Of a stretch of 64,000 nt of DNA, positions 1-64,000 are shown one piece after another (positions within the stretch are counted from its first letter, which is position 1; each line of letters begins with the position of its first letter). The stretch comes from Anaeromyxobacter soli (GTDB lineage: Bacteria > Myxococcota > Myxococcia > Myxococcales > Anaeromyxobacteraceae). The position numbers were made by a program, and so were the translations under genes. Under the pieces are notes generated by a model. That model worked only from the letters and a program-made list of their open reading frames with translations, was not told the DNA's origin and did not search any database. The stretch spans positions 1-64,000 of the forward strand of contig NZ_JAKZLF010000015.1 in NCBI RefSeq assembly GCF_022808855.1. The letters are read 5' to 3'.

Positions 1-1632
1 GGCCGCGGTGACGGCCGGGAGCGCGGGGGCCGGCCTCGCGCGCGGCGCGGCCGCCCTGGCGGGGCCCGGCGCGGCCGCGAGGCCCTGCTGCCTCGCGGGC
101 GCCCCCGGCGCGGCGGCTGCCGGCCGGGCCGAGGCGAGCCCGGGCACCTGGAAGAAGCGGGTGAGCTGCTGGAGCGCCTCGGCCTGGGAGGCCATCTCCT
201 CCGCGGTCGAGCTGAGCTCCTCCGCGGCGGACGCGTTCCGCTGCGTGACCTGATCGACGACCGCCATCGCGCGGGCGACCTGCTCCACGCCCTGCGACTG
301 CTCCTGCGACGCGGCCGCGACCTCCTGGACGAGCTCGGCGGTGCGCCGGATGGCCGGCACGAGCGCGGAGATGAGCCCCCCGGAGCGCTCGGCGACGCCG
401 ACGCTCGACCCCGCCATCGCGCCGATCTCCTTCGCCGCCTTCTGCGACCGCTCCGCGAGCTTGCGCACCTCGGTCGCGACCACCGCGAAGCCCTTGCCGT
501 GATCGCCCGCGCGCGCCGCCTCGATCGCGGCGTTCAGCGCGAGCAGGTTGGTCTGGTAGGCGATCTCCTCGACGATCGAGACCCGCTCGGCGATGCCGCG
601 CATGGCCACCACGGTCTCGCGGACCGCCGCGCCGCCCTCCTCCGCGTTCTGCGCGCCCTCCCGCGCGGTCGTCTCGGTGTGCAGGGAGCTCTCGGCGTTG
701 CGCGAGATCGACGCGTTCATCTCCTCGAGCGAGCTCGTCGTCTCCTCCACGCTCGCGGCCTGCTCGCCGGTGCCCTGCGAGAGCGCCTGCGAGGTCTCGG
801 AGACCTGGGCGGACGCGCTCGAGAGCGCCTCGGCGCCGGCGCGGACCTCGCCGATGACCTGCGCGAGCCGCGCCGTCATGTCGGCCATGGCCGCCTGCAG
901 CCGCCCGACCTCGTCCCGCCGGTCCACCGCGAGCCGCAGCGTGAGGTCGCCGCCCGCGATCCGCTGCGCCGCTTCGACCGCGCCGGCGAGCGGCACCGTC
1001 ACCGAGCGGGTCACGAGGGCCGCGAACAGCGCCGCGATCACGAGCGCCGCCCCGACGAGGGCGAGCGCCAGCGCGCGGGCGTCGGCGTAGGCCGCGTCCT
1101 GGCGGACCATGGCGGCCTCCATGCCGGCCTCCGCGCCCGCGACGATCCCGCCGCAGGTCTCCGCGAGCCGCTCGAGCCCCGGGTCGAGCTCGGTCTCCAT
1201 GGCCCGGACCGCCCCGGCACGATCGCCCGACTCGAGGAGCCGCTCGACACGCTCGTGGTGGAGCTCGACCTCGCCGAGCAGGCGCTGCGTCTCCCCGAGG
1301 GCGCGCAGGTCGCCCTCGCCGGCGAGCTTCGCGAGCCGGCCGCGGAGCTCCTCGGCCCGGCGCCGCGCCTCGTCGAGGCCGGCGACCGCGGTGCGGACCC
1401 CGGCGGCGTCGTCGGCGAGCAGCATCTCGTCGGCGAACGTGGAGATCGCGCGCGCCTCCTTCTCGAGGGCATGGGCGAGCTGCGCCTTCGTCCAGACTCC
1501 GCGCGCGATCTCCTCGTTCAGCCGGTGCATGTCGGCCATGGCGCGGAGCCCGAGGCCCCCGACGCCGACGAGAAACGCGCACAGGATCCCGAATGCGACG
1601 GTGAGGCGCGTCCCGATGCTGAGGTTCTTCAC
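1..1632 (-). CDS. Methyl-accepting chemotaxis protein (3' end outside window)
   Basis: Transmembrane chemoreceptor that signals to CheA/CheW. The frame is open from a GTG at 1632 (GGGAGG ribosome site 7 bases upstream) to the window edge, so the C-terminus is missing after 544 codons. Visible order: short N-terminus with a membrane helix (residues about 7-29), a helical periplasmic sensor region of about 150 residues resembling a four-helix-bundle domain, a second helix (about 183-205), a HAMP segment, and the methyl-accepting coiled coil. The signalling hairpin tip, with [15 protein letters not shown], lies near residue 360. The end is Ala/Pro/Arg rich. The ligand cannot be told from the sequence. 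No che genes are near, so it may be an orphan receptor. The family call is very secure. Confidence 0.95.
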
Positions 1633-1877
1633 GTGGTCCTCCCGCGGCTGCGTGCCGCGCGGGACCCCTTTGCGGGGCACGTGCCGCCGCGACGCGGCAT
1701 TCGACCGCAGCGGCCGCGCCGAATCCGTCAGTGACTTCGCCACGTTGGCGCAGCCGTCCCCGGTCCGCGGTGTCCGGGTGAACACCTACCCTGGGTCCCC
1801 GGTCGGGGCCAAGGCAGCGTCCCAGGGCCCTACGAGCGACGGGCGCAGCGGCGAGACCGCTCGCGCAAAAGGCGGCG

Positions 1878-2918
1878 TCAGGCGAGCTCGGGCACGTGCC
1901 GCGCGAGCACCCCTCGGAGCTCGGCGAGGTCGGGCCGCCGCGCGAGCGCGTCGCGCACGTAGCGCAGCGAGGCGGGGATGGAGACGAGGAAGCCGGGGTT
2001 CCCCTTCACGCGGTCGATGAAGACGAAGCGGCCCGCGTCCTTGAGCTTGCGCTGCACCGTGAGGAGGTCGAACACCTCGCGGAAGGGCTCGTACGCGAGG
2101 CGCGGCCCGCCCTCGGCGGCGAGGCGGTCGAGGTAGCGGCGGAGCATCGCCTCGACGAACGCGCCCTCGAGCTCGACGTAGCTGTCGCGCAGGAGCGCGA
2201 CGAGATCGTACTGGCGCGGGCCGAGGAGCGCGTCCTGGAAGTCGATCACCGCCTGCTCGCCGCCGGGCAGGACCATGAGGTTTCGCGACTGGTAGTCTCG
2301 GTGAGTGAATCCCTTGGGCTCCGCGTCGAGGGCGCGGGCGATCCGGTCGAAGTCGCGGTCCACCACCTCGCGCTCGCCCGGCGTGAGCGTCGCGCCCTTC
2401 CAGGCCTCGAGCAGCCACTCGCGGAAGTGATCGAGCTCCCAGCGGTAGAGGTCGAAGTCGAAGCTGCGCGTGAACGCGATCGAGCCCGCGGGGCGCGCCT
2501 CGGCGGCGGCGCGGAGCCGCGCGAGCTGGTCGACCGCGCGCTCGTAGAGCGGCGCCTTCGGGTCGCCGGCGAGCAGCCGCGTCTCCAGCATGTCGTCGCC
2601 GAGGTCCTCGAGGACCATGAGCCCCTCCGCCTCGTCGAAGGAGAGGATGCGCGGGACCCGGACGCCCAGGGAGGCGAGGTAGCGCTGCACGTCGACGAAC
2701 GGGTTCTCGGCGGGCGCCCCGCCCTTCGTCACCTCCTCGGGCTTCGCGTCGGGCGGGAGCACCATCACGACGTGGGAGGCGGGGGGCGCGCCGACGCGCC
2801 AGTAGCTCCGCAGCGAAGCATGGCCCGCGAGGCGCCGGACCGGCACGTCGCCGGTGGCGCGGCCGGTCGCGCGCGCGATCGCGCCGCGGAGGCGCGCTTC
2901 CGTCAGGGGATCGTTCAT
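1878..2918 (-). CDS. AmgK-like sugar kinase (aminoglycoside phosphotransferase fold)
   Basis: 346-residue kinase of the aminoglycoside phosphotransferase superfamily. Catalytic loop HRDYQSRN (H206, D208, N213) is followed by the metal site IDFQDA (D226) and the segment GPRQYDLVALLRDSY, which is typical of the COG3178/AmgK subgroup. Known AmgK proteins phosphorylate N-acetylmuramate and N-acetylglucosamine at the anomeric position in peptidoglycan recycling, usually with the nucleotidyltransferase MurU encoded alongside. No MurU-like gene is adjacent here, so the exact substrate is inferred. The ATG at 2918 follows an AGGAGAG ribosome site. The gene is divergent from the cystathionine beta-synthase gene. 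Confidence 0.8.
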   Translation of the reverse strand: MNDPLTEARLRGAIARATGRATGDVPVRRLAGHASLRSYWRVGAPPASHVVMVLPPDAKPEEVTKGGAPAENPFVDVQRYLASLGVRVPRILSFDEAEGLMVLEDLGDDMLETRLLAGDPKAPLYERAVDQLARLRAAAEARPAGSIAFTRSFDFDLYRWELDHFREWLLEAWKGATLTPGEREVVDRDFDRIARALDAEPKGFTHRDYQSRNLMVLPGGEQAVIDFQDALLGPRQYDLVALLRDSYVELEGAFVEAMLRRYLDRLAAEGGPRLAYEPFREVFDLLTVQRKLKDAGRFVFIDRVKGNPGFLVSIPASLRYVRDALARRPDLAELRGVLARHVPELA

Positions 2919-2962
2919 CTGGGTCGTCTCTCCTGCCCGTCGTCCGGAGCCGGCGGGTCGCG

Positions 2963-2992
2963 TTGACGGGGCTGGAACCGCCTGCCTATAAC
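2963..2992 (+). promoter_or_regulatory. Predicted sigma70-type promoter of cbs
   Basis: TTGACG at 2963-2968 and TATAAC at 2987-2992 are separated by 18 bases, giving five of six consensus matches in each box. The start codon of cbs lies 46 bases downstream of the -10 box. In such GC-rich sequence this match is unlikely by chance. Confidence 0.75.
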
Positions 2993-3038
2993 GCGCGGTC
3001 ACCGGCCGATCTGCCGCGGCGGCCTGGACGGAGCGCCC

Positions 3039-4418
3039 ATGCCCTACCACGAAGACGTCCTCTCCGCGATCGGCCACACCCCGCTCGTCCGGCTCCGCAA
3101 GCTCGTCGGTCCCGAGGACGCGACGGTGCTCGTGAAGCTCGAGTACCTGAACCCGGGCGGCTCCATCAAGGACCGGATGGCGGTGCACATCATCGAGAAG
3201 GCGGAGAAGGCGGGGCTCCTCCGCAAGGGCGGCACCATCGTCGAGAACACGAGCGGGAACACCGGCGTCGGCGTCGCCATCGCGGCGGCGGTGAAGGGCT
3301 ACCGCTGCATCTTCACGATGCCGGACAAGATGTCGAAGGAGAAGCAGGACACGCTGAAGGCGTTCGGCGCCCAGGTCGTCATCACGCCGACGAACGTGCC
3401 CGCCGACTCGCCGGACAGCTACTACTCGGTCGCGAAGCGCATCGCGGCGGAGACGCCGAACAGCTTCTACCTGAACCAGTACCACAACGTGGACAACATC
3501 GAGGCGCACTACCGGAGCACCGCGCCCGAGATCTGGGAGCAGACGGGCGGGCAGCTCGACGCCTTCGTCGCGGGGCTCGGCACCGGCGGGACGATGAGCG
3601 GGTGCGGGAAGTACTTCAAGGAGAAGAACCCCAGGATCCTGAACGTCGGCGCGGACCCGATCGGCTCCGTCTACCACTCGATGTTCAAGACCGGGAAGCT
3701 CTCGCAGCCGCACGTCTACAAGGTGGAGGGGATCGGCGAGGACATGATGTGCGGGGCCATGGACCTGTCGGTCCTCGACGACGTGCGCCAGGTGAACGAC
3801 CAGCAGGCGTTCACGATGGGTCGCCGCCTCGCCCGCGAGGAGGGCATCTTCGCCGGCGGCTCCTCGGGCGCCGCCGTCCACGTGGCCGTGCAGCTCGCCC
3901 GCGAGCTCGGCAAGGGGAAGACCATCGTCGTGCCCCTCCCCGACGGCGGCCGCGCCTACATCTCGAAGATGTACTCGGACGAGTGGATGCGCGACAACGG
4001 CTTCGCCCTCGACGGCGCGGAGCCGGTCGCGAGCGCCACCGTGAAGGACGTGCTCGGGCGCCGGCGCGGCGAGGTGATCACCGCGCGCAAGACCGACAAG
4101 GTCGAGGTGGTGGTCCGGGCGATGAAGGAGCACGACATCTCCCAGATGCCCGTGGTCGACGACGCGGGCCGCGCCATCGGGATGATCCACGAGTACGACC
4201 TGCTCAACTTCCTCATCGAGGGGAAGCACCGGCTCACCGAGCAGGTCGAGCCGCTCGTCCAGCCGCTGCAGGGCGTCGTCGGCGCCGACACGCCCGTCGG
4301 GCGCCTGCGCGACATCTTCAACGACGACCACGTCGCGGTGGTGAAGGAGGGCGACCGCGTGACGGGCATCGTCACGAAGATCGACCTCATCGAGTTCCTG
4401 GGCGAGCGGCTCAAGTAG
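3039..4418 (+). CDS. cbs: Cystathionine beta-synthase with C-terminal CBS domain pair
   Basis: PLP enzyme that condenses serine and homocysteine to cystathionine, the first step of reverse transsulfuration. The 459-residue protein has a fold-type II core with the PLP lysine in GGSIKDRM (K44), the SGNTGVG loop and a GTGGTMSG phosphate-binding loop. Residues about 330-459 form a pair of CBS (Bateman) repeats, which in the eukaryotic enzymes carry allosteric control. The N-terminal haem-binding extension of animal enzymes is absent. O-acetylserine-dependent activity cannot be excluded, but the following cystathionine lyase gene, 43 bases downstream, supports the transsulfuration role. The two genes probably share the promoter at 2963-2992. 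Confidence 0.93.
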   Translation: MPYHEDVLSAIGHTPLVRLRKLVGPEDATVLVKLEYLNPGGSIKDRMAVHIIEKAEKAGLLRKGGTIVENTSGNTGVGVAIAAAVKGYRCIFTMPDKMSKEKQDTLKAFGAQVVITPTNVPADSPDSYYSVAKRIAAETPNSFYLNQYHNVDNIEAHYRSTAPEIWEQTGGQLDAFVAGLGTGGTMSGCGKYFKEKNPRILNVGADPIGSVYHSMFKTGKLSQPHVYKVEGIGEDMMCGAMDLSVLDDVRQVNDQQAFTMGRRLAREEGIFAGGSSGAAVHVAVQLARELGKGKTIVVPLPDGGRAYISKMYSDEWMRDNGFALDGAEPVASATVKDVLGRRRGEVITARKTDKVEVVVRAMKEHDISQMPVVDDAGRAIGMIHEYDLLNFLIEGKHRLTEQVEPLVQPLQGVVGADTPVGRLRDIFNDDHVAVVKEGDRVTGIVTKIDLIEFLGERLK

Positions 4419-4461
4419 GCGCGCTCGACCGTCGGAGAGCCGTCGCAGGAGGCACACGCAC

Positions 4462-5628
<1,167 letters not shown>

Positions 5629-5642
5629 CTCCGCCGTCCGGC

Positions 5643-7097
5643 TCAGCCCTCCGCCCGCGCCGCCTCGGGCGCGGCGCTGCTCACCGGGAGGCGCGGGAAG
5701 CGCGTCGCGACGAGGAGCGCCGTCGCCGCGATGCCGGCGACGCTCCAGAACACGACGCCCATCGCCCCCTGCAGCGCGCCGCCCACCGCGGCGATCTCCG
5801 CCGGCGCGAGCGAGGCGCGCTCGGCGCCGAGCAGCTTCTCGGCGACGCCCGGCGCGGCGCCGGCGCGGCCGAGGGCCGCCGCGAGCACGGCGCCGAGGAG
5901 GCCGACCGAGAGCGTGCCGCCGATCGTCCGGAAGAACAGGGTGCTCGCGGTGGCCACGCCGCGCCGGTTCCAGGCCACGCTCGTCTGCACCGCGAGGATG
6001 AGCGGCGTGTTGGCGAGCCCGAGCCCGACGCCGTACGCGAAGGTGAGGACCTGCGGCACGAGCACGCTCGTCCCGGGCCTGAGGAGCAGCGCCAGCCCCG
6101 CACCCGCGACCGCGCTCGTCGCCAGGCCGCCGAGCAGGAGCCGCCGGTACCCGAGGCGCGGCAGGAGCCGGCCCGCGAGCGTGCTCGCGAGGGGCCAGCC
6201 GACGGCCATCGGCGCGATGGCCGCGCCCGCGGTGGTGGGCGAGCCGCCCAGGATGGCCTGCACCCAGAGCGGCACGTAGGTGACCATCGCGAGCATGGCC
6301 GCGCCGAGCAGCGCGCCGGTCGCGGACGAGACCGCCATCACCCGCTGCGCGAAGAGATCGAGCGGGAGGAGCGGCTCGGGCGCGCGCCGCTCCACCACGA
6401 GGAACGCCGCGAGCGCGGCCGCCGCGACGGGGAGCGCCGCGAGCCCCGCCGCGCTCGAGCGCGCCGCGGCGAGGAGCGCCACGACCGCCACGGAGAGGAG
6501 CGCGGCGCCGCCGAGATCGAGCCGGTGCGGGTGGCGCTCGGGGCGCTCGTGGTAGGCGACCGCCAGCACCGCGGCGCTCGCGAGGCCGAAGGGCAGGTTC
6601 ACCCAGAAGATCCAGCGCCACCCGAGCGTGTGGACGATGGCGCCGCCGAGCACCGGCCCGACGAGGCCCGCGATCCCCCACACCGCGCCGAAGATGCCCT
6701 GCATGCGCGCGCGCTCGCGGAGCTCGAACAGGTCGCCGATGATCGTGAGCGAGACCGGCTGGATCGCGCCCGCGCCGAGGCCCTGGATGGCGCGCCACGC
6801 GATGAGCGCGCCCATGCTCCCGGCGAAGCCGCACCCGCTCGACCCGAGCAGGAAGAGCGCGATCCCCGCGAGGAGTACGGGCTTGCGGCCGTGGAGGTCC
6901 GCGAGCTTGCCGTGGATGGGCACCGTGACCGTCGCGGTGAGCATGTACGCGGCGAAGGCCCAGGCGTAGAGGGCGAGCCCGCCGAGCTCGCCGACCACCG
7001 TCGGCATCGCCGTCGAGACGACCGTCATCTCCATGGCGGCGAGGAACGTGCCGAGGAGCACGGAGACCACGGTGAGGGGACGGCTCGTCGCGCGCAT
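5643..7097 (-). CDS. MFS drug-efflux transporter (EmrB/QacA, DHA2-like)
   Basis: 484-residue inner-membrane protein with about 14 hydrophobic helices, the number expected for the DHA2 drug:proton antiporter branch. The loop 2-3 motif appears as LADLHGRKPVLL and the family segment GLGAGAIQPVSLTIIGDLF follows. The start chosen is the ATG at 7097 (MRATSRPLTVVS); a longer frame reaching 7247 would run over the divergent gene at 7213. The ribosome site is weak. Export of toxic compounds by proton antiport is the family role; the substrate is unknown. It ends 14 bases from the convergent end of the cystathionine lyase gene. Confidence 0.88.
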   Translation of the reverse strand: MRATSRPLTVVSVLLGTFLAAMEMTVVSTAMPTVVGELGGLALYAWAFAAYMLTATVTVPIHGKLADLHGRKPVLLAGIALFLLGSSGCGFAGSMGALIAWRAIQGLGAGAIQPVSLTIIGDLFELRERARMQGIFGAVWGIAGLVGPVLGGAIVHTLGWRWIFWVNLPFGLASAAVLAVAYHERPERHPHRLDLGGAALLSVAVVALLAAARSSAAGLAALPVAAAALAAFLVVERRAPEPLLPLDLFAQRVMAVSSATGALLGAAMLAMVTYVPLWVQAILGGSPTTAGAAIAPMAVGWPLASTLAGRLLPRLGYRRLLLGGLATSAVAGAGLALLLRPGTSVLVPQVLTFAYGVGLGLANTPLILAVQTSVAWNRRGVATASTLFFRTIGGTLSVGLLGAVLAAALGRAGAAPGVAEKLLGAERASLAPAEIAAVGGALQGAMGVVFWSVAGIAATALLVATRFPRLPVSSAAPEAARAEG

Positions 7098-7212
7098 GGA
7101 GGCGGACCCCTTAGCGCCGCCTGGCGAGAAGGTCAATCCGGCCCCACCGCGCGCATCCCCGCGGGCTGCGCCTTCCCTGGCGCAGCGCACGTTCCGCGCT
7201 ACATTGCCGCGC

Positions 7213-9300
7213 ATGGTCTCCCCCGCCGCGACCGTGCTCACGCTCATGGCCCTCGCCCTCCCGCCCTCCCGCCCCGCGATCCCTCCCCCGCCGCAGGCGC
7301 TCCGCCCCGCCGCGGCCCGCGCCGTGAAGGCGCTCGTGGCGAGGCACGGCGAGGCCGAGCGCGCGCGGGCCGAGCGCGGCGTCGCCCAGGCCGCCGCGTT
7401 CTGGCGGCCCGCCGACGGGGACGCGAAGGCGTTCGAGGCGTTCTGCGCCGAGCACTTCCTCCCCGCGGGCGAGGCGCTCGACGCGACGTTTGCGCGCCTC
7501 GAGGCGTCGTTCGAGGCGCTCGACGGGCACGCCCTCGAGATCTCCCGCGAGCTGTCGCGCTACGCCCAGCTCGACGAGGGGCCGATGCGGCCGGTGGACG
7601 CGCTCCTCGCCGCCTACGACGCCTCGGCCCACGCGATCGACGACCTCTTCGAGGGCAAGGTCGCGTTCGTGGCGCTCCTCAACTTCCCGCTCACCACGCT
7701 CGACGAGCGGCTCTCGGCCGGCGCGGGCTGGTCGCGGCGCGCCTGGGCCGAGGCGCGGCTCGCGAACCGCTTCGCGCGGCGCGTGCCGGCGGCGGTGAAC
7801 CAGGGCATCGCCCGCGCCTCGGCGGACGCCGACCTCTACATCGCCGACTACAACCTCTTCATGCACCACGTGCTCGCCGAGGACGGGCAGCGCCTCTTCC
7901 CCAAGGGGAAGCGGCTCCTGTCCCACTGGAACCTGCGGGACGAGCTCAAGGCGCAGTACGCGCAGCCGGACGGCCTCGCGCGCCAGCGCGTGATCGCGAA
8001 GGCGATGGAGCGGATCGTCACGCAGACGATCCCCGCGGCGGTCGTGAACGATCCCGCGGTGGACTGGAACCCGTTCACGAACGAGGTGCGCCCCGCGCCC
8101 GCCGAGACGGTCGAGCCGGGCGCCGCCCCGCGCGCGGCGGCCGCGAAGGCCTCCGCGGCGCGCGAGCCGGACACCCGCTACGCGAAGATCCTCGCGAACT
8201 TCCGCGCGGTGAAGGCGGCCGATCCCTACTCGCCCTCCGCCCCCACCTACATCGCGCGGAAGTTCGAGCTCGAGCGCGAGATCCCGGAGGCGCGGGTCGT
8301 CGCGATGCTGGAGGAGGTGCTGGGCGCCCCCGAGATCGGGCGCATCGCGCGGCTCGTGGAGCAGCGCCTCGGGCGCAAGCTCGAGCCGTTCGACGTCTGG
8401 TACGCCGGGTTCAAGCCGCGCATCGAGCGGTCCGAGGCGGACCTCGACCGGCTGACGCGGAGCCGCTACCCCTCCGCGCTTGCGTTCGCGACGGAGCTGC
8501 CGGTCACGCTGCAGAAGCTCGGCTTCTCGGAGGAGAAGTCCCGCTTCCTTTCGGCCCACATCGCGGTCGATCCCGCCCGCGGCTCCGGCCACGCGATGGA
8601 GGCGGCCCGCCGCGGCGACCAGGCCCACCTGCGCACGCGCGTCGGTGCGGACGGCATGGACTACAAGGGCTTCAACATCGCGATCCACGAGCTCGGCCAC
8701 AACGTCGAGCAGACGTTCTCGCTCTACGGCGTCGACCACACCCTCCTGCGCGGCGTCCCCAACACCGCCTTCACGGAGGCGATCGCGTTCGTCTTCCAGG
8801 CGCGCGACCTCGAGGTGCTGGGGCTCCCGCCGCCGTCTGCCGACGCGAAGCGGGTCCTCGCGCTGAACGACCTCTGGGCCGCGTACGAGATCGCCGGGGT
8901 GGCGCTCGTCGACCTCGGCATGTGGCACTGGATGTACGACCACCCGAAGGCGACGCCGGCCGAGCTGCGCGAGGCGACGCTGCGCCTCGCGCGAGACGTG
9001 TGGAATCGCTGGTACGCGCCGGTGTTCGGCGTGCGGGACGTGCTCATCCTGGCGATCTACTCGCACCTCGTCTCGAACCTGCTCTACCTGCCCGACTACC
9101 CCATCGGCCACCTCATCGCGGCGCAGCTCGAGGAGCACCTCGAGAAGCTCCCGCCGGGCAAGCGGCTCGGCGACGAGATCGAGCGCATCACGATCCAGGG
9201 GACCCTCGCGCCCGACCTCTGGATGAAGGGCGCGACGGGCGAGCCGGTCTCGGCGCAGCCGCTCATCCGCGCCGCGGCGCGCGCGCTCGAGCGGAGCTGA
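7213..9300 (+). CDS. Probable exported HELGH zinc metallopeptidase, M3-like
   Basis: 695-residue protein. The zinc site is HELGH (H492, E493, H496) with a candidate third ligand E522 in NTAFTEAIAF. This spacing, and the position late in a long helical protein, resemble the M3 oligopeptidase (thimet/PepF) group. The N-terminus has a hydrophobic stretch then a proline-rich spacer, suggesting export. I chose the ATG at 7213; the upstream frame from 7033 overlaps the divergent MFS gene. The middle (about 300-325) is Ala-rich. M3 membership is inferred from the motif layout; it could be a separate uncharacterised gluzincin family. Substrate unknown. Confidence 0.7.
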   Translation: MVSPAATVLTLMALALPPSRPAIPPPPQALRPAAARAVKALVARHGEAERARAERGVAQAAAFWRPADGDAKAFEAFCAEHFLPAGEALDATFARLEASFEALDGHALEISRELSRYAQLDEGPMRPVDALLAAYDASAHAIDDLFEGKVAFVALLNFPLTTLDERLSAGAGWSRRAWAEARLANRFARRVPAAVNQGIARASADADLYIADYNLFMHHVLAEDGQRLFPKGKRLLSHWNLRDELKAQYAQPDGLARQRVIAKAMERIVTQTIPAAVVNDPAVDWNPFTNEVRPAPAETVEPGAAPRAAAAKASAAREPDTRYAKILANFRAVKAADPYSPSAPTYIARKFELEREIPEARVVAMLEEVLGAPEIGRIARLVEQRLGRKLEPFDVWYAGFKPRIERSEADLDRLTRSRYPSALAFATELPVTLQKLGFSEEKSRFLSAHIAVDPARGSGHAMEAARRGDQAHLRTRVGADGMDYKGFNIAIHELGHNVEQTFSLYGVDHTLLRGVPNTAFTEAIAFVFQARDLEVLGLPPPSADAKRVLALNDLWAAYEIAGVALVDLGMWHWMYDHPKATPAELREATLRLARDVWNRWYAPVFGVRDVLILAIYSHLVSNLLYLPDYPIGHLIAAQLEEHLEKLPPGKRLGDEIERITIQGTLAPDLWMKGATGEPVSAQPLIRAAARALERS

Positions 9301-9311
9301 GGTCCCTCGGA

Positions 9312-9330
9312 GCCGGCGGCAGCAGCCGGC
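9312..9330. terminator. Weak hairpin between convergent genes
   Basis: GCCGGC at 9312-9317 pairs with GCCGGC at 9325-9330 across a 7-base loop, in the 44 bases between the convergent genes ending at 9300 and 9345. No T-run follows on either strand, so intrinsic termination is uncertain. Confidence 0.3.
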
Positions 9331-9344
9331 CGGCGCGGGATCGT

Positions 9345-9632
9345 TCAGGCCCGCGCGGCGACGTCCCGGGCGCCTCCGCACATCCACGCGCGCGCCGCGT
9401 CGGCCGTGCCGATGAACATGCGCCGCGCTCCGGGCGCGTCGTCGTACATGAACACGAGGCCGTTCACGCGGAACGTCACCTCGAACTCGTCCCAGCCGAC
9501 GTCGCGCGCGTCGCACGGTTCTCCGGGCAGCGCGATCCACAGCCGCCCGCTCGCCTCGTCGCGGCACGGCCGGCCGCGCCTCGCCTCGGCCCAGTGCCGG
9601 ATCTCCGTGACCGCCTGCGTGGCGCGCAGCAT
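9345..9632 (-). CDS. Hypothetical protein, 95 residues
   Basis: No recognised family. A strong AGGAGG site precedes the ATG at 9632, which supports the gene and this start. The protein mixes charged and aromatic residues (HWAEARRG, WIALPGEP, WDEFEVTFRVNG, FMYDDAPGARRMFIG), looks folded and soluble, and has three cysteines. The alternating strand pattern in the C-terminal half suggests a small alpha/beta domain. It stands alone, convergent with the metallopeptidase gene. Function unknown. Confidence 0.7.
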   Translation of the reverse strand: MLRATQAVTEIRHWAEARRGRPCRDEASGRLWIALPGEPCDARDVGWDEFEVTFRVNGLVFMYDDAPGARRMFIGTADAARAWMCGGARDVAARA

Positions 9633-9724
9633 GTGAGGCCTCCTCGACGCGAGTGAGATCCATAACGCTCGAGCCCCCACGCGCACGCCCCGCCGCGGGC
9701 GCCTCCGATGCGCATCGTCCTCCC

Positions 9725-10078
9725 ATGGCCAACAACGAATGGACCGACAGCGCGGCGGATGCGGCGGCGAGGGCGGCGCAGCGTCGGGAGACCGGCGGGG
9801 CGAGCGTACCGGCCGGCGGGGCGCACGCCCCCGCGGACGTGACGATTCCCGGGCGGCCGGAGCAGGAGGGGCGGACGCCCGGCCGCGAGGTGGGCGCCGA
9901 CGTGAACGCTCCACCGAGGGCGGAGCCGGAGCAGCAGGTGCCAGGCCGGCGCGGTGCCGCTCCGGAGATCTCTCCGCCGGTGCGCGACCCGACCCCCGAG
10001 GAGGCGCCCGAGCTCCTGGGCGAACGCTCCGACTACCCGCTCCTCTACGGGGAGGACCCGGGCGACATCGGGCAGTGA
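9725..10078 (+). CDS. Small disordered hypothetical protein
   Basis: 117 residues rich in Ala, Gly, Pro, Glu and Arg, with no hydrophobic core, signal peptide or known motif. It is probably intrinsically disordered. The most distinctive part is the acidic C-terminal segment ending LLYGEDPGDIGQ. No clear ribosome site is seen before the ATG at 9725. The frame could be fortuitous, but codon positions show the GC bias of real genes here. The next gene also encodes a long disordered tail. Confidence 0.5.
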   Translation: MANNEWTDSAADAAARAAQRRETGGASVPAGGAHAPADVTIPGRPEQEGRTPGREVGADVNAPPRAEPEQQVPGRRGAAPEISPPVRDPTPEEAPELLGERSDYPLLYGEDPGDIGQ

Positions 10079-10289
10079 GCAGGTCGAGCGTGGCGCTCGC
10101 GCTCCCTTCGCGGGCCGGCGAGCGGGCGGGCGGCTCCGACGCAAGGGCCCGCTCCCGGACACCCCGGCGCCGGGGCCGGCGGTCGAGCGTCCTTCGCAGC
10201 GGGACGCCTCCTGCCGGAACCTCCGCGCCGCCGGTGCGCCGCGCGACGCCCCGTGGTTAGGCTCTGTTCGGATCGCGCGGGAGGGACCG

Positions 10290-11297
10290 ATGGGCGGGAG
10301 GCGGGGACGCGGCGCGTGGATGATGGGCGGACTCGGGGTGGTGGCGGCGGGCGCAGGCCTCGCGTGGATGGCCGATCCCCGCAGGCGTGGCGTGCTCGCC
10401 CGCAGCGCGGGGCGCGCGCTCCACGACGCGGAGGACTTCGTCGAGAGCGGGGCGCGCGACCTCGGCCATCGCGCGGCCGGCGCGGCGCACGAAGCGCGGG
10501 CGCGCCTCGCGCACGAGCTCCCCGACGACGACGTCCTGGCGGAGCGGGTCCGCGCGCGGCTCGGACACCTCACCGACCACGCGCACGCGATCCGCGTGAC
10601 CGCGAACGACGGCGAGGTGGTGCTCGAGGGGCCGGTGTTCAGCGTCGAGCATGCGGCGCTCCTCGCCGGCGTGCGCATGGTGCGCGGGGTCCGCCGGGTG
10701 CACGACCGGATGAAGTCCCACGAGACCGCGGACGTGCGGGCGCTCCAGGGCCTCGGCCCGCGCCGGCGTGCCCGCGGCGCGATCCTGCCCATCTCCTCGC
10801 CCGCCTACCGCCTCGCGGCGGGGGCCGCGGGCGCGTTCCTCGTCGGGCGCGCCCTGCTCCGCGGCGGGCTCGGCCGGATCCCCGCCGGGCTCGTCGGCGC
10901 GTCGCTGCTCGGGCGCGTCCTCGGCGACGCCGGCGAGTCGCGGCGCGCCGACGCGCGCGAGGAGGCGGCGCTCGCGGGGCGCGGCCGGACCACGCCCGCC
11001 GGCGCGCAGGCTCGGTCGCGGCGCGCGCCGGAGGTCCACGAGGTGAAGAGCCCCGCGGAGCTCGAGCCGGGCCTCGCGTCGGCGCGGCCCGACCCGCTCC
11101 GGCCCGGGCGCGTCGACAGGCCCGATCTGCACGCGCAGGCGGGGAGGTCCGGTGAGGGAGGCGCGGCGGAGGACGTCGCGGAGCACGAGCTCGTGCACGT
11201 CGCGCCGCACGAGGGCTTCTCCGCCCCGCCCAAGGACGCCCACGTCCGCGAGGAGGACCTCGGGGCGGCGCTGCCGCACGAGGACGAGGAGCGATAG
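10290..11297 (+). CDS. BON-domain protein with glycine/alanine membrane segments
   Basis: 335 residues. The N-terminus has a hydrophobic segment (GGLGVVAAGAGLAWMAD) that could be a membrane anchor. Residues about 75-140 (DDVLAERVRARLGHL ... VTANDGEVVLEGPV) fit one BON domain, a small fold found in envelope-stress and lipid-binding proteins such as OsmY. A second hydrophobic Gly/Ala stretch (about 172-212) follows, then a charged disordered tail. GGGAGG precedes the ATG at 10290. An envelope or membrane role is inferred; no partner gene is evident. Confidence 0.78.
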   Translation: MGGRRGRGAWMMGGLGVVAAGAGLAWMADPRRRGVLARSAGRALHDAEDFVESGARDLGHRAAGAAHEARARLAHELPDDDVLAERVRARLGHLTDHAHAIRVTANDGEVVLEGPVFSVEHAALLAGVRMVRGVRRVHDRMKSHETADVRALQGLGPRRRARGAILPISSPAYRLAAGAAGAFLVGRALLRGGLGRIPAGLVGASLLGRVLGDAGESRRADAREEAALAGRGRTTPAGAQARSRRAPEVHEVKSPAELEPGLASARPDPLRPGRVDRPDLHAQAGRSGEGGAAEDVAEHELVHVAPHEGFSAPPKDAHVREEDLGAALPHEDEER

Positions 11298-11376
11298 GCG
11301 AAGCTCGGGCCGCGGCGGATCGGTGACCCCGGAAGGCGCGCTTGCGCGCGCGCCCGGTCCGGGGCTTCATCGGGGG

Positions 11377-12435
11377 ATGCACCTCTTCTCCCCGCTCACC
11401 CTCCGCTCCCTCACCCTCCGGAACCGGATCGCGGTGTCGCCGATGTGCCAGTACTCGGCCGTCGACGGACGCGCCAACGACTGGCACCTCGTCCACCTGG
11501 GCGCGCGCGCCGCCGGCGGCGCGGGGCTCGTCATGTTCGAGGCGACCGCGGTGGAGGCCCGGGGCCGCATCTCCCCGGCCGATCTCGGGCTCTGGGACGA
11601 CGCCCAGGTGGAGCCCCTCGCGCGGATCGTGCGCTTCATCGAGGGCCAGGGCGCCGCGAGCTGCCTGCAGCTCGCCCACGCCGGCCGGAAGGCCTCGACC
11701 GCGCCGCCGTGGGAGGGAGGCGCGCAGCTCGGCCGGAGCGCCGGCGGGTGGCAGCCGGTGGCGCCGAGCGCGCTGCCGTTCAGGGACGGCGATGCGGCGC
11801 CGCACGCGCTCGACGCGGGCGAGCTCCGCGGCGTGGTCCACGCGTTCGCCGCCGCGGCGCGGCGCGCGGCGGCGGCGGGGTTCCGGGCCGTCGAGATCCA
11901 CGCGGCGCACGGCTACCTCCTCCACCAGTTCCTCTCGCCGCTCTCGAACCGCCGCACCGACGCCTACGGCGGGCCGTTCGAGAACCGGACCCGGCTCCTG
12001 CGCGAGGTGGTGGCCGCGGTGCGCGCGGAGTGGCCCGAGCCGCTCCCGGTGATCCTGCGGATCTCCGCGACGGACTGGGCAGAGGGCGGCTGGGACGTCG
12101 AGCAGTCGGTGGAGCTCGCCCGCGGCCTCGCCCCGCTCGGCGTCGAGCTCGTCGACGTCTCGTCGGGCGGGCTCGTCCCCACCGCGAAGGTGCCCGCCGG
12201 ACCGGGCTACCAGACCGGCTTCGCCGAGCGCATCCGCCGCGAGGCGCACGTCGCGACGGGGGCCGTCGGGATGATCAGCGCCCCCGAGCAGGCGGACCAC
12301 GTGATCCGCTCCGGGCAGGCGGACCTCGTGCTCATGGCCCGCGAGCTGCTTCGCGATCCGCACTTCCCGCTGCGCGCGGCGGGGACGCTCGGGCAGGACG
12401 GGCCCTGGCCGAAGCAGTACCTCCGCGCGCGCTGA
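11377..12435 (+). CDS. Old Yellow Enzyme family ene-reductase (YqjM-like)
   Basis: 352-residue FMN flavoprotein of the NADH:flavin oxidoreductase family. It shows the class III (YqjM-type) marks: an N-terminal SPMCQYS with C24, and substrate-binding H175 and H178 in EIHAAHGYL, followed by HQFLSPLSNRRTDAYGG. Such enzymes reduce activated C=C bonds with NAD(P)H. The physiological substrate is unknown. The ATG at 11377 gives the standard length. The 3' end overlaps the convergent gene ending at 12332 by 104 bases. Confidence 0.92.
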   Translation: MHLFSPLTLRSLTLRNRIAVSPMCQYSAVDGRANDWHLVHLGARAAGGAGLVMFEATAVEARGRISPADLGLWDDAQVEPLARIVRFIEGQGAASCLQLAHAGRKASTAPPWEGGAQLGRSAGGWQPVAPSALPFRDGDAAPHALDAGELRGVVHAFAAAARRAAAAGFRAVEIHAAHGYLLHQFLSPLSNRRTDAYGGPFENRTRLLREVVAAVRAEWPEPLPVILRISATDWAEGGWDVEQSVELARGLAPLGVELVDVSSGGLVPTAKVPAGPGYQTGFAERIRREAHVATGAVGMISAPEQADHVIRSGQADLVLMARELLRDPHFPLRAAGTLGQDGPWPKQYLRAR

Positions 12436-13117
12436 GCGTCGCGGCGAGGCCCACCGCGGCGGCGAGCGCCCCGAGGAGCGTGAGCGGCGGGAGCCGGCCC
12501 GGCCACGTCGCCGGCGCGAACCAGCCGGGCGCGCCGAGCGCGGCGCAGTGCACCCCGACGAGCGCGAGCGCGCCCTGGGCCGCCAGGCGCGCGGCGCCGG
12601 CGGCGAGCGCCGCCGGGCGCGCGAGCCGGAGCGCCCCGAAGGCGACGAGGGCGCTCGCACCGCACAGCACGGCGAGCTCCCCGGAGGCGCTGAGCCGGCC
12701 CGACGGCGCGTAGAGGCTCGCGAGGTAGGCGGGGCGGAGGAGCACCACCGACGCGAGCGCGTGGAGCGCCGCGGCGAGGAGGGCCGCCGTGCGCGCGGCG
12801 CTCCGCCACGCGGCCCGCGGACGCGCCGCGGCCGCGCCGACGAGGAGCACCGCGACGACGGCGAGCGCCTTGTTCGTCACGTACAGCGGCACGCTCGCGA
12901 GCGGCTCTCCCTTCACGAGGACGTACCGCACGAAGGCGTAGGCGAAGCAGCCCGCGAAGGCGAGCGCGCCCGCCACCGCCGGCTTCCACCCGAGCGCCGC
13001 CTCGCGGGCCGGGGCCGCGGGAGCGGCGAGCGCGGCCCGGAGGGCGGACCGCGCCGCGCGGGGCCGCGCGCGGGCGGAGAGGCGGGCGCAGCCGCGGGAG
13101 GCGTGGGGCGCCGTCAC
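12332..13117 (-). CDS. Six-helix membrane protein, possibly ferric-reductase-like
   Basis: 261-residue integral membrane protein with about six hydrophobic helices. Single histidines in the third (ALHALASVVLL) and fifth (GVHCAALG) helices recall haem-b ligands of ferric reductase-like membrane domains, but the usual His pairs are not complete, so this is tentative. Its GTG start at 13117 shares bases with the stop of the preceding metallophosphoesterase gene (GTGA), implying translational coupling. The last 34 residues are charged and lie antisense to the end of the Old Yellow Enzyme gene. Role unknown; the operon context suggests the cell envelope. Confidence 0.65.
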   Translation of the reverse strand: MTAPHASRGCARLSARARPRAARSALRAALAAPAAPAREAALGWKPAVAGALAFAGCFAYAFVRYVLVKGEPLASVPLYVTNKALAVVAVLLVGAAAARPRAAWRSAARTAALLAAALHALASVVLLRPAYLASLYAPSGRLSASGELAVLCGASALVAFGALRLARPAALAAGAARLAAQGALALVGVHCAALGAPGWFAPATWPGRLPPLTLLGALAAAVGLAATLSARGGTASARARPARASPPRAAGSADREAARGP

Positions 13118-14442
13118 GGGCGCCTCCGGAGCAGGGCGACCCCGGCGATGGCGAGGAGCGAGGACAGCGTCGCGGCGCCGCCGCCGAGACCGCAGCCGCC
13201 GCCGGCGCTGCCGCTCGCCGCGCCCGCGGCCGGCGGGGCCGGCGTGTCGGTCTGCCCCGACCCGCCCGGCGTCGGCCCCGGCGTCGCGGGGGTCTCGGCG
13301 AGCGGCGAGGGGTGCGTGAGCGTCACGGAGTCGAACGCGTTGCCGTCCACGTCCCGCGCCTCGAGCGTGAGCGTGTTCGCCGTCACGTCCACCTCGACGA
13401 AGTGGTGTGTCGCGCGCGAGAACGCGGTGAAGTCGCTCGCACCCACCGTGTAGAGCGGCGCGCCCGCGCCGCCGGTCACGACGTACGTCACGCCGCCGTC
13501 TGCGGGCTGTCCTCCCACCATCGGCCGGCTGCGCTCGTAGTCGTGATCGTGGCCGTTCAGCACGAGATCCACGCCGTACTTCTCGAAGATGGGGCCCCAC
13601 CGCTGGCGCAGCCCCGTGTCGCTGCCGTGCTCGCCGGAGGAGTACGGCGGGCGGTGGAACGCGACCACCGTCCAGCGGATGTCGGGGTTGCTCGCCGCGC
13701 GCGCCAGGTCGGCCTCGAGCCACTGGTCCTGGGCGTCGCCGGCCGTGCCGGCGGGCTCGGTGAAGAGCACGACGAAGTGGGTGTTGCCGTAGTCGAACGA
13801 GGAGTACGCCTCGTCCTCGTAGCCGGCGGCGCTCGGCGCGTGGCGCGGCAGCGCGAGCTGCGCGAAGAAGAGGCCGCCGCCGATGTCGTGGTTTCCGGCG
13901 GCGGACACGAACGGAGTCGTCGAGACGAGGGGCTCCATCGTCGTGAACCACCCGTCCCAGAGGGACTGCGTCCCGCCGCTCTCGACGAGGTCCCCCGAGT
14001 CGATCGAGAACGCCGGCTGGGACCGCTGCACGGCCGCGCGCACCTGCGCGCGCGCGGCGTCGTCCGTACGGCTGTCGCCGAAGGCGGCGAAGCGGAAGCT
14101 CGCGCTCGCCGAGGGCGTCGGTCCCGTCGTGAACGTGCGATCCGCGGACCAGCTCGCCGCGCTGCCGCACCGGAAGTGATAGGCGGTCCCCGCGGAGAGG
14201 CCGGTGAGCTGCGCCTCGTGCAGGTACGATCCCTGGTACGCGACCGACGCCGCAGCCTGCGTCTGGCCGTAGCCGGTGTCGCCCCCGTACTCGACCGCGC
14301 CGGTGGGCTCGCTGGAGCGCCAGGCGACGGTCATCGTGGTGTCGGTCGGCCCCTGCCAGCCGAGGTGGATCTGCGACGGTGCCGCGAGCGCGGGCGCCGC
14401 AGCCAGAAGGGTAGGCAGAAGGAGGAAAACCCGTGCATTCAT
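13114..14442 (-). CDS. Surface metallophosphoesterase (purple acid phosphatase-like) with MYXO-CTERM tail
   Basis: 442 residues. Signal peptide 1-20, a fibronectin-III-like N-terminal domain (about 22-108), then a calcineurin-like phosphoesterase with the dinuclear-metal motifs GDSR (D123), GD (150-151), GNHD (183-186), H263 and GHDHDYE (297-303). The C-terminus (about 414-442) is GG-C-rich, then a helix and RRRP, matching the MYXO-CTERM sorting signal of Myxococcota, which places the enzyme on the outer surface. The ATG at 14442 follows GGAGG. It lies between a CotH-kinase lipoprotein gene and a membrane protein gene. Phosphomonoester hydrolysis is the likely activity; substrate unknown. Confidence 0.9.
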   Translation of the reverse strand: MNARVFLLLPTLLAAAPALAAPSQIHLGWQGPTDTTMTVAWRSSEPTGAVEYGGDTGYGQTQAAASVAYQGSYLHEAQLTGLSAGTAYHFRCGSAASWSADRTFTTGPTPSASASFRFAAFGDSRTDDAARAQVRAAVQRSQPAFSIDSGDLVESGGTQSLWDGWFTTMEPLVSTTPFVSAAGNHDIGGGLFFAQLALPRHAPSAAGYEDEAYSSFDYGNTHFVVLFTEPAGTAGDAQDQWLEADLARAASNPDIRWTVVAFHRPPYSSGEHGSDTGLRQRWGPIFEKYGVDLVLNGHDHDYERSRPMVGGQPADGGVTYVVTGGAGAPLYTVGASDFTAFSRATHHFVEVDVTANTLTLEARDVDGNAFDSVTLTHPSPLAETPATPGPTPGGSGQTDTPAPPAAGAASGSAGGGCGLGGGAATLSSLLAIAGVALLRRRP

Positions 14443-14673
14443 CCGACCTCCGGACGGGAGAGCGGGACCTCGCCCGATCACCCGTGTCCCGGTTCGAACG
14501 CCCGCCCGGCCGGGAAACATCCCCTGGCGCGTGAGAGGCCACGAGCGGTTCCCTCCTCCGAGGGGAGGCAGCGGTCCCCGATCTCTCGAGTCGCATGCAA
14601 TCGCCCGCGATGGCAGAGCGCATCACCGCTCGAGTCGAGCGAGGGATGCGTCGCAGGCTCAGGGGGCAGCACT

Positions 14674-16257
14674 TCAGTAGCGACCGGCCAGGTACGCCCA
14701 GCGCGCCGCGATCCAGCCGCGGGTGTACGCGAGCTCCTCCTCGCGCGACGGCCAGCCCACCCGCCCCTCTCGCGCGAAGAACGCGGCTTGCGCGTAGCGC
14801 CAGCGCGCCTCGTCGCGCGCCCCGGCGGCCTCGGTCTGCGCGGCGAGCGTGTCGAACGCGGCGAGCACGTCCGCGACGGGGACCCGCTCGCGCACCGCGG
14901 CGCCCAGCCGCGCGCGCGTGCCGGCGGCGAACGGCGGCGCGAGGAGCCGCCGGAAGAGGCCGTTCTCCCAGACGAACTCCTCGCCCGAGTCCGCCGCCTG
15001 GTGCTTTGTTTGCCACTCCTGGCCCAGGCTCGCGCCGTAGTCCCAGATCGTCGCGCGCCACGGACCGCCGGCGGGGTCGTGGAAGAGGAAGACGTTCTTC
15101 CGGGCGCAGTCGGAGGAGCGCGCGAGCATCACCATCACCCACCAGTCGCGCAGCTCGTCGACGTCGGCCACGGCCGCGAGGCGCGCCGCGAACGTCGCGT
15201 CGTCAGCGGTGGCGACGAGCTCGACGAGGGCGTCGAGATCGTCGAAGGCGCCGGGCTCGCCCTGCAGCGGCGTGCCCTCCTCCTTCTCGTAGCCGTCGTG
15301 CCAGGTGAGCTTCGGCTGGCCCTCGTTGCTGGTCGCGTAGAAGTTCGCGAGGTTCGTCTTCGACTGGTACAGGTTCCCGTCGCCGTCGAGCCCGTGCTCG
15401 CTCAGCACCTGCCCGCCGATCTTCTCGCTCATCATGTAGACGCCGCGGTACTCGCCGTTCACGTAGAGCACGGCGCTGGCCGTGCGGACGTCGATGGGCC
15501 GGTCGGCGACGCGCCTCCAGAGCCCGAGCGCCAGCCGATCGCGGATCTGCGTCACGTCGTCGAACGTCGTGACGAGCAGGAGCTTCTTCCGCGCGGGGAA
15601 GCCGAGCAGCGGATCCGAGAACTGGGCGGTGTCGGGGAACGAGAGCGTGTAGCTCTTCTTCGGGAAGTCGGCGGAGCGCGTGCCGCGGTACTTCACCTCG
15701 ATGCCGCGGGTCCGGCCGCGGTAGGTGAGCGAGGCCGGCACGTAGGTGGTGAAGTTCACGGTGCCGTCGACGCGCAGGTGGAAGACGGGCAGTCCGTACT
15801 CCTCGGTGTAGCGGGCGGGGTCGGGCGGAGCGTTCCCGGGCGCGTCCCACCGATCGGCCACGCCCACGCGGAGGAGCGCCTCCCCGTCGCCGGGCACGCG
15901 CACGACGACGTCGTACACGCCCGCATCGGCCAGCCCGGTCTTCCAGGAGATGGTCCCGGCCGCGAGGTCGAGCAGCGCTCCTGCGGGCAAGCCCTCGAGC
16001 ACCGACGAGGCGGGCAGGGGCTCGTTGCCCGAGCAGGCGACCGTGAGCCGGAGCGCGTCGCCCTCCAGGATCCAGGCGGGTCCGGTGATCTTCATCCCGC
16101 ACGAGGTGGGCGGAGGCGGAGGTGGAGGAGGAGGCGGCGGCGGAACGATCGGGAGGCCGTCGCCGTCCGAGGTGTCGTGGATGGGAGGGGAGCTGCACGC
16201 CGCCGATAGCGCGAGCAGGGCGGTGGCCGCGAGCAGGGTGGCCTTCCGTCGGGTCAT
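14674..16257 (-). CDS. CotH-family kinase lipoprotein
   Basis: 527 residues. A lipoprotein signal peptide ends SAAC (C21), followed by a linker with twelve consecutive prolines, an immunoglobulin-like region (about 50-130), and a CotH kinase domain (about 165-500). CotH features seen: KYRGTRSADFPKKSYTLSF, YVNGEYRGVYMMSEKI, LYQSKTNL and the metal-site segment ATIWDYGASLG. Spore-coat CotH is an atypical protein kinase; homologues in non-spore-formers are secreted and largely unstudied. The ATG at 16257 follows GGAGGT. It begins a minus-strand operon with the surface phosphoesterase (231-base gap). Confidence 0.88.
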   Translation of the reverse strand: MTRRKATLLAATALLALSAACSSPPIHDTSDGDGLPIVPPPPPPPPPPPPTSCGMKITGPAWILEGDALRLTVACSGNEPLPASSVLEGLPAGALLDLAAGTISWKTGLADAGVYDVVVRVPGDGEALLRVGVADRWDAPGNAPPDPARYTEEYGLPVFHLRVDGTVNFTTYVPASLTYRGRTRGIEVKYRGTRSADFPKKSYTLSFPDTAQFSDPLLGFPARKKLLLVTTFDDVTQIRDRLALGLWRRVADRPIDVRTASAVLYVNGEYRGVYMMSEKIGGQVLSEHGLDGDGNLYQSKTNLANFYATSNEGQPKLTWHDGYEKEEGTPLQGEPGAFDDLDALVELVATADDATFAARLAAVADVDELRDWWVMVMLARSSDCARKNVFLFHDPAGGPWRATIWDYGASLGQEWQTKHQAADSGEEFVWENGLFRRLLAPPFAAGTRARLGAAVRERVPVADVLAAFDTLAAQTEAAGARDEARWRYAQAAFFAREGRVGWPSREEELAYTRGWIAARWAYLAGRY

Positions 16258-16456
16258 GCTACCTCCGGCCTCTCCGCTCACCGTGGAGCGGCGCCGCGCA
16301 GGGCGCACCTGCTCGACTGGGAGCCGACCCGGCGGCGCCTCGGACGGTGCACCCGGCGTGGGCGGCGGGCCGCCCACCGGGGAGCGCGACCCGGAGGCGG
16401 GCGCACGGCGGGGTGAAGAAGTAGCCGCTCCGGCCACGGCCGCGTAGGTTCGTCCC

Positions 16457-17308
16457 GTGCGCATGGGCCGCTACGACATCACCACCGTGGTCGACGCCTG
16501 GTTCGCGCTCGACGGGGGGGCGATGTTCGGGATCGTCCCCCGGCCACTGTGGGAGAAGAAGCTCGCCCCGGATGCGCGGAACCGGATCCGGCTCGCCGCG
16601 CGCTGCCTCGTCGCGATCGACCGGGACGCGCGCCGCGTCATCGTCGTGGACGACGGCTTGGGCGACAAGTGGGACCCGAAGCGCTCCGACATCTACGCGA
16701 TCGATCGCTCCGCCGGAGGGCTCGACGCCGGGCTGGCCCGGCTCGGCCTCTCGCGCGACGACGTCACGGACGTCCTCCTCACCCACCTGCACTTCGATCA
16801 CGCCGGCGGCACGACCCGGCGCGGCGCGGGCGGCCGGCTCGAGCTGTCCTTCCCGCGGGCGACGTACCACCTGCAGCGGCGCAACTGGCTGTGGGCACAC
16901 GCGCCGTCCGACCGCGACGCGGGGAGCTTCCTGCCCGACGACTTCGCGCTGCTGCAGCACTCGAACCGGCTCCACCTCATCGACGGCGACGAGTCGCCCT
17001 TCCCCGACGTGGACCTCATCCTCTCCGAGGGCCACACCGTCGGGCAGCAGCTCCCGCGGTTCCGCGGGGAGGGCACGCACCTCGTGTTCTGCGGCGACAT
17101 CATCCCGACGCACGCGCACCTCCGGCCGAGCTGGGTGATGGGGTACGACCTGTTCCCGGTCACCACCGTGGAGGAGAAGAAGGTGCTCCTCGCCGAGGTG
17201 CTCGAGGACGAAGGCGTGCTGGTGTTCGAGCACGATCCGCTCATGGCGGGGTGCCGGCTGCGCGAGGAGGCGGGGCAGCCGGTGTTCCACGAGGCGGTGG
17301 AGCTTTGA
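16457..17308 (+). CDS. Metallo-beta-lactamase-fold hydrolase
   Basis: 283 residues with the zinc-binding THLHFDHAGG motif near residue 113, a GHTVGQQ histidine, FCGDIIPTHAH and a final EHDP. The order fits the glyoxalase II / lactonase-like branch of the superfamily. Start may be GTG 16457 or ATG 16463, two codons later. It is divergent from the CotH operon and transcribed towards the methyltransferase gene. Lactonase, glyoxalase or another hydrolase activity cannot be separated from the sequence. Confidence 0.85.
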   Translation: MRMGRYDITTVVDAWFALDGGAMFGIVPRPLWEKKLAPDARNRIRLAARCLVAIDRDARRVIVVDDGLGDKWDPKRSDIYAIDRSAGGLDAGLARLGLSRDDVTDVLLTHLHFDHAGGTTRRGAGGRLELSFPRATYHLQRRNWLWAHAPSDRDAGSFLPDDFALLQHSNRLHLIDGDESPFPDVDLILSEGHTVGQQLPRFRGEGTHLVFCGDIIPTHAHLRPSWVMGYDLFPVTTVEEKKVLLAEVLEDEGVLVFEHDPLMAGCRLREEAGQPVFHEAVEL

Positions 17309-17456
17309 CGCCGGGCCGCGCGACGGCGCGCTCCGCGGGCCGCTCCGGCGCGGCCTCGGCCGGCTCCGGCCGGGCTCGCGCGAGCCGCGCGACGCTGGCG
17401 CGGCGCGCTCACCTCGGGTAAGGGTCTCCGGCTTTCTGGCCGGAGGAGCCCGACGA

Positions 17457-18623
17457 ATGGAAGAGCAGAAGGTCACCGTCAGCCGCCGGGGCGCCGAGCG
17501 CCTCGCCGCCGGGCACCTGTGGATCTACCGCGCGGACGTGGAGAAGCTGCCCGCGGCCGAGGCTGGCGACGTCGTCGCGGTGGTGGACGGCCGCGGCCGC
17601 TTCCTCGCGAAGGCGTTCTGGTCGGCGCGCTCCAAGATCGCGCTGCGCATCGTCACGCGCGACGAGGTGCCGGTGGACGAGGCGTTCCTCGCCGAGCGGC
17701 TCGAGGCGGCGGTGGACCTGCGCCGGCGCGCGTTCGGCGACGAGCGATTCGTCCGAGTCGTCCACGGCGAGGCGGATCTCCTGCCCGGCCTCGTGGTCGA
17801 TCGGTACGGCGACGCCGCGGTGCTGCAGACGCTCGTCCCCGCGACCGACCGGCGCAAGGCGCTCCTCGCCGAGCTCGTCGCCGGGGCGCTCGGCGTACGG
17901 ACGATCGTCGAGCGGAACGACGTGCGCGTCCGCGAGCTCGAGGGGCTCGCCCAGGTGAAGGGCGTGCTGCGCGGGGAGGCGCCGGGCCCGGTCGTCTACC
18001 CCGAGGGCGCGGTGCGCATGCGCATCGACCTCCTCGCCGGGCAGAAGACCGGCGCGTTCCTCGACCAGCGCGAGAACCACCTGCGCGCCGGCGAGTACGC
18101 GCGCGGCCGGTGCCTCGACTGCTTCAGCTACGCGGGCGGGTTCGCGCTGCAGCTCGCCCTGCGCGCCGAGCAGGTCACGGCCGTCGAGATGCAGCCCACC
18201 GCCGCGGGGCTCCTGCGCGAGAACGTGTCGCTGAACCGGGCGGCGAACGTCGAGGTCGTCGAGGCGAACGCGTTCGACTACCTGCGCGACCGCGCCGAGG
18301 AGCCGCCCGCCTACGACCTGGTCGTGCTCGACCCCCCTGCCTTCGCGAAGAACAAGGACGCCCTCGCCGCGGCGCGGCGCGGCTACAAGGAGGTGAACCT
18401 CCGGGCGATCCAGATCCTCAAGCCGGGCGGGATCCTCGTGACCGCCTCGTGCAGCTACCACCTGGCCGAGGCGATGCTCGAGGAGCTCGTCCTCGACGCC
18501 GCGAACGACGCGGGGCGGCGCGTGCAGCTCCTCGAGCGCCGCGGCGCGGGCCGCGACCACCCCGTGCTGCTCGGCGTCCCCGAGACGCGGTACCTGAAGT
18601 GCTTCGTCCTGCGGGTGGTTTGA
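17457..18623 (+). CDS. RlmI-like 23S rRNA cytosine-C5 methyltransferase
   Basis: 388 residues: an N-terminal PUA RNA-binding domain (about 4-80), a linker domain, and a class I SAM methyltransferase domain (about 180-388) with the catalytic-site sequences VLDPPAFAKNK and TASCSYHL. E. coli RlmI makes m5C1962 in 23S rRNA; length and order match. The GGAGG ribosome site at 17442-17446 partly overlaps an inverted repeat (CTCCGG 17426-17431 / CCGGAG 17440-17445), so translation may depend on local RNA folding. Specific target inferred from homology. Confidence 0.88.
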   Translation: MEEQKVTVSRRGAERLAAGHLWIYRADVEKLPAAEAGDVVAVVDGRGRFLAKAFWSARSKIALRIVTRDEVPVDEAFLAERLEAAVDLRRRAFGDERFVRVVHGEADLLPGLVVDRYGDAAVLQTLVPATDRRKALLAELVAGALGVRTIVERNDVRVRELEGLAQVKGVLRGEAPGPVVYPEGAVRMRIDLLAGQKTGAFLDQRENHLRAGEYARGRCLDCFSYAGGFALQLALRAEQVTAVEMQPTAAGLLRENVSLNRAANVEVVEANAFDYLRDRAEEPPAYDLVVLDPPAFAKNKDALAAARRGYKEVNLRAIQILKPGGILVTASCSYHLAEAMLEELVLDAANDAGRRVQLLERRGAGRDHPVLLGVPETRYLKCFVLRVV

Positions 18624-18737
18624 CGCTACGCGAAGGCCCCGCGCGGGCGCTCGCCGGGCGCAGGACCTCCTATCGGCGCGGGCGCGCGGCGGGGTAGGAT
18701 CTCCAGCCGCACCTCTCTCGGAGGAGACGCGCCCGGA

Positions 18738-20882
18738 ATGATCCGGCCCGATGAGCTCGGCACCGGCCCGCTCGACGCGCTCGCCCGCGCGCCGCTCCTC
18801 GCACGCCTCGACGCGGCCGAGCGCGCCCGGCTGCTCGCCCGCGCCGAGCTCGTCACGGTCCCGGCCCGCACGCGGGTGCACGCGGACGCCGACGCCGGGC
18901 GAGGCCTCGACCTCGTGCTGGAGGGGGCCGCCACGCTCCGCAGCGCCGACCTGCCGCTCCGGCGCCTGGGGCCCGGCGACCACTTCGGCGAGCTCGCGCC
19001 GCTCTCGGCGGACCACCGCGGCGAGACCGTCACGGCGGAGACCCCGCTCACGGTGGCGCGGCTCTCGGCGCGCGGCTGGGACGCGCTCGTCCGCGACGAC
19101 CCGGCCCTCGCCGCCAAGCTCGCGACCGCCCTCGCGGCGGCGCTCTCGGAGGAGCTCCGGCGCGTGACCGGCGAGATGGGGCTCCTGCTCCGCGGCCGCT
19201 CGCTGCCGCGCGCGCCCGAGGTGACGGTGCACCTCCTCGGCGAGGTCCGGCACGTCCGCACCGGGACCCGCCTCGCGGAGCTGCTCCCGGCCGAGCTCGA
19301 CGGCGCGCTCGTCGTCGGCGGGCTCCTCGCGCACAAGCCGGTCTCGCTCGCGACCCCGGTCTTCACCGACACCACGGTCGCGCCGCTCACCCTCCGTCAC
19401 TGGGAAGGGCGCACCATCTACGCCCACTCGGTCGGGCTCCTCCTGCTCGAGGCGGCGCACCAGCTCGCGCCCGCGCTCGCCGTCCGCATGGGCCCGTCGC
19501 GCGGGACGCGGCAGGTCGTCCTGGTCCACGGCCTCGAGCCCGCGGAGCGGCCGGCGTACGCCGCGCACCTCGCGGAGCAGATGGCGCGCCTCGCCCAGGC
19601 CGACGCGCCCTTCCGGCTCGAGTACTGGCCGACCGACGAGGCCGCCGCGTACTTCGCGGAGCGCGGGTGGGAGGACGCGGCCCGGCTCCTGCGCGTTCGA
19701 CGGCAGGCCACGGTGCGGCTCGTCTCGTGCGGCGAGCTGTACGCGCTCTCGATGGGCCCTCTCCTCCCGTCCACCGGCGCGGTGCGCGGGTTCCGGCTCG
19801 AGCCCGCCGAGGAGGGGCTCGCGCTCGATCTCGGCGACCGCGATCCGCGCAACGGCCACCGCGGCGGAGCGGCGCGCCGCGGGCAGCCCTCCCGCGACGG
19901 CGGGATGGTCGCGGAGCACCAGCGCTGGCTCGAGGCGCTCGGGGTGACGAGCGTCGGCGCCTTCAACGACCTGTGCATCTCCGGCCAGGTGTCGCAGCTC
20001 ATCCGGGTGGCCGAGGGCTTCCACGAGAAGCGCATCGGCCAGATCGCCGACGCCATCGCGACCCGCCGCGACCGCCTGCGGGTCATCGCCATCGCGGGCC
20101 CGTCCTCGTCGGGCAAGTCGACCTTCATCAAGCGCCTCACCGTCCAGCTCCAGATCGACGGGGTGAACCCGGTGGCGCTCGGCCTCGACGACTACTACGT
20201 GGACCGCGAGCGCACCCCGCGCGACGACGCGGGCGAGTGGGACTTCGAGGCGCTCGAGGCGATCGACCTCCCGCTCCTCCAGGACCACGTCCGCCGCCTC
20301 ATCGCCGGCGAGCCGGTGCGCACCGCGCGCTACGACTTCCTCACCGGCACGAGCCACCCGGACGGCGGCCCGGTCATCCAGCTCCGCCCCCGCGACGTGC
20401 TCCTCGTCGAGGGCATCCACGGCCTCGACCCGCGCCTGCTCGACGACATCCCGCCGGCGGGCTCGCTCTACCGGGTGTTCATCCACCCCGCCACCACCCT
20501 GCCCTTCGACCGGCTCACGCGCACGTCCGCGACGGACCTGCGGCTCCTCCGGCGCATCGTGCGCGACCGCCACCGCCGCGGGTACGGGGCGGCGGAGAAC
20601 ATCCTGCGCTGGCCCTCGGTGCAGGCCGGCGAGCGGGAGCACATCTTCCCGCACCAGCACGAGGCGGACGCGGTGTTCGACTCGTCGCTCGTGTACGAGC
20701 CCGCCGTCCTGAAGGTCTTCGCCGAGCGGTACCTCCTGGAGGTGCCCCCCAACCACGCCGCCTACCCGACCGCCCACCGGCTCCGCTACCTCGTCGATCG
20801 CTTCGTCTCCATCTACCCCGACCACGTCCCGCCCACCTCGCTCCTGCGCGAGTTCATCGGCGGGAGCGGGTTCGAGTACTGA
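18738..20882 (+). CDS. cNMP-binding / TGS-ThrRS-like / uridine-kinase-family fusion protein
   Basis: 714 residues in three parts. Residues about 16-130 resemble a cyclic-nucleotide-binding (CAP-family) fold with GDHFGELAPLS. Residues about 160-400 resemble the TGS plus ThrRS-editing-like region that precedes some bacterial nucleoside kinases. Residues about 440-714 form a phosphoribulokinase/uridine kinase domain with Walker A GPSSSGKST (K460) and the LDDYY and LVEGIHGLD motifs. The C-terminal two-thirds match known 550-residue nucleoside kinases; the N-terminal cNMP-like domain is extra and suggests nucleotide-messenger control. GGAGGAG lies 10 bases before the ATG. The histidine kinase gene starts 8 bases after its stop. 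Confidence 0.85.
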   Translation: MIRPDELGTGPLDALARAPLLARLDAAERARLLARAELVTVPARTRVHADADAGRGLDLVLEGAATLRSADLPLRRLGPGDHFGELAPLSADHRGETVTAETPLTVARLSARGWDALVRDDPALAAKLATALAAALSEELRRVTGEMGLLLRGRSLPRAPEVTVHLLGEVRHVRTGTRLAELLPAELDGALVVGGLLAHKPVSLATPVFTDTTVAPLTLRHWEGRTIYAHSVGLLLLEAAHQLAPALAVRMGPSRGTRQVVLVHGLEPAERPAYAAHLAEQMARLAQADAPFRLEYWPTDEAAAYFAERGWEDAARLLRVRRQATVRLVSCGELYALSMGPLLPSTGAVRGFRLEPAEEGLALDLGDRDPRNGHRGGAARRGQPSRDGGMVAEHQRWLEALGVTSVGAFNDLCISGQVSQLIRVAEGFHEKRIGQIADAIATRRDRLRVIAIAGPSSSGKSTFIKRLTVQLQIDGVNPVALGLDDYYVDRERTPRDDAGEWDFEALEAIDLPLLQDHVRRLIAGEPVRTARYDFLTGTSHPDGGPVIQLRPRDVLLVEGIHGLDPRLLDDIPPAGSLYRVFIHPATTLPFDRLTRTSATDLRLLRRIVRDRHRRGYGAAENILRWPSVQAGEREHIFPHQHEADAVFDSSLVYEPAVLKVFAERYLLEVPPNHAAYPTAHRLRYLVDRFVSIYPDHVPPTSLLREFIGGSGFEY

Positions 20883-20890
20883 GGGCCGGG

Positions 20891-22669
20891 ATGCCCTTCA
20901 ACGGCAGCGACTCGCGCCGTCTCCGCCGCTTCCGCGAGCTCGTGGAGGAGACCGCGCGCGCGTGCGCCCCGGAGGACGCGGCGGCGCTGCGCACGGAGCT
21001 CGACGAGCTCGTCGACGAGCGCGCGCTCGCGGAGGCGGTCATCGACCGGACCGGCGCGCTCGTGGTGGTGCTCGATCGCGAGGGCTACGTCCGCCGCTGG
21101 AACGCCGCCTGCGCCCGCGCGACGGGGTACTCCGCGGAGGAGATGCTGGGCCGGTCGCTGTGGGACCTCATCCTCCCCGAGGAGCGGGACGGGGTCCGGG
21201 CCACCCTCGACGCGCTCCGCGCCGGCCGCGCCACCACCACGCACGAGAACCACTGGATCGCGCGCGACGGGCAGCGCCGGCTCGTGTCCTGGAGCAACGC
21301 GTCGCTGCTCGACGAGGCCGGCGAGGTCCGGGCCATCGTGGCGACGGGCCTCGACATCACCGAGCGGACGCAGGCGGAGGTCGCGCTGCGGGCGCAGGCG
21401 AAGCGGCTCGAGGCGCTCGCGGAGGCGTCGCGGGTGTTCGCCTCCGGCCTCGACTACAAGACGACCCTCGACACCGTCGCGCGCCGGCTGTGCGAGCTCA
21501 TCGGCGACGGGGCGCTCATCCGCGTCGTCTCGCCGGACGGCAACTGGCTCGTCCCGGTCGCGGTCTACCACCCCTCCCCGGAGCGGGCCGCGCTGCGCCG
21601 GCGCATCATCGCCGCCGCCCCGCAGCGGACCGACGAGGGCATCACCGCGGGCCCGCTCGCGACCGGGCGGACGCTGCGCATCCCTGCGCTCTCCCAGGAG
21701 AGGGTGCGCAACGAGATGAAGCCGGAGTACTGGCCCTACCTCGAGGGCGTGACGAGCCTGCTCATCGCGCCGCTCGCCCAGCGCCACGAGGTGTTCGGCC
21801 ACATCACGCTCATGCGCGACGCAGGCGGCGCGCCGTACACCGCGGACGACGAGGCTCTGCTCGAGGACCTCGCCCACCGCGCCGCGCAGGCGATCGAGAA
21901 CGCGCGGCTCTACTCCGACGCGCAGAACGCGGTCGCGGCGCGCGACGAGTTCCTCTCCATCGCCTCGCACGAGCTGCGCACCCCGCTCACGGCGCTCCGC
22001 CTCGCGCTCGGGAACATGCGGCGGGTCACCTCGCGCGAGGCGCTCGAGCGGCTCCCGCCCGAGCACGTGGAGCGCGTCCTCGGGGCTGCGGAGCGGCAGG
22101 GACAGCGGCTCGAGAAGCTCGTCGCGGCGCTGCTCGACGTCTCGCGCATCCACATGGGGAAGCTGGACCTCGACCTCGAGGAGGTGGAGCTCGGGGCGGT
22201 GGTGACGGACGCGCTCGCCCAGCTCGAGGACGAGGCCTCGCAGACGGGCTCGACGCTCTCCGCCTCGGGCACGCCGGTGCGCGGCGCCTGGGACCGGCTG
22301 CGGCTCTCGCAGGTCGTGACGAACCTGCTCTCGAACGCCGTGAAGTACGGGGCCGGGAAGCCCGTCGAGGTGAGCTACGGCCCCTCCGCCACCGGCGCGG
22401 TGCTCGTGGTCCGCGATCAGGGCATCGGGATCTCCGCGTCGGATCAGCCGCAGATCTTCGAGCGCTTCGAGCGGGCGGTCTCGTCCCGCAACTACGGCGG
22501 GCTCGGGCTCGGGCTCTACATCGTGCGGCGGATCGTGGAGGCTCACGGCGGCACCATCCGCGTCGAGAGCGCGCCGGGGAAGGGCTCCACGTTCCAGGTC
22601 GAGCTGCCGCTCCGGCCGCTCTGCGCCCGCCCGGGCCACGGCGCCCTGGACCCCGCGTCCGCGCACTGA
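20891..22669 (+). CDS. PAS-GAF sensor histidine kinase
   Basis: 592 residues, no membrane helices, so probably cytoplasmic. Order: coiled N-terminus, PAS domain with PAC (about 48-160), GAF domain (about 170-345), dimerisation/phosphoacceptor helix with SHELRTP (H360), and the ATPase domain with NLLSNAVKYG (N box), DQGIGIS (G1) and GLGLGLYIVRRI (G2). No receiver domain is fused and no response regulator is adjacent, so it is an orphan kinase. The 8-base gap from the uridine-kinase fusion gene makes co-transcription very likely and hints at a shared pathway. Confidence 0.93.
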   Translation: MPFNGSDSRRLRRFRELVEETARACAPEDAAALRTELDELVDERALAEAVIDRTGALVVVLDREGYVRRWNAACARATGYSAEEMLGRSLWDLILPEERDGVRATLDALRAGRATTTHENHWIARDGQRRLVSWSNASLLDEAGEVRAIVATGLDITERTQAEVALRAQAKRLEALAEASRVFASGLDYKTTLDTVARRLCELIGDGALIRVVSPDGNWLVPVAVYHPSPERAALRRRIIAAAPQRTDEGITAGPLATGRTLRIPALSQERVRNEMKPEYWPYLEGVTSLLIAPLAQRHEVFGHITLMRDAGGAPYTADDEALLEDLAHRAAQAIENARLYSDAQNAVAARDEFLSIASHELRTPLTALRLALGNMRRVTSREALERLPPEHVERVLGAAERQGQRLEKLVAALLDVSRIHMGKLDLDLEEVELGAVVTDALAQLEDEASQTGSTLSASGTPVRGAWDRLRLSQVVTNLLSNAVKYGAGKPVEVSYGPSATGAVLVVRDQGIGISASDQPQIFERFERAVSSRNYGGLGLGLYIVRRIVEAHGGTIRVESAPGKGSTFQVELPLRPLCARPGHGALDPASAH

Positions 22670-23363
22670 GCGCGGGAGGGTGATTCCCGAACAGGCGACC
22701 GAAGCGGCGCCGAAGCGGAATCGGCGAAGCCGATCGCGTTGGCGCAGGGACCCGGCGAGCAGGGGTGGGGGCGCAGCCCTCATCATTCATGACAAGTGCA
22801 ACTCGCCGGACGAGCGGCGGGTGGTTCGACCACGGCTTCCGTGCGCATGTCGGATTCGGGCATCGACGGGGGCCGCGCACGCGCTCGTGCTCGACCCCGA
22901 TGAACGCGGGAAGGCGGCGGAGCAGGGGAGCGTCTCGTCGTGTCGAGGGGCGACGGAGTGACTTCGCGCGGGGTGCGCGCGGACTTCTCGAAGGCGCCTC
23001 CGCAGCTCGCCCCGGAGCGCGGGCTGGAGCGTCGTGGGAGGTCGACCGTATTCACCTATGGTGACAGCTATCGCCAGCGGTAGCGCCGGCCGGTGTCGCG
23101 GCTCTCCTCGCGCTAGGCGGGGCGTCCCAGTTGCGGTGGGTGAAACATTCCCCATTGACGCCTTCTCGCCCCGATTGCGCTCAGGCATACGGGCGGCGCG
23201 GGAAGGCTACTCTCGCGCACGCTTCTCGCGCGTGAAGCGCGCGCCGATCGCCTTGGGGCAACGACGAGGGTGCGCCGGAGAACGCCGCACAGACCCGAGC
23301 CTGGAGCGTCCCCGGAGCTTCGAAAATCGCGTGCTACGAAGGGTGTACTGGAGGTGCATCCCC
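22670..23363. other. 694-base intergenic region with inverted repeats
   Basis: No convincing gene. It holds several short inverted repeats: ATCGGC-GAA-GCCGAT at 22720-22734 just after the histidine kinase gene, TCACC-TAT-GGTGA at 23052-23064, a near-perfect 8-bp stem at 23067-23084, and CGCTTC/GAAGCG at 23220-23239. The composition is less GC-biased than in coding DNA. Short open frames here have atypical arginine/serine-rich products and no ribosome sites. Confidence 0.6.
23052..23084. promoter_or_regulatory. Two adjacent inverted repeats, possible operator or small RNA element
   Basis: A perfect TCACC-TAT-GGTGA palindrome (23052-23064) is followed two bases later by GCTATCGC-CA-GCGGTAGC (23067-23084, one G-T pair). 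They lie about 300 bases upstream of the HNH gene. Their role is unknown. Confidence 0.3.
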
Positions 23364-24566
23364 ATGTCTGCGCTCACTCCCGCTGCTCTCGAGTCGAACG
23401 TCCTCGCCCTGCGCCTGCGCGAGCTCGCCGGGGAGGAACGGAACGTCCAGGTCGACTTCCTCCTGCACCTCGACGAATTCGATCGGCGCCGCGCCTTCGT
23501 CGAGATCGGCCATGCGTCCCTCTGGGCGTACTGTTTGGAGGCGCTCCACCTCCGGGAGGGCGCCGCCGGCCGGCGCATCCAGGCGATGCGGGTGCTGCGC
23601 CGCTTCCCGATCCTGGAAGCTCCGCTGCGCGATGGGCGTCTTTGCCTCTCCACCGTGGCGCTCCTCGGCCAGGTGCTCACGGAGCAGAACGTGGACGACC
23701 TCCTCGCTCGCGCCGCCTTCCGGACCCGGGCCGAGGTCGAGCACCTCGTCGCCTCCGTCCAGGCGCGCACCGCTCCGCGTGCTGGCCTTCGCAAGCTCAC
23801 CGAACGCGCGCCCGCCGTGGTGAGCGCAGCGCTAGAGCTCCCGCAGGCCGAGCGGGCCGAGGTGGCTACCGCACCCGGCCCTGCGGAGCCGACCCTCGGC
23901 CCCGGTCCCACGGCCGGCGCGCTGCCGGCGCCCCCGCCCCCCGTCGCGCAGGCGAAGCGACGGGCCGAGACGCTCGCCGTCTCGGAGAGCCACTGGTCGC
24001 TCTGTGTCACCCTCGACCGCGCCTGCAAGGAGGACCTCGAGACGCTCCGGTCGCTTCTGTCGCACAAGGTCCCGGACGGCGACCTCGCGGCGGTGCTCCA
24101 CGAGGCGATCCGCTGCGCCATCGAGAAGCACGGCAAGCGCAAGGGCGCGGTCGCGCCGGAGCGGAAGACGAAGGGAGCGAAGCAGGCCACGGCTGAGCAG
24201 GCCGGGACGGCGGCCGCGGCGAAGCCTTCGGAGGGGAGGACCACGATCCCGGCGATAGTGCGCCGCGCCGTGTGGAAGCGCGACGGCGGGCGCTGCGCCT
24301 GGGTCGGCCCGGACGGCTGCCGCTGCAAGAGCCGCTGGAAGCTCGAGCTCGACCACATTCAACCCGCCTCCCTCGGGGGACCATCGACGATCGACAACCT
24401 TCGGCTCGCCTGCCGAGCTCACAATCTGCTTCACGCAGAGAGGAGCTTCGGGCGCGAGCACATGGATCGCTTCCGGCGAGAGTCGAGCGACGGGCCGACG
24501 CCGCCCGCGCACGCTGACGTGGCACCTCTGCGTCCGGTCATGCAGCTGGGGATGTGGGCGCCGTGA
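23364..24566 (+). CDS. HNH endonuclease-domain protein
   Basis: 400 residues. The N-terminal 170 are helical and resemble the region preceding HNH domains in the large actinobacterial/myxobacterial HNH family; a Pro/Ala-rich linker (about 170-200) follows, then a basic helical section. The C-terminal HNH domain (about 295-355) has paired cysteines (RCAW, CRCK), the central LELDHIQP and NLRLACRAHN. Start ATG 23364 has GGAGG 8 bases upstream. No methylase, toxin or phage gene is beside it. It may be a housekeeping or selfish nuclease; target unknown. Confidence 0.85.
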   Translation: MSALTPAALESNVLALRLRELAGEERNVQVDFLLHLDEFDRRRAFVEIGHASLWAYCLEALHLREGAAGRRIQAMRVLRRFPILEAPLRDGRLCLSTVALLGQVLTEQNVDDLLARAAFRTRAEVEHLVASVQARTAPRAGLRKLTERAPAVVSAALELPQAERAEVATAPGPAEPTLGPGPTAGALPAPPPPVAQAKRRAETLAVSESHWSLCVTLDRACKEDLETLRSLLSHKVPDGDLAAVLHEAIRCAIEKHGKRKGAVAPERKTKGAKQATAEQAGTAAAAKPSEGRTTIPAIVRRAVWKRDGGRCAWVGPDGCRCKSRWKLELDHIQPASLGGPSTIDNLRLACRAHNLLHAERSFGREHMDRFRRESSDGPTPPAHADVAPLRPVMQLGMWAP

Positions 24567-24693
24567 TCCGCTGCCGCGCACGGGCAACGCGCCGATGCCG
24601 AACCGGAGCGCGCGGTGCGCCGCTCGGCCGACCAGTGCCGCCTCCGTCGGTCAGCAGCCGAAGATGTGACGAATCCTCAAAGCGCAGCCCCCG

Positions 24694-25710
24694 TCAGATC
24701 GACAAGAAGCCGCGCGCGGGGAAGAGCAGCACGTCCTCGATCGCCTCGGCGCCGGCGACGAGCATGAGCAGGCGGTCGAACCCGACCGCGACGCCGCCCG
24801 CGGGGGGCATGCGGCCCACCGCCTCGAGGAACGGCTCGTCGAGCGGGAACACCGGGCGCCCCAGGGCGCGACGGAGCGCCTGCTCCTCCACGAGCCGCGC
24901 GCGCTGCTCCGCCGCGTCGGTGAGCTCGGTGAAGCCGTTCGCGAGCTCGAGCCCGCCCGCGTAGAGCTCGAAGCGCTCGGCCCAGCGCGGGTCGTCCGGC
25001 TTCACCCGGGAGAGCGCGGCCATCGAGGCGGGCCAGTCGACGAGGTACTCGGGCCGCTCCACGCCGAGCCGTGGCTCGACCGCGTCGAGCATCACGCGGA
25101 AGAACACGTCGTCGAACCCCTCGCCGGGCGGTCCGGGGTCGTGTCCCGCGGCGCGGGCCGCCGCGGCGAGCCGGCCGGCGTCGCCCCCGCAGGCCGCGAG
25201 GTCCACGCCAGCGTGGCGACGGAACGCGTCCGCGACGGTGGTGCGCGGGAAGGGGGCGGCGAGGTCGATGGCGCGCCCGCCGCGGGCGACGCGGGTGCCC
25301 CCCGCGACCGCGCGCGCGCACGCCTCCAGGAGCCGCTCGAGGTCCTGCATCACGCCCTCGTAGTCGGTGCCCGCCCGGTAGAGCTCGAGCATCGTGAACT
25401 CGGGGTTGTGCGTGCGCGAGATCTCGCCGTTCCGGAACACGCGCGAGAGCTGGAAGATGCGCGGGAAGCCCTCGGCGAGGAGCCGCTTCATGGCGTACTC
25501 GGGGCTGGTGATGAGCCAGAGCGGCCGCGCCGCTCCCCCGCCCTCCGGCACGAAGGGCGCCTCGAAGGGCGACAGGTGCGGCTCCATGCCGGGCGCAGGC
25601 ACGAGGGTGGGCGTCTCCACCTCCTCATAGCCGAGGCCGCCGAGGAACCGGCGCACCTCGGTGGCGAGCCGGGCGCGCTGGCGGGCGCGTTCGCGTCGGG
25701 AGACGGGCAT
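24694..25710 (-). CDS. epmA: EF-P lysine lysyltransferase EpmA (GenX/PoxA, truncated LysRS)
   Basis: 338-residue class II aminoacyl-tRNA synthetase catalytic core without the anticodon-binding domain, as in EpmA, which ligates beta-lysine to elongation factor P. Motif 2 appears as VFRNGEISRTHNPEFTMLE and motif 3 as GVAVGFDRLLML. No elongation factor P or EpmB gene is within the window, so the partner must lie elsewhere. The start chosen is ATG 25710 (MPVSRRERARQRARL); the ribosome site is poor. A hexanucleotide repeat lies 50 bases upstream of the start. Confidence 0.9.
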   Translation of the reverse strand: MPVSRRERARQRARLATEVRRFLGGLGYEEVETPTLVPAPGMEPHLSPFEAPFVPEGGGAARPLWLITSPEYAMKRLLAEGFPRIFQLSRVFRNGEISRTHNPEFTMLELYRAGTDYEGVMQDLERLLEACARAVAGGTRVARGGRAIDLAAPFPRTTVADAFRRHAGVDLAACGGDAGRLAAAARAAGHDPGPPGEGFDDVFFRVMLDAVEPRLGVERPEYLVDWPASMAALSRVKPDDPRWAERFELYAGGLELANGFTELTDAAEQRARLVEEQALRRALGRPVFPLDEPFLEAVGRMPPAGGVAVGFDRLLMLVAGAEAIEDVLLFPARGFLSI

Positions 25711-25759
25711 GCGCGGGGAGAGTAACCGCGCGCGCGTCGGCGTGCCGAGGGGAACCGCC

Positions 25760-25819
<60 letters not shown>

Positions 25820-25851
25820 CCTCCCCTCGTCAACCCCTCCGCCCTCCCCGG

Positions 25852-25880
25852 TTGACGACCCCCTCGCCCCTCGCGATACT
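25852..25880 (+). promoter_or_regulatory. Predicted promoter of bioH-bioC
   Basis: TTGACG at 25852-25857 and GATACT at 25875-25880 with a 17-base spacer. The bioH ATG at 25900 lies 20 bases after the -10 box. This argues against a TTG start at 25852, which would fall inside the -35 box. Confidence 0.65.
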
Positions 25881-25899
25881 GCCCCTCCGCTCGCGCGAG

Positions 25900-26712
25900 A
25901 TGCCGTCCTTCCTCGACAGACCGGGCCTCACCCTCCATTGCGAGGACGAAGGCCAGGGGCCGGCGCTCCTCGCCGTTCACGGTTGGTCCCTGTCCGGCCG
26001 CTGGCTCCTCGACGCGCTCCCGCCCGCGCTCCTCGCCGGACGCCGCGCGCTCGCGCCGGACCTGCGCGGCCACGGCCGCTCCCAGGCGGGCGCGCCCTTC
26101 ACGCTCGCCGAGCTCGCGAGCGATCTCGTGGCGGCCTTCGACGCCCTCGCCCTCGAGCGCGCGGTGCTCCTCGGCTGGTCGCTCGGCGCGCAGGCGGCGC
26201 TCGCCGCGCTGCCGCGCCTGCGCGGGCGGATCGCGGGGCTCGCGCTCGTCTCGGCGACCCCGCGCTTCACCGAGGGCGAAGGCTGGCCGCACGGCCTCCC
26301 CGCGCGCACGCTCGCGGCGCTCGCGCGCCACGTGGAGCGCGACCCCGCCCGCGCCGCCGCGCGCTTCCACGAGGGCATGTTCGTGCCGGGCGAGCTCGAC
26401 GCGGGCGCCGCGGTTCGCGCCGCCGCCCTCCGGGCGCGGACGCCCTTGCCCTCCCCCGCCGCGCTCCGCGCCGGGCTCGACGTGCTCGCCGCCGCGGACC
26501 TGCGCGGCGCGCTCGGCGCCCTCGACGTGCCGGTCGCCGTCGTCCACGGCGAGCGCGACCCGGTCTGCCTGCCGGGCGCGGGACGCGCGCTCGCCGGGGC
26601 GCTGCCCGGCGCGCACCTCGCCGTCATCCCCGGGGCGGGCCACGCCCCCTTCCTCTCGCGCCCGGACGCGTTCGCCGCCGCGCTCGCGCCGCTCCTCGCC
26701 GCATGCGCCTGA
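25900..26712 (+). CDS. bioH: Pimeloyl-ACP methyl ester carboxylesterase BioH
   Basis: 270-residue alpha/beta hydrolase. Nucleophile S94 in GWSLG, D220 in GERDP and H248 in GAGHAPFLSRP form the triad; GHAPF followed by a Ser-x-Pro is characteristic of BioH. Early LLAVHGWSLSG supplies the oxyanion region. BioH removes the methyl ester from pimeloyl-ACP to end BioC-BioH precursor synthesis for biotin. The adjoining overlapping bioC gene makes the specific assignment firm. Start at ATG 25900 fits the family length and the promoter. Confidence 0.9.
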   Translation: MPSFLDRPGLTLHCEDEGQGPALLAVHGWSLSGRWLLDALPPALLAGRRALAPDLRGHGRSQAGAPFTLAELASDLVAAFDALALERAVLLGWSLGAQAALAALPRLRGRIAGLALVSATPRFTEGEGWPHGLPARTLAALARHVERDPARAAARFHEGMFVPGELDAGAAVRAAALRARTPLPSPAALRAGLDVLAAADLRGALGALDVPVAVVHGERDPVCLPGAGRALAGALPGAHLAVIPGAGHAPFLSRPDAFAAALAPLLAACA

Positions 26713-27557
26713 ACCCGGTCGACAAGCGGCGCGTCCGCGCCGCCTTCTCACGCTCCGCCGCGTCCTACGACGCCCGGGCCGAGGTGCAGCGCGCCGTGCA
26801 GGACCAGGTGCTGGCGCTCCTCGCCGGCGCGGCGCCGGGCGCGCGCCGCGTGCTCGACGTGGGCGCCGGCACGGGCGCGCTCCTCTCCCGGCTCCTCGCC
26901 GCGAGGCCCGGGCTCGCCGCCGCGGCCGTGGATCTCGCGCCCGGCATGTGCGGCGCCACGCGCCGCGCCGCCCCGCGGGCGGGGGTGGCCGCGGCGGACG
27001 CGGAGGCGCTCCCGTTCCGCGACGGCGCGTTCGATCTCGTGGTGACCACCTCCACGCTCCAGTGGCTGCCGCGCGTGGCGACCGCGCTCGAGGAGGCGCG
27101 CCGGGTCCTCGCGCCGGGCGGAGTCCTGTGCGTCGCGCTCTTCGGGGAGCGCACCCTCTTCGAGCTCCGCGAGGCCTTCCGCGACGCCTCCGCCGGGAGC
27201 CCAGCGCCGGTGCACCGCTTCCTCGCGCTCGAGGAGCTCGCGCGCGCGCTCGGGGCGGCGGGGCTCACGCTGGAGGCCACGCGCGACGAGGAGCTCGTCG
27301 AGCGCCACGCGGACGCGCGCGCGGTGCTCCGCGCCCTCAAGGCGGTGGGCGCGACGAGCGCCGTGCCCGGCCGCACCGGGCTCTCGGGGCGGCGCGCCAC
27401 GCTCGAGACGATCCGGCGCTACGAGGAGCGGCACGGGGGCCCGGGCGGCGTGCCCGCGACCTACCACGTGCTGTACGCGATCGCCCGGCGGCCGGCGGCT
27501 ACGTCCGCGTCGCCTCGAGCTCCTTCAGGCGCGCGCGCAGCTCCTTCTCCCGCTTGA
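26703..27557 (+). CDS. bioC: Malonyl-ACP O-methyltransferase BioC
   Basis: 284-residue class I SAM methyltransferase. The N-terminus (NPVDKRRVRAAFSRSAASYD) is the BioC signature; VLDVGAGTGALL is the SAM-binding loop. It methylates malonyl-ACP so fatty-acid synthesis can extend it to pimeloyl-ACP methyl ester. The ATG overlaps the end of bioH by 10 bases. The usual family end is near LYAIARRP; the last 20 or so residues are Ala/Ser/Pro rich and lie antisense to the end of the convergent PAS gene (59-base overlap), a likely recent stop-codon shift. Confidence 0.92.
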   Translation: MRLNPVDKRRVRAAFSRSAASYDARAEVQRAVQDQVLALLAGAAPGARRVLDVGAGTGALLSRLLAARPGLAAAAVDLAPGMCGATRRAAPRAGVAAADAEALPFRDGAFDLVVTTSTLQWLPRVATALEEARRVLAPGGVLCVALFGERTLFELREAFRDASAGSPAPVHRFLALEELARALGAAGLTLEATRDEELVERHADARAVLRALKAVGATSAVPGRTGLSGRRATLETIRRYEERHGGPGGVPATYHVLYAIARRPAATSASPRAPSGARAAPSPA

Positions 27558-27936
27558 AGCGGGCGGTCACGTCGCGGATCACCGCCGACGGCCCCAGGAT
27601 GTGCCCCGACGCATCGCGGATGAGCTGGATCGTGAACTCGATCGAGATCGTCTGCCCGTCCTTGCGGATCGCCGGGACCGCCAGGACCTCCGTGCCGTAG
27701 CGGGTGACGCCCGTCTCCATGACGCGGTTCCAGCCGTCCCAGTGCCGCGCGCGGAGCCGCTCGGGGATGATGAGGTCCATCGACTTCCCGATGACCTCCG
27801 CCGCGCTCCACCCGAACATCCGCTCCGCGCCGCGATTCCACAGCCGCAGCACGCCGTCGCGATCCGCGAACAGGACGGCGTCACCCGTCTCCTCGATGAT
27901 CCGCGCCGCGAGCGCGCCGAACCCAGGGTCGTCCAT
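27499..27936 (-). CDS. Stand-alone PAS-domain protein
   Basis: 145 residues, almost entirely one PAS fold with PAC (about 12-130): DAVLFADRDGVLRLWN, AERMFGWSAAEVIGKS and the C-terminal IRDVTARFKREKE helix. No output domain is present. It could bind a small ligand or a haem or flavin and act through protein contact, but no cofactor residues are diagnostic. GGAGG lies ahead of the ATG at 27936. Its end overlaps bioC tail to tail. Confidence 0.85.
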   Translation of the reverse strand: MDDPGFGALAARIIEETGDAVLFADRDGVLRLWNRGAERMFGWSAAEVIGKSMDLIIPERLRARHWDGWNRVMETGVTRYGTEVLAVPAIRKDGQTISIEFTIQLIRDASGHILGPSAVIRDVTARFKREKELRARLKELEATRT

Positions 27937-28029
27937 GGTGCCTCCGTCGCGCGAGCTTAGCCCGCCGCCCGCGCCGCACGGAGGCGGCGCCCGCCGGCCC
28001 GATGGGTGACGCCCCGCACCGGCGTCCCG

Positions 28030-28242
28030 CTATGGCTTGCGCGCTCCGGCGGAGCCGGGTGCGCCCGGCCCGCCCGCCTCGCGCTCCGCCGCGAGCCGCG
28101 CCCGCTCGCCGGGGCCGGCGTGCTCGCCGCCGCCCGTGTCTCCCTGCTCCTCGGCCTCGAACTCGGCTCGCTCCGCCTTGTTCAACGCGCGCAGCTGGTC
28201 GCGCGGGTCGTTCGCGTCGCGGCTCTCGCGGCTCTCGGCCAT
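28030..28242 (-). CDS. Small charged hypothetical protein
   Basis: 70 residues, acidic and Arg/Glu/Gly rich, probably disordered or helical; no known motif. ATG 28242 has a GAGGA ribosome site 5 bases upstream and is preferred to the upstream in-frame ATGs at 28284 and 28266. The core RDQLRALNKAERAEFEAEEQ could form an amphipathic helix. It lies upstream of, and in the same direction as, the PAS gene. Function unknown. Confidence 0.5.
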   Translation of the reverse strand: MAESRESRDANDPRDQLRALNKAERAEFEAEEQGDTGGGEHAGPGERARLAAEREAGGPGAPGSAGARKP

Positions 28243-28395
28243 CGGGTCCTCGCTCTCCGCCGCCATCGCGTGGCGGCCGCACATCCACCTTGGAGACGCT
28301 CGTGCGCGGACGCACTACACCCCGCGCGCCGCGCCCGGGGCGCGCGCCTCACGCAGCGTGAGAGGGGTCGCCGCCACGTCCCGCGGTCGCCCGCC

Positions 28396-28425
28396 TTGTG
28401 GCCCTGCGGGGGCGCGGGCTAACAT
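28396..28425 (+). promoter_or_regulatory. Possible promoter of the Ser/Thr kinase gene
   Basis: TTGTGG at 28396-28401 and TAACAT at 28420-28425, spacer 18. The GTG start at 28436 is only 10 bases after the -10 box, so the transcript would be leaderless or nearly so, which fits the missing ribosome site. Confidence 0.45.
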
Positions 28426-28435
28426 CCGCGGGATC

Positions 28436-30142
28436 GTGCCCCAGGCCGCACCCCAGGCGAGCGGCGCCGACTTCAAGCCGCACCTCTTCGGCAAGTTCTT
28501 CCTCCTGCAACGGCTCGCCGTGGGGGGGATGGCCGAGATCTACCGGGCGCGCGTCCCAGGGGCCGGCGGCTTCGAGAAGGAGCTCGTGGTGAAGCGGATC
28601 CTGCCCGCGCGAGCGCAGGATCAGGGCTTCATCAAGATGCTCGTGAACGAGGCGAAGCTGACCGTCCAGCTCACGCACTCGAACATCGCGCAGATCTACG
28701 AGTGCGGCAGCTTCGAGGGGAACTTCTTCATCTCGATGGAGCTCGTGAACGGCGTCTCCCTCAAGGAGATGATGGCCGCGTTCGCCAAGGCCGGCACGCA
28801 GCTCACGCCCGAGCAGGCGATGTTCCTCGTCCTGCAGCTCCTGCAGGGCCTCGACTACGCGCACCGGAAGACCGACGGCCAGGGCAACCCGCTCCGCATC
28901 GTGCACTGCGACGTCTCCCCGGACAACGCGCTCGTGTCGTACGAGGGCGAGGTGAAGCTCCTCGACTTCGGCATCGCGCGCGCGGCGACGAACCTCTCCA
29001 ACTACAAGGAGGGGATGCTGATGGGGAAGCTCGGGTACGTCGCGCCCGAGCAGGCCTCGCTCGAGAAGCGCTGGGACCACCGCGTCGACCTCTTCGCGGC
29101 GGGGATCCTCCTCTACGAGCTCCTCACGAAGCAGAAGCCGTTCCCGAAGGCCACCGACGTCGAGTCCCTCGTCCAGGCGCGCAAGGCGAAGGTCGTCCCG
29201 CCGACCGCGATCGACCCCCGGCTGCCGAAGGACCTCGACGCGATCGTCGCCACCGCGCTCGCCTACGATCCCGACGACCGCTACCCCGACGCCCGCTCGT
29301 TCGCGGACGCGCTCGTGGACGTGCTGTTCCCCACGCCGCACTCGTCGATCCAGGATCTCCTCGCCAGCCAGATGAAGGCGGTGTTCGCGGACAAGGTGCA
29401 GCGCCAGCGCGCGGCCCGCGCCCACGACCCGCTCATCATGAAGGTCCTCACGAACGCGGCGGCGGCGGCCGGCGTGCTCCCGGGCGCGGCCGAGCAGACC
29501 CCGGTGAAGGCCTGGGAGCCGCAGGTCGAGGCCGCGCCCTCCCCCGAGCCGCGCCGCGCGCCCTCGCGCGCGCCGCGCACGCGGACGGTCGTGAAGGCCG
29601 GTGTCCGGCTGCGCACCGCCTTCCTCGTCGGCCTCGTGGTGGCGGTCGCCGGCTTCGCCGGGCTGCGCTACGCCGATCCCTGGCTGCGATCGGGCGTCCT
29701 CGTCGTGACCTCCGATCCTCCCGGCGCGGACGTCACGCTCGACGGCGCGCCGACCGGCCTCACCACGCCCGCGGTGATCGAGGACGTCCGGCTCGCGCGC
29801 CCCCACGAGATCGCGCTCGGCGGCGAGGGGCTCCGCGGAGTCACGCTCGCCACCCAGCCCACCCCGGGCCGGCTCGTGACGCGCGTGCACTCCGAGCTCG
29901 CCTCGGCGTTCGGCGCGCTCCGCGTCGAGAGCGATCCGCCCGGCGCCGAGGTGCGGTTCGACGAGCGGCCCGCCGGGAAGACCCCCATCACGATCCCGGG
30001 CGTGCGGCTCGACGAGCGCCACCGCATCGACCTCACGCTCACGGGCCACGAGATCGACCAGTTCGTGGTGCTGCCGGCGAAGGACGGGTCGCAGTTCGCG
30101 CGCAAGCTCGCGCGCCTCGACGGGGGCAAGCCGAGGCCGTGA
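28436..30142 (+). CDS. Membrane Ser/Thr protein kinase with PEGA repeats (non-RD)
   Basis: 568 residues. Kinase domain about 20-300 with K53, E72, catalytic HCDVSPDN (D159, N164), DFG (177-179) and APEQ (203-206). The Arg of the usual HRD is Cys158, making it a non-RD kinase. The glycine loop is reduced to LAVGGMAE. A proline-rich linker, one membrane helix (about 394-411) and two PEGA repeats (SDPPGADV and SDPPGAEV) follow, placing the C-terminus in the periplasm. The stop overlaps the start of an FHA-domain gene (GTGA), a natural phosphothreonine-binding partner. GTG 28436 chosen from the leaderless promoter. Confidence 0.92.
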   Translation: MPQAAPQASGADFKPHLFGKFFLLQRLAVGGMAEIYRARVPGAGGFEKELVVKRILPARAQDQGFIKMLVNEAKLTVQLTHSNIAQIYECGSFEGNFFISMELVNGVSLKEMMAAFAKAGTQLTPEQAMFLVLQLLQGLDYAHRKTDGQGNPLRIVHCDVSPDNALVSYEGEVKLLDFGIARAATNLSNYKEGMLMGKLGYVAPEQASLEKRWDHRVDLFAAGILLYELLTKQKPFPKATDVESLVQARKAKVVPPTAIDPRLPKDLDAIVATALAYDPDDRYPDARSFADALVDVLFPTPHSSIQDLLASQMKAVFADKVQRQRAARAHDPLIMKVLTNAAAAAGVLPGAAEQTPVKAWEPQVEAAPSPEPRRAPSRAPRTRTVVKAGVRLRTAFLVGLVVAVAGFAGLRYADPWLRSGVLVVTSDPPGADVTLDGAPTGLTTPAVIEDVRLARPHEIALGGEGLRGVTLATQPTPGRLVTRVHSELASAFGALRVESDPPGAEVRFDERPAGKTPITIPGVRLDERHRIDLTLTGHEIDQFVVLPAKDGSQFARKLARLDGGKPRP

Positions 30143-30777
30143 CCGCGGGCGCGATGCGGCTCGTCGTCGAGGACGAGGCGGGGACCCGCTCGACGGTGCC
30201 GTTCACCGGCGACGAGCTCGTCGTCGGCCGCGCCGCCGAGGGCGTCGCCGTGCGGCTCTCGGATCGCGACGTCTCGCGGCGCCACGCGCGGTTCCTGCGC
30301 GCGAGCGGGTCCGTTCACGTGGAGGACCTGGGGAGCCTCACCGGCACGCGGGTCAACGGCGAGCGGATCACCTCCCGCCGGCGCCTGCGCGAAGGCGACC
30401 TCGTCCAGATCGGGAGCTACGATCTCGCGCTGTTCGGCGAGGCCGTCACGGCGGCCCCCGGCTCGCCGCCGCCGCTGCCGCCCACGCCGCGCCCGCCGAG
30501 CGGCGAGACCCCGGCCCCGGCCACCGCCCCGGATCCTGCGGCGCAGCGCCCTCCCGCGCCCGCGACGCCGCTGCCGCCGCAGCCGGTGCGCGCGCCGCTG
30601 CCGCCCCGCCCCGCGACCGAGCCCGCCCGCGCCTCCCCGGGAGACGGCGCGGGCGCGATCGCCCGGCGCGCCCTCGTCGCGGGCCTCGCCGCGCTCCTGC
30701 TCGGTGCGGCCGCGGGGTACGCCATCGGGACCGCGACCGCTCCCCCCGCGCCGCCCGCGGCGCTCACTCGCCCCTGA
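30139..30777 (+). CDS. FHA-domain protein with C-terminal membrane anchor
   Basis: 212 residues. The FHA domain (about 6-95) has the phosphothreonine-binding residues GR, SRRHA and NGERI. A long Pro/Ala linker (about 105-170) leads to one hydrophobic helix near the C-terminus (LVAGLAALLLGAAAGYAIG). The GTG start at 30139 overlaps the kinase stop, so it is translationally coupled and probably docks at the phosphorylated kinase in the inner membrane. It overlaps the convergent hydratase gene by 14 bases. Confidence 0.9.
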   Translation: MTAGAMRLVVEDEAGTRSTVPFTGDELVVGRAAEGVAVRLSDRDVSRRHARFLRASGSVHVEDLGSLTGTRVNGERITSRRRLREGDLVQIGSYDLALFGEAVTAAPGSPPPLPPTPRPPSGETPAPATAPDPAAQRPPAPATPLPPQPVRAPLPPRPATEPARASPGDGAGAIARRALVAGLAALLLGAAAGYAIGTATAPPAPPAALTRP

Positions 30778-31549
30778 AGCGCGGCCGGCGCCGCTCCTGC
30801 CAGGCGGCCCGCCCCTCGCGCATGTCCGCGCTCTCGAAGGCGCGCCGCCTGAGGTCCGCGATCTCCCCGCGCTCCGGGTCCGAGAGCCCGCGCTCGTGCG
30901 CGCCCTCGAGGAGCCGGAGGATCCGCTTCATGCCCCGCACCGCCAGCGGCGCGTTGGCCGCGATGTCGGCGGCGAGCGCGAGCGCGTCCCCCTCGGCCGC
31001 CTCCGCCGACGCGACGCGGTTCACGATCCCCCAGGCGAGCGCGGTCTCGGCGTCGATCGGGCGCCCCGTGAAGAACAGCTCGCGCGTGCGCGCCGCCCCG
31101 ACGAGATCGGCGAAGCGCCGCAGGCCGCCCTCCGGGTACACGACGCCCAGCTTCGCGGGCGGCATCCCGAGCTTCACCCCCGCGCGCGCGACGCGCAGGT
31201 CGCAGGTGACCGCGAGCTCGAACCCGCCGCCGAACGCGCCGCCGTTCAGGAACGCCACCGTCGGGCACGGCACCGCGTCGAGCGCCGCGGCGGTGCGCTC
31301 GACCGCCTCGTCGGGCCGCTCGCCGCGCGCCGAGGTGAGCGAGATCTCGGCGAGGTCGAAGCCGGAGGAGAAGGCCTCCTCGCCGGCGCCGCGCAAGACG
31401 AGGCAGCGCACGCCGCCGTCCGACGCCGCGACGCACGCGGCCTCGAGCTCCTCCAGCGCCTGGAAGTCGAGCGCGTTCCGCTTCGCCGCGTTGTCGAGGA
31501 CGAGGACGCGGACCGGGCCGTGATCCTCGGCGCGTACGCGAGGCGCCAT
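30764..31549 (-). CDS. Enoyl-CoA hydratase/isomerase family protein
   Basis: 261 residues of the crotonase fold. The oxyanion-hole segments SSGFDLAEI and GGAFGGGFEL are present; the later region has GMPPAKLGVVYPEGG. The glutamate positions of classic hydratases are not both obvious, so hydratase, isomerase or decarboxylase activity is open. The gene stands alone on the minus strand downstream of a terminator. Fatty-acid or amino-acid acyl-CoA metabolism is likely. Confidence 0.85.
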   Translation of the reverse strand: MAPRVRAEDHGPVRVLVLDNAAKRNALDFQALEELEAACVAASDGGVRCLVLRGAGEEAFSSGFDLAEISLTSARGERPDEAVERTAAALDAVPCPTVAFLNGGAFGGGFELAVTCDLRVARAGVKLGMPPAKLGVVYPEGGLRRFADLVGAARTRELFFTGRPIDAETALAWGIVNRVASAEAAEGDALALAADIAANAPLAVRGMKRILRLLEGAHERGLSDPERGEIADLRRRAFESADMREGRAAWQERRRPRFRGE

Positions 31550-31707
31550 CGGCTACTCCATCACAGCGGTGTGAATCCGTGACGTCATGCGCTCTCCGCT
31601 CGCCAGCCGTGAGGGACGCGCGACGTTAGCCCGGAGGCACGCATCCGGCAACCCGCGCGGAGGTCGAGGCGGGCGGCGAGGTGCTCGGCGCGCTCGCCGC
31701 AAATGAA

Positions 31708-31733
31708 AAGGGTCCGCGCGAAGGCGGACCCTT
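31708..31733 (-). terminator. Rho-independent terminator after the response regulator gene
   Basis: A perfect 10-bp stem (AAGGGTCCGC / GCGGACCCTT) with a 6-base loop. Read on the minus strand it is followed by TTTTCATTT, a good termination tract. It lies 35 bases after the stop of the response regulator gene on that strand. Confidence 0.85.
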
Positions 31734-31767
31734 GCAGCGATGGTACCGGGGGCGACCACTCCTCGGT

Positions 31768-32319
31768 TTACCGGCGTGAGACCGGTATCGCGTGTAGTCG
31801 ATGGATGGCCATCGGCTCGCGCGACGTCAACCCCGCGGAGCTCGTGGCCCCCGCGGGGGAAGCGGGCGCGCGCAGCGCCTCGCGCACCGCGTCGGCGAGC
31901 GCCTCGTAGCTCACGGGCTTTCGCAGGAAGCGCGCCACGCCGAGCGCGGCGAGCCGCGCCTCCTCGCTCGCGCCACCGCTCGAGGCCGCGATGACGGGGA
32001 GCGCGGCGAGCAACGGCGCGGCGCGGATCCGCTCGACGAGCGCCACGCCGGACATCGTCGGCATGAAGACGTCGGTGACGACGAGGTCCACCGTCGGCGC
32101 GCGCAGGAGGCGCGCGAGCGCCTCGCCGCCGTCGCGCGCGCGCTCGATGGCGAGCGGTCGCCGGTCGGCGCTCGAGAGCCGCCGCAGCGCGGCCTCGTAC
32201 ATCGACGCGACGAGCGTGTTGTCCTCGACGACGAGCACCCGCGGGACGGCCACGGCGGCGGACTCCCCGGAGCTGGCGGCGGCGAGGGGGATCGAGCGGG
32301 AGCGGATGTCGTCGTTCAC
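31768..32319 (-). CDS. Single-domain response regulator (receiver only)
   Basis: 183 residues. The receiver domain (about 26-150) has the acidic pair E32-D33, phosphoacceptor D83 in VVTDVFMPTMSG, and K134 in FLRKPVS. No DNA-binding or enzymatic output follows; the N- and C-terminal extensions are low complexity. GTG 32319 is chosen because GGAGG lies 5 bases upstream; an ATG at 32370 lacks one. It may relay phosphate from an orphan kinase such as the one at 20891-22669, but nothing links them directly. Confidence 0.88.
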   Translation of the reverse strand: MNDDIRSRSIPLAAASSGESAAVAVPRVLVVEDNTLVASMYEAALRRLSSADRRPLAIERARDGGEALARLLRAPTVDLVVTDVFMPTMSGVALVERIRAAPLLAALPVIAASSGGASEEARLAALGVARFLRKPVSYEALADAVREALRAPASPAGATSSAGLTSREPMAIHRLHAIPVSRR

Positions 32320-32581
32320 GGTGCCTCCGGACTGTCGAGGCATCATCGCTCGATAGGGCGAACGTGGCACGCGCTACGGGTGAACCCTTCTCGGGCGTCA
32401 TGGGGTCTCGGGACGCTCTTCGGCCGGGCGGGAGGGGTGGGCGATGCTCGCACCGGGTGCGACGTGCGCGCCGGTCACGGGAGCCCTCTGGGCCGCGAAG
32501 TTCGAGCCGGCTCGTTGCGAGCGGCGCCCGCCCGCCGATATCGTCCGAAGGTTCCCTCACACCTCACACCGAGGAGGCAGC

Positions 32582-33355
32582 ATGCAGTCCCTGCAAGGAC
32601 GGGTCGCGCTCGTGACCGGCGGCGGACGGGGCATCGGGCGGGCGATCGCGATCGCGCTCGCGCGCGCGGGCGCAGACGTCGCGGTGGCCGCCCGGACCGT
32701 GCCCGAGATCGAGGCGGTCGCGGCGGAGATCGCCGCGCTGGGCCGGCGGACGCACTTCTTCCCCCTCGACGTGTCCGACCGCGCGCGCGTGGCGGCGGCG
32801 CCGCGGGAGGTCGAGGCGCAGCTCGGGCCGGTCGACCTGCTCGTGAACAACGCCGGCATCCACGGCAGCGCGCCGCTGCAGCGGCTCGACGACGCGCAGT
32901 GGGACGGCATCCTCGCCGTGGACCTCACCGCGCCCTTCGTGCTCACCCGCGCCTGCCTGCCCGGCATGTACGAGCGCCGCTTCGGCCGCGTGATCAACGT
33001 CGCCTCGGTCGCCGGCAAGATCGGCCTCAAGTACGGAGCGGCCTACGCGGCGGCGAAGCACGGGCTCATCGGGCTCACCCGCAGCCTCGCGCTCGAGGGC
33101 GCGCGCAAGGGCGTCACGGCGAACGCGATCTGCCCGAGCTGGACCGAGACGCGGATGATGCAGGAGGCGGCGCACGACGTGGCGATCGCCACCGGGCGGA
33201 GCGAGGCGGAGGCACGCGAGGCGATGCTGCGCGAGAACCCGCTCGGCCGCGCCGCCCTGCCGGAGGAGGTCGCGGACGTCGCCGTGCTCCTCGCGTCGAA
33301 CGGCGCCATCACCGGGCAGGCGATCCACGTGGACGGCGGCGAGGTGATGGCCTGA
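32582..33355 (+). CDS. FabG-like short-chain dehydrogenase/reductase
   Basis: 257-residue classical SDR. NAD(P)-binding TGGGRGIG, NNAG, catalytic Ser in NVASVAG and Tyr-x3-Lys in YAAAKHG are all present, ending IHVDGGEVMA. It is close in length to 3-oxoacyl-ACP reductases and 3-hydroxybutyrate dehydrogenases; substrate not determinable. GAGGAGG precedes the ATG at 32582. It is divergent from the response regulator gene. Confidence 0.9.
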   Translation: MQSLQGRVALVTGGGRGIGRAIAIALARAGADVAVAARTVPEIEAVAAEIAALGRRTHFFPLDVSDRARVAAAPREVEAQLGPVDLLVNNAGIHGSAPLQRLDDAQWDGILAVDLTAPFVLTRACLPGMYERRFGRVINVASVAGKIGLKYGAAYAAAKHGLIGLTRSLALEGARKGVTANAICPSWTETRMMQEAAHDVAIATGRSEAEAREAMLRENPLGRAALPEEVADVAVLLASNGAITGQAIHVDGGEVMA

Positions 33356-33412
33356 CCGGCCCCGCTCGCGCGAACGACCGGGCGCTCTCCCGCCGCCCCG
33401 GAGCCCGGGCTC

Positions 33413-33442
33413 TTGACGCGCTGCGCCTCCACCTGCGCTAAT
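33413..33442 (+). promoter_or_regulatory. Predicted promoter of the TrpB2 gene
   Basis: TTGACG at 33413-33418 and GCTAAT at 33437-33442, spacer 18. The TrpB2 ATG lies 29 bases downstream, after a run of seven T and a GAGGAGA ribosome site. Confidence 0.5.
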
Positions 33443-33470
33443 CGGCCTCTTTTTTTCCTCGAGGAGACCC

Positions 33471-34829
33471 ATGCAGCAGACCAAGTACCTGCTCGGCGAG
33501 GACCGCATCCCCACCCACTGGTACAACGTGGTGGCGGACCTCCCCGCGCCCCCGGCGCCCGTGCTCCACCCCGGCACCGGCGCGCCCGTGACGCCCGCGG
33601 ACATGCTCCCGCTCTTCCCGCCGGCGGTCCTCGAGCAGGAGATGTCGGGCGAGCGGTGGATCCCCATCCCCGAGGAGGTCCGGCGGATCTACGCGCTGTG
33701 GCGCCCCTCGCCGCTCTTCCGCGCCCACCGGCTCGAGGCGGCGCTCGGGACCCCCGCGCGCATCTACTACAAGTACGAGGGCGTCTCACCGGCGGGCTCG
33801 CACAAGCCGAACACCGCCGTGCCGCAGGCCTACTACAACAAGCTCGCGGGCACGAAGCGGATCGCCACCGAGACCGGCGCCGGCCAGTGGGGCAGCTCGA
33901 TGGCGCTCGCGTGCCGGATGTTCGGGCTCGAGTGCACCGTCTACATGGTGAAGGTTTCGTTCCAGCAGAAGCCCTACCGGAAGAGCATGATGCAGCTCTG
34001 GGGCGCGGAGGTGGTGCCCTCGCCCTCCCCCCGCACCGCCGCCGGGCGCGCCATCCTCGCGCAGGACCCGGAGAGCCCCGGGTCGCTCGGGATCGCCATC
34101 TCGGAGGCGGTCGAGGACGCCGTCTCGCGGGAGGACACCCGCTACGCGCTCGGCAGCGTGCTGAACCACGTCTGCCTGCACCAGACGGTGATCGGGCTCG
34201 AGGCGAAGGAGCAGCTCGCCCTCGCCGGCGACTACCCCGACGTCATCGTCGCCGCGCACGGCGGCGGCTCGAACTTCGCCGGCGTGGGGTTCCCCTTCGT
34301 CGCCGACAAGGCCGCCGGCAAGCAGGTCCGCATCGTCGCGGTCGAGCCGTCGTCCTGCCCGACGCTCACGAAGGGCGTCTACGCCTTCGACTACGGCGAC
34401 ACCGCCCGGATGGCGCCCATCACCAAGATGTACACCCTGGGTCACGACTTCATGCCGCCCGGCATCCACGCCGGCGGCCTGCGCTACCACGGCGCGTCGC
34501 CCCTCGTGTCGCAGCTCGTCCACCACGGGATCGTCGAGGCGCGCGCGGTCGGCCAGCTCGGCTGCTTCGAGGCCGCCACCCTCTTCGCGCGGACCGAGGC
34601 GATCATCCCGGCGCCCGAGTCGTCGCACGCGATCCGGGGCGCCGTGGACGAGGCGCTCCGGGCGAAGGAGGAGGGCAAGGAGCGGGTGATCCTCTTCAAC
34701 CTCTCCGGCCACGGGCACGTCGACATGGCGGCCTACGACGACTACTTCGCGGGGCGGCTCGAGGACGCCGAGTACCCCGCCGAGAAGGTCGCGGCCTCGC
34801 TCGCGAACCTCCCGAAGGTGAAGCTCTAG
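33471..34829 (+). CDS. trpB: Tryptophan synthase beta chain, TrpB2 type
   Basis: 452 residues, longer than the roughly 400 of canonical TrpB. The PLP lysine is K112 in [11 protein letters not shown]; the catalytic region ETGAGQWG (around 134) and phosphate loop GGGSNFAG follow. The TRP-B2 family is marked by the long N-terminus and the SHKPNTA segment. It converts indole and serine to tryptophan and often acts without TrpA; no trpA is nearby, so it may scavenge indole. Good start at ATG 33471. Confidence 0.9.
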
Positions 34830-34843
34830 CTTTGCCCGGCCGC

Positions 34844-36442
34844 ATGCTCCCGGGCGGCGCGCGCCTCGCCGCGGCCACGCTCGCCGCCTGCCTCCTCGTC
34901 GCCTCGGCCGCTCCGGCCGTGGCCGCGGAGCCGCGCGCGCAACCAGGCTCCGTATCGACGGCGACGCCGGCCCCGGCCCCGGCCCCGACGCAGGCCCAGG
35001 ACGCGACCGCGACTCCGACCCCGCTCCCCGCCCCCGCGGACGCCCCCGCCGATCCGGCCTTCCCGCGCCTCGACTTCGCTCCCCACGAGCCGACGCCCGA
35101 CCGTCCCCCGCCGCGGGCCCTCCCGCCCGCGGCGCCGAACCCGTCGCTCGCGCCGGTGCTCGAGTCGCCCGAGCGACCCGAGGCGGTCACGCCGCCGCAG
35201 CGGCCGGCGGTGGTCATCCGCACCATCATCGGGCTCGCGCTGCTCGTCGCCCTCGCCTACGCGGCGGCGCACCCGGCCGTGGTGCGCTGGGAGCGGCGCA
35301 TCCGCGTCTCGCAGCTCGTGGCCGCCGGGCTCCCCTTCATCGCGCTCGGGATGATCGCCCGCGCGCCGCCGTTCGCCGTGCTGTCGGACGACGTGCTCGC
35401 CCAGCTCGCCCCGGTGCTGCGGCTCGGCCTCGGCTGGATCGGCTTCATCGTGGGGTTCCGGCTCGACGCGCGGGAGCTCTCTGGCACCGACGAGCGAGCG
35501 GTCGCGTCGGCCGCGCTGCTCAGCTCGCTGCCGTTCGCCGCGGTCGTCGCCGGCGCAGCCGCGGTGCTCCTGCCGGCCGGCCCGCTCGCGGAGCGGCTCC
35601 GCGACCCGGTGTTCCTGCGCGACGCGCTCGTCCTCGGCACGGCCGCCTCGATGACGGCCGCGACGGTCCCGCACCTCCTGCCTGCTCGCACGCCGCCGGC
35701 CGCCGTCGCGGTCCTCGGCCGGATCGTCCGGCTCGAGGAGATCGCCGGCATCCTCGGGCTCGCCCTCGTCGCGGCGTACTTCCGCCCGCAGGGGGACGCC
35801 GTGACCTGGCGGCTCCCCGGGACGGCGTGGCTCATGCTCACCGCCGGCGCGGGCACGCTGCTCGGCCTCGTCGTCCTCGTCCTGCTGCGCCGGGCGCGGA
35901 GCGGGCCCGAGTTCTCCGTGCTGACGCTCGGCTCGGTCGCCTTCTCGTCGGGCCTCGCGGGCTACCTGCACCTCTCGTCGGTGGTGGTCTGCTTCGTGGC
36001 CGGCGTGATCCTCGCGAACTTCCCGGGGAAGCACCAGGCGCGCTTCCGCGCCGTGCTCGACCTGCTCGAGCGCCCGGTCTACCTCGTGCTCCTCGTCATC
36101 CTCGGCGCGCTCTGGCCCACCCGGTCGGTCACCGGCTGGCTCCTCATCCCGGTGTTCGTCGGCGCGCGCTTGCTGGGGCGCTGGGCCGGCGCGAGGGTGG
36201 CGGTGCGCATGGGCGCGCTCGACCTCGACGCGGGTGCCCGCCGCGTCGTCATCGTGGCGCCGGTCGGGTCGCTCGCGATCGCCATCGTCGTGAACGCGCA
36301 GCTCCTCTATCCCGGCGGCTCCATCGCCGACGCGGTGGTGGCGGTCGTGGGCGGCGCGCTCGCCACCGAGGCGCTCGTCCACACGTTCGGGCGGGGCCGG
36401 ATCGCGCCCGCCCCCGAGCCGCGCGGGGAGCCGACGCCGTGA
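34844..36442 (+). CDS. Cation:proton antiporter-like membrane protein with Pro-rich N-terminal extension
   Basis: 532 residues. A signal-like N-terminus ends AVAAEP, followed by about 90 Pro/Ala/Thr-rich residues, then 11-12 hydrophobic helices of the Na+/H+ exchanger (CPA2) type (LVLGTAASMTAATVPHLL, PVGSLAIAIVVNAQLL). The usual acidic ion-binding motif is not obvious. No TrkA-N domain. A TTG at 32 bases past the preceding gene is an alternative start, but ATG 34844 is preferred. Its stop overlaps the GTG start of a second antiporter gene, so the two are coupled, perhaps as a heterodimer. Confidence 0.75.
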   Translation: MLPGGARLAAATLAACLLVASAAPAVAAEPRAQPGSVSTATPAPAPAPTQAQDATATPTPLPAPADAPADPAFPRLDFAPHEPTPDRPPPRALPPAAPNPSLAPVLESPERPEAVTPPQRPAVVIRTIIGLALLVALAYAAAHPAVVRWERRIRVSQLVAAGLPFIALGMIARAPPFAVLSDDVLAQLAPVLRLGLGWIGFIVGFRLDARELSGTDERAVASAALLSSLPFAAVVAGAAAVLLPAGPLAERLRDPVFLRDALVLGTAASMTAATVPHLLPARTPPAAVAVLGRIVRLEEIAGILGLALVAAYFRPQGDAVTWRLPGTAWLMLTAGAGTLLGLVVLVLLRRARSGPEFSVLTLGSVAFSSGLAGYLHLSSVVVCFVAGVILANFPGKHQARFRAVLDLLERPVYLVLLVILGALWPTRSVTGWLLIPVFVGARLLGRWAGARVAVRMGALDLDAGARRVVIVAPVGSLAIAIVVNAQLLYPGGSIADAVVAVVGGALATEALVHTFGRGRIAPAPEPRGEPTP

Positions 36443-37764
36443 TCGACGCGGTCCTCCTCGCCCTCCTCGCCGGCCTCATGCACGCGGCGCGCACGTTCTC
36501 GACGGGCGGCGCCCCGCCCGCGGGGACCTCCCTCGGCTTCGGCTACCTGCTCCTCACCGCCTTCCTCTCCGGCCGGATCTTCGCCGCGGTGCGGCTCCCG
36601 AAGCTCACCGGCTACATCGCGGCGGGCGTCGTGGTCGGCCCGTCCGTGCTCGGGTTCCTCGACTCGGCCGTCGTCGAGAACCTCCAGATCGTGAACGGGG
36701 TGGCGGTGTCGCTCATCGCCCTCACCGCCGGGACGGAGCTGCGCCTCGCCCGCATCCGGCCGCTCGCGCGCACCATCGGGATCACCACCGCGATGGGCGT
36801 CGTCGGGGGCGCGCTCGCCATCGCCGCGACCCTGCTCCTCCTGCGCGGTCAGCTCCCGTTCCTCTCCGCGCTGCCGGCCCTCCAGGCCGCCGCGGTCGCG
36901 CTCGTGCTCGGCGTGGTGCTCGTCGCCCAGTCCCCGGCGGTGGTGGTCGCGCTCTCGGACGAGCTCCGCGCGGACGGCCCCGTGACGCGCGTCGTGCTCG
37001 GGGTGGTGGTCCTCGCGGACCTGTTCGTCATCGTGCTCTTCGCCCTCGCCTCCGCGGCCGCGAAGGCGGCGCTCGGGGTCGCGGGCGGGGCGAGCGCCGC
37101 GGTCGGGCACATCGCCTGGGAGCTCCTCGGCTCGATCGTGGCGGGGTTCGTCCTCGCGGCGCTCCTCGCCGCCTACCTGCGCTGGGTCCGGCGGGGCGCG
37201 ACGCTCTTCGTGCTCGCCGCCGCCTTCGTGGTCGCCGAGGTGGGCCAGCGCATCGGGTTCGACCCGCTCCTCGTCTCCCTCACCGCGGGCGTCCTCGTGC
37301 GCAACCTCACGCGGCACGGGGACGAGCTGCACGAGCTCGTCTCGGGGGCGTCCCTGCCGGTGTACGTCATCTTCTTCGCCGTCACCGGCGCGAAGCTGCA
37401 CCTCTCGGCGGTCCCGCCGGTCGCGCTGCCGGTGCTCGCGATCGTGGCGGTGCGGGCGGCCTCGCTGCTCATCGCCGGACGGATGGGCGCGCGCGCGGCG
37501 GGCGCGCCGCCGGAGGTGGCCCGCTGGGCGCCGTTCGGGCTCTTGCCGCAGGCCGGGGTCGCGCTCGCGCTCGCGCTCCTCTTCGCGCGGGCGTTCCCGG
37601 AGTTCGGGGGCGAGGCCTCGGCGGTGGCGCTCGGGGTCGTGGCGATGAACGAGATCGTGGCGCCCGCCGTGTACCGGCTCGCGCTCCTCCGGAGCGGGGA
37701 GGCCGGGCGCGTCGAGGCGCGCCCGACGCCGGCGCCCACGACCGCGCGAGCCGAGCAGGGCTGA
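36439..37764 (+). CDS. CPA2-type sodium/proton antiporter
   Basis: 441 residues with about 12 membrane helices. It has RLPKLTGYIAAGVVVGPSVLG and VAQSPAVVVAL, close to family motifs of Kef/NapA-type antiporters, and ends in a short polar tail with no nucleotide-binding domain. GTG 36439 overlaps the preceding stop (GTGA). It is paralogous in fold to the upstream protein. The ion carried, sodium or potassium, is not evident. Confidence 0.82.
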   Translation: MIDAVLLALLAGLMHAARTFSTGGAPPAGTSLGFGYLLLTAFLSGRIFAAVRLPKLTGYIAAGVVVGPSVLGFLDSAVVENLQIVNGVAVSLIALTAGTELRLARIRPLARTIGITTAMGVVGGALAIAATLLLLRGQLPFLSALPALQAAAVALVLGVVLVAQSPAVVVALSDELRADGPVTRVVLGVVVLADLFVIVLFALASAAAKAALGVAGGASAAVGHIAWELLGSIVAGFVLAALLAAYLRWVRRGATLFVLAAAFVVAEVGQRIGFDPLLVSLTAGVLVRNLTRHGDELHELVSGASLPVYVIFFAVTGAKLHLSAVPPVALPVLAIVAVRAASLLIAGRMGARAAGAPPEVARWAPFGLLPQAGVALALALLFARAFPEFGGEASAVALGVVAMNEIVAPAVYRLALLRSGEAGRVEARPTPAPTTARAEQG

Positions 37765-37918
37765 TTGCGCGGCGCGTCGTGCCCGGCGCGGAGCCGCCGC
37801 CCGCCCGGGCGCCCCATGGGGGACCGGCGAGGGCCTCGCTCGCGGCGTAAGCCAGCATGTACGCCCCACGTCGGTGCCTGCGGAGCTGCGCCCGATACGC
37901 CCACCGGAGGAATCCCCC

Positions 37919-38878
37919 ATGCCCCGTCTCGCCCTCGCCGCGCTCGCGCTCGCCCTCGCCGGGTCAGCCCGCGCGGAGGACGTCGTCCGCCTCGGCAACC
38001 TCAAGTTCGCGCACTACGGCGCGGTCTCGTACATGAAGGATCACTGCGGGAAGTTCGGCCTCAAGGTCGAGGAGATCGTCTTTCCGAAGGGCATCGACAT
38101 CTTCCCCGCCATCGTGAAGGGCGAGGTGGACCTCGCCGCGAGCGCCGCGGACGCCGCCATCGCGAACCGAGCCGGCGGCGGCCAGATCTACATCGTCGCC
38201 GGCTTCGCGAAGGGCGGCGCCAGGCTCGTCGCCGCGACCGACGCGCCCATCAAGTCCGTGGCCGATCTGAAGGGCAAGAAGGTCGGCGTCGCGCGCGGCG
38301 GGGCGCAGGAGCTCCTGCTCCTCGCCGAGCTCTCGAAGCACGGGCTCACGTGGTCCGACCGCCCGGGCAAGGACGTCCAGCTCGTCTACCTGCCGTTCGC
38401 CGACCTGAACCAGGCGCTCATGCAGAAGCAGATCGACGCCATGTGCCAGTCCGAGCCGCAGTCGTCGCAGGCCATCAACAAGGGGTTCGGGCGCGAGCTC
38501 CTGAAGCCGTACGACACGCCGCTCGGCGAGCCGGTGCGCGCGCTCGTGATGACCGAGAAGCTCTACAAGGAGAAGCCGGACGTCGCGCAGCGCGTGCTCG
38601 ATTGCTTCGTGGACGCGACGAACAAGTTCCTCGCCGATCCCAAGCTCGCCGAGAAGTACGTCGTGGAGCAGATGTTCAAGGGGCAGATCACGAGCCAGGA
38701 CTACAAGGACGCGATCGCGAACTCGCCCTTCACGCACGACATCACGGTGGAGCACGTGCAGACGACGACCGACCTGATGGTGAAGTACGGGGTCGGCAAG
38801 CTGCAGCGCCCGCCGAGCGCGAAGGACTGGGTGAAGCTCGATCTGCTCCAGAAGGCGAAGGCCAAGTCCGAAAAGTGA
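37919..38878 (+). CDS. NitT/TauT-type ABC transporter substrate-binding protein
   Basis: 319 residues with a clear signal peptide (MPRLALAALALALAGSARA), so periplasmic. The fold is that of the SsuA/THI5-like family: VRLGNLKFAHYGAVSYMK, then KGEVDLAASAADAAIAN and a C-terminal helical lobe. Substrates in this family include sulfonates, nitrate, taurine and pyrimidines; none can be chosen here. GGAGG lies before the ATG at 37919. First gene of a three-gene operon. Confidence 0.88.
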   Translation: MPRLALAALALALAGSARAEDVVRLGNLKFAHYGAVSYMKDHCGKFGLKVEEIVFPKGIDIFPAIVKGEVDLAASAADAAIANRAGGGQIYIVAGFAKGGARLVAATDAPIKSVADLKGKKVGVARGGAQELLLLAELSKHGLTWSDRPGKDVQLVYLPFADLNQALMQKQIDAMCQSEPQSSQAINKGFGRELLKPYDTPLGEPVRALVMTEKLYKEKPDVAQRVLDCFVDATNKFLADPKLAEKYVVEQMFKGQITSQDYKDAIANSPFTHDITVEHVQTTTDLMVKYGVGKLQRPPSAKDWVKLDLLQKAKAKSEK

Positions 38879-39702
38879 AGACCGCCCGCTCCCACGCGGC
38901 CCGGCTCGCGCGCCAGCTCCTCGTCCCCGCGATCGTGCTCGTCGCGTGGGAGGGCATCTCGCGCGCGGGCTGGGTCTCGCCCATCATCCTCCCCGCGCCG
39001 TCGCAGGTGCTCGTCCGCTGGATCGACTACGCCCGCCCGCTCGCGCCCTACGACCCGGCGGAGGGGAGCCGGCTCCGCTGGCTCTTCTCCGGCGAGCTGC
39101 CGCACGACGCGCTCGCGAGCCTCATCCGAGTCGCGGGCGGGTTCGCCGTGGGCGCCGTGCTGGCGCTCCCGCTCGGCCTGCTCATGGGCGCGAAGCCCAT
39201 CGTGTACGAGCTCATGAACCCGCTCGTGCAGATCCTCCGGCCGATCCCGCCCATCGCCTACATCCCGCTCGCGATCCTCTGGTTCGGCCTCGGCAACCCG
39301 CCCGCCTTCTTCCTCATCTCGCTCGGCGCCTTCTTCCCCATCCTCATGAACACCATCGCCGGGGTCCGGAACGTGGACGCCATCTACGTGCGCGCCGCGC
39401 GGAACCTCGGCGCCTCGGAGTGGACGCTGTTCTGGCGCGTCATGGTGCCGGCGGCGATGCCGTACATCCTCGCCGGCGTCCGCATCGGGTTCGGCGTCGC
39501 CTTCATCGTGGTGATCGTCGCGGAGATGATCGCGGTGAACTCCGGCCTCGGGTACCGCATCCTCGAGGCGCGCGAGTACTTCTGGTCCGACAAGGTGATC
39601 GCGGGGATGATCAGCATCGGGCTCGCGGGCCTCGGCATCGACGTCGGCATGAACAGCCTCAACGCGTGGCTGCTGCGCTGGCACCGGGGGGTGGAGGGGT
39701 GA
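38875..39702 (+). CDS. NitT/TauT-type ABC transporter permease
   Basis: 275 residues with about six membrane helices and the binding-protein-dependent transport inner-membrane domain; the EAA-like loop is ARNLGASEWTLFWRVMVPAA. GTG 38875 overlaps the stop of the binding-protein gene (GTGA). The last helix, IGLAGLGIDVGMN, is typical of the SsuC/TauC group. Confidence 0.9.
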   Translation: MKTARSHAARLARQLLVPAIVLVAWEGISRAGWVSPIILPAPSQVLVRWIDYARPLAPYDPAEGSRLRWLFSGELPHDALASLIRVAGGFAVGAVLALPLGLLMGAKPIVYELMNPLVQILRPIPPIAYIPLAILWFGLGNPPAFFLISLGAFFPILMNTIAGVRNVDAIYVRAARNLGASEWTLFWRVMVPAAMPYILAGVRIGFGVAFIVVIVAEMIAVNSGLGYRILEAREYFWSDKVIAGMISIGLAGLGIDVGMNSLNAWLLRWHRGVEG

Positions 39703-40517
39703 TGGCCGCGTCCGTCGCGGGCGCCGCGCCCGCCATCCAGGTGCGCGGAGTCCGCAAGGTCTTCAGCGGATCCGAGGGCGAGGTCGTGGCCCTCGACGGC
39801 ATCGACCTCGACGTGGAGCCGGGTGAGCTCGTCTGCCTCCTCGGCCCGTCCGGCTGCGGGAAGTCCACCCTCCTGAACGCCATCGCCGGCTTCTCGCCGC
39901 CGACCTCCGGGACCATCGTCGCGAACGGCCGGGCCGTCACCGCCCCGGGCCCGGACCGGGCGATGGTGTTCCAGGAGTACGCGCTCTTCCCCTGGATGAC
40001 GGTCGAGAAGAACGTGGCCTTCGGGCTCGAGATGGCGAGGGTGCCGGCGCGCGAGCGGCGCGAGCGGGTGGACGCGCTCCTCGGCATGCTCAACCTGCGC
40101 GAGTTCCGCGACCGCTTCCCGAAGGACCTCTCCGGCGGCATGCGCCAGCGCGTCGCCATCGCCCGCGTGCTCGCCATCGACTCGCCCATGCTCCTCATGG
40201 ACGAGCCGTTCGGCGCGCTCGACGCGCTCACCCGCCGGAACCTCCAGGACGAGCTGCTGCGCATCTGGGCGAAGCTCCGCAAGACCATCGTCTTCGTGAC
40301 GCACGGGATCGAGGAGTCGATCTACCTCGCCGACCGGGTGGTGGTGATGACCTACCGCCCCGGCACGGTGAAGCGGATCGTCCCGGTGACGCTCCCCCGC
40401 CCCCGCGATCCCGCCGCGCCGGAGTTCAACGCGCTGAAGCGCGAGATCTCGCAGATGGTGATGGAGGAGCAGGCGCGGCACGCGCAGGCCGAGGTGGGCG
40501 GGGCGACGGCGGACTGA
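39702..40517 (+). CDS. NitT/TauT-type ABC transporter ATPase
   Basis: 271-residue ABC ATPase. Walker A GPSGCGKST, Q-loop FQEYALFPW, signature LSGGMRQ, Walker B LLMDEPFGALD and the switch THGIEE are intact. The ATG shares one base with the permease stop (TGATG). It powers the importer of the two preceding genes. Confidence 0.95.
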   Translation: MAASVAGAAPAIQVRGVRKVFSGSEGEVVALDGIDLDVEPGELVCLLGPSGCGKSTLLNAIAGFSPPTSGTIVANGRAVTAPGPDRAMVFQEYALFPWMTVEKNVAFGLEMARVPARERRERVDALLGMLNLREFRDRFPKDLSGGMRQRVAIARVLAIDSPMLLMDEPFGALDALTRRNLQDELLRIWAKLRKTIVFVTHGIEESIYLADRVVVMTYRPGTVKRIVPVTLPRPRDPAAPEFNALKREISQMVMEEQARHAQAEVGGATAD

Positions 40518-40532
40518 GCCGGGCCGAGCCCG

Positions 40533-40553
40533 CCGGGCGGCGACGGCGCCCGG
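40533..40553. terminator. Hairpin between convergent genes
   Basis: CCGGGC (40533-40538) pairs with GCCCGG (40548-40553) across nine bases in the 43-base gap between the ABC operon and a convergent reductase gene. No T-run follows. Confidence 0.3.
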
Positions 40554-40560
40554 TCGCCGA

Positions 40561-41382
40561 TCAATCCAGGAAGAGGTCCGGCATCAGCTCTTGCCCCGGC
40601 TCGACCGCGTACTTGCCGAGGTCGGTCACGCCGTCCTCGCGGAGCACGTCCTCGTCGATGAAGAAGTTGCCGGTGCAGCTCCGGCTCTCGCGCTTCAGGA
40701 TCGCGATCGCCGCGTCGGCGACGATCTCGGGCGTGCGGCCGTGGCGCGCGGTGTCCTCGCCGCCGAGCAGGTTCAGCGCCGCGGTCGCGATGACGGTGCG
40801 CGGCCAGAGCGCGTTCACGGCGATCCCCTTCTCGCGCAGCTCCTCCGCCATGCCGAGCACGCACAGGCTCATGCCGTACTTCGCCATCGTGTAGGCGACG
40901 TGCGGCGCGAACCAGCGCGGGTTCAGGGACAGCGGCGGCGAGAGGTTCAGGATGTGCGGGTTCGCGCTCTTCTCGAGCAGCGGGATGCACGCCTGGGAGC
41001 AGGCGAAGGTCCCGCGCGCGTTCACCTGGTGCATGAGGTCGTAGCGCTTCATCGGCGTCTCGACCGTGCCGGCGAGGAAGATCGCGCTCGCGTTGTTCAC
41101 GAGCACGTCGATCCCCCCGAACCGCTCCTGCGCGGCCTTCACCGCCGCCGCGATCTCCGCCTCGTCGCGCACGTCGCAGTGGACCGCGAGCGCCTTGCCG
41201 CCGGCCGCCTCGATCTCCTTTGCGGTCCCCTGGATGGTCCCCGGCAGCTTCGGGTTCGGGACGCTCGACTTCGCGGCGACGATCACGTTCGCGCCCTCGC
41301 GCCCGGCGGCGATCCCGATCGCCTTGCCGATGCCCCGGCTCGCGCCGGTGATGAAGAGCGTCTTCCCTTTGAGTGAAGGCAT
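40561..41382 (-). CDS. HSDL2-like short-chain dehydrogenase/reductase
   Basis: 273-residue SDR. ITGASRGIGKAIG binds the nucleotide; the active-site Tyr/Lys are in YTMAKYGMS. The stretch ILNLSPPLSLNPRWF and the FFIDEDVLREDGV end match the hydroxysteroid dehydrogenase-like 2 group (lacking its SCP2 domain). Substrate unknown, perhaps fatty-acyl. ATG 41382 follows a modest GAGG site. Divergent from the dcw cluster. Confidence 0.88.
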   Translation of the reverse strand: MPSLKGKTLFITGASRGIGKAIGIAAGREGANVIVAAKSSVPNPKLPGTIQGTAKEIEAAGGKALAVHCDVRDEAEIAAAVKAAQERFGGIDVLVNNASAIFLAGTVETPMKRYDLMHQVNARGTFACSQACIPLLEKSANPHILNLSPPLSLNPRWFAPHVAYTMAKYGMSLCVLGMAEELREKGIAVNALWPRTVIATAALNLLGGEDTARHGRTPEIVADAAIAILKRESRSCTGNFFIDEDVLREDGVTDLGKYAVEPGQELMPDLFLD

Positions 41383-41460
41383 GGAGACCTCGCGCTGGGT
41401 TGGTCGGGCAGGATGACGGAGGGACCCGGCGGGGAGCAATGGGACGGACGGGGCGGGGAC

Positions 41461-41550
41461 GATTCCCGATCCCGATCCCGACCTCGACTGGCGGCTGCGA
41501 CCGCCGACCTCGACCCCCAACCCCGACTTCGACCCCCGATCCGACCCTGA
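41461..41550. repeat. Degenerate GAYCCC hexanucleotide array
   Basis: Repeated GATTCCC, GATCCC, GACCTC, GACCCCC and GACTTC units, mostly in 6-7-base steps, interrupted by about 20 unrelated bases around 41485-41505. It resembles the perfect array at 25760-25819 but has decayed. Confidence 0.7.
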
Positions 41551-41782
41551 CGAGCCGCCGGCGACCCCCGCTCGAGCCTCCCGGGTGATCCAGATCGGCC
41601 CCTCCCGAGCCCCTCGCGCCGCCCTCCCACTCCCGGGCAGCCAGCCTCCCGAGCAAGCCTTCGTGCGACCCCACGGGACCCGAGCGCCTGCCGGTCGCGT
41701 GTGCGCTAACACCTACACCAACCGGCCGCGATCGCGCGCTGAACGCATTGCCAGCCCGTGAAACGGCCGATCCGGGCGCCCG

Positions 41783-41811
41783 TTGACTTCGACGGCCGTT
41801 GTCCGTAGATC
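41783..41811 (+). promoter_or_regulatory. Predicted mra promoter of the dcw cluster
   Basis: TTGACT at 41783-41788 and TAGATC at 41806-41811 with a 17-base spacer. Transcription would start near 41818, just before the repeated boxes and 55 bases before mraZ. This is the most probable promoter for the whole cell-wall cluster. Confidence 0.65.
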
Positions 41812-41822
41812 GGGACCATTCA

Positions 41823-41858
41823 GTGGGAAAAAGTGGCAAGCAGCGGATCAGAGCGGCA
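41823..41858 (+). promoter_or_regulatory. Predicted MraZ operator: four boxes at 10-base spacing
   Basis: TGGGA (41824), TGGCA (41834), CGGAT (41844) and CGGCA (41854) recur at exactly 10-base steps. MraZ is known to bind TGGGN direct repeats of 10-base period in its own promoter region. The position just after the predicted start of transcription suits autorepression. Confidence 0.6.
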
Positions 41859-41872
41859 GGATCGGCCAGCCC

Positions 41873-42310
41873 GTGTTCTTCGGAACCTTCAACCACGCGA
41901 TCGACGCGAAGGGGCGAACGAGCCTCCCGGTGAAGTTCCGCGAGGCGCTGGCCGCGGCGGGCGAGCCGCGGATCGTGCTCATGCAGTACCCGCACTGGCG
42001 CGCGGTGCAGGCGCTCCCGCAGTCCGTCTGGAACGAGCTCGTGAAGAAGGTGATGGACGCCTCCCCGCTCGACGCCAGGACGCAGCGGAGCGTCCTCAAG
42101 TTCGTGTCCTCCGCGCACGAGGTGGACCTCGACGCGAACGGCCGCGTCCTCGTCCCGCCGGCGCTCCGCGAGTGGGCGGGGCTCGCGAAGGACGTCGTCT
42201 GGGTGGGGATGGGCCGGACCATCCACCTCTACGACAAGGCCGCGTACGAGCAGCAGGTGGCTGAGGAGATCCCGAGCGACCAGGTGGTCGACTTCTTCGG
42301 GAAGGTCTAG
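41873..42310 (+). CDS. mraZ: Transcriptional regulator MraZ
   Basis: 145 residues with two SpoVT/AbrB-like repeats. The first starts FFGTFNHAIDAKGRTSLPVKFRE and the second has AHEVDLDANGRVLVPPALRE, the two DxxGR motifs that contact DNA. GTG 41873 gives the normal family length; a longer frame from a TTG at 41783 would cover the promoter and is rejected. It regulates the dcw operon and is the first gene. Confidence 0.95.
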   Translation: MFFGTFNHAIDAKGRTSLPVKFREALAAAGEPRIVLMQYPHWRAVQALPQSVWNELVKKVMDASPLDARTQRSVLKFVSSAHEVDLDANGRVLVPPALREWAGLAKDVVWVGMGRTIHLYDKAAYEQQVAEEIPSDQVVDFFGKV

Positions 42311-42330
42311 CGGGCGAAGGGAGACGGGCG

Positions 42331-42633
42331 ATGTTCGAGGCGAGACACCAGGACGACGTGACGATCATCCGCGGCGTGGACGAGCTCACGAAGGACGAGC
42401 TGTCGGCGATCGCCGCGATCGCGCGGCGCGCCCGCGACGACGGGCGCCGCGTGGTCATCGACCTCAAGAACGTGACGCACCTCCACTACGCGGGCGCGGC
42501 GCTCCTCAAGGCGATCCCCGGGCTGCGCGCGGCGGGGGCGAGCCGTTACGTCCGTGATCTCGTCCACGCCGGCGGCGCGGGCGGGCACCTCGAGCTGTTC
42601 GAGGACGTGGAGGCGGCCTTCCGGGCGGCGTGA
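42331..42633 (+). CDS. Small STAS-domain protein inside the dcw cluster
   Basis: 100 residues resembling a STAS (anti-anti-sigma factor) domain: [24 protein letters not shown], with the conserved helix-loop; the usual phosphoacceptor Ser is replaced by Tyr/Ala (HYAGA). A 20-base gap from mraZ and an overlap with the rsmH start show it belongs to the operon. STAS proteins bind partner kinases or nucleotides. This gene is not part of the usual cluster, so a regulatory link to division is plausible but inferred. Confidence 0.78.
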
Positions 42634-43562
42634 GCGGGGAATTCGTCCATGCTTCGGTACTTCCGAGAGAGATCGTCGAGATCCTGCGCCCCGAGCCGGG
42701 CAAGCTCCTGCTCGACGGGACGCTCGGCGGCGGCGGCCACTCGGAGCTCCTGCTCGAGCGGGGTGCGCGCGTGATCGGCCTCGACAAGGACCCGCGCGCC
42801 CTCGCGGCCGCCACCGCGCGCCTCGCGCGCTGGGGCGAGGCGTTCCGGGCGGTGCGCGCCGACTTCCGCGACGCGAAGAACGTGCTCTCCGCGCTGGGCC
42901 TGGCCGGCGTCGACGGCGCGCTCGTGGACCTCGGCGTCTCCTCCCCCCAGCTCGACCAGGCGGAGCGAGGCTTCTCGTTCTCGCGCCCCGGCCCGCTCGA
43001 CATGCGCATGGGCGAGGAGGGCGAGCGCCTCGAGGACCTGCTCCGGCGCATCGACGAGCGCGAGCTCGCGCGCATCCTCCGCGAGTACGGCGAGGAGCCG
43101 TTCGCCCGCCCCATCGCGCGCGCGGTGAAGCGCGCCGTGGAGTCCGACGAGCGGCTCGACACCGGGCGCCTCGCCGAGATCGTCGCGAAGGCGATCCCCC
43201 GCAAGGCATGGCCGCGGCGCATCCACCCGGCGACCCGCACGTTCCAGGCGCTCCGCATCGCGGTGAACGACGAGCTCGGCGCCCTCGCGGCGTGGCTCGA
43301 CGGGCTCCCCGCCATGCTGAACGTCGGCGGCCGGGCCGCGGCGATCTCCTTCCACTCGCTCGAGGACCGGATGGTGAAGGAGCGCTTCCGCGCGCTCACC
43401 CAGGCCTGCACCTGCCCGCCCGACCTGCCCGTGTGCGCCTGCGGCGCGCGCGCGGCGTTCGCGGCGGTGACGCGCAAGGCGATCGTACCGTCCGACGACG
43501 AGGTCCTGGGGAACGCCCGCGCCAGGAGCGCGAAGCTGCGCGCCGTGGAGAAGCTCCGGTGA
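42630..43562 (+). CDS. rsmH: 16S rRNA (cytosine1402-N4)-methyltransferase RsmH
   Basis: 310 residues. SAM-binding [10 protein letters not shown], the [11 protein letters not shown] motif, [29 protein letters not shown] and ISFHSLEDR mark RsmH (MraW). It methylates C1402 of 16S rRNA. GTG 42630 shares bases with the STAS gene stop. Confidence 0.97.
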
Positions 43563-44068
43563 GGCGCGCCCCCGCACGCGGCCGCCCGGCGGCCCCTCCC
43601 CGCGCCGCGGCGCGCGCGAGCGCCCTGCCCGTCGCCCGGGCGGCGACGGCGGCGCTCCTCGTCGTGGTCCTCGGCGTCTTCCACATCTGGTCCCGCACGC
43701 GCGTGGTCGCGGCGGGATACCGGCTCGGCGCGCTGCAGGCCGAGCACACGAAGCTCACCTCCGAGCACGACCGCCTCCGCATCGAGGTGGAGACCCTCCG
43801 CGCGCCGCGCGCGCTCGAGGAGTTCGCTCGGAACAAGCTGGGCATGGCTCCGCCGGACTCCGGTCCGGTGTGGGCGGCAGGCCCGCGCCCCGCTTCGGCG
43901 GGCGCGGGCGGGGCGGGCGTGGACGGTGTGGATCACCGATCCGGGCCGGCGGAGCCATCCCTCTCCACGAAGGCTGGGCGGGCGGCGGCGGGGCCCGCGG
44001 CGGACTCCGAGCGCGTCGCGCTCCGGGGCCCGCTGCGGGCGGGCCGCTCCGTGCCGCGCGAGAGGTAG
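43559..44068 (+). CDS. ftsL: Cell division protein FtsL
   Basis: 169 residues. A basic N-terminus, one membrane helix (about 27-44), and a coiled coil ending [13 protein letters not shown], the typical FtsL/DivIC end. About 70 extra disordered Ala/Gly/Pro residues follow, so it is longer than usual. GTG 43559 overlaps the rsmH stop. It bridges FtsB and FtsQ in the divisome. Confidence 0.9.
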
Positions 44069-44072
44069 CGCG

Positions 44073-46085
44073 TTGCGCACGGGGCCCGATCCGCGCGCGA
44101 CCCGCTGGATCGCCGTCCGGATCGGCGCTCTGGCCGCCCTCTTGGCCGCCGGCTTCGCGATCGTCGCCGGCCGCGCGTTCCAGCTCCAGGTGCTGCGCCG
44201 GGACGCGCTCGTCGAGGAGATGGTCGACCAGTACCGGCGCCAGCTCGTGCTGAAGCCGCGGCGCGGCGTCATCACCGACCGCTCCGGCGTGCTCCTCGCG
44301 GGCAGCGCCGACGCGCGCTCGGTGTTCGCCGATCCCGTGGTCCTCGAGAAGGAGGACGGCCGCGGCGAGGCGCTCCGGAAGGTCTGCCAGGCGCTGAAGC
44401 TCGACCCGGGCGCCGTCCGCAGGAAGCTCGCCCAGGGCAGCCGCTTCGTCTGGATCGCGCGGCGGATCTCGCCGTCGCAGGCCGCGCAGGTCGAGGCGAT
44501 CCTGAAGGCGAGCCGCGTGCGCGGGGTCGCGCTCGTCCCGGAGACGCGCCGCTACTACCCGAAGCTCGAGCTCGCGAGCCAGGTCCTCGGCCTCGTCGGC
44601 GACGACGGCGAGGGGCTCGAGGGGGTTGAGCTCGGGCTCGACGAGGTGCTGCGCGGCGAGCCCGCGAAGGTGCCGTCCCTGCGCGACGGCGCCGGCAAGA
44701 CCGTCCTCGCCCAGGCGCCCACCGCCGGGCAGGCCCGCGAGGGCGCGCGCGTCGAGCTCACGCTCGACCAGGGCATCCAGCTCTCCGCGGAGCGTTCGCT
44801 CGGCGCGGCGGTGAGGCGCTCGCAGGCGCTCTCCGGCATGGCGGTCGCCATGGACCCGCGCACGGGCGAGGTGCTCGCCATGGCGAGCTATCCCCCCTCC
44901 AACCCGAACGCGCCCAAGCGCGGCGCGGAGCTCCGCAATCGCGTCGTCACCGACTCCTTCGAGCCCGGCTCGACGGTGAAGACCTTCACCATCGCCGGCG
45001 CCCTCGCGCGCGGCGCGCTCCACCCGCTCGACCCCATCGACTGCGGCAACGGCCGCTACGCCATCGGGGCCCACGTCATCCACGATCACGAGGCGCTCGG
45101 CTGGGCGGGCGCGTCGAAGATCCTGGCGGTGAGCTCGAACATCGGCGCCGCCAAGATCGGCGCGCGCCTGGGGCGCGCGGGGCTCCACGAGTCGCTCGCC
45201 GCGTTCGGGCTGGGCGAGCGAACCGGCGTCGGGCTCCCCGGCGAGATCCGCGGCCAGCTCCCGCCGCCGCGCTCCGAGGTCGCCCTCGCGACCCAGAGCT
45301 TCGGCCACGGCCTGACGGCGAACGCCCTCCAGATCACCGCCGGCATGGCGGCCATCGCGAACGGCGGCAAGCTCATGCGCCCCATCGCCGTGCGCCGGGT
45401 CGTCGATCCGGCGACGGGCGAGGTGCTCCAGGCGGCGTCGCCGGAGGTGGTCCGGCAGGCCGTGCCGCCGGACGTCGCGGAGACGATGACGCGCTTCCTC
45501 GTGGGGGTGGTGGAGGATCCGAAGGGGACCGGGAAGCGCGCGCGGCTCGCCGGGTGGCGCGTCGCCGGCAAGACCGGCACCGCGCGCAAGGTCGATCCGG
45601 TCTCCGGCGGCTACGCCTCGGACCGGCACTTCAGCTCCTTCGTCGGGTTCGCTCCCGCCGAGGCGCCGCGCGTGGTGGTGGGCGTGTTCCTCGACGAGCC
45701 GAAGGGCGACGTGCACGGCGGCGAGGTCGCGGCGCCCGCGTTCCGCGAGATCGTGGAGGACGCCATGCGGCTCATGGGCGTGCCCGCGAGCGGACCGGAG
45801 GCCGAGCGGCTCGCGCTCGCGGCGGCGCCTCCCGTCGAGGAGGAGCCGGAGGGGCCGCCCCCCGTCGAGCTGGCGGCGCGCGCGGCCGCCCCCGTGGACG
45901 GCGCGAGCGTGGCCGTGCCCTCGCTCGCCGGCCTGCCCGCTCGCTCGGCGATCCGGTCGCTCGAGCAGGCGGACCTCGCCGCCGAGGTAGACGGCTCCGG
46001 CAGGGTCGTGCAGCAGTGGCCGGCGGCGGGGAAGGTGGTCGAGCGCGGGACCCGGGTGCGGATGCGGCTCGCGCCGACCGGGTGA
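44073..46085 (+). CDS. ftsI: Penicillin-binding protein 3 / FtsI with PASTA domain
   Basis: 670 residues. One membrane helix near the N-terminus, a pedestal domain, and the transpeptidase domain with S300-TVK303, S354-S-N356 and K500-TG502. A single C-terminal PASTA repeat (about 605-670) follows a Pro/Ala linker. It crosslinks septal peptidoglycan with FtsW. The TTG start at 44073, four bases after ftsL, follows AGAGG; PASTA repeats on FtsI are commoner in Gram-positives. Confidence 0.95.
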   Translation: MRTGPDPRATRWIAVRIGALAALLAAGFAIVAGRAFQLQVLRRDALVEEMVDQYRRQLVLKPRRGVITDRSGVLLAGSADARSVFADPVVLEKEDGRGEALRKVCQALKLDPGAVRRKLAQGSRFVWIARRISPSQAAQVEAILKASRVRGVALVPETRRYYPKLELASQVLGLVGDDGEGLEGVELGLDEVLRGEPAKVPSLRDGAGKTVLAQAPTAGQAREGARVELTLDQGIQLSAERSLGAAVRRSQALSGMAVAMDPRTGEVLAMASYPPSNPNAPKRGAELRNRVVTDSFEPGSTVKTFTIAGALARGALHPLDPIDCGNGRYAIGAHVIHDHEALGWAGASKILAVSSNIGAAKIGARLGRAGLHESLAAFGLGERTGVGLPGEIRGQLPPPRSEVALATQSFGHGLTANALQITAGMAAIANGGKLMRPIAVRRVVDPATGEVLQAASPEVVRQAVPPDVAETMTRFLVGVVEDPKGTGKRARLAGWRVAGKTGTARKVDPVSGGYASDRHFSSFVGFAPAEAPRVVVGVFLDEPKGDVHGGEVAAPAFREIVEDAMRLMGVPASGPEAERLALAAAPPVEEEPEGPPPVELAARAAAPVDGASVAVPSLAGLPARSAIRSLEQADLAAEVDGSGRVVQQWPAAGKVVERGTRVRMRLAPTG

Positions 46086-46171
46086 CCTGGCGCCCACATG
46101 GCCGGAAGCCTTGCGGGCGGGCACTAGCGCCGGAGCCCGTTGCTGTAAGATGTGCCGCGCCGCGCCGTGGC

Positions 46172-46191
46172 GCGTGTCCCAGGTGACACGC
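46172..46191 (+). promoter_or_regulatory. Hairpin in the ftsI-murE gap
   Basis: A perfect 7-bp stem GCGTGTC / GACACGC with a six-base loop, in the only large gap (175 bases) within the cluster. It is upstream of murE. No T-run follows, so it is a possible RNA regulatory or processing element rather than a terminator. TAAGAT at 46146-46151 could be a -10 box but has no matching -35. Confidence 0.4.
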
Positions 46192-46260
46192 CGGCGCGTA
46201 ACCGGGCGAGCGCACAGGGGAAGAGATTCCGGAGGGCGGCTTGCATTCCGGTGTGGTGAG

Positions 46261-47754
46261 ATGAAGCTCTCGGCAGTCATCCAGGGAACGGGCGCGCGAG
46301 GCGAGGTGGCTGGCGATCCCGAGATCGCCCGCGTCACGGGGGACTCTCGCGAGGTCGTCCCGGGCGCGGTGTTCTTCGCCCTCCCCGGGGCGGTGCACGA
46401 CGGCCACGACTTCGCCGCGCAGGCGGCGGAACGCGGGGCGGTGGCCGTCGTCGCCGAGCGGAAGATCGCGTGCGCTCCGGCCACGCTCCTCCTCGCCCCG
46501 TCGTCGCGCCGCGCGATGGCCATCGCCGCCGCGAACTTCCACGGCCGGCCCGCCGACGCGCTCCGCGTGGCGGGCGTCACCGGCACGAACGGCAAGACGA
46601 CGATCACCTACCTCGTCGAGGCCTGCGCGCGCGCGGCGGACCTGCCCATCGGCCTGCTCGGCACCGTCACGCAGCGCTTCCCCGGCGTCGAGCGGACGGC
46701 GACGCACACGACCCCCGAGTCGACGGCCATCCAGGCGGTGCTCGCGGAGATGCGCGACGCCGGCGCGCGGGCGGTGGTGCTCGAGGTCTCCTCGCACGCG
46801 CTCGCGCAGGAGCGGGTCGCCGGCATGCGCTTCGCCGCCGCCGGCTTCACGAACCTCACCCGCGATCACCTCGACTACCACGGCGACATGGAGGCGTACT
46901 TCGCCGCCAAGCGCCGGCTCTTCACGGAGCACCTCGCACCCGACGGCGTGGCCGTGGTGAACGCGCGCGATCCGTACGGCGCCCGGCTCGCAGACCAGCT
47001 CGGCCCCGGGCGTCGCGTCTGGCGCTACGGCACCCGCGCCGAGGACGCCCTCCGCGCCGAGGGCGTCGCCCTGGGGCTCGCCGGCATCGCGGCGACCTTC
47101 GTGACGCCGAAGGGGGAGATCGCGATCCGCTCCCCGCTCGTCGGCGCGCACAACCTCGAGAACCTCCTCTGCGCGGCCGGGCTCGCGCTCGCCCTCGGCA
47201 TCCCGCCGGAGGCGATCGCGCGCGGGCTCTCCGCCTCCCCCGGCGCCCCCGGACGGCTCGAGCGGATCGACGGCCGCGGCATCTCGGCGTTCGTGGACTA
47301 CGCCCACACCGACGACGCGCTCGCGCGCGCCCTCGAGGCGCTCCGCGCCACCGGACCCCGCCGGCTCCTCTGCGTCTTCGGCTGCGGCGGCGACCGCGAT
47401 CGCGGCAAGCGCCCGCTCATGGGCGAGGTCGCCGCCCGCGGGGCCGATCTCGTCGTCGTCACGAGCGACAACCCGCGCACCGAGGCGCCGGACGCGATCA
47501 TCTCGGACGTGCTGCCCGGCCTCGAGCGGGCGGGCGCGCCGCGGCTCACGACCGCGGCGGCGCAGGGCGGCGGGCGCGGCTTCCTCGTCGAGCCGGAGCG
47601 CCGCGCGGCGATCGCGCTCGCCCTGTCCCTCGCGCGCGCGGGCGACGCCGTGCTCATCGCCGGCAAGGGGCACGAGGACTACCAGATCGTCGGCACGACG
47701 AAGCACCCCTTCTCCGACCGCGAGGAGGCCCAGAGGGCCCTCCGCACCGCATGA
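46261..47754 (+). CDS. murE: UDP-MurNAc-L-Ala-D-Glu:meso-diaminopimelate ligase MurE
   Basis: 497 residues. ATP-binding GTNGKTT (109-115), THTTPES, and the selectivity motif DNPR (403-406), which predicts meso-diaminopimelate as the third peptide residue. ATG 46261. It is separated from ftsI by 175 bases, so may have its own promoter. Confidence 0.97.
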   Translation: MKLSAVIQGTGARGEVAGDPEIARVTGDSREVVPGAVFFALPGAVHDGHDFAAQAAERGAVAVVAERKIACAPATLLLAPSSRRAMAIAAANFHGRPADALRVAGVTGTNGKTTITYLVEACARAADLPIGLLGTVTQRFPGVERTATHTTPESTAIQAVLAEMRDAGARAVVLEVSSHALAQERVAGMRFAAAGFTNLTRDHLDYHGDMEAYFAAKRRLFTEHLAPDGVAVVNARDPYGARLADQLGPGRRVWRYGTRAEDALRAEGVALGLAGIAATFVTPKGEIAIRSPLVGAHNLENLLCAAGLALALGIPPEAIARGLSASPGAPGRLERIDGRGISAFVDYAHTDDALARALEALRATGPRRLLCVFGCGGDRDRGKRPLMGEVAARGADLVVVTSDNPRTEAPDAIISDVLPGLERAGAPRLTTAAAQGGGRGFLVEPERRAAIALALSLARAGDAVLIAGKGHEDYQIVGTTKHPFSDREEAQRALRTA

Positions 47755-47764
47755 TGGCGACGCA

Positions 47765-49150
47765 ATGACCGTCCCCCACTTCTCCTCCGACGAGCTCGCC
47801 GCCGCGACCGGCGGGCGCTGGATCGGCGCCCCGCCCGCGGAGGTCGCCGGCGTCTCGACCGACACCCGCACGCTCGCGCCGGGCGCGCTGTTCGTCGCCC
47901 TCGTGGGCGAGCGCTTCGACGCGCACGCCTACCTCGCCGAGGCGGCCGCGAAGGGCGCCGTCGCCGCGGTCGTGGCCGACGGCCGCGCGCCGGCCGGGGC
48001 GCCGCTGCCGCTCCTCTCGGTCCCGGACACCCTCCCCGCGCTCGGCGCCATCGCGCGCCACCACCGCCGCCGGTTCCAGATCCCCGTCGTCGGCGTCACC
48101 GGCTCGAACGGCAAGACCACGACCCGCGAGATGATCGCGGCGATCCTGGCGACGCGCGGCCCCGCCCTGAAGACCGAGGGCAACCTCAACAACGAGGTGG
48201 GCGTCCCGCTGACGCTCCTCGGCCTCGGGCCGGAGCACCGCTCGGCAGTCGTCGAGATGGGGATGAGCCACCCCGGGGAGATCACGCGCCTCGCCGCCAT
48301 CGCCGAGCCGTACGTGGGGGTCGTGACGCTCGCCGCGCCCGCCCACCTCGAGGGGCTCGGCACCCTGGACGCGGTCGCCGACGCGAAGGCCGAGCTGTAC
48401 CGGGGGCTGCCGGAGACCGGCATCGTCATCGCCAACGCGGACGATCCCCGCATGCTGCGGCGCGCCCAGGCGAGCGGCCACCGGATGCTCACCTTCGCCG
48501 CGGCGGCGGGCCGGCGCGGCGACGTCGTCGTGCTCGAGATCGCCTCGCAGGGGGACGACGGGCTCCGCTTCGTGCTCGGCATCGGCAACCGCGAGGTGGA
48601 GGTGCACATCCCGGCGCTGGTGGGCGCGCACAACGCCGCGAACGCGGCGGCGGCCGCGGCGACCGGCGTCGCCCTCGGCTGCAGCGATCGCGAGATCGCG
48701 CAGGGGCTCGCGGCGGTCCGCCCGGTGGGGCGCCGCCTGCGCCTCGACCGGCTCGCCTCGGGCCTCCGGCTCGTCGACGACTGCTACAACGCGAACCCCT
48801 CCTCGATGTCCGCGGCGCTCCGCACGCTCGTCGATCTCGCGCGGCCCGACGCCCGGCCGGTGGCGGTGCTCGGCGACATGCTCGAGCTCGGCGCGTTCGA
48901 GGAGGAGGCCCACCGCGCCCTCGGCGCGGAGGCCGCCCGCGCGGGCGTCTCCCTCCTCGCCGCGTTCGGGCCGAGGGCCCGCGCCACCGCCGAGGCGGCG
49001 CGCGCCGCCGGCCTCGAGACCTTCCACACCGACGACATGGACGCGCTCGTCCGCTGGGCCCGGGCCGCGATCGCGCCGTCGAACGACGTCCTCCTCGTCA
49101 AGGGCAGCCGCGGCATGAAGCTCGAGCGGCTCGTCGAGGCCCTCCGCTAG
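47765..49150 (+). CDS. murF: UDP-MurNAc-tripeptide:D-Ala-D-Ala ligase MurF
   Basis: 461-residue Mur ligase. GSNGKTTTRE binds ATP; EGNLNNEVGVPLTLL and VVEMGMSHPGEI are MurF marks, and DDCYNANPSSM is the C-terminal domain signature. It adds the D-Ala-D-Ala dipeptide. Starts 10 bases after murE. Confidence 0.97.
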   Translation: MTVPHFSSDELAAATGGRWIGAPPAEVAGVSTDTRTLAPGALFVALVGERFDAHAYLAEAAAKGAVAAVVADGRAPAGAPLPLLSVPDTLPALGAIARHHRRRFQIPVVGVTGSNGKTTTREMIAAILATRGPALKTEGNLNNEVGVPLTLLGLGPEHRSAVVEMGMSHPGEITRLAAIAEPYVGVVTLAAPAHLEGLGTLDAVADAKAELYRGLPETGIVIANADDPRMLRRAQASGHRMLTFAAAAGRRGDVVVLEIASQGDDGLRFVLGIGNREVEVHIPALVGAHNAANAAAAAATGVALGCSDREIAQGLAAVRPVGRRLRLDRLASGLRLVDDCYNANPSSMSAALRTLVDLARPDARPVAVLGDMLELGAFEEEAHRALGAEAARAGVSLLAAFGPRARATAEAARAAGLETFHTDDMDALVRWARAAIAPSNDVLLVKGSRGMKLERLVEALR

Positions 49151-50293
<1,143 letters not shown>

Positions 50294-50298
50294 CGGCC

Positions 50299-51690
50299 TT
50301 GAGCACCCCCGATCTGAAGGGCAAGCGCGTCACCGTCGTCGGCCTCGCCAAGAGCGGCGTGGCGGCGGCGCGCCTCTGCGCGCGCGAGGGCGCGCGCGTC
50401 ACCGTCACCGACCGGCGCGGCGAGGAGCACCTCTCCGCCCCGCTCGCCGCGCTCGCCGGCGCGAGCGTGCGCCGCGCGCTCGGCGGCCACGATCCCGCCG
50501 ACTTCGAGCACGCCGACCTCGTCGTGGTCTCGCCCGGCGTCCCCATGGCGATCCCCGAGCTCCGCGCGGCCCGCGCGGCAGGCGTGCCCGTGTGGGGCGA
50601 GGCGGAGCTCGCCGCCCGCTTCCTCCCCGCGGTGCCGATCGTCGCGATCACCGGGACGAACGGGAAGAGCACGACGACCGCGCTCGCCGGCGCCCTCTTC
50701 GCGCGCCACCGGCGGACGTTCACCGGCGGGAACCTCGGCACCCCCCTCTGCGAGCACGTCCTCGAGGGCGGCGGCGCGGAGGTGGTCGTCCTCGAGCTCT
50801 CGTCCTTCCAGATCGAGGGGCTCCTCTCGCTCCGCCCGCGCGTGGCGGCCATCCTGAACGTCACCCCGGATCACCTCGACCGCTACCGCGACGTGGACGA
50901 CTACGCCGCCGCGAAGGCGCGGCTCTTCGCGCTCCAGCAGGCGGACAACCACGCCGTCGCGAACGCCCGCGACCCGCGCGCGCTCGCCATGGCCGAGAGC
51001 TCGCGCGCCGCGCTGCACACCTTCGGCTTCGGCCCCCCCGCGCCCGACGGCGCGCGCGATCCGGGCGGCGAGCCGGGGGCGGGCGGCGCGACCGAGCTGT
51101 GGGTCCGGCGCGGCGGCGGCGCGCCCGAGCGGTTCCGCCTGGCCAACCGGGCGCTCCGCGGACGGCACAACCGCGAGAACGCGATGGCCGCCGTGCTCTC
51201 GGCGCGGCTCCTCGGCGTGCCGGGCGACGCGGTGCAGGCGGGGCTCGACGCGTTCCCCGGCCTGCCGCACCGGCTCGAGCTCGTCTCCGAGCGGGGCGGG
51301 GTGGAGTGGGTGAACGACTCGAAGGCGACCAACGTCGACTCCACCTACGTCGGCCTCTCCGCCTTCCCGGCCGGCGCGCCGCGCGTCGTGCTCGTCATGG
51401 GCGGCCGCGGCAAGGGAGCGCCGTACGCCCCCCTCCGTCCGCTCTTCCCCGGCCGCGTGAAGGCGCTCCTCACCGTCGGCGAGGACGCGCCCGCCGTCGA
51501 GCGCGAGCTCGGCGATCTCTGCCCCACCGAGCCCTGCGGCACGCTCGAGGCCGCGGTGCGTCGGGCGGCGGCCCTCGCCCGTCCGGGGGACGCGGTCCTC
51601 CTCTCTCCGGCCTGCGCGAGCTACGATCAGTTCCGCAGCTACGAGGAGCGTGGCGCCGCGTTCCGCCGCCACGTCGCGGAGCTCTCATGA
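50299..51690 (+). CDS. murD: UDP-MurNAc-L-alanine:D-glutamate ligase MurD
   Basis: 463 residues. ATP-binding GTNGKSTTT, ELSSFQIEG, NVTPDHLDRY and VNDSKATN are all MurD signatures. TTG start at 50299, five bases after mraY. It has an Ala/Gly-rich insertion near residue 255. Adds D-glutamate to UDP-MurNAc-L-Ala. Confidence 0.97.
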   Translation: MSTPDLKGKRVTVVGLAKSGVAAARLCAREGARVTVTDRRGEEHLSAPLAALAGASVRRALGGHDPADFEHADLVVVSPGVPMAIPELRAARAAGVPVWGEAELAARFLPAVPIVAITGTNGKSTTTALAGALFARHRRTFTGGNLGTPLCEHVLEGGGAEVVVLELSSFQIEGLLSLRPRVAAILNVTPDHLDRYRDVDDYAAAKARLFALQQADNHAVANARDPRALAMAESSRAALHTFGFGPPAPDGARDPGGEPGAGGATELWVRRGGGAPERFRLANRALRGRHNRENAMAAVLSARLLGVPGDAVQAGLDAFPGLPHRLELVSERGGVEWVNDSKATNVDSTYVGLSAFPAGAPRVVLVMGGRGKGAPYAPLRPLFPGRVKALLTVGEDAPAVERELGDLCPTEPCGTLEAAVRRAAALARPGDAVLLSPACASYDQFRSYEERGAAFRRHVAELS

Positions 51691-52919
51691 GTCGAGCCGA
51701 GGACACGTCCGCGCCGCGCGCCGGGGCCCACATCGACGGGCTCCTCCTCGGCGCGCTGCTCGCGCTCACCGCGCTCGGCGCGGTGATGGTGTACTCGGCG
51801 AGCGCGATCCCGGCGTCACAGAGCGCGCGGCTCGGGCACGACGAGTTCTACTACCTGAAGCGGCAGCTCCTCGCGGCCGGGGTGGGCGTCGGGCTGCTCG
51901 TGGCCGCGCTCCGCCTCGGCGCCCGGAGGATCTCGGCGCTCGCCTACCCGCTCCTCGCCGTCACCTTCTTCACGCTCCTCCTCGTCCCGGTGCTCGGGAA
52001 GACCGCCGGCGGCGCGCAGCGCTGGATCCCGCTCGGCCCCCTGCAGTTCCAGCCCGCCGAGGCGGCGAAGGTGGCGCTCGTCCTCTACCTCGCGCGCTCG
52101 CTCGCGCGGAAGCAGGAGAAGGTCCGGATCTTCTCCATCGGGCTCCTCCCCCACCTCCTCGTGACGGGCGCGCTCGTCGCCCTCTGCCTGTGGCAGAGCG
52201 ACATGGGGACGGGGGTCATCCTCTTCCTCGTCCTCTTCGCGATGCTCTTCGCGGCGGGCGCGCGCGTCTCCTACCTCCTCGGCGCCGGGCTGCTCGCCCT
52301 GCCCGTCGCCTGGCACCTCGTGAAGTCCACGCCCTACCGGTACGAGCGCGTCATGGCGTTCCTCGATCCGGAGCGCTACCGGTACGGGCCCGGGTTCCAG
52401 CTCTGGGAGTCGCTCCTCGGCACCGCGCACGGCGGCTGGCTCGGCCAGGGGCTCGGCCAGGGCAAGGGCAAGCTCTTCTACCTGCCGGCGGCGCACACGG
52501 ACTTCATCGCGGCGGTGATCGCGGAGGAGACGGGGCTGCTCGGGATCCTGCTGCTCGTCTCGCTGTACGCGGTGGTGGTCTGGCGCGGCGTGCGCGCCGC
52601 GCTGCACGCGTCCGAGCCGTTCGGCTGCTACGCGGCGCTCGGCGTGACCTCGCTCGTCGGCGCGCAGGCGCTCGTGAACCTGGCGGTGGTGTTCGGCCTG
52701 TTGCCGACGAAGGGGCTCACCCTGCCCTTCGTCTCCTACGGCGGCTCCTCGCTCATGACGCTCCTCGGGGCGGCGGGCGTCCTGCTCACGGTGAGCGGCG
52801 AGCGCGGCGGGTTCTTGCGCCGCGCGCCCTCGGCGGTGATCGTGCGCCCGAGCGCCGAGCGGTCGCGGGCGGCCGGGGACGCACGGCTCGACACGGGTGT
52901 GGAAGGGACGACGCCATGA
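51687..52919 (+). CDS. ftsW: Septal peptidoglycan glycosyltransferase FtsW
   Basis: 410-residue SEDS protein with about ten helices. GGAQRWIPLGPLQFQPAE, HTDFIAAVIAEETG and FVSYGGSS are family marks; the catalytic Asp lies in the extracellular loop region. It polymerises lipid II with FtsI. Start overlaps murD stop (ATGA). Confidence 0.96.
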   Translation: MSRAEDTSAPRAGAHIDGLLLGALLALTALGAVMVYSASAIPASQSARLGHDEFYYLKRQLLAAGVGVGLLVAALRLGARRISALAYPLLAVTFFTLLLVPVLGKTAGGAQRWIPLGPLQFQPAEAAKVALVLYLARSLARKQEKVRIFSIGLLPHLLVTGALVALCLWQSDMGTGVILFLVLFAMLFAAGARVSYLLGAGLLALPVAWHLVKSTPYRYERVMAFLDPERYRYGPGFQLWESLLGTAHGGWLGQGLGQGKGKLFYLPAAHTDFIAAVIAEETGLLGILLLVSLYAVVVWRGVRAALHASEPFGCYAALGVTSLVGAQALVNLAVVFGLLPTKGLTLPFVSYGGSSLMTLLGAAGVLLTVSGERGGFLRRAPSAVIVRPSAERSRAAGDARLDTGVEGTTP

Positions 52920-54064
52920 GGATGCTCATCGCCGGCGGCGGCACCGGGGGCCACGTCTTCCCCGGCATCGCCCTCGCGGAGGAGGTGGTCGGGCGCCACC
53001 CCGCGAACGACGTCGTCTTCGTCGGCACCGGGCGCGGGCTCGAGGCGAAGGTCGTCCCCGCGGCGGGGTTCCCGATCGAGCTCATCGACGTGAAGGGGCT
53101 GAAGGGCAAGGGGCTCCTCTCGCTCCTCGTGAACCTGCTCCTCATCCCGCGCGCGCTCCTCCAGTCCTACCGGATCCTGCGCAAGTGGCGGCCGGACGTG
53201 GTGATCGGGGTGGGCGGCTACGCGAGCGGGCCCGTCGTGCTCGTGGCCTCGCTGCTCAGGATCCCGACGGCGGTCCAGGAGCAGAACGCGATCGCCGGGT
53301 TCACCAACCGGGTGCTCGGGCGGTTCGTCGAGGCGGTCTTCACCGCCTTCCCGGAGGCCGCGCGGCACTTCCCCGGCCGCAAGGTGTACCAGCTCGGCAA
53401 CCCCATCCGCCGCAAGCTCATGGAGAACTACATGCGGCCGGACGTCGAGCACGACCGGCTGCGGCTCCTCGTCTTCGGCGGATCGCAGGGCGCGCACGCG
53501 CTCAACATGCGCGTCGTCGAGGCGCTCCCGCACCTCGCCGACCTGCGCGACGGGCTCCGCGTCACCCACCAGACCGGCGCGCGCGACCGCGAGCAGGTCG
53601 AGAAGGGCTACCGCGCCTGCGGGTTCGAGCCGGACGTGCGCGAGTTCATCCACGACATGAGCGCGGCGTACGCCGGGGCCGACCTCGTCGTGTGCCGCGC
53701 CGGCGCGACCACGCTCGCCGAGCTCACCGTCTGCAAGAAGCCGTCGATCCTGGTCCCCTTCCCCGCCGCCGCCGACAACCACCAGGTGCTGAACGCGCGC
53801 AGCCTCGTGGACGCGGGCGCGGCGGTCATGATCGAGGAGCGCGACCTCACCGGCGAGCTGCTCGCCGCGGAGATCCGCTCCGTCCTCACCCACCCCGAGC
53901 GGCGCGAGCGGATGGTGCGCGCCGCGGGGCGGCTCGGCAGCCCGCAGGCGGCGAAGGAGATCGGCGACGTGTGCGCCGAGCTCGTGCGCCGCCGCTGGGG
54001 CTCCCCCGCCGGCCAGGAGCGCGCCCCCGGCCACGGCCCCGTCCGCCCACCCGACCTCGCCTGA
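52916..54064 (+). CDS. murG: UDP-GlcNAc:lipid I GlcNAc transferase MurG
   Basis: 382 residues. [40 protein letters not shown] and [11 protein letters not shown] are MurG signatures. It makes lipid II. The ATG overlaps the ftsW stop (ATGA). The C-terminus is Pro/Arg rich. Confidence 0.97.
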
Positions 54065-54083
54065 CCGCCCGGACCCCCACGCG

Positions 54084-55460
<1,377 letters not shown>

Positions 55461-55461
55461 C

Positions 55462-56421
55462 GTGCCGGGCGCGGTCTTCGGGGCGGGCGCCGCCGACTGG
55501 CGCGCGGAGCTCGCGCGGCGGGTGCGCGGGGAGCTCGTGCGCGACGCGCCCCTCGCGCCGCGCACGGCCGTGCGGGTCGGCGGTCCGGCCGACCTCCTCG
55601 TCCGCCCGGAGGATCCCGACGCGCTCGCGGCGCTGCTCCGCGCGGTCCGCGAGCTCGGGGTGCCGCTCACGATCCTGGGCGGCGGCGCGAACACCCTCGT
55701 CGCCGACGCGGGCGTGCGCGGCGTCGTCCTCCGGCTGCCGCAGGGGTTCGGGGAGGAGCGCCGGGAGGGCTCCCGGCTCGTGCTCGGCGCCGGCGCGCCC
55801 ACCACCCGGCTGTGGATCCAGGCCCACGCAGCGGGCCTCGTCGGGGTGGAGTTCGTGGCGGGCATCCCCGGCACGCTCGGCGGCGCGGTGGCGATGAACG
55901 CCGGGACGACCCTCGGCGAGATGAAGGACGTCGTCACCGAGGTCGAGCTCGCGACCGCCGACGGCGCGGGGTTCGTCCCCGCCGCGGCGCTCGGCTTCGC
56001 CTACCGCACCTGCCTCCTCCCCGCGGGCGCCGTCGTCACGCGGCTCGCGGTGACCCTGCGGCCGGGCGACGTGGCCGAGAGCGCGCGCGTCATGCAGGAG
56101 GACCGCGATCGGCGCCGGCGGACGCAGCCGCTCGACCGTCCCACCTTCGGCTCGACGTTCACGAACCCCCCGGGCGACTTCGCCGGCCGGCTCATCGAGG
56201 CCGTCGGCCTCAAGGGGTACCGTGTCGGGAACGCCACGTGGTCGGACGTCCACGCGAACTTCATCTCGAACCTCGGCGGGGCCACCGCGCGCGACGTCCT
56301 CGCGCTCATGGCGCTCGCGCGGCGCAAGGTGAAGGAGCGGTTCGGCCTCGCGCTCGAGACCGAGGTCCGGCTCGTGGGCGAGTTCCTTGCAGAGGAGCTC
56401 GAGGCGCTGCGCGGGGAGTGA
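55462..56421 (+). CDS. murB: UDP-N-acetylenolpyruvoylglucosamine reductase MurB
   Basis: 319-residue FAD enzyme. ILGGGANTLV, GIPGTLGGAVAMNAG, YRTC and GSTFTNP are MurB marks; the catalytic Ser is in FGSTF and the final Glu is in ETEVRLVG. It makes UDP-MurNAc with NADPH. GTG 55462, one base after murC. Confidence 0.97.
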   Translation: MPGAVFGAGAADWRAELARRVRGELVRDAPLAPRTAVRVGGPADLLVRPEDPDALAALLRAVRELGVPLTILGGGANTLVADAGVRGVVLRLPQGFGEERREGSRLVLGAGAPTTRLWIQAHAAGLVGVEFVAGIPGTLGGAVAMNAGTTLGEMKDVVTEVELATADGAGFVPAAALGFAYRTCLLPAGAVVTRLAVTLRPGDVAESARVMQEDRDRRRRTQPLDRPTFGSTFTNPPGDFAGRLIEAVGLKGYRVGNATWSDVHANFISNLGGATARDVLALMALARRKVKERFGLALETEVRLVGEFLAEELEALRGE

Positions 56422-56488
56422 GCCGCGGAATGGTGAGCGAGGTCGCGGTAGGGTTCGAGGTCGCTGTCTGAGGATCGGGAGACGGACA

Positions 56489-57415
56489 ATGGGCAAGTGG
56501 ACGGGCAAGAAGGTCGCGGTGCTGTACGGCGGTCGCTCCTCGGAGCGCGAGGTCTCGCTCCGCACCGGCGCCGCCTGCGCCGACGCGCTCCGCACGAAGG
56601 GCCACGACGTCACGCTCGTGGACGTGGACACCGAGCTCGCCGCGCGGCTGCGCGAGCTCCGGATCGACGTCGCGTTCGTCGCGCTGCACGGCCGCTGGGG
56701 CGAGGACGGCTGCGTGCAGGGGCTCCTCGAGTGCATGGAGATCCCGTACACCGGCTCCGGCGTCACCGCGTCCGCGATGGGCATGGACAAGACGGTCTCG
56801 AAGGCGATCTTCAAGGCGCTCGGCCTCGACGTCATCGAGTACCGCGCGTTCCCGCCCGGGCGCGCCGCCGAGATCCGCGCCTCGGACCTCCCCTTCGGCG
56901 TGCCCTGCGTCGTGAAGCCCGCCGGCGAGGGCTCCTCGGTGGGCGTGCAGATCGTGAAGGACGCGGCCCGGCTCGCCGACGCGTGCCGCGAGGCGGCCCG
57001 CTACAAGGGCGACGTCATCGTCGAGCGCTACGTGAAGGGCACCGAGGTGAACGTGGCCGTGCTCGAGGGCAAGGCGCTCGGCGCGATCGAGATCGCCCCC
57101 GCGAACGAGTTCTACGACTACGCCGCCAAGTACACCGCCGGGACCACCAAGTACTACTACCCGGCCCGCATCCCCGAGGCGCACGTGGCGCGCGTGATGG
57201 CCGCCGCGGAGGTCGCGCACCGCGGGCTCGGCTGCAGCGGGGTGAGCCGCGTGGACTTCATCGTGGCGCCCGACGGCACGCCGTTCATCCTCGAGGTGAA
57301 CACCCTCCCCGGCATGACGGCGACCTCTCTCGTGCCGAAGATCGCCGCCGGCCTGGGGCTCGCCTTCCCCGATCTGTGCGAGCGCATCCTCGACGGCGCC
57401 GCGCTCAAGGCGTAG
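56489..57415 (+). CDS. ddl: D-alanine-D-alanine ligase
   Basis: 308-residue ATP-grasp enzyme. YGGRSSEREVSL, ALHGRWGEDG, KPAGEGSSVGV, RVDFIV and EVNTLPGMT are Ddl marks. It makes the dipeptide used by MurF. ATG 56489. The 67-base gap after murB holds two close copies of GAGGTCGC. It is the last dcw gene before the accessory insertion, and overlaps the next, convergent gene by 11 bases. Confidence 0.97.
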   Translation: MGKWTGKKVAVLYGGRSSEREVSLRTGAACADALRTKGHDVTLVDVDTELAARLRELRIDVAFVALHGRWGEDGCVQGLLECMEIPYTGSGVTASAMGMDKTVSKAIFKALGLDVIEYRAFPPGRAAEIRASDLPFGVPCVVKPAGEGSSVGVQIVKDAARLADACREAARYKGDVIVERYVKGTEVNVAVLEGKALGAIEIAPANEFYDYAAKYTAGTTKYYYPARIPEAHVARVMAAAEVAHRGLGCSGVSRVDFIVAPDGTPFILEVNTLPGMTATSLVPKIAAGLGLAFPDLCERILDGAALKA

Positions 57416-58283
57416 GCCGCGCCGCCGGCCCCTCCGCCCGCAGCAGCGCCGGGACCTCGAAGCGCCACACGTAGCCGACCCGCAGCTCGAGCGGCGGGGC
57501 GTCCGCGGTGACCCCGGCGTTCAGCGCCGCCCTGAGCTCGCCGCCGCGCACCGGCACGATCGCTCCGAGCCCGAGCACGCTCGGGCGATCGGCGAACCGC
57601 CACCCGGCGTACCCGCGCCACTCGAGCTCGACCGCCGCGCCCGACGGGCCGCTCGCGCGCAGGGTCCCGCCGTAGGCGAACGCGTCGTCCTGCCGGTTCT
57701 GCGCGAACTGCCAGGAGACGAAGCCGACCCGCCCGAGCGCGCGCAGGCGCGCCGCGCCGAGCGCGCCGACGTCCTTGCCCGCGAGGAGGTCGATCGCGTA
57801 GCCCGGCGCGTTCGTGAACCGGCGCGAGGCGAGCCCCTTGCCCGTGGCCGACTTCACGCTGAGCCGGAGGCCGATCGCGGGCGCCGCGCGCTCCCGGAGG
57901 AGGAGGAAGCGTGCGCCGAACCGGGCGTCTCCCGGGGTGCCGTCCGCACGGTAGCGCGCTCCGAGCCGGTGCTGCGTCGCCGTGGAGGTGCGCCAGATCT
58001 CGATGGGCGTCCCGTCCACCTCCAGCGCGGCGGTCTCGCGGAACGGAAACAGCAGCCGGAGGTAGGGGGTGGCGGCGTGATCCCGGAGCGCGAGGCCGGA
58101 GACCTGTGCCGCGGCGGACAGCTCCACCTCCACGCGCGTCCCGATCACGGGGTCGACGTTGGGCAGGACCGGGAGCGCGTTGTAGCCCATCATGCCGGGG
58201 ACGAGCGGCCAGTCGGGCGAGCCGGGCCACGCCGCGGTCGCAGCGGCGGCGAGGGACGCGAGCAGCAGGGACGCGCTCAGCAC
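57405..58283 (-). CDS. Probable outer-membrane beta-barrel protein, unknown function
   Basis: 292 residues. A signal peptide (MLSASLLLASLAAAATA) from GTG 58283 precedes a mature part of alternating polar and hydrophobic residues, with aromatic-rich strands (YAGWRFADRP, LRVGYVWRFEV) near the end, as in small outer-membrane barrels. No family recognised. The upstream in-frame frame to 58418 is Arg-rich and rejected. It is convergent to ddl and starts the 6-kb interruption of the dcw cluster. Confidence 0.7.
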   Translation of the reverse strand: MLSASLLLASLAAAATAAWPGSPDWPLVPGMMGYNALPVLPNVDPVIGTRVEVELSAAAQVSGLALRDHAATPYLRLLFPFRETAALEVDGTPIEIWRTSTATQHRLGARYRADGTPGDARFGARFLLLRERAAPAIGLRLSVKSATGKGLASRRFTNAPGYAIDLLAGKDVGALGAARLRALGRVGFVSWQFAQNRQDDAFAYGGTLRASGPSGAAVELEWRGYAGWRFADRPSVLGLGAIVPVRGGELRAALNAGVTADAPPLELRVGYVWRFEVPALLRAEGPAARPTP

Positions 58284-58474
58284 GTTGGCTGACGCTAGGT
58301 GCGGGCGCTGCCCGCGCGCGACTCCCCGGTCGCGCCGGACGCGCCGCGTCGGCCCATCGACCGCGGGCGCAGCCCGCGCGCCCTTCCCCCGATGGTGTCG
58401 CGCGCGACGCGCATGCATGCGAGACTGCGCCGCCGCGCCCGGGACGCGGGCGCGCGACGCAAGGAGAATGCCCG

Positions 58475-58819
58475 ATGCGCACCCCCACCCTCGCCCTCGT
58501 CGCCCTGCTCGGCGCCCTCGCCGGCCTCGCCGCCTGCGATCGCCGCCCCGGACCCGGTGAGCCGGTGAGGATCACGGTGACGAAGCGCGGCTTCGAGCCC
58601 TGGAAGGTGCAGGCGAGGAAGGACGTCCCCCTCACCCTCGTGGTCACGCGCACCACCGACGAGACCTGCGCGAAGGAGCTCGTGCTCCCCGAGCTCGGCA
58701 TCCACCAGCCGCTGCCGCTGAACGAGCCGGTCACCGTCTCCTTCACGCCGGCGCGCGCCGGCGAGCTCAGGTACGCCTGCGCGATGAACATGTTCCAGGG
58801 CGTCATCGAGGTGCGGTGA
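58475..58819 (+). CDS. Cupredoxin-like lipoprotein
   Basis: 114 residues. Lipoprotein signal with LAAC (C21), then a single cupredoxin-like domain (FEPWKVQARKDVPLTLVVTR, FTPARAGELRYACAMNMF). Cys and Met near the end, with a His at GIHQP, could bind copper, as in the Cupredoxin_1 group found with heavy-metal transporters. AAGGAG lies 8 bases before ATG 58475. Copper handling is inferred, and a multicopper oxidase gene lies 2 kb away. Confidence 0.85.
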   Translation: MRTPTLALVALLGALAGLAACDRRPGPGEPVRITVTKRGFEPWKVQARKDVPLTLVVTRTTDETCAKELVLPELGIHQPLPLNEPVTVSFTPARAGELRYACAMNMFQGVIEVR

Positions 58820-58879
58820 CGCCGGCGTGCGCCGCGCCGCGCTCCGGGTATACCTCTCTGCCGCTCTCCGAAGGTCCCC

Positions 58880-59377
58880 TTGCGCACGCTCCTCTACGTC
58901 CTCTCCATCATCGCGGTGAACGCGGCCTTCGTCGTGTTCCCGCCCGTCCGGCCGCCCTGGGGCGGCGTGTTCTCGTTCGCGACGCTGCTCGTGGGCGCGA
59001 CGTTCATCCTGCGCGACTACGCCCAGCAGGAGATCGGCGGCAAGGTGTGGCTCGCCTCGCTCGCGGGCGCGCTCATCACCGCCGCGTTCAACCCGCGGCT
59101 CGCGCTCGTGTCCGGCGGCGCCTTCTTCGCGGCCGAGCTCCTCGACCAGCTCGTGTTCACGAAGGTGCGCGGCTCGTTCCGCGCGCGCGTGCTCTGGTCG
59201 CAGCTCGCCGGCGTGGCGCTCGACACTGGCGCGTTCCTCGTGGGGATCGCCTTCGCCCTCGGCATCCCCTGGAGCTGGGCGAGCTACCTGACCATGAGCG
59301 CCGGGAAGCTCGCGGCGCTGTCGTACCTCGCCGTCGCCCGCCGGCGCCCGGCGCCGCCGCGGGGCGCGCTCGCCTGA
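58880..59377 (+). CDS. VUT-family membrane transporter (vitamin/queuosine-precursor uptake-like)
   Basis: 165 residues with about five helices. VFSFATLLVGATFILRDYAQQ matches the VUT (YhhQ/PF02592) family, whose characterised members take up queuosine precursors. It is shorter than the usual 200-230 residues. TTG start 58880 follows a modest AAGG site. Substrate not established. Confidence 0.75.
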   Translation: MRTLLYVLSIIAVNAAFVVFPPVRPPWGGVFSFATLLVGATFILRDYAQQEIGGKVWLASLAGALITAAFNPRLALVSGGAFFAAELLDQLVFTKVRGSFRARVLWSQLAGVALDTGAFLVGIAFALGIPWSWASYLTMSAGKLAALSYLAVARRRPAPPRGALA

Positions 59378-59394
59378 CCGGGAGCGCGCTCGGC

Positions 59395-59925
59395 TCAGCG
59401 CTTCGGCGCGAGCGCCTCGAGGCGCCGGATCCACTCGTCCGAGAGGCCGCGCGCGCGGGCGCCGCGAAGCAGCACCTCCAGGTAGGCGGGTGACGGCGGC
59501 GCGTCACTCGCCAGGCGGCGCGAGTTGGTGGCGCGGTAGGCGATGGCGGGGACGTGCGGGCCGCCGTCGACCGGCGAGAGCTCCACCTCGAACGCCTCGT
59601 ACAGCCCTGAGACCGCCCCCTCCCTGTGATCGGCGAGGCCGCGCGACGCGCCGGGCATGGGCAGCGCGATCCCCTCGACGACGTCGCCCGGAGAGCGGGC
59701 GAGGTTCGCCACCGCGCCTCCCCACGCGCGGGAGAGCACGTCGAACGCGAGGCGGTAGCCGACGAGCCGCACGCGCCGGGCGCCCTCGAACGACGGCGCC
59801 GCGTAGCCGTGCTCCTGGGCCCACGCGGCGAACGCCTCGCCGTCGAGCGACGAGCCGTACACGAACCAGACGAAGTCCGGCCCCGCGGTCGCCTCGTGCG
59901 CCTTGCCGAAGAGGGGGAGCTTCAT
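59395..59925 (-). CDS. Gamma-glutamylcyclotransferase-like (AIG2/GGCT) protein
   Basis: 176 residues of the GGCT-like fold: the binding loop FVYGSSL near residue 22 and a candidate catalytic Glu in HREGAVSG or GLYE. Members split gamma-glutamyl peptides or other amides. Substrate unknown. ATG 59925. Ends 17 bases from the convergent VUT gene. Confidence 0.8.
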   Translation of the reverse strand: MKLPLFGKAHEATAGPDFVWFVYGSSLDGEAFAAWAQEHGYAAPSFEGARRVRLVGYRLAFDVLSRAWGGAVANLARSPGDVVEGIALPMPGASRGLADHREGAVSGLYEAFEVELSPVDGGPHVPAIAYRATNSRRLASDAPPSPAYLEVLLRGARARGLSDEWIRRLEALAPKR

Positions 59926-60150
59926 GCAGTCGGCGATCTACCGCGGAACGTCGCGGGGCGCTCGTGCCCGGGAGAGGCGCGCGCCGCGCGGCGGCTTCCA
60001 CGTGCGCCGGCACCCCACCTCGCCATCCATCGTGACGCCTCCGTTCTCCGGAGGGCGACGATCGCCCAGACGGCCCTTCACGGCGAGTACCCGTGCGGAG
60101 CGTGAAAGCCCATCGGCCGAACCGCGGACCCTCGGGCGGCGGCGACTGCG

Positions 60151-60399
60151 CTACGGCGCCCGGCCGCTCTCGCCCCGCTCGAGCCGCTCCCTGAGATCGC
60201 GCACGCCCTGGCGGTCGTCGGACCAGAGGAGCCCGAGGTGGATCGTGCGGGGCGGCACCCCGTCGTCGTCCGCGACGTCGTAGAGCGCCTTGAGCCGCCA
60301 GCGCTCCTGCTCGCAGGCCTTCTTGATCTCGAACCGCACCTCGTGGCCGGTGCGCCGCAGCGCCTCGAGCGCGGCGGCGGCTTCGTCGGGGAGGAACAC
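60151..60399 (-). CDS. Small hypothetical protein
   Basis: 82 residues, charged and helical: FLPDEAAAALEALRRTGHEVRFEIKKACEQERWRLKALYDV. No known family, one cysteine, no signal peptide. The GTG start at 60399 lacks a ribosome site. The codon bias and a coherent hydrophobic pattern favour a real gene. It follows the multicopper oxidase gene on the same strand. Confidence 0.55.
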   Translation of the reverse strand: MFLPDEAAAALEALRRTGHEVRFEIKKACEQERWRLKALYDVADDDGVPPRTIHLGLLWSDDRQGVRDLRERLERGESGRAP

Positions 60400-60550
60400 G
60401 GGGGGATGAGAGCACGGAGTGACCGGCGGGCCAAGGGCGCGGGGCAGCCTCCGCTTCCCGCGGCGCGCCCTCCCGAGCGCTCGCTCGCAGCTCGCGACGG
60501 CGCCCCGGCCGCGAGCTCGCGACCGGGGCGCCGGGGTGCCGCCGAGATGA

Positions 60551-62965
60551 TCAGTAGCTCGTGACTTCCGTCCCCCGGGTGAACTCCCGCGTCACGCCGG
60601 AAGCCGGCGTGACGAAGTCCGGCCGCATCATCTCGTTGTCCTCGTGGTCGATGATGTGGCAGTGCCAGACGTAGTTGTACGTATCGTCGCCCGATGGGTC
60701 GAACGCGAACCTCGCCGCCGCGGTGGTGGCCGTGTCGGTGGGCCCCCACCGCACGAGGATGCGCGTCACCATCCCGGGCGGCGCCTGGACGGTGTCCTTC
60801 CAGCCGCGCTCGTAGGTGACCGCGGGCAGCACCGGCCCCTGCAGGTAGGGCGTGACGTCGGGGTTTCCGCCCACGACCGGGACGCCCGTCCGGACCGGGT
60901 AATCGCGGCGCAGGGCGGTCGGGATCGTGCGCGAGGTCGCCTGCGGCGAGTCCTTCGTCCCGTACGCGAGCGGCGGGCCGTAGCCCGGACAGTAGGTCGT
61001 GCCCATGGGGTCGACGGGCGTGCAGCCCGCCGGGAAGGCCAGGGCGTACGCGGCCGCGTACTTCGCGGCGTCGAACCTCTGCCGGCTGAGGATCTGGAAC
61101 TGCACGAGGTGGAGGTGGATCGGGTGCGCGTCGGCGGTGGTGTTCACGATCTCCCAGACCTCGACGTCGCCCTCCACCGGGACCTCCGAGTAGGCGAGGT
61201 CGTCACCGTCCCGAGGCGTGAAGTCCGTCCTCGGCTCGCCCATCGCCGCGACGCCGGTCCACTTCGTGTTGTTGACGAGGATCTCGAGCGGGCCACCCGG
61301 ATACGCGGTGAGCGCGCCGTTGATGGGGTTCACCGCGGTCATCGGCATGCCCATCACCTCGTTGAGCGTGAGCTGCCGGACGAGATCGGGGGCGACGCTC
61401 GGCGTCACCGCGCCGGGCTGGACGAGCCGCCGCATGGGCTGCTTGCGGACGATCGCGCCGGGCGCGGCCGGATCGTAGGGGGTTCCCTGCTCCGCAGGGC
61501 CGATCTGGAGCTGGAGGATCTGGCCGGTCGTGGCGCCATTGGGCGTCTCACCCCCAGGATAGGGCGCCCGCGCCGTGTTCCGCAGCAGCAGGGTCTGGCC
61601 GGCGTACTTCGTGAAGTCGACGATCACCTCGTACCGCTCGCCCGGCATGATCACGAGCTTCTGCGGGATCGTCTTCGTCGCGCTGGGGTCGATCTTCGCG
61701 GGCGCGTCGAGGTAGCCGCCGTCGGTCCCGATCACCCACAGCGCCGGGCCGTTCACCTTCGTCTTCGGGTTCGTGAGGAAGAGCTCGTAGGTGCGCGCGT
61801 TCGAGCCGTTGAGAATGATGAAGCGGTGCCGCTTCGCCGGGATCGCGAGGCGCGGCCAAACCTTCCCGTTCACCGCGATCGCGTCGCCGAGGAACTCCGG
61901 GTTCCAGTACGGGTGCTCGGGGTTGAGCGCCCAGCCCGGGCTCGGCGCGGTGAAGCCGCCGTTCAGGCCTGCGGTGAACCAGAGCTCACCGTTCGTGTAG
62001 AACCTCCGGTCCTGGATGACGATGGGGATCGTCTCCTCGACGGCCGGCAGGAAGTCCGCGAGCTTCGCCGGATCGTCCTTCAGCGGGTACGCGCCGGCGA
62101 GCCCCGCGTAGACGTTGAGGCGCGTCGCGCCGAGCGTGTGATCGTGGAACCAGAGCGGCGCGGCCTCCTGGACGTTGGGGTACGTGTAGACGGCCTTGCC
62201 CGGCACGGCGTCCGCGGGCCCCTCGTAACCCTTGGTGTAGTACTTCGGGCCGAACCGCGAGTCCTCGCCCAGGTCCGGGGTGAACCACGAGTCCGGGGAG
62301 CCGTCGACCTCGGCCGGCACCTCGCCGCCGTGGAGGTGCGCCACCGCAGGGATCGGTCCGCCGTAGTTCGATGCGCACGGATCCCCCGGGGGCGGGTACA
62401 TGACGAAGTTGTTGTTCGCGTCCTTCCACTCGTTCATCGCGGCCTTCATCATGCAGCCGAGGCTGAGGGGATCCGCCCAGTGCAGCGTCTGGTCGGTGCT
62501 CGTCCGGTACGCGTCGAGCTTCGTGGTGGCCACCGTGCCGAGCTCGTTCACGTACGTGATCTCGGTCGGGATGCCGCGCTGCGCGACGACGACGGGACCG
62601 AGGTACGTGTCGAGAGTCTTACCCGACGTCGGACAGCCTCCGGCCCGGTACGCCCACGTCGTCGTGGGGCCGTAGAGCTTCCTCGGCAGCATCTGCACCC
62701 TGACCTCGCACATGTGCAGCGAGAGCTTCCCGGGCGTCCTCGTGGAGGGGTCGTACCCGTAGTGCGTGTCGATGGTCCAGGGCGGCGTGTCCGCGGCCTC
62801 CCCGCCCTGGAGGTTGATCCGCGGTAGCTCCTCCATCCACTTCGGGATGGCGCTCCCGGCCAGCACCGTCGGCGGCACTTGACCCGCTCCAGCGCTCGCC
62901 CACCCCGCCGCCAGCAACGCCGCCACACCGCGCAGCCACCTGCCCGTCCGCCTCGTCGTCTTCAT
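60551..62965 (-). CDS. Large CotA-like multicopper oxidase
   Basis: 804 residues; CotA laccases have about 510. The signal peptide has a possible twin-arginine motif (TRRTGRWL), fitting export of a folded copper protein. Copper ligands are in HLHGG, WFHDHTLGATRLNVYAG, HPIHLHLVQF and HCHIIDHEDNEMM (the last Met is the expected T1 axial ligand). The HEDxxMM end is typical of CotA and bilirubin-oxidase-like enzymes. Third-position bases are somewhat less GC-rich than in neighbouring genes. It oxidises phenols, metals or bile pigments; a copper-tolerance or Mn/Fe role is possible. ATG 62965 follows a GGGGG site. Confidence 0.93.
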   Translation of the reverse strand: MKTTRRTGRWLRGVAALLAAGWASAGAGQVPPTVLAGSAIPKWMEELPRINLQGGEAADTPPWTIDTHYGYDPSTRTPGKLSLHMCEVRVQMLPRKLYGPTTTWAYRAGGCPTSGKTLDTYLGPVVVAQRGIPTEITYVNELGTVATTKLDAYRTSTDQTLHWADPLSLGCMMKAAMNEWKDANNNFVMYPPPGDPCASNYGGPIPAVAHLHGGEVPAEVDGSPDSWFTPDLGEDSRFGPKYYTKGYEGPADAVPGKAVYTYPNVQEAAPLWFHDHTLGATRLNVYAGLAGAYPLKDDPAKLADFLPAVEETIPIVIQDRRFYTNGELWFTAGLNGGFTAPSPGWALNPEHPYWNPEFLGDAIAVNGKVWPRLAIPAKRHRFIILNGSNARTYELFLTNPKTKVNGPALWVIGTDGGYLDAPAKIDPSATKTIPQKLVIMPGERYEVIVDFTKYAGQTLLLRNTARAPYPGGETPNGATTGQILQLQIGPAEQGTPYDPAAPGAIVRKQPMRRLVQPGAVTPSVAPDLVRQLTLNEVMGMPMTAVNPINGALTAYPGGPLEILVNNTKWTGVAAMGEPRTDFTPRDGDDLAYSEVPVEGDVEVWEIVNTTADAHPIHLHLVQFQILSRQRFDAAKYAAAYALAFPAGCTPVDPMGTTYCPGYGPPLAYGTKDSPQATSRTIPTALRRDYPVRTGVPVVGGNPDVTPYLQGPVLPAVTYERGWKDTVQAPPGMVTRILVRWGPTDTATTAAARFAFDPSGDDTYNYVWHCHIIDHEDNEMMRPDFVTPASGVTREFTRGTEVTSY

Positions 62966-63001
62966 GTTTCCCCCCCTGCCGACTCCCACGACGCTAGGTG
63001 C

Positions 63002-63014
63002 TCGTGTGGCACGA
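63002..63014 (-). promoter_or_regulatory. Palindrome upstream of the multicopper oxidase gene
   Basis: TCGTG-TGG-CACGA, a perfect 5-bp inverted repeat 37-49 bases before the oxidase start. This is a natural operator place; the binding protein is unknown. Confidence 0.4.
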
Positions 63015-63022
63015 CGTATGCC
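63007..63022 (+). promoter_or_regulatory. Sigma54-like -24/-12 site
   Basis: TGGCACG-N4-ATGCC: a GG and a GC doublet 12 bases apart, matching most of the sigma54 consensus. It points towards ftsQ, 458 bases away, and overlaps the palindrome. It may be chance. Confidence 0.35.
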
Positions 63023-63261
63023 GCCCGATGACGCTACGAGGAGACCCCTAGCCCAGGAGTCGAGGTACCGGCCGGGCGATGCACCAGGGCTTTCGCGGGC
63101 GTTTGGAGAATCGGTCGATCGAGGTCCGCTCGAAGAGGGGCACCGCCGAGCGGTAGAGCGACCCACGAGAGCCCGAGCGCCGGCAGGGGCGAAAGAAGGG
63201 ACGGCGGCAGGTGGAGGTGGCGACGGGCGTGTGCCCGAAGATCGGTCAGTTCACTGCGGGT

Positions 63262-63285
63262 GACCTCGACCTCGACCTCGACCGT
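63262..63285. repeat. Short GACCTC tandem repeat
   Basis: Three GACCTC units plus GACCGT, related to the arrays at 25760 and 41461. Confidence 0.7.
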
Positions 63286-63479
63286 CCTGCCCCACACCGG
63301 CTCGGCCCTCCCCCGCATCAGGGCCGGCCAACCCGCTGATCGGACTCGCCCCTGGGTCGCGTGTAGGTCGAAAACTTGCGGCCCCCCGGCCCTCTGCCAT
63401 CCTCCAACATCGGGCGATACCGCCCGGAAGCGCGGCGGCCGTGTGCGGCGGCCCCGTGACCGGGCGCTGGGGAGCGGCG

Positions 63480-64000
63480 GTGGCGCGGGGTCCGAACCGG
63501 CGGCGCGTGGACAGGGTTCCGGGGGAGCGGCGGCGCAAGGCCGCGGCGGCCCTCCGCTTCGCGTTTCCGTTCGCCGTGCTCGCCCTCTGCCTGGCCGGTG
63601 CCGGGTTCGGCGTCTGGCGCGTGGCGGTGGTGGGCAGCCTGCTGCGCATCGACGAGATCCGCTTCGAGGGCCTCTCGCGCGCGACCGCGCAGGAGCTGCT
63701 CGAGCTCTCTCCGGTGGCGGTGGGGGACCACCTGCTCGCGGTCGATCCCGACGCGGTGGCGGCGGCGCTGCGGCGGCACCCGTGGATCGCCTCGGTGGAG
63801 GTCCGCCGGCGGTTTCCTGCGGCGCTCGAGGTGGCGGTGGTGGAGCGGCGCGCGCGCGCCCTCGTCGATCTGGGTGCGCTCTACCTCGTCGACGAGCGGG
63901 GCGAGGTCTTCAAGCGGGCGACGCCCGGAGACGGGCTGGACCTGCCGGTGGTGACGGGTATCGGGCGCGAGGAGTGGGTCGAGCACCGGGACGACGTCGA
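63480..64000 (+). CDS. ftsQ: Cell division protein FtsQ (cut by window end)
   Basis: The first 173 residues are visible. A basic cytoplasmic segment, a membrane helix (LRFAFPFAVLALCLAGAGFGVW), then a POTRA domain (RIDEIRFEGLSRATAQELLELS, HPWIASVEVRRRFPAALEVAVVERRARALVD). GTG 63480 has GGGGAG 5 bases upstream and is preferred over GTG 63456. FtsQ links FtsL/FtsB to the early divisome. Its separation from ddl by 6 kb of accessory genes is unusual. Confidence 0.93.
   Translation, partial: MARGPNRRRVDRVPGERRRKAAAALRFAFPFAVLALCLAGAGFGVWRVAVVGSLLRIDEIRFEGLSRATAQELLELSPVAVGDHLLAVDPDAVAAALRRHPWIASVEVRRRFPAALEVAVVERRARALVDLGALYLVDERGEVFKRATPGDGLDLPVVTGIGREEWVEHRDDV

Follow-up and report, generated by a model that had tools for sequence, protein, structure and literature searches.

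TmUK of Thermotoga maritima joins a threonyl-tRNA-synthetase (ThrRS)-type domain to a uridine-kinase-type P-loop domain, and the fusion is also reported from Treponema pallidum (PMC10248530). In the published test the three-domain T. maritima protein formed no UMP and showed no uridine kinase activity (PMC10248530). Among cNMP sensors, PsPycTIR contacts ribose and phosphate through a Gly-Glu pair and an Arg that recur in the protein described here (PMC11224242), and in the nucleoside-binding sensor of trypanosome PKA type Glu takes the place of the cassette Ala and the Arg has gone (PMC10959531). We describe a myxobacterial protein in which a CRP-type sensor precedes such ThrRS-like and kinase modules. 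We found no published description of this sensor fusion in open-access text.

The window is the whole stretch of DNA analysed, 64,000 nucleotides of an Anaeromyxobacter soli contig (NZ_JAKZLF010000015.1). Coordinates of the features within it are collected in Table 1. The fusion protein of 714 aa is encoded by one uninterrupted ORF, and its AF2 model has a mean pLDDT of 87.6 and a pTM of 0.73.

Table 1. Features of the fusion kinase locus, in positions of the window
Feature	Position	Strand	Basis
RlmI-type rRNA methyltransferase (PUA_3 + SAM methyltransferase), upstream neighbour across the family	17457..18623	+	Pfam; synteny
Fusion kinase gene: cNMP sensor + TGS/ThrRS-editing-like module + PRK/UCK-type kinase	18738..20882	+	ORF, Pfam, AF2, fold matches
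CRP-type cNMP-binding domain, residues about 12-145	18771..19172	+	PF00027 over cut-off; Z 16.6 to cAMP-bound CRP
Phosphate-binding cassette, residues 83-98, FGELAPLSADHRGETV	18984..19031	+	Alignments
TGS + ThrRS-editing-like module, residues 160-370; His/Cys editing motifs appear lost	19215..19847	+	Z 19.4 to 1tje; motif comparison
P-loop kinase domain, residues 385-714; Walker A 454-461, LDDYY 483-487, Gly537, EGIHG 558-562, Arg-rich lid 599-614	19890..20879	+	PF00485; motifs
PAS-GAF-HisKA-HATPase_c sensor histidine kinase, 592 aa; clade-specific partner	20891..22669	+	Pfam; synteny
EpmA/GenX-like paralogue of class II synthetases, downstream and convergent in most loci of the family	24694..25710	-	PF00152; synteny

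An initial annotation had proposed a CAP-like N-terminal domain ahead of a TGS/ThrRS-like region and suggested domain search and structure prediction for it. Both agree with the proposal: Pfam cNMP_binding (PF00027) matches residues 40-120 (E 1.4e-8; 35.1 bits, cut-off 27.5), and residues 8-152 of the model match cAMP-bound CRP over 141 residues, with the CRP-type beta-roll and following helices. The cNMP fold thus stands, while the extent given for it, residues 1-140, is corrected to the one in Table 1. The ThrRS-like region of about 210 residues lies behind the sensor as claimed, residues 161-370 matching the ThrRS editing region (1tje), and is followed by the P-loop kinase, in which residues 383-654 match pantothenate kinase (Z 17.7) and residues 445-652 match human UCK2 (Z 15.4). 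By these fold matches the order of modules behind the sensor resembles that of TmUK. The fusion is not a chance one, since all nine Anaeromyxobacter genomes carry it uninterrupted by stops and it occurs in other Myxococcota families.

The editing-like module appears to have lost the catalytic residues of ThrRS. In place of the HxxxH and CxxxH editing motifs we find HSVGL and SMGPLL, neither conserved among homologues, at sites placed by motif rather than by structural superposition, which we take to be the corresponding ones. The Pfam tRNA_SAD match at residues 326-355 falls short of its cut-off.

The cassette of the sensor retains Gly84-Glu85 and Arg94 and has Gly95-Glu96 instead of the usual Ala/Ser-Ala/Ser. 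A canonical cAMP/cGMP cassette continues after the Arg with a small pair of Ala/Ser/Thr-Ala type; all nine Anaeromyxobacter genomes have Arg-Gly-Glu-Thr. The outer lineages mostly carry the canonical form FGELALxxxxPRAA, and the HRGETV pocket loop of Anaeromyxobacter differs from that of every other lineage aligned. HRGETV is invariant across the genus, against just 49 invariant columns of 134 in the domain. Within the genus the sensor shows the lowest conservation of all the domains (68.6%, versus 86.3% for the kinase), and it is the fastest-changing one in other lineages too. Conservation of Glu85, Arg94 and HRGETV amid such variation points to a maintained pocket, which may have been re-tuned in Anaeromyxobacter such that cAMP is not the ligand there. 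Several relatives (f1 g2, g4, g5 and f6) have Ala, Ser or Val where Glu85 stands, and their sensors may therefore not bind a ligand. Because Ala87 and Arg94 are retained, a nucleoside-binding sensor like that of trypanosome PKA was rejected. Those other cNMP proteins of the window genome whose cassettes allowed alignment do not have the canonical Arg-Ala/Ser-Ala/Thr end, and they were dismissed as a sign of cAMP signalling.

Pfam PRK (PF00485) matches residues 449-563 (E 4.1e-17; 63.1 bits, cut-off 22), the P-loop kinase motifs are present and invariant in the homologue alignments, and no other PF00485 protein was found in the window genome. Scores lie far below the udk equivalog cut-offs (TIGR00235, 63.7 versus 220.3 bits; NF004018, 70.2 versus 180). 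Position 93 of T. thermophilus (Tth) UCK, the base-specificity residue, is Tyr in the wild type and His in the 3w8r mutant; a uridine kinase is expected to have one or the other, and the fusion has Gly537, invariant in 35 sequences. Phosphorylation of uridine is therefore doubtful, given also that the Thermotoga relative made no UMP. A search for UPRTase, as a mark of pyrimidine salvage, gave weak matches only.

The same fusion, for which the initial annotation had suggested a search in other Myxococcota, is present in many of their genomes, including families beyond that of Anaeromyxobacter; the scan of genome contigs used short peptide patterns and does not establish absence outside Myxococcota. 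A tree of the kinase core built without the sensor places the fused rows together in a single clade of 37 (support 100/99). Nested inside it are two sensor-less genomes, G041 and G042, at whose loci no cNMP domain was found. Class III cyclases (PF00211), found in 179 of 195 Myxococcota, occur in neither. The sensor was thus lost later, and the lineage concerned has no class III cyclases, a correspondence that amounts to a single event. An unfused kinase, in one of the two f31 genomes (G192), is followed after 126 bp by a stand-alone cNMP-binding gene. Both the loss and this gene pair would give independent support to ligand control.

The window genome yielded no cyclase of class I, III or IV as a source of ligand, and no cyclase was found in three of the nine Anaeromyxobacter genomes. 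A strict link between cyclase absence and the RGET pocket was ruled out: PF00211 matches occur in some genomes of the genus, in at least one of them (G003) with the usual motifs, yet these genomes have HRGETV. A Pycsar effector was likewise rejected, because the neighbours scanned include no cyclase and the genome gave no hit to PF00211; PADLOC matches the sensor domain alone.

The gene downstream encodes an orthodox sensor histidine kinase, with PAS (52-160), GAF (188-336), HisKA (350-421; 54.1 versus 26.9 bits) and HATPase_c (468-575; 109.3 versus 26.4 bits) all over cut-off. It had been described as an orphan PAS-GAF kinase with no regulator, 8 bases from the fusion gene; the stop and start positions in Table 1 give that gap, and no receiver domain was found by Pfam among eight neighbours scanned. 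Against the further proposal that the two genes form a module, the pairing is not general. They adjoin in all 10 loci of Anaeromyxobacter and one close genome (g6), but in no other fused or unfused locus examined, an absence that the initial annotation had itself named as grounds for refutation. In g4 the gene directly next to the kinase is the EpmA-like one, with no histidine kinase between, so the histidine kinase looks inserted. It would have joined the operon later, in this clade alone, and its functional tie to the kinase is putative.

We put a probability of about 0.55 on the reading that the protein is a ligand-gated small-molecule kinase, with a TmUK-like core and a gained N-terminal CRP-type sensor. 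A CRP-type cNMP fold fused to a kinase and long conserved makes control by a small ligand the natural inference. A core of TGS, an editing module without catalytic residues and a PRK/UCK-type kinase would have gained the sensor in a Myxococcota lineage. A phosphate-bearing cyclic nucleotide would bind between Glu85 and Arg94 and move the long helix 122-153, the linker of sensor to TGS, and this movement would switch the kinase on or off. The substrate would probably be other than plain uridine. The editing-like module and the rRNA methyltransferase and EpmA-like neighbours perhaps tie the kinase to translation; these neighbours are conserved solely within the family and mixed elsewhere, and outside the family no conserved neighbours of the kinase were found, the genes varying from lineage to lineage. 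Of the earlier suggestion that a second messenger controls nucleoside phosphorylation, ligand control is thus favoured by the conserved fold joined to a kinase; a nucleoside substrate is opposed by Gly537 and the Thermotoga result, and the altered pocket loop and the failure to find a class I, III or IV cyclase in the window genome also weigh against the suggestion.

That the sensor in Anaeromyxobacter has ceased to bind a ligand and now plays a structural or dimerising role is rather unlikely. The altered cassette, the three genomes with no cyclase found, the rapid change of the sensor and the tolerance of its loss in g3 would all fit, but Glu85, Arg94 and HRGETV, unlike most of the domain, do not vary in the genus, and the sensor changes fastest in other lineages as well. 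A uridine/cytidine salvage kinase, with cAMP binding the sensor to tune pyrimidine salvage, would suit the PRK family and UCK fold matches, the lone PF00485 protein found in the genome and the canonical cassettes of most outer lineages. We consider it improbable in the face of the invariant Gly at the base-specificity position, the low udk scores, the missing UMP of the Thermotoga relative (PMC10248530) and the class I, III and IV cyclases not found in the window genome.

The 8-base gap and unbroken adjacency in the clade make co-transcription of the two kinases likely, and would be expected of a dedicated signalling pair in which the histidine kinase takes its input from, say, the product of the kinase or the state of the sensor. 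The chance of this seems slim: the histidine kinase is absent beside the kinase in all other loci examined, it looks inserted by comparison with g4, and no response regulator lies among the eight neighbours scanned. Ligand gating, the reading we prefer, might be extended to a non-cAMP cyclic nucleotide that is read by the RGET pocket and gates a kinase bearing a tRNA- or ribosome-binding pseudo-editing module, linking a second messenger to a translation-linked phosphorylation of a kind so far undescribed in bacteria; this version is a long shot.

A natural sensor-controlled version offers a handle on a three-domain 'uridine kinase' family of no known activity, and ligand and substrate screens on it could show which molecules the family phosphorylates and under what conditions. 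The pocket variant of Anaeromyxobacter, retained in a genome where no cyclase was found, likewise offers a test of CRP-type domains that may bind ligands other than cAMP.

Compared with known systems, the fusion shares ThrRS-type and uridine-kinase-type domains with TmUK, likened here by its published description and not by sequence, and differs in its cNMP sensor, none being described for TmUK. With T. thermophilus UCK, human UCK2 and CoaA it shares the kinase fold, Walker A, the Asp of LDDYY, a Walker-B-like Glu and the Arg-rich lid; it departs from UCK in Gly537 and in falling far under the NCBIfam udk cut-off. The TGS and editing-domain fold is common to the N-terminal editing region of ThrRS and to the ThrRS-like mitoribosomal large-subunit protein (chain 7 of mitoribosome entries), but the fusion appears to have lost the His/Cys editing motifs, and its module is joined to a kinase rather than a synthetase core. 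Like PKA/PKG regulatory domains, CRP and PycTIR, it has a CRP-type sensor with the cassette Gly-Glu and Arg; unlike them, it has Gly-Glu after that Arg and a ThrRS-like and kinase module as its output.

The fusion of a cNMP sensor to a TGS/ThrRS-editing-like module and a PRK/uridine-kinase P-loop domain is real and conserved. The kinase family itself is already known but uncharacterised; what is new is the sensor-bearing version. The initial annotation had put a CAP-like domain at the N-terminus, ahead of a ThrRS-like region, and two lines of evidence bear this out. Pfam places cNMP_binding at residues 40-120 and PRK at residues 449-563 of the 714-aa protein, both over cut-off, with a tRNA_SAD match falling below threshold. 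An AlphaFold model built with 35 homologues as input (mean pLDDT 87.6, pTM 0.73) was used for fold comparison, in which its successive stretches strongly match cAMP-bound CRP, the ThrRS TGS/editing region and then P-loop kinases (pantothenate kinase and UCK2). Coordinates are collected in the table; those of the 714-aa and 592-aa ORFs, and the 8 bases between them, are as originally annotated.

Coordinates of the fusion kinase gene and of other features in the window and at compared loci
Feature	Sequence	Coordinates	Strand	Remarks
CotH-kinase gene adjoining a purple-acid-phosphatase-type metallophosphatase gene	window	13114-16464	-	
Fusion kinase ORF, 714 aa	window	18738-20882	+	ORF, Pfam
PAS-GAF sensor histidine kinase ORF, 592 aa	window	20891-22669	+	PAS, GAF, HisKA and HATPase_c all over Pfam cut-off
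HNH-endonuclease gene	window	23034-24566		between histidine kinase and EpmA-like gene
Short ORF, PAS domain only	window	27499-27936	-	may belong to a longer sensor gene
Stand-alone cNMP-binding protein	G192, L143	9538-10080	same as unfused kinase	
Sulfate permease-STAS-cNMP protein	Sandaracinaceae MAG, L008	5480-7690		directly downstream of fusion kinase
STAS-cNMP protein	G021, L140	19-1035		upstream of fusion kinase
RbfA-like and RtcB genes	G068, L131	10227-11737		immediately downstream of fusion kinase; another RNA/ribosome-related neighbourhood

The fusion was found in all nine Anaeromyxobacter genomes and extends to more genera of the family and to several other Myxococcota families, while the core (the ThrRS-like module and kinase domain without the sensor) occurs in yet other families. 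In a tree computed from the core alone, with the sensor left out, all fused rows form one clade (support 100/99). Nested inside this clade are two sensor-less genomes of another genus of the family, g3 (G041 and G042), which have therefore lost the sensor. A search of both g3 loci with the sensor profile gave no match. Between the beginning of the upstream methyltransferase match and the kinase stop codon, g3 has about 3.0 kb; in Anaeromyxobacter this interval is about 3.4-3.5 kb, longer by roughly the size of one sensor domain. Because the root of the tree is only a midpoint, it does not fix whether the fusion or the absence of the sensor came first.

Class III cyclases are present in 179 of 195 Myxococcota, and none was found in either g3 genome; this single event is suggestive of a tie between sensor loss and missing class III cyclases. 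The genome of the window yielded no cyclase of class I, III or IV, and G001 and G002 likewise gave no class III match; other Anaeromyxobacter genomes carry class III-like genes. cAMP as the ligand in this organism is unproven.

Alignment of the sensor pocket shows the canonical cassette FGELALxxxxPRAA(S/T) in most outer lineages, with its Glu replaced by Ala, Ser or Val in several lineages of the Anaeromyxobacter family and of family f6. In all nine Anaeromyxobacter genomes the cassette reads FGELAxLxxxHRGETV, apart from a Tyr replacing the first Phe in one of them; it retains the Glu and Arg but has Gly-Glu after the Arg. In PsPycTIR, the counterpart of Gly84-Glu85 contacts the ribose, the phosphate is bound by the Arg and the residue after it, and the next Ala packs against the ligand (PMC11224242); by our alignment Glu96 would correspond to this Ala. 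Judged by conservation, the altered loop appears to be maintained rather than decaying, since HRGETV is unchanged throughout the genus while just 49 of 134 sensor columns are invariant. Ligand control of the fusion, though putative, is likely.

A stand-alone cNMP protein also occurs beside an unfused kinase. Two genomes of family f31 have the unfused kinase; in one, G192, such a protein lies 126 bp downstream with a cassette of the canonical type, GEMALFTEQSRRSA, and in the other, G194, a different gene occupies that place and no stand-alone cNMP gene lies beside the kinase. The STAS-cNMP proteins near the fusion kinase at two other loci (L008 and L140) may be there by chance.

The proposed pairing with a histidine kinase lacking a regulator holds in part. 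No receiver domain was found among eight neighbour genes scanned around the fusion kinase. The gene pair itself is present in 10/10 loci of Anaeromyxobacter and g6, a close relative, and was not found at any other examined locus. The two genes are therefore probably co-transcribed within the Anaeromyxobacter/g6 clade, yet the histidine kinase is a late addition outside the core function; a dedicated histidine-kinase module in this organism is unproven. Across the family the kinase is flanked by an RlmI-type methyltransferase gene and, convergently, by an EpmA-like synthetase paralogue. The EpmA-like gene directly abuts the kinase in genus g4; in Anaeromyxobacter the histidine kinase gene intervenes, joined in the window by the HNH gene. 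The HNH gene seems mobile, because its relative in G005 (L121) sits upstream of the methyltransferase gene on the opposite strand.

Conservation in the kinase domain is complete or almost complete at Walker A, the LDDYY Asp, the Walker-B-like Glu and the Arg-rich lid. Substrate work on Tth UCK reportedly found that position 93 restricts that enzyme to cytidine; the residue aligned with it here, Gly537, is invariant in 35 sequences. Position 93 is Tyr in the wild-type Tth UCK chain and His in the 3w8r mutant. The scores of the fusion kinase fall well short of the equivalog cut-offs for uridine kinase. The three-domain uridine kinase of T. maritima made no UMP, whether full length or truncated, and hydrolysed ATP when uridine was present (PMC10248530). 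Uridine as the substrate in this organism is unproven.

It is a reasonable inference that the ThrRS-like module binds RNA without editing, because the editing His/Cys motifs, placed by motif, are absent and fold comparison shows a fold common to a mitoribosomal protein. The module is like the ThrRS editing region in its TGS/editing fold and differs from it in the missing His/Cys motifs.

Follow-up and report, generated by a model that had tools for sequence, protein, structure and literature searches.

The dcw cluster of Anaeromyxobacteraceae is interrupted between ddl and ftsQ. This interruption is genuine and old, has been refilled repeatedly, and affects a single junction in a cluster that is closed elsewhere. 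The explanation that best fits our data, to which we assign a probability of roughly three in four, is that a tolerated, refillable slot extends from the ddl stop codon to a separate promoter for ftsQ, and that an older cassette in this slot was replaced by a block of copper genes in the clade studied here. The dcw cluster is a textbook example of frozen gene order. It is counted among the most stable bacterial gene clusters in PMC8871954. The usual order murG-murC-murB-ddl-ftsQ-ftsA was kept in Anaeromyxobacteraceae, but unlike in the usual cluster, up to 6 kb of unrelated genes, often antisense, lay between ddl and ftsQ. Going by titles and abstract openings, none of the papers found in searches on the dcw cluster and ftsQ of Anaeromyxobacter, Myxococcus and Deltaproteobacteria describes inserts at the ddl-ftsQ junction. 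The family offers a natural experiment, in which one dcw junction reopens repeatedly with varied cargo while its neighbours remain closed.

The window, a stretch of 64,000 nucleotides, comes from the genome of Anaeromyxobacter soli (G000; 5.3 Mb, 80 contigs), whose closest named relative by Ddl (97%) is Anaeromyxobacter terrae (G103). In the window, ddl was the final gene of the upstream dcw run (murF to ddl), and a gap of 6079 bp (about 6.0 kb) separated it from ftsQ. The original prediction of six intervening genes, some on the opposite strand and two copper-related, was confirmed: the gap contained a block of six ORFs, four on the minus strand and two on the plus strand, two of them copper-type by Pfam (the PF13473 cupredoxin and the PF07731 multicopper oxidase). 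The first of these genes was convergent with ddl and overlapped its stop by 11 bp, and at the other end the closest cargo gene lay approximately 400 bp from a conserved ftsQ leader.

Features of the ddl-ftsQ junction in the A. soli window
Feature	Position	Strand	Evidence or remark
ddl, D-alanine--D-alanine ligase	56489..57415	+	PF07478 E=1e-52, PF01820, NCBIfam NF002378; gene call
Secreted protein, unknown family	57405..58283	-	No Pfam/NCBIfam match; signal-peptide-like start
Cupredoxin lipoprotein	58475..58819	+	PF13473 E=3e-13
VUT/queuosine-precursor-transporter-like membrane protein	58880..59377	+	PF02592 E=2e-4, below cut-off
Gamma-glutamylcyclotransferase-like (AIG2; GGCT-like) protein	59395..59925	-	PF13772 E=1e-11
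Small protein, unknown family	60151..60399	-	No Pfam match
CotA/PhsA-like multicopper oxidase	60551..62965	-	PF07731; PDB match; copper-ligand motifs
GACCTC hexanucleotide repeat	63262..63284		Read in sequence; between oxidase and ftsQ leader
Conserved ftsQ leader	63366..63431	+	Common to 23/23 Anaeromyxobacteraceae ftsQ loci
ftsQ	63480..64000	+	POTRA_1 PF08478 E=5e-16; GTG start at about 63480, alternative GTG start 63441; continues past window

We compared this junction across 24 searchable Anaeromyxobacteraceae genomes, 19 of which carried ddl and ftsQ on one contig. The ddl-ftsQ gap exceeded 1 kb in 15 of the 19, with filled gaps spanning 1.4 to 6.1 kb; the four genomes of genus g3 had 122-139 bp between the two genes and no insert. 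Elsewhere in the family's dcw clusters, gaps of more than 1 kb were found at none of the murG-murC (0/22), murC-murB (0/23), murB-ddl (0/23) or ftsQ-ftsA (0/22) junctions. The order of the mur genes, ddl, ftsQ and ftsA was kept at all junctions measured, as in a dcw cluster, and adjacency was broken only at ddl-ftsQ. Among the dcw junctions measured in the family, the interruption was therefore confined to this one.

Most of the interrupted gaps carried other cargo than the window. A minus-strand cassette with a nine-heme cytochrome c (PF09699) occupied 13 of the 15, the other two being those of the window and G066. Besides this cytochrome, the cassette usually encoded two or three TPR proteins, one of them weakly AhpC/TSA-like (redoxin-TPR), as well as a further, small cytochrome; in G036 and G081, which we take to be near A. 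dehalogenans, the slot held the cytochrome alone. The nine-heme cytochrome was present in 18 of the 24 genomes: between ddl and ftsQ in 13, beside one of the two genes on split contigs in four, and elsewhere in one (G116). Genome-wide searches of the 24 at E<=1e-20 detected none in G000, G066, G103, G043, G095 or G191.

The same block in all relatives with the same composition would have implied an old arrangement, as the original prediction pointed out; the copper block was found in three of the 24 family genomes. These were the window genome, A. terrae, whose gene content at the slot equalled that of the window, and G066, a single contig of 5,277,990 bp with three of the six block genes in the same slot. 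The three genes encoded the secreted, VUT-like and small proteins, and a different oxidase, on the plus strand, replaced that of the window. In a species tree made with FastTree, the three genomes formed a clade nested in the genus, with G187 as sister (support 0.94), and G187 carried the cassette beside ddl. Because the cytochrome was missing genome-wide from all three block genomes, we infer that the copper block replaced the older cytochrome cassette and did not break an intact cluster; the direction of these moves is likewise our reading. Later gain, as originally predicted, thus held for the copper cargo and failed for the break itself, since the junction had been interrupted earlier in the family. 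The interruption is old, and the copper cargo is younger.

The insert-free genus g3 bears on how old the cassette is. In the species tree, g3 sat on a long branch within the family and grouped with g6 at modest support (0.68). Away from the slot, one g3 member, G116, had the cytochrome together with two redoxin-TPR genes, and in the cytochrome tree its cytochrome grouped with that of G111 of g6 (0.98). If g3 were basal, the cassette would have arrived after g3 split off, but the cytochrome tree argues against such a late arrival. Most likely, the family ancestor already held the cassette in the slot, and it was later moved out or lost in g3. In the proposed history, the ancestral slot content would have been a minus-strand nine-heme cytochrome and redoxin-TPR cassette; in the window clade this cassette would have been lost and the copper block would have taken its place, and in g3 the slot would have been emptied, with one member keeping the cassette elsewhere.

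The leader of ftsQ was recognisable at all 23 family ftsQ loci whether the slot was full or empty, including the four insert-free g3 loci. Its 66-bp consensus comprised a GAAAAC-TTGCCA-like motif, 16 bp, a CATNNT-like hexamer, and then CGGGCGATA(C/G)CGCCCGGAAGC or a variant. In the window it read TTGCGG (63376-63381), 16 bp, CATCCT (63398-63403), the palindrome CGGGCG-ATAC-CGCCCG (63411-63426) and GGAAGC. The 16-bp spacing between the hexamers was constant at 23/23 loci; TTGACA occurred in two g3 loci, and the second hexamer deviated in three g5 genomes and G164. The leader alignment (A1) comprised 21 of the 23 loci, as the variants in G136 and G176 were missed by the pattern and added afterwards. 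Between genera, identity was 0.50 in the leader, versus 0.28 directly upstream, 0.39 directly downstream and 0.27 in shuffled copies, and the exact 16-bp leader core had a single occurrence in the genome.

Judging from the sequence, we infer that this leader is a putative promoter driving ftsQ. The original prediction held that ftsQ needs its own promoter, and the conserved leader provides a candidate. A sigma-70 promoter would have TTGACA- and TATAAT-like hexamers at a distance of 16-18 bp. The -10 hexamer of the window leader (CATCCT) fitted poorly (3/6), and a sigma-70 scan of positions 56000-64000 gave nothing above threshold, the window leader itself scoring below it. As a hairpin, the leader gave a suggestive pattern with 93.7% of cells paired, including 21 G-U/U-G cells; no double-sided compensatory change was seen, and shuffles reached the same pair counts. 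Rfam had no match within the window.

In E. coli, ftsQ promoters are located inside ddlB. Anaeromyxobacteraceae would resemble E. coli in having an ftsQ promoter near ddl, here as a candidate only, and would differ in that the candidate is intergenic, with a palindrome where transcription would be expected to begin. Ballesteros et al. 1998, going by its title in the reference lists of PMC4462998 and PMC8281045, concerns E. coli ftsQ promoters in the ddlB-ftsA region (ftsQ1p).

We propose that the Anaeromyxobacteraceae dcw cluster may consist of at least two transcription units, namely the upstream genes as far as ddl and a unit from ftsQ-ftsA onward, the latter driven by a promoter in the conserved 66-bp leader. 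The short stretch from the ddl stop codon to the leader would then be a tolerated insertion slot, because DNA inserted there would separate no gene from its own promoter. A promoter in the leader would thus probably explain why inserts are tolerated. The slot predicts where the dcw cluster splits into separately controlled units, and in two families the finding draws attention to ftsQ leaders that are short and conserved.

The second of these families is Myxococcaceae. We counted the distance between the ddl and ftsQ domains in the 81 of 169 non-family genomes that had both domains listed on one contig. Among the matches listed, less than 1.5 kb separated the domains in 60/67 Myxococcaceae and 13/14 genomes of other families, in line with the original prediction that ddl and ftsQ are normally adjacent; longer distances were found in 7/67 and 1/14, respectively. 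G127, with a ddl-ftsQ gap of 2.8 kb, lay outside this count. Gaps were measured at 30 non-family loci, 10 of which were chosen for a longer-than-usual gap, so that the rate among them is not a frequency. A single Myxococcaceae genome had as much as 9 kb of unrelated genes between ddl and ftsQ, and the seven Myxococcaceae inserts carried at least five different cargos by eye.

Myxococcaceae had a different ftsQ leader, CTACAG-N8-CTGTAG followed by CAAAAACTGGCG and GCATGCG. The pattern recognised it in front of ftsQ in 16 of 18 loci, the remaining two (G074 and G083) showed it by eye, and the pattern gave no hit in about 2.0 Mb of other loci. All seven interrupted Myxococcaceae loci retained this family-specific leader downstream of the insert. 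In both families, then, the inserts precede the leader, which was kept next to ftsQ. Inserts also occurred in G094 and G127 of family f6, where neither the Anaeromyxobacteraceae leader (by eye) nor the Myxococcaceae leader (by pattern) was recognised, so that an insert does not depend on a leader.

The slot might alternatively be functional, with the divergent promoter region of periplasmic redox genes coupling the envelope redox/metal state to division. Both cargo types, nine-heme cytochrome and multicopper oxidase, are predicted periplasmic redox proteins; the cytochrome and, twice independently, an oxidase adjoin ftsQ, and the slot is still filled in 15/19 genomes. However, most Myxococcaceae and f6 cargo is unrelated to redox, g3 lives without cargo, the G066 oxidase is co-directional with ftsQ rather than divergent, and the nearest cargo gene in the window is about 400 bp away from the leader. 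We therefore consider functional coupling unlikely. In a broader version, an autonomous ftsQ leader would keep the ddl-ftsQ junction open across Myxococcota as a permanent site for cargo, and Anaeromyxobacter would fill this site selectively with periplasmic redox genes, tying envelope redox/metal metabolism to ftsQAZ expression; this too seems improbable to us. According to PMC6199725, soil oxygenation alters multicopper oxidase and multiheme cytochrome c transcripts of Fe(III) reducers including Anaeromyxobacter, which does not imply that these are the same genes as the slot cargo.

We weighed the tolerated slot against the recent, one-time arrival of a foreign copper-resistance island that would have broken an intact cluster between ddl and ftsQ. 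Such an island would fit the two copper genes in one slot and the VUT-like gene, which was limited to the window clade (3/24 family genomes, every copy in the ddl-ftsQ slot). The total GC of the oxidase, 0.695, was also the lowest in the block, and the original prediction had taken its composition as a hint of gain. Codon use did not bear this out, as the lower GC was due to codon positions 1 and 2, i.e. to the amino acids. Across the 50 predicted window genes of at least 300 bp, GC3 was 0.970 +/- 0.022; that of the oxidase was 0.951 (z -0.9), and the remaining block genes tested gave 0.955-0.988. Codon-distance z values of the block genes ranged from -1.0 to 1.7, with the oxidase at 1.7. The proposed comparison of GC3 and codon usage thus gave no sign of foreign origin in the block genes.

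Several block genes, moreover, had relatives elsewhere in the family. The secreted protein had homologues in 8/24 family genomes, in the ddl-ftsQ slot only in G000, G103 and G066, and the small protein had matches in 14/24, with homologues elsewhere in other family genomes. The window oxidase was 51-55% identical to oxidases located elsewhere in G081, G104, G120 and G171, versus 37% to the slot oxidase of G066, which is non-orthologous and runs in the opposite direction. The block may have been assembled from genes, several with homologues elsewhere in related genomes. By Pfam, no integrase or transposase was found among the six block genes, and the direct repeats found joined inner sites, none bracketing the block. 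Together with native codon use, this led us to reject a mobile genetic island; codon use, the homologues elsewhere and the older interruption of the junction in the rest of the genus likewise spoke against a foreign island, which we regard as quite unlikely.

An assembly artefact is extremely unlikely: although the A. terrae block was spread over two contigs that have a 4.16-kb segment in common (99.5% identity), the window lies on a single contig, unbroken here, and the filled slots in the single-contig genomes G066, G171, G036, G081 and G062, the first with shared block genes, mean that neither chance nor an artefact alone produced the arrangement.

At 55.4 bits against a PF07731 gathering cut-off of 20.4, the window oxidase belongs to the multicopper oxidase superfamily of CotA laccase, PhsA and CueO, with which it shares all four copper-ligand motifs intact (HLHGG, HDHTL, HPIHLH and HCHII, the last as HCHI..HE). 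Its best PDB match was CotA laccase (4e-64). It differs from CotA, PhsA and CueO in its 804 residues with insertions, and its scores fell well short of the NCBIfam equivalog thresholds for PhsA (196.3 bits vs 950) and CueO (128.9 vs 525), so that both assignments were rejected. FtsP/SufI has an oxidase fold without copper, its copper ligands having been lost. Identity with this division protein was rejected on the score (59.5 bits vs an equivalog cut-off of 581) and the intact copper motifs.

For the secreted protein at 57405-58283, a by-eye reading gave an outer-membrane barrel, which is a guess; its structure model had a pLDDT of 29 and was unusable. The cupredoxin lipoprotein carried, by eye, a lipobox-like LAAC and a C.MNM copper motif, and its A. 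terrae homologue was found at the same place.

The multicopper oxidase in the ddl-ftsQ slot of the window shared only 73% identity with the oxidase occupying the same slot in A. terrae, whereas Ddl and MurC were 97% and 98% identical between the two genomes. This divergence reflects either fast change of the oxidase or its replacement.

In A. terrae, a 4.16-kb segment extending from an AIG2-like gene to the oxidase was present twice (loci L046/L049 on contig C82 and L006 on contig C126), and the copies were 99.5% identical. Past the oxidase, one contig crossed a GAGGTC repeat into a gene judged by eye to be DnaE2-like, and the other reached ftsQ. Either the assembly is faulty here, or the GAGGTC repeat was the site of a rearrangement.

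In Myxococcaceae, the conserved leader upstream of ftsQ contained a CTACAG-N8-CTGTAG palindrome (L129-L138, L031-L037), and this palindrome-bearing leader occurred nowhere else in the loci examined. The leader was present even in the Myxococcaceae genome G008 (L031), where the 14 kb preceding ftsQ yielded no murC, murB or ddl.

Rfam returned no matches at the gathering threshold across the window, and the tRNA-Pro call made there by ARAGORN is therefore probably false.

Coordinates of the individual features
Feature	Location	Strand	Remark
tRNA-Pro call	window 48089-48177	-	inside murF; ARAGORN
Multicopper oxidase	window 60551-62965	-	ddl-ftsQ slot
Cytochrome/redoxin cassette	L139:6534-9181		genome G116

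The cytochrome/redoxin cassette of G116 lay close to genes judged by eye to be menaquinone genes (futalosine-type, UbiD/UbiX/UbiE-like). In G185 (L135), the ddl-ftsQ insert spanned 9 kb and comprised six minus-strand genes, judged by eye to be CoA-transferase-, aminotransferase- and aldehyde dehydrogenase-like.
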